Below, one piece after another: positions 1 through 7,504 of a stretch of DNA of 7,504 nucleotides. The translations under genes and the position numbers were made by a program. Every line of letters starts with the position of its first letter. Position 1 is the first letter of the stretch. The DNA comes from Opitutaceae bacterium (lineage in GTDB: Bacteria > Verrucomicrobiota > Verrucomicrobiae > Opitutales > Opitutaceae): contig JAISAX010000230.1 in NCBI GenBank assembly GCA_031266495.1, positions 1-7,504 on the forward strand, in the 5' to 3' direction. The notes under the pieces are model-generated. The model worked only from the letters and a program-made list of their open reading frames with translations. It was not told the DNA's origin and did not search any database.

Positions 1-165
1 TAACGGCCATTTGTTGCCATGAAAATTCAACATTTAAATCGTCAACCACCCCCCCCCCCCCCCCTGCCCTGCCCCCTCCCCGGTAATATAATCACCTGCC
101 TCCATTCTCTCCATGTGTGGACCCGTTCTCCGCATGTCCTGACATATCCAATAATATTATAACAG
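1..165. other. Non-coding leader upstream of the first PEP-CTERM gene
   Basis: No convincing gene is visible here. The region holds a 16-C run (49-64), then a pyrimidine-rich stretch with CCCTGCCCTG repetition, then an AT-rich end. TATAAT at 87-92 matches a -10 hexamer, but no good -35 lies 16-18 bp upstream. ATAATATTAT at 151-160 is a perfect 10-bp palindrome ending five bases before the ATG. There is no Shine-Dalgarno-like purine run before the start at 166. The TGCACAAGTGTGCA palindrome found later in the window is absent here. Confidence 0.5.
49..64. repeat. Homopolymer run of 16 C
   Basis: Sixteen consecutive C residues lie about 100 bp upstream of the PEP-CTERM start and 22 bp before a TATAAT hexamer. 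Runs of this length slip easily during replication and sequencing, so the exact length is uncertain. If the tract lies in a promoter region, a length change would alter element spacing. Confidence 0.85.
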
Positions 166-921
166 ATGAATACACACTACGCAATACACACAAAAATCCG
201 TCCTCTCGCGTTTGCCTGCCTCCTGTCCACTGTCCTGTATCCCGCCGCGATCCTTTCGCTTTCGGGCGAAACTCTTTTCACTTATGACATGGCGGGAAGT
301 GATATCGACTCGCAACTGAAATCTCCCGCCTCGATCAACGGCATTGTTGTCAGCAATATCACGACAAACAACCTTACCGCAGGCACCGTCACCGCAGGGA
401 CGAAAGCCCTCACCACGGCTCCCGCCAAAAGCCAGAGCACCTACAACTTTACCACCGCTTATGAACAGGCATCCTGGATATCCTTTACTGTCACAGCAGC
501 CACCGGTTACTCACTCTCGCTCGATTCCTTCTCTGTGCGTGCCGCCTCGGGGTCCGCGAATGACCCAGGCACTCCGGATACGACAGTGAGGGCATTTTAC
601 ATGCTCTCATCCGTGACCGGTTTCGATTCCGAAAGCAGTTCCGTCCTTCTCACGGACGGCAACAATGCAACCCTGCCCTTGAGAAAGGACGGGCTGAAGC
701 TCTACTCTGTCACACTCAGTGATGCCCGTTTCCAGAACATCACGGAGACGGTGGAGTTCCGGATTTATATCCAGTGCTCCGGCACCACCCAGACAATCGT
801 CTTTGATGACATCTCCCTTGCAGGGACGCTCACAGCGATACCCGAAGCGTCAACCATCACACTGATAACAGGCGTGGCGGGGCTTCTTTTTGCCGCTCTC
901 TTCTCCCGGCGTACACGATAA
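166..921 (+). CDS. PEP-CTERM sorting domain protein, variant PEA motif
   Basis: A 251-aa secreted protein. Residues 1 to about 33 form a signal peptide with basic K10/R12 followed by a hydrophobic stretch. The body is rich in Ser, Thr and Asn and looks beta-sheet, as in many exosortase substrates. The C-terminus has the PEP-CTERM layout: I-P-E-A at 225-228, a hydrophobic segment at about 231-246, and a basic tail RRTR at 248-251. The usual third-position proline is alanine here (P226-E227-A228). Such proteins are exported, processed by exosortase and carried to the surface or matrix; no exosortase gene is in this window. It is paralogous to the protein at 6629-7384, sharing VRAFY (141-145), EFRIYIQC (197-204) and LTAIPE near the end. 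The gene downstream starts 65 bp later on the same strand with no evident terminator, so co-transcription is possible. The molecular role is unknown. Confidence 0.88.
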   Translation: MNTHYAIHTKIRPLAFACLLSTVLYPAAILSLSGETLFTYDMAGSDIDSQLKSPASINGIVVSNITTNNLTAGTVTAGTKALTTAPAKSQSTYNFTTAYEQASWISFTVTAATGYSLSLDSFSVRAASGSANDPGTPDTTVRAFYMLSSVTGFDSESSSVLLTDGNNATLPLRKDGLKLYSVTLSDARFQNITETVEFRIYIQCSGTTQTIVFDDISLAGTLTAIPEASTITLITGVAGLLFAALFSRRTR

Positions 922-967
922 CGCCAATACCATCACTCCTGTCCAGTGCGTCAGCCCTGCCCTCTGC

Positions 968-997
968 GCGCTACTCACTACTTGCTATGCGCTACTC
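968..997. repeat. Short direct repeat GCGCTACTC
   Basis: GCGCTACTC occurs at 968-976 and again at 989-997, with related CTAC/CTAT words between them, giving an imperfect 21-bp tandem period. The ATG at 987, the best available start for the next gene, lies inside this repeat. That makes the start less certain than usual. Confidence 0.6.
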
Positions 998-2990
998 GCT
1001 ACGCCTCCCCCCCCCCTCCCACCACCTCATCCATTTCATTCTCATCCTTTTTGCCATCGCCACCCTTGATTTGCAGGGGGGGAGGGGGGAGGGGGGAGGA
1101 ATCCCCGATGCCATTGGAAAGTGGCCACCCGTGCCTCCGGTTGATTTCAACCGGATCTCCGTCGCCGATTTCGCGGACGAAGACCTCGACCTGGTTACGC
1201 CACTTGCCCACTTTGCGCAAATCGCCAACGCCGTCCGTGAAACCGGTCCCGACCGCGGCTTCATTGACATCGCCGTGTGGCGCAATCCCAAGGACAACCG
1301 GCCCTACAATGCGCGCATCATGGAAAACGTTCTCTCGCTCGCCTGGTTTTACACCACCCGCCGCGACTGGAACCCCTATCATGGCCACCCCGCCGTGCGC
1401 GTCCGTCTCGAAGCAGCGCTCGATTTTATCGCCCGCATCCAGGCGTCCGACGGAGCGTTCTCCGAATACGGCCCCCGGAAATGGAATCTCGCCGCCACCG
1501 GATTCATGACAAAATTTCTCGGCGAAACACTGGAACTGCTCGCCCTCCCCGGTGCGCCCGGAATCGACGCCGGCGTTCTCGCCCGTGCGCACACCACCCA
1601 ACGCCGCGCCCTCGTCGCTGCGCTCACCCGCGCCGATTTTTACGCCAGCGGCAGCATGCTCTCCAACCAGTATGGCAACATCTGGCCGGGCGGCCTCGCC
1701 TGGCTCCACCTCCACCCCGGCGACACCGAAATCCGCACCCTCTGGGAAAAACGCTTTCATCAAAGCCGCGCCGACTTCCAGAGCCTCTCCGGATTTTTCT
1801 ACGAAACCCGAGGTCCCGACTTCGGCTACACGCTGGGCACCCACGGCTCCAACAGTCGCAGCGCATGGCCCTACCTGCGAGGCGGCCCCTTCGCCGCGGA
1901 ATTTCTCGCCAAGGAAAAGGCGTGGTTCGAATGGCTCTCCTACAATGCCGTCCTCCAGCCGGATGCGGACTGGTTCACGATCAATTCCGCCATCGAGACC
2001 CGCCAGCAATTTCCCCTGCTGCAGCCACACGCCCTGCCCCTCTCTCCGATCCATCCGGTCGTATTTCTCTTCGGCAACGAACTCCTCCTGTCAAACGCCT
2101 TCCCGATCACTGCGAAAGAACGGCAGGCGGGCGATGCCGAAGAACGCGCGCACCTGGCGCGCCACTGGCCCGGCGTCGCACCTCTCAAGGCCAGGGATTT
2201 CACGGCCTTCAGTCCCTATCGGTTTCTCTATCGGCGCACTCCCGCCTTTTACCCGGACGAAGCCCTGCGGGACAAAGCCCGCGCCACACTGCCCTATCTG
2301 GCCAACCACCGCTTCAACCACTCCCGCAACGACCGCCGTCACGGCGCCAGCTTTCTCTACCTGCGACGTCCCCTCTACTACGCCACCTTTGCCAGCGGAA
2401 AAATCGCGCCCCGATTGCCGCAAAACCGCCAGCAACGCTATGGCATCGGCCTCCTCTGGCGTCCCGACACCGGCATCCTCTTCCACGGCCAATCGCGCAA
2501 GCCGGACCTCGCGTGGGGGACGTTCCTGCCCGGACAAAACCTGCCTTTCGAAGCGAAAGACTTCCATCCACAATTTCGCATCGAAGGAAACACGGTTTCC
2601 CTTCCCCTTCCCGACGCTGCCGATCTGACGCCCGGCGACCTGTCGGTCAGTTATCCCCTGGACATTCCCGACAGGAAAACGGCCAAAGGAGGAGCCAAAA
2701 CCGTAACATTCCGGGAAAGAAGTATCCACGCCAGCATACACCTTGAAAGTCCGTTTGAAGAACGTTTCCCCCTTGTCCTTGCGCCGGGGGAGACGCTGGA
2801 AATCGAGGCCGGCAACGTGACCATCCGCTCTTCCGTAACAGGACAACCGATACTCAGGATAGAGTCATCCGGATCGCCTGCGAATCCCCCATCCGTGATG
2901 CAGGAAACCGCCTCGCCGCTGCCCGACCGGCGCCTGGTGCTCGTGCGTCTGCCCGCCGCCGGACAACTCGACTACACCTTGTCTTTCTGA
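987..2990 (+). CDS. Exported large protein, likely alpha/alpha-toroid polysaccharide lyase-like
   Basis: A 667-aa protein. The N-terminus reads as a signal peptide: R2 and R6, then a hydrophobic stretch at about 14-27, then a Gly-rich linker at 31-38 encoded by a G-run. Residues about 55-440 are rich in helices with aromatic and Gly motifs (YGPRKWNL at 161-168, SNQYGNIWPGG at 226-236, RGPDFGYTLGTHGSN at 275-289). This resembles the helical toroid of heparinase-type and PL8-like lyases. From about 441 (RFNHSRNDRRHG, then LYYATFASGK) it changes to a beta-rich C-terminal domain, also as in such lyases. I cannot assign a family or catalytic residues with certainty. It probably acts on an acidic polysaccharide in the periplasm or outside the cell. 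The ATG at 987 is chosen because it keeps the signal peptide in frame, but the frame crosses a C10 run (1007-1016) and a G-rich block, so it depends on correct run lengths. A glycoside hydrolase or non-catalytic binding protein is possible. Confidence 0.6.
   Translation: MRYSLRLPPPSHHLIHFILILFAIATLDLQGGRGEGGGIPDAIGKWPPVPPVDFNRISVADFADEDLDLVTPLAHFAQIANAVRETGPDRGFIDIAVWRNPKDNRPYNARIMENVLSLAWFYTTRRDWNPYHGHPAVRVRLEAALDFIARIQASDGAFSEYGPRKWNLAATGFMTKFLGETLELLALPGAPGIDAGVLARAHTTQRRALVAALTRADFYASGSMLSNQYGNIWPGGLAWLHLHPGDTEIRTLWEKRFHQSRADFQSLSGFFYETRGPDFGYTLGTHGSNSRSAWPYLRGGPFAAEFLAKEKAWFEWLSYNAVLQPDADWFTINSAIETRQQFPLLQPHALPLSPIHPVVFLFGNELLLSNAFPITAKERQAGDAEERAHLARHWPGVAPLKARDFTAFSPYRFLYRRTPAFYPDEALRDKARATLPYLANHRFNHSRNDRRHGASFLYLRRPLYYATFASGKIAPRLPQNRQQRYGIGLLWRPDTGILFHGQSRKPDLAWGTFLPGQNLPFEAKDFHPQFRIEGNTVSLPLPDAADLTPGDLSVSYPLDIPDRKTAKGGAKTVTFRERSIHASIHLESPFEERFPLVLAPGETLEIEAGNVTIRSSVTGQPILRIESSGSPANPPSVMQETASPLPDRRLVLVRLPAAGQLDYTLSF
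1007..1016. repeat. Homopolymer run of 10 C inside signal-peptide codons
   Basis: Ten C residues encode the end of L7 and P8-P9-P10 of the lyase-like protein. One inserted or deleted base would move translation from ATG 987 out of the main frame before the hydrophobic core is made. This is the arrangement of a phase-variable contingency tract; whether it varies is unknown. Confidence 0.8.
1076..1099. repeat. G-rich block G7-A-G6-A-G6-A-GG
   Basis: Three G runs (1076-1082, 1084-1089, 1091-1096) separated by single A residues encode the Gly-rich linker after the signal peptide. The block satisfies the pattern for an intramolecular G-quadruplex on the coding strand and mRNA. Its end, GGAGGA, is also a strong anti-Shine-Dalgarno match, seven bases before an out-of-frame ATG at 1108. 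Confidence 0.75.
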
Positions 2991-3273
2991 CGCCCGTGCC
3001 GAGCCGCCAGACATCCCGCCATCTTACTGAAATTACGCAGCCGAGGAGTTTTTGCAGGACCGCCGCTTGCCGGCGCATCGCAATGCCCGCAGTGCCCGCG
3101 GCCTTCGAGACAAGCGAAAGCCCTGCGCCGCTTCGCATATGCTTTTCTGTCTTTTCCTGCATTCCCCTGCATTTTCCAGTCCGGACCGGCCTCTTTTCTC
3201 TTGATTTCCTCCCTCCCGCCTATTGCGCTGCCGACGCACATCGCGTAACCTTGTAACCGTAACTCTCAAAAAC
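2991..3273. other. Intergenic region between the lyase-like gene and the low-GC cassette
   Basis: These 283 bases hold no convincing gene; the short frames on both strands lack recognisable content. A short hairpin, CGCCG-CTTGC-CGGCG (3061-3075), follows the lyase-like stop, but no T run follows it, so it is not a convincing intrinsic terminator. Near the right end GTAAC occurs three times (3245-3249, 3253-3257, 3259-3263), just before the ATG at 3274. These could be part of a promoter or operator for the cassette, but no canonical -35/-10 pair is visible. Confidence 0.45.
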
Positions 3274-3513
3274 ATGCCCACATCTGAAAAGTCCCGCATC
3301 ATCGTCCTCAATAGATTGAGCACGATTTCAAACGTAGATGGCCTCATGGGAGAAACCCCTGTCAAGCTCCGGGTTCCATCTTCATTTGCGCATGATAATG
3401 CACACGGCAACCTCCATTCATACAAAAACCTGAAGGAATTTGAATCTGCTGCTCGCGAAAGCGGTAAACGTTTTCGCAGCGCCATTGATACTGGCTGTCA
3501 AACCACCCTATAA
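3274..3513 (+). CDS. Small hypothetical protein, first gene of a two-gene cassette
   Basis: A 79-aa protein I do not recognise. It has no signal peptide or membrane segment and is probably cytoplasmic. A basic N-terminal part (MPTSEKSRIIVLNRL) is followed by a Gly/Pro/His-containing middle and a charged, probably helical stretch at about 50-70 (YKNLKEFESAARESGKRFR). The ATG at 3274 is chosen because the upstream extension to 3223 runs through non-coding-looking Arg/Thr-rich sequence. No Shine-Dalgarno site is seen. Its TAA stop (3511-3513) overlaps the ATG of the next gene as TAATG, which argues that both are translated and coupled. Base composition is clearly lower in GC than the flanking genes. 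A small gene preceding and overlapping a larger one recalls toxin-antitoxin or immunity pairs, but no motif supports that. Confidence 0.55.
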   Translation: MPTSEKSRIIVLNRLSTISNVDGLMGETPVKLRVPSSFAHDNAHGNLHSYKNLKEFESAARESGKRFRSAIDTGCQTTL

Positions 3514-4070
3514 TGTCAGAGATCTCCTTCGAGACTCTCTTTGCCGGAACTAAAGAGAGTGCTCATTTTGTGTTTCTTGACTGGACGGATCATTTCCTTG
3601 AGGGATTTGGTATTGCGGATTCAGTCAAGCTCCCCAGTGAATATGCCTATGATTTTATCGGGCAACTACAAACGGCCCGGAGAAATTTTCCTGCGAAAGG
3701 AGGCTACGAAAAAGCCAGTCCATTCAAAAAAGCGGCTTATCTGTATGTATCCCTGCATGCCTACCGTCCATTTCTGGGAAGCCTTCCAGTGGATGTATTT
3801 AACGGCTTGGCAGCATACACTCATGCCCCATCAAGTATCATCGGATTCTCTATGGTCAAGGAATGCCTCTTGAATGCCGAATTGCATCGTTCCGACAATA
3901 AATGTGTCCGGCTCCAGGTCCCCATCACCACGTCATTTCATTTTTTTCGGGATCTTGTTGATGCCTCATCCGGCATTGCGCTGGAAACGCATTACAAAAC
4001 ATTTTCCATGCTCTTTGAAGCGCTCGCCTACGGAGCAAACCCGCAAGCCTCCTATGACAAGGTGATCTGA
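3513..4070 (+). CDS. Hypothetical protein, second gene of the low-GC cassette
   Basis: A 185-aa protein of unknown function. It has no signal peptide and no clear transmembrane helix, so it is probably cytoplasmic and mainly helical. It begins with an acidic, aromatic N-terminus and contains a basic Lys-rich stretch (KGGYEKASPFKKAAYLYVSL, 62-81) and a conserved-looking C-terminal part (ITTSFHFFRDLVDAS at 138-152; THYKTFSMLFEALAYGANP at 159-177). I cannot assign a family. Hand counts of two 60-base samples (3541-3600 and 3841-3900) give about 43-45% GC, against 78% for a sample in the neighbouring regulator (4681-4740), which suggests recent acquisition. The start is fixed by the TAATG overlap with the small upstream gene, so the two probably form one operon. 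The gene is convergent with the lacI-type gene. Confidence 0.75.
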   Translation: MSEISFETLFAGTKESAHFVFLDWTDHFLEGFGIADSVKLPSEYAYDFIGQLQTARRNFPAKGGYEKASPFKKAAYLYVSLHAYRPFLGSLPVDVFNGLAAYTHAPSSIIGFSMVKECLLNAELHRSDNKCVRLQVPITTSFHFFRDLVDASSGIALETHYKTFSMLFEALAYGANPQASYDKVI

Positions 4071-4136
4071 CTGAAGGTACGCAGGCCACCCGACCACCGG
4101 TCTTTCGAGCACTGAAAAACAATCTGACGGGAACCT

Positions 4137-4184
4137 CGGATAACACAGATAACAAACCGGATAACACAGGTGATAACCGGATTA
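4137..4184. repeat. Degenerate tandem repeat, period 20-21 bp
   Basis: CGGATAACACAG occurs exactly at 4137-4148 and 4158-4169, and a decayed third unit begins CGGATTAG at 4178. Related ATCCGT/ATCCGG words on the opposite strand continue to about 4260. The wording resembles the 'ATCCGTGTAATCCGTG'-type intergenic repeats found in many bacterial genomes; their function is not known. Confidence 0.65.
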
Positions 4185-4206
4185 GAAAGAGAATAAACAT
4201 CCGGTT
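4175..4206. repeat. Inverted repeat between convergent genes
   Basis: AACCGGAT (4175-4182) pairs perfectly with ATCCGGTT (4199-4206) around a 16-nt A-rich loop. It would form a hairpin in transcripts from either strand and may help end or stabilise both convergent transcripts. It lacks a downstream U tract, so Rho-independent termination is only a guess. Confidence 0.4.
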
Positions 4207-4315
4207 CCCGTTTCGTCCTGATCCGTATCATCCCGGTTTTTATCCGTGCAATCCGTGATTCTTCCGGGAAGCCGCGTAACATTAGTTACTGCTGGCCTTG
4301 GTGAGTCCGGTCCCT

Positions 4316-4328
4316 CCCCCCCCCCCCC
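4316..4328. repeat. Homopolymer run of 13 C (G13 in the lacI transcript)
   Basis: Thirteen C residues begin three bases beyond the stop codon of the minus-strand regulator, so the regulator mRNA carries a 13-G run immediately after its TGA. It could form a G-quadruplex or slow polymerase. Tract length is likely to be unstable or mis-sequenced. Confidence 0.8.
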
Positions 4329-4331
4329 ACG

Positions 4332-5384
4332 TCAGCATGTCGGTGAACCGGCCTGCGCACGCACGCTCTGCCCGTCCACCCAGGTGGCGTCGATCATCAC
4401 CCGCTGCGGGTGCTCCGGCACGCCGCGCTCGTTGCGATGCAGCATGCTCACCAGCAAATCCACCGCCGCCGCTCCGATCACGGAGCCGTTTTCGTTCATC
4501 CCCGAAAACCAGGAATTGTCCGACGTGACCGGCGGCACGAGACCGATTTCACCGGGAATATTCCACCCGTCCGCCGTCAACCATTCACGCGCCTCGGCAT
4601 GCTCCGTGGCGATCACCACGTCGGGACGATAGCGCGCCAGCCACGTCCGGAACGGCGCCGGTCCTGGCGTCTCCATGACCAGCGGAGGCGCCACGCCGCG
4701 CCGCTTTCCGCTCCGCGTCGCGAACTCCCGGAACGCCGCCGACCACATCCGGTTCACCCGCTCCTCGTGAAACACCGACGCCGCCAGTCCCGGATTCCGG
4801 TAACCCAGCGCCGCCAGCTTTTCCAGCAACGCGATCATCGTCCGGTAAGCGTGGCTCGTCACCGTGTGCAGCGCCGGCGATTCCAGCGTGAACCCGAACG
4901 TCACCGCCGAAAATCGCGACAGGTCCACGTCCAGCCGCGTGTGCGACTCCGGCTGCGGCACCAGCAGCAGGCCCTGCACGCCCCGCGCCAGCAACACCCG
5001 CAGCGCCGCCGCAATTCCCCGCCCCTGCTCGCGTATCCAGAATTCCTCGACCGTGTAACCCAGGGACCCGGCCCGGCGGCGCGCGCCATCGAGATATTGC
5101 GGGAACGCATGGTTGCTCCGCCACCCCTCGCGCGTCGGCCAGTTCGTCACCCACGCCAGCGTGCCCGTGTAGTGCGGCTCCCGCCTCCCCCGGCGCCAGG
5201 CCGCCAGACCCGCAAGGTAAGGGTCGGGCTGGTAGCCCATGTCCTCCGCCAGCTTCCGGACCCGCTGCACGGTGTCCTTCGCGATGCCGGGATGCCCGCG
5301 CAACGCCCGCGACACCGTTCCGTGATGAAGCCCCAGCCGCTGTGCCAGTTGCTGGAGAGTGACTCTTTCGGGCGCAGATTTCAT
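4332..5384 (-). CDS. LacI-family transcriptional regulator
   Basis: A 350-aa regulator. Residues about 8-28 form the helix-turn-helix (VTLQQLAQRLGLHHGTVSRAL, recognition helix around TVSRAL 23-28), followed by the third helix and a hinge at about 51-60 (Y51-x-P53-D54-P55, ending in L60). The rest is the periplasmic-binding-protein-like sensor domain, ending with a 'SGMNEN...MLHRNERGVP' block of the sort I recall in Opitutaceae LacI proteins. The family normally represses catabolic genes and releases DNA on binding a sugar or sugar derivative. The start at 5384 is preferred because LacI proteins begin just before this helix; the 47-codon extension to 5525 runs through the operator and the G-run and looks non-coding. 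The gene is divergent from the hydrolase, and a palindrome lies 28 bp upstream of its start, so autoregulation is likely. The hinge keeps the leucine lever but lacks the common A-R-S before it. Confidence 0.93.
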   Translation of the reverse strand: MKSAPERVTLQQLAQRLGLHHGTVSRALRGHPGIAKDTVQRVRKLAEDMGYQPDPYLAGLAAWRRGRREPHYTGTLAWVTNWPTREGWRSNHAFPQYLDGARRRAGSLGYTVEEFWIREQGRGIAAALRVLLARGVQGLLLVPQPESHTRLDVDLSRFSAVTFGFTLESPALHTVTSHAYRTMIALLEKLAALGYRNPGLAASVFHEERVNRMWSAAFREFATRSGKRRGVAPPLVMETPGPAPFRTWLARYRPDVVIATEHAEAREWLTADGWNIPGEIGLVPPVTSDNSWFSGMNENGSVIGAAAVDLLVSMLHRNERGVPEHPQRVMIDATWVDGQSVRAQAGSPTC

Positions 5385-5411
5385 GCGTCCATAAACCCGA
5401 TTGCCGGAATC

Positions 5412-5425
5412 TGCACAAGTGTGCA
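5412..5425. promoter_or_regulatory. Predicted LacI-type operator in the lacI/hydrolase divergent region
   Basis: TGCACA-AG-TGTGCA is a perfect inverted repeat with a 2-bp centre, 28 bp upstream of the regulator start and 102 bp upstream of the hydrolase start. The identical 14-mer recurs at 6528-6541. GATTGC lies exactly 7 bp before both copies, and a C-T-N-GACC word follows at the same distance after both, so the shared block is 5399-5442. This fits a binding site for the adjacent LacI protein. TTGACC (5437-5442) looks like a -35, but no matching -10 is seen. Confidence 0.7.
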
Positions 5426-5476
5426 CCGCAAGCCGCTTGACCCCGATGATTGCCCCGATGCACGCTCGCGGCTCAC

Positions 5477-5498
5477 TTCCCTGTGTGTTCCCTGTGTG
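5477..5498. repeat. Perfect tandem duplication TTCCCTGTGTG x2
   Basis: An 11-bp unit occurs twice without a gap (5477-5487 and 5488-5498) in the divergent promoter region, between the operator and the C13 run. It could be a second protein-binding site or a slippage product. It is not present before the second PEP-CTERM gene. Confidence 0.7.
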
Positions 5499-5502
5499 AA
5501 TT

Positions 5503-5515
5503 CCCCCCCCCCCCC
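5503..5515. repeat. Homopolymer run of 13 C before the hydrolase start
   Basis: Thirteen C residues end 12 bases before the hydrolase ATG and occupy the place where a ribosome-binding site would normally be. A length change would alter the leader and spacing but not the reading frame from ATG 5528. Confidence 0.8.
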
Positions 5516-5527
5516 TTTCCTCCATTC

Positions 5528-6472
5528 ATGTTCCCTATTCTTTCCCGGTCTCTCTTCCTCCTGTTCCTTGCTATCGCCATCCTGCCGCGCATCCGGGGGG
5601 CTGAACCCGCCGCCGGACCCGGACCGACTCTGGCAAACGTGCAGTACGGCAGCCACGAGCGGCAGACGCTGGATTTCTACCAAGCGAAGCCGGACCAAAC
5701 CGGCAAGACCGGCTCCGGCAGGACGCCGCTCCTGTTCTTCATCCACGGCGGCGGCTGGATGACCGGCGACAAGGCCAACCCCGACTTCTTGGCCAGGTGC
5801 CTCGACGCCGGGATTTCAGTCGTCTCGATCAACTACCGCCTGATTCCCGATGCCCGCGCCGCAGGGATTACCCCGCCGGTAAAAGCCTGCCTGGACGACG
5901 CGGCGCGCGCGCTGCAATTCGTGCGCGGCAAGGCGGACGAATGGCGTATCGACAAGGAACGGATCGGCGGCTGCGGAGGCTCGGCGGGCGGGTTCACGGC
6001 GCTGTGGCTCGCCTTTCATCCCGACATGGCGGAGCCGGCGAACCCCGATCCCGTTGCGCGCGAATCCACGTGCCTGCGCTGCGTATTGGCATTCGTCCCA
6101 CAGACCTCGCTGGACCCGCTCCAGATGCGTGCCTGGATCCCGAACAACGACTACGGGCACCACGCCTTCGGTCTCGGCACCATGTCGGAATTTCTCGAAA
6201 AACGCGACGCCCTGCTGCCATGGATCCGGCAACTCTCCCCGTATTCACTGGCGAGCGCCGGCGACCCGCCCGTATTGCTCTTTTATGACAACCCGCCGGC
6301 CATCGGACAACCCTACAAGGACCCGCCCCACTCGGCCAACTTCGGAGCCGGACTGGCGGAAAAACTCGAAACCGCGGGGATCGAACACGAAATCAACTAC
6401 AACAACGACTACCCGCGCATGAAATGGCCCGACCTGTTCGGCTTCCTTGCGGAGAAGCTCCAGCGCCGTTGA
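5528..6472 (+). CDS. Secreted alpha/beta-hydrolase, esterase/lipase-like
   Basis: A 314-aa protein with a signal peptide (hydrophobic 8-20, cleavage probably near A25). The fold shows an HGGGW oxyanion-hole motif at 73-77 and a nucleophile elbow G-G-S-A-G at 150-154 with S152 as the likely catalytic serine. D254, after the strand PPVLLFY, is the probable acid residue. Members of this esterase group often remove acetyl or feruloyl groups from polysaccharides, so a carbohydrate esterase role in the periplasm or outside is plausible but not shown. The expected catalytic histidine after the last strand (about 285-300, IEHEINYNNDYPRMKW) is not obvious; H268 is the nearest alternative. The ATG at 5528 is chosen over the upstream one at 5450 because it starts exactly at the signal peptide and lies after the C13 run. 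It is divergent from the LacI gene, and the second PEP-CTERM gene follows on the same strand 156 bp downstream with its own operator copy. Confidence 0.88.
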   Translation: MFPILSRSLFLLFLAIAILPRIRGAEPAAGPGPTLANVQYGSHERQTLDFYQAKPDQTGKTGSGRTPLLFFIHGGGWMTGDKANPDFLARCLDAGISVVSINYRLIPDARAAGITPPVKACLDDAARALQFVRGKADEWRIDKERIGGCGGSAGGFTALWLAFHPDMAEPANPDPVARESTCLRCVLAFVPQTSLDPLQMRAWIPNNDYGHHAFGLGTMSEFLEKRDALLPWIRQLSPYSLASAGDPPVLLFYDNPPAIGQPYKDPPHSANFGAGLAEKLETAGIEHEINYNNDYPRMKWPDLFGFLAEKLQRR

Positions 6473-6525
6473 ATCCGGAAAACCGCTCCTGCCCAAGCCA
6501 TTTTCCAAACCATTGATTGCGAACG

Positions 6526-6543
6526 ATTGCACAAGTGTGCAAT
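6526..6543. promoter_or_regulatory. Predicted LacI-type operator upstream of the second PEP-CTERM gene
   Basis: ATTGCACAAGTGTGCAAT is a perfect 8+2+8 palindrome, the best dyad in the window. Its inner 14 bases are identical to the operator at 5412-5425. It lies 85 bp upstream of the ATG at 6629, and the shared flanks (GATTGC at 6515-6520, CTCGACC ending at 6558) keep the same spacing as the other copy. It separates the PEP-CTERM gene from the hydrolase, suggesting a second promoter controlled by the same regulator. Confidence 0.7.
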
Positions 6544-6628
6544 ACGAACCCCTCGACCTGACGCACCTGATACCCTGTCGTGAACGTCCCTTGCACGCAC
6601 CCGCCACAACACGCCACCCGCAACCGAT

Positions 6629-7384
6629 ATGAAACTCAAACGCATCCGGAACCTCGCCCTGGCAATCACAGCCACCCTCCCGGCACTCCCCCTCACCCTC
6701 CCGGCCACCGCCACCGCCACGCTCGTGACATGGGACTTCCAGGGCAGCGACGCCGCTGCCATGCTGAAGTCACACACCGCAGTCAGCGGCATCACCGCTC
6801 TCGATATCGGCCTCAATAACATCAACCAGAGCAACCGTATCAACAACATCTATACCACCACGGCGCTTGCGGTCACGCCAACCTCCGCCCAGAACGCCTA
6901 CGATTTTTCCACTGCCTTCGGCAACGCCTCGTATCTCTCCTTCAGCATAACGATCGCCGACGGCTACACGCTCACGCTCGACACCTTCTCGCTTCAGGTT
7001 GCCTCCGGCGCGGGAAGCTCGCCGGACACCAGTGTCCGCGCCTTTTACGTGCTTTCCTCGCTCACCGGTTTCGGGAACGACGAAAACAGGATCCTTGTAA
7101 AAGGCGCCAACACCGATGGTTTGCCAGTCCGCCCGGTCGATAAAAGCCTCAAGGACGTTTCGGTCACCCTTTCCGATCCCGCGTTCAAGGGTATCGATTC
7201 CGGCAATACCATTGAATTCCGCATTTACATCCAGTGCGACGGAAACACGCGCGCGCTCGATTTCGACAACGTCACCCTCACCGGCTCCCTGACCGCCATC
7301 CCCGAACCCGCATCGGCGACCCTTCTCCCCGGCCTGCTCGCCTGCGCCTGTATCGGCTTTCTCATTATCCGCCGCCGTTGGTGA
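6629..7384 (+). CDS. PEP-CTERM sorting domain protein
   Basis: A 251-aa secreted protein and close paralogue of the protein at 166-921. The N-terminus has K2, K4, R5 and R7 followed by a hydrophobic stretch, with cleavage probable near residue 30 (ATATA). The Ser/Thr/Asp-rich body is predicted beta-sheet. The C-terminus carries a full PEP-CTERM signal: I-P-E-P at 224-227, a hydrophobic segment at about 229-247 and a basic tail RRRW at 248-251. Shared strings with the paralogue include VRAFY (136-140), SVTLSD and EFRIYIQC (196-203). It should be exported and processed by an exosortase encoded elsewhere. An operator identical to the one beside lacI lies upstream, which suggests carbohydrate-responsive expression together with the hydrolase. 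No Shine-Dalgarno site precedes the ATG. Its molecular role at the surface, perhaps binding or biofilm matrix, is unknown. Confidence 0.92.
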   Translation: MKLKRIRNLALAITATLPALPLTLPATATATLVTWDFQGSDAAAMLKSHTAVSGITALDIGLNNINQSNRINNIYTTTALAVTPTSAQNAYDFSTAFGNASYLSFSITIADGYTLTLDTFSLQVASGAGSSPDTSVRAFYVLSSLTGFGNDENRILVKGANTDGLPVRPVDKSLKDVSVTLSDPAFKGIDSGNTIEFRIYIQCDGNTRALDFDNVTLTGSLTAIPEPASATLLPGLLACACIGFLIIRRRW

Positions 7385-7410
7385 CATCCTCTCCCTGAAA
7401 CAATCGCCTC

Positions 7411-7504
7411 GGGGGGGGGGGGGGGGGGGCCCGGCCGGGGGCGGGGGCGGCCGGGGGGGCGCGGGCCCCCCCGCGGCCCGGGCGGCGGCCCCCCCGCCCC
7501 CGCC
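7411..7504. other. G/C-only terminal stretch, probable sequence artefact
   Basis: A run of 19 G (7411-7429) is followed by 75 bases made only of G and C, with no A or T to the end of the window. Nothing coding is supported. A natural 94-base stretch without A or T would be very unusual even in a GC-rich genome. A failed read-through of the G run or an unpolished contig end is more likely. Confidence 0.7.

Follow-up and report, generated by a model that had tools for sequence, protein, structure and literature searches.

The stretch of DNA analysed here (the window; 7504 bases, 60% G+C) comes from a relative of termite-gut bacteria. It carries a gene for a LacI-family regulator, a divergent esterase-like gene and, behind the latter, a gene for a PEP-CTERM-like surface protein. 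The palindrome TGCACAAGTGTGCA occurs twice among these genes, each time accompanied by short upstream and downstream elements:

4332..5384, minus strand: LacI-family regulator of 350 aa, with an HTH, the hinge Y-Q-P-D-P-Y-L-A-G-L and a Peripla_BP_3 sensor domain (Pfam)
5399..5404, plus strand: upstream hexamer GATTGC, copy 1
5412..5425, unstranded: predicted operator 1, TGCACAAGTGTGCA, in the gap between two divergent genes (27 nt to the lacI ATG, 102 nt to the hydrolase ATG)
5436..5442, plus strand: downstream element CTTGACC, beginning 10 nt past operator 1
5528..6472, plus strand: BD-FAE / Abhydrolase_3 esterase-like protein (alpha/beta-hydrolase; BD-FAE 80.5 bits, cut-off 26.8), putative target of operator 1
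6515..6520, plus strand: upstream hexamer GATTGC, copy 2
6528..6541, unstranded: predicted operator 2, TGCACAAGTGTGCA, 87 nt before the PEP-CTERM-like ATG
6552..6558, plus strand: downstream element CTCGACC, beginning 10 nt past operator 2
6629..7384, plus strand: PEP-CTERM-like surface protein (C-terminal IPEPAS, hydrophobic stretch, RRR), putative target of operator 2

An earlier, sequence-only reading of this DNA had pointed to identical palindromes at 5412-5425 and 6528-6541, next to lacI and ahead of a secreted hydrolase and a PEP-CTERM gene. Both sets of coordinates were confirmed, with all 14 of the 14 core letters alike, as were the positions of the genes, the hydrolase having a signal-peptide-like start. 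With up to three mismatches allowed, four strand matches are found in the window, all of them at these two places, while shuffled sequences gave a mean of 0.35 and none of 200 shuffles reached four. The core can be parsed as TGCACA-AG-TGTGCA, which is an even palindrome, in register, with a G at position 6 of the half-site. The central CG pair of the canonical LacI operator is missing; the AG centre reported for both window sites is indeed there, and it is invariant in all six homologous sites described below. GATTGC, CT-N-GACC and the 44-bp blocks that they delimit (5399-5442 and 6515-6558) had also been placed correctly in the window, and the 7-bp spacer, described as unconserved, is identical at 0 of 7 positions between the two blocks. 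Outside the core, sites 1 and 2 agree at 17 of 42 flank positions. Agreement this high also arose in 854 of 20,000 random placements, so a comparison of the flanks of just these two sites is weak evidence. A search for sigma-70-like promoters between 5300 and 6700 yielded none (shuffled mean 0.3); with no such promoter by which to place the sites relative to a transcription start, repression is an assumption.

The N-terminal HTH of the regulator passes the Pfam LacI model (PF00356) by a narrow margin (27.5 bits, cut-off 27), and its periplasmic-binding-protein-like sensor domain matches Peripla_BP_3 (PF13377) with 35.3 bits (cut-off 26.5). Its closest named relative in the genome collection is found in Geminisphaera colitermitum TAV2 (75%). 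This genome and that of Opitutaceae TAV5 (7,317,842 bases, about 7.3 Mb), two genomes of the genus, were scanned as relatives; the orthologs of the window lacI in the two are 75-79% identical. In a plasmid search with the regulator, the sole match was a 50-residue HTH stretch in Hymenobacter. The recognition helix reads HHGTVSRAL, with His15, Gly16 and Thr17-Val-Ser-Arg20 in the numbering of Camas et al. Alignment to 3bil and a residue count show that residues 51-55 are L-A-G-L-A, so that Leu54 is kept and the conserved Ala51 is replaced by Leu; the remark that the hinge has no A-R-S ahead of its leucine was correct. Leu51 makes the regulator a less typical member of the LacI/GalR family, albeit without affecting its membership, Ala51 being common and not defining. 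According to PMC2978694, Arg20 goes together with the G at half-site position 6, a rule that the window operator obeys, and in solved complexes it is Leu54 that enters the CG step at the centre, with Ala51 tied to CG as well. The loss of Ala51 with retention of Leu54 fits a non-CG centre.

Both putative target genes have counterparts in TAV5. The ortholog of the esterase-like gene is 82% identical and occupies the corresponding position, while that of the PEP-CTERM-like protein is 56% identical and adjoins an operator. The latter protein had no Pfam or NCBIfam match. Its model (pLDDT 70) matched beta-sandwich structures only weakly, including several carbohydrate-binding modules, with TM-scores of at most 0.35 by query length among the matches listed. 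Like PEP-CTERM/exosortase surface proteins, the putative targets of operator 2 and of its homologous operators have C termini with PEP, then a hydrophobic stretch, then basic residues; unlike in such systems, no exosortase match was obtained among the six window ORFs scanned. The window holds a second PEP-CTERM-like gene (166-921), the product of which is 42% identical to that of 6629-7384; the 165 bases ahead of it contain no operator match at up to three mismatches.

For the protein encoded at 987-2990 (667 aa), sequence searches of Pfam, NCBIfam and PDB gave no match. Its model (mean pLDDT 89) most resembles polysaccharide lyases, namely GAGase VII (E 5e-12), PL33 (E 9e-12) and heparinase III (E 5e-9), all distant with TM-scores of about 0.35-0.5, and it was also likened to alginate lyase kinds. 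There are 433 homologs at E 0.001, and all of the 120 listed are named only 'hypothetical protein'. One relative of 1025 aa among these 120 bears PF05426 (alginate lyase). These proteins may make up a lyase family that is as yet unassigned. Between this gene and lacI sits an ORF of 185 aa (3513-4070) with no Pfam or NCBIfam match and no counterpart in the six relative loci compared.

Runs of C or G of 10 to 19 bases occur at 49-64, 1007-1016, 4316-4328, 5503-5515 and 7411-7429; four of the five are intergenic, and that at 5503-5515 ends 12 bases ahead of the esterase ATG. In 21 kb, six C/G runs measuring 15 to 22 bases were counted at the TAV2 locus (L001), and none over 9 at the three TAV5 loci (L068-L070). 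Such runs could be length-variable switches or assembly artefacts, and a literature search on them gave nothing for these strains among the papers listed. The last 75 bases of the window (7430-7504) are almost pure G/C and read like assembly noise rather than genome sequence.

TAV5 contains two orthologs of the window lacI, 5 kb apart (lacI1 and lacI2; 79% and 77%), in addition to paralogs at 63% and 60%. An exact TGCACAAGYGTGCA is present at three places in this genome, with 0.09 expected by composition, and all three lie within the lacI1/lacI2 clusters: between lacI1 and the esterase gene, between the esterase gene and the PEP-CTERM gene (L068 6575, the counterpart of operator 2 at the corresponding place), and between lacI2 and another PEP-CTERM gene. 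In TAV2 the single exact place is found between lacI and a divergent PEP-CTERM gene. All exact places in the scanned relatives (3 of 3 in TAV5, 1 of 1 in TAV2) are thus in clusters of lacI orthologs, and the motif is not scattered. The proposal of a local LacI regulon, for which a comparison with orthologous lacI genes had been suggested, is supported by these results. With up to two mismatches on both strands, TAV5 gave 39 matches against 41 for the reversed-pattern control, so no wider regulon shows; the figures for TAV2 are 30 and 30. The distance from the operator to the start of lacI is 27 nt in the window, 29 nt at both lacI1 and lacI2, and 28 nt in TAV2. The paralogs carry altered palindromes, each predicted from one genome: CGCACACTTGTGCG (CGCACA-CT-TGTGCG) lies 7 nt upstream of the start of the 63% paralog and CGCACACATGTGCG (CGCACA-CA-TGTGCG) 26 nt upstream of that of the 60% paralog. 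The distance of just 7 nt to the start codon in the former counts against the operator reading.

For the arms alone, GCACANNTGTGC, the composition of TAV5 predicts 8.3 occurrences; five places were found, four in clusters of this regulator clade and one inside an unrelated ORF. As they are not rare, the case rests on the positions of the sites. GCACANNTGTGC is absent from TAV2, the site there being TGCACAAGCGTGCA. Among 216 loci, 12 match GCACANNTGTGC; these are the TAV5 loci of this clade, the TAV5 locus with the in-ORF copy (L072) and a lexA locus (L004), and none was found in the lacI loci of other genomes (L002, L003, L007-L034).

Comparison of the six homologous sites showed that 13 of the 14 core columns are invariant, including the AG centre. 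The varying column, at offset 8, is T in the window and the lacI1 cluster and C at lacI2 and in TAV2. Past the core, offsets 19, 22, 25, 28 and 29 are invariant, with ACGAACCGTTCGACC as the majority reading. Three of these offsets (25, 28 and 29; 6/6) fall in the downstream element, where offsets 26, 27 and 30 are alike in five of the six sites, and the element, (C/T)T(C/T)GACC, is intact in five of the six. At the position of GATTGC, the four sites of the relatives read GACAAT, AACAAT, GATAAT and GATAAT, and only its GA is common (G in 5/6, A in 6/6 sites). Of the conserved flanks proposed from the window, the downstream element has consequently held up, whereas GATTGC is not kept outside the window.

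The blocks share a history. The two copies in the TAV5 lacI1 cluster have 31 of 42 flank positions in common, and between window site 2 and its counterpart in TAV5 the figure is 27 of 42, which none of 20,000 random placements reached; these agreements identify the operator blocks as homologous copies. The sequence-only reading had invoked selection rather than recent duplication. This is a false choice: all the sites derive from the copying, long ago, of a single block, and the core was held constant thereafter.

The neighbouring genes appear to have been copied as well. At all four regulators of the clade in TAV5, a divergent PEP-CTERM-like gene is followed on the same strand by a pilin-like gene (DUF1559/N_methyl); at lacI1 the esterase gene intervenes between the regulator and the PEP-CTERM gene. 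The gene order of the window is that of TAV5 lacI1, and TAV2 and TAV5 lacI2 have the simpler order with a single operator. The pilin-like gene scores above the Pfam cut-off at lacI1, at the 63% paralog and in TAV2, and was assigned by tblastn similarity at lacI2 and the 60% paralog. The PEP-CTERM assignment at the 63% paralog comes from its place and its C-terminal IPEP motif; the window PEP-CTERM protein had no tblastn match at that locus. The next gene is, in three of the four clusters (lacI1 and the 63% and 60% paralogs), a 56-58% homolog of the window gene 987-2990. At lacI2 and in TAV2, another protein without Pfam match is positioned ahead of the pilin-like gene. In the window, 987-2990 lies on the opposite side of lacI, behind the second PEP-CTERM-like gene (166-921).

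The sites, their conservation, their locality in two relatives and the gene order are direct observations. From the sequences, TGCACAAGTGTGCA is very probably the operator of the adjacent LacI-family protein, in a self-regulated local regulon that has been copied as cassettes. A dimer of the regulator would bind each site in the standard LacI register, with G6 facing Arg20 of the recognition helix. Bound at operator 1 it would silence lacI itself together with the esterase-like gene that diverges from it, and bound at operator 2 the PEP-CTERM gene and whatever comes after. A ligand in the sensor domain, presumably a sugar from a plant polymer, would release it. Binding, repression and release are inferred, as are co-transcription of the genes and looping between the two window operators, which lie 1,116 bp apart. 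The unit of lacI, operator, PEP-CTERM gene and pilin-like gene, mostly with a lyase-like gene, would have been copied several times in the genus, each copy with its own operator, and in the lineages of the window and of TAV5 lacI1 the operator block would have been duplicated to both sides of the esterase gene.

Other explanations of the palindromes can be weighed against the same observations. The regulator might act as an activator, or as a dual regulator, at the PEP-CTERM promoter rather than as a repressor. Operator 2, at 87 nt ahead of the start codon, could be located upstream of the promoter, and a conserved element follows the operator. Most LacI-family members characterised so far are repressors, however, and the location of operator 1, at 27 nt from the lacI start, is typical of self-repression, which makes activation unlikely. 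A still less probable explanation is that the palindrome is recognised by another DNA-binding protein, such as LexA, or forms part of a promoter, for example of the sigma-54 type, with lacI as merely one target. The conservation of (C/T)T(C/T)GACC speaks for this and implies that more than one factor may act. The sole TGCACANNTGTGCA place in a distant Chthoniobacteraceae MAG (G003; L004 1501-1514), with the sequence TGCACAACTGTGCA, also sits at the start of a gene that encodes LexA DNA-binding and S24 peptidase domains. TGCACAACTGTGCA is perhaps the lexA self-operator of that MAG lineage, and a similar palindrome can thus serve another regulator elsewhere. Against it stand the confinement of the exact sites in TAV5 and TAV2 to clusters of lacI orthologs and the presence of matching but altered palindromes at the starts of two paralogous lacI genes. 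The sigma-54 consensus is TGGCAC-N5-TTGC. A sigma-54 element was rejected, since this consensus sets its GC steps 11 bp apart, against 10 bp in the palindrome, and the palindrome has no GG.

That the two blocks are a mere duplication, or the ends of a mobile element, without any function is highly improbable. The 31 of 42 flank positions common to the two TAV5 copies do indicate that the block was duplicated at some point. Functionless copies are nevertheless at odds with the drift of the window flanks (17/42) next to a core that is identical at 14 of 14 positions, with the single-copy state in TAV2 and at TAV5 lacI2, where the core is alike at 13 of 14, and with the position relative to lacI, which is kept.

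Autoregulation in a local LacI regulon is ordinary biology, and it is conservation that supports it here. Ravcheev et al. (2014; PMC4052901) found more than three-fourths of the local regulators in their survey to be autoregulated; of its 1251 even palindromes, 1173 were CG-centred, 49 had another centre, and 29 were degenerate. The window sites resemble the operators of such regulons (PMC4052901, PMC2978694) in being even palindromes in the standard register, with G6 combined with Arg20, one of them close to the start of the regulator gene and the other at a neighbouring gene. They differ in having AG and not CG at the centre, with Leu and not Ala as residue 51. EbgR-like members that lack both the hinge alanine and the leucine have no central CG; their operators have a single central C or G, and the proteins an insertion ahead of helix 3 (Francke et al. 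2008, PMC2329647). In these, too, loss of hinge residues accompanies loss of the central CG, but the window regulator has retained Leu54 and lost only the alanine, and the spacing of its operator is even. The word Verrucomicrobia does not occur in the text of the 2014 survey (PMC4052901). Among the papers listed by searches of the open-licence literature on LacI with Verrucomicrobia, with PEP-CTERM or with operator geometry, none showed such operators, and none showed control of PEP-CTERM genes by a neighbouring LacI-family protein.

A wider survey was made of hinges and centres in the genus, in which LacI-family HTH genes have undergone an extreme expansion (at least 150 in TAV5, G008, and at least 126 in TAV2, G001). 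With at most 150 candidates scored in each genome, 276 matches were obtained, and 140 upstream regions were taken from among the best-scoring ones listed, 80 of at least 150 in TAV5 and 60 of at least 126 in TAV2. Residues were numbered by a motif rule in 116 of the 140 and by position in the other 24, so that a few assignments of residue 51 may be wrong. With the window regulator included (141), residue 51 is Leu in 50, Val in 37, Ala in 29, Ile in 15, Met in 6 and another residue in 4. An aliphatic residue 51 is present in 107 of the 140 sampled regulators, 78 of which also have Leu54. Several other TAV5/TAV2 ortholog pairs have clean palindromes near their starts.

Under a strict threshold, a conserved dyad was called in 8 of 39 reciprocal-best pairs, compared with 1, 2 and 0 of 39 in the mirror and two wrong-complement controls. 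In the hinge class of Asp/Asn48 with an aliphatic residue 51, a class that was defined after seeing the data, none of the five pairs is CG-centred (three of the five have Leu54), the centres being CA, AC, an odd GCC, TC/CC and TG. Addition of the three distinct operators of the clade described above brings this to 0 of 8. The one pair with Ala51 is CG-centred, and the two pairs with an aliphatic residue 51 and another hinge have a CC and a CG centre; by residue 51 alone, one of seven is CG. A loose threshold gave dyads in 21 of 39 pairs and in 10, 5 and 5 of 39 in the controls, a false rate so high that the conclusions rest on the strict call. A control with mispaired regions understates chance, as shared descent is missing from it. 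At the loose threshold, CG was found in 2 of 13 aliphatic-51 pairs (L133/L192, and L144/L167 without the usual hinge), in 1 of 11 when Asp/Asn48 is required, and in 2 of 4 even dyads with Ala51, where three further dyads are odd; at either threshold the Ala51 pairs are too few for the contrast with them to be tested. Other genomes of the family contributed 28 loci, 27 of them numbered, and 21 pairs with at least 60% HTH identity. Of these pairs, two had a conserved dyad, which was weak in either case and lacked a CG centre (unrelated pairs: 5 of 145), and inspection of four by eye revealed no clear operator. Pairs outside the genus gave no usable footprint, and the idea of a link between hinge and centre could therefore not be extended beyond it.

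The rarity of CG centres against the 1173 of 1251 in the published survey is a real departure, drawn from the sequences of one genus and a class defined after the data, and a non-CG centre with a Leu51 hinge is apparently common in this genus. It may be, although this is put forward tentatively and with some doubt, that in the termite-gut Opitutaceae the aliphatic-51 hinge of most regulators has given up the CpG kink, leaving the operator centres free (AG, CT, CA, AC, TC, CC, TG or odd).

A central CpG, together with the alanine and the leucine of the hinge, is all but constant in DNA binding by the LacI family, and it is the Leu51 hinge with a non-CG centre that is of specialist value here. 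The genus offers a conserved natural set in which alanine and CpG are missing and leucine is kept, with a predicted operator, its protein and several paralogs for comparison, which makes it directly testable what the hinge requires at the operator centre. It also provides a handle on how these Verrucomicrobia separate over a hundred similar regulators. For annotation, PEP-CTERM, pilin-like and lyase-like genes of unknown role would be tied to regulator-controlled cassettes. If the centres have indeed been freed, a single genome could operate a great many local LacI circuits without overlap, several of which would be tied to copied PEP-CTERM / pilin-like / lyase-like cassettes.
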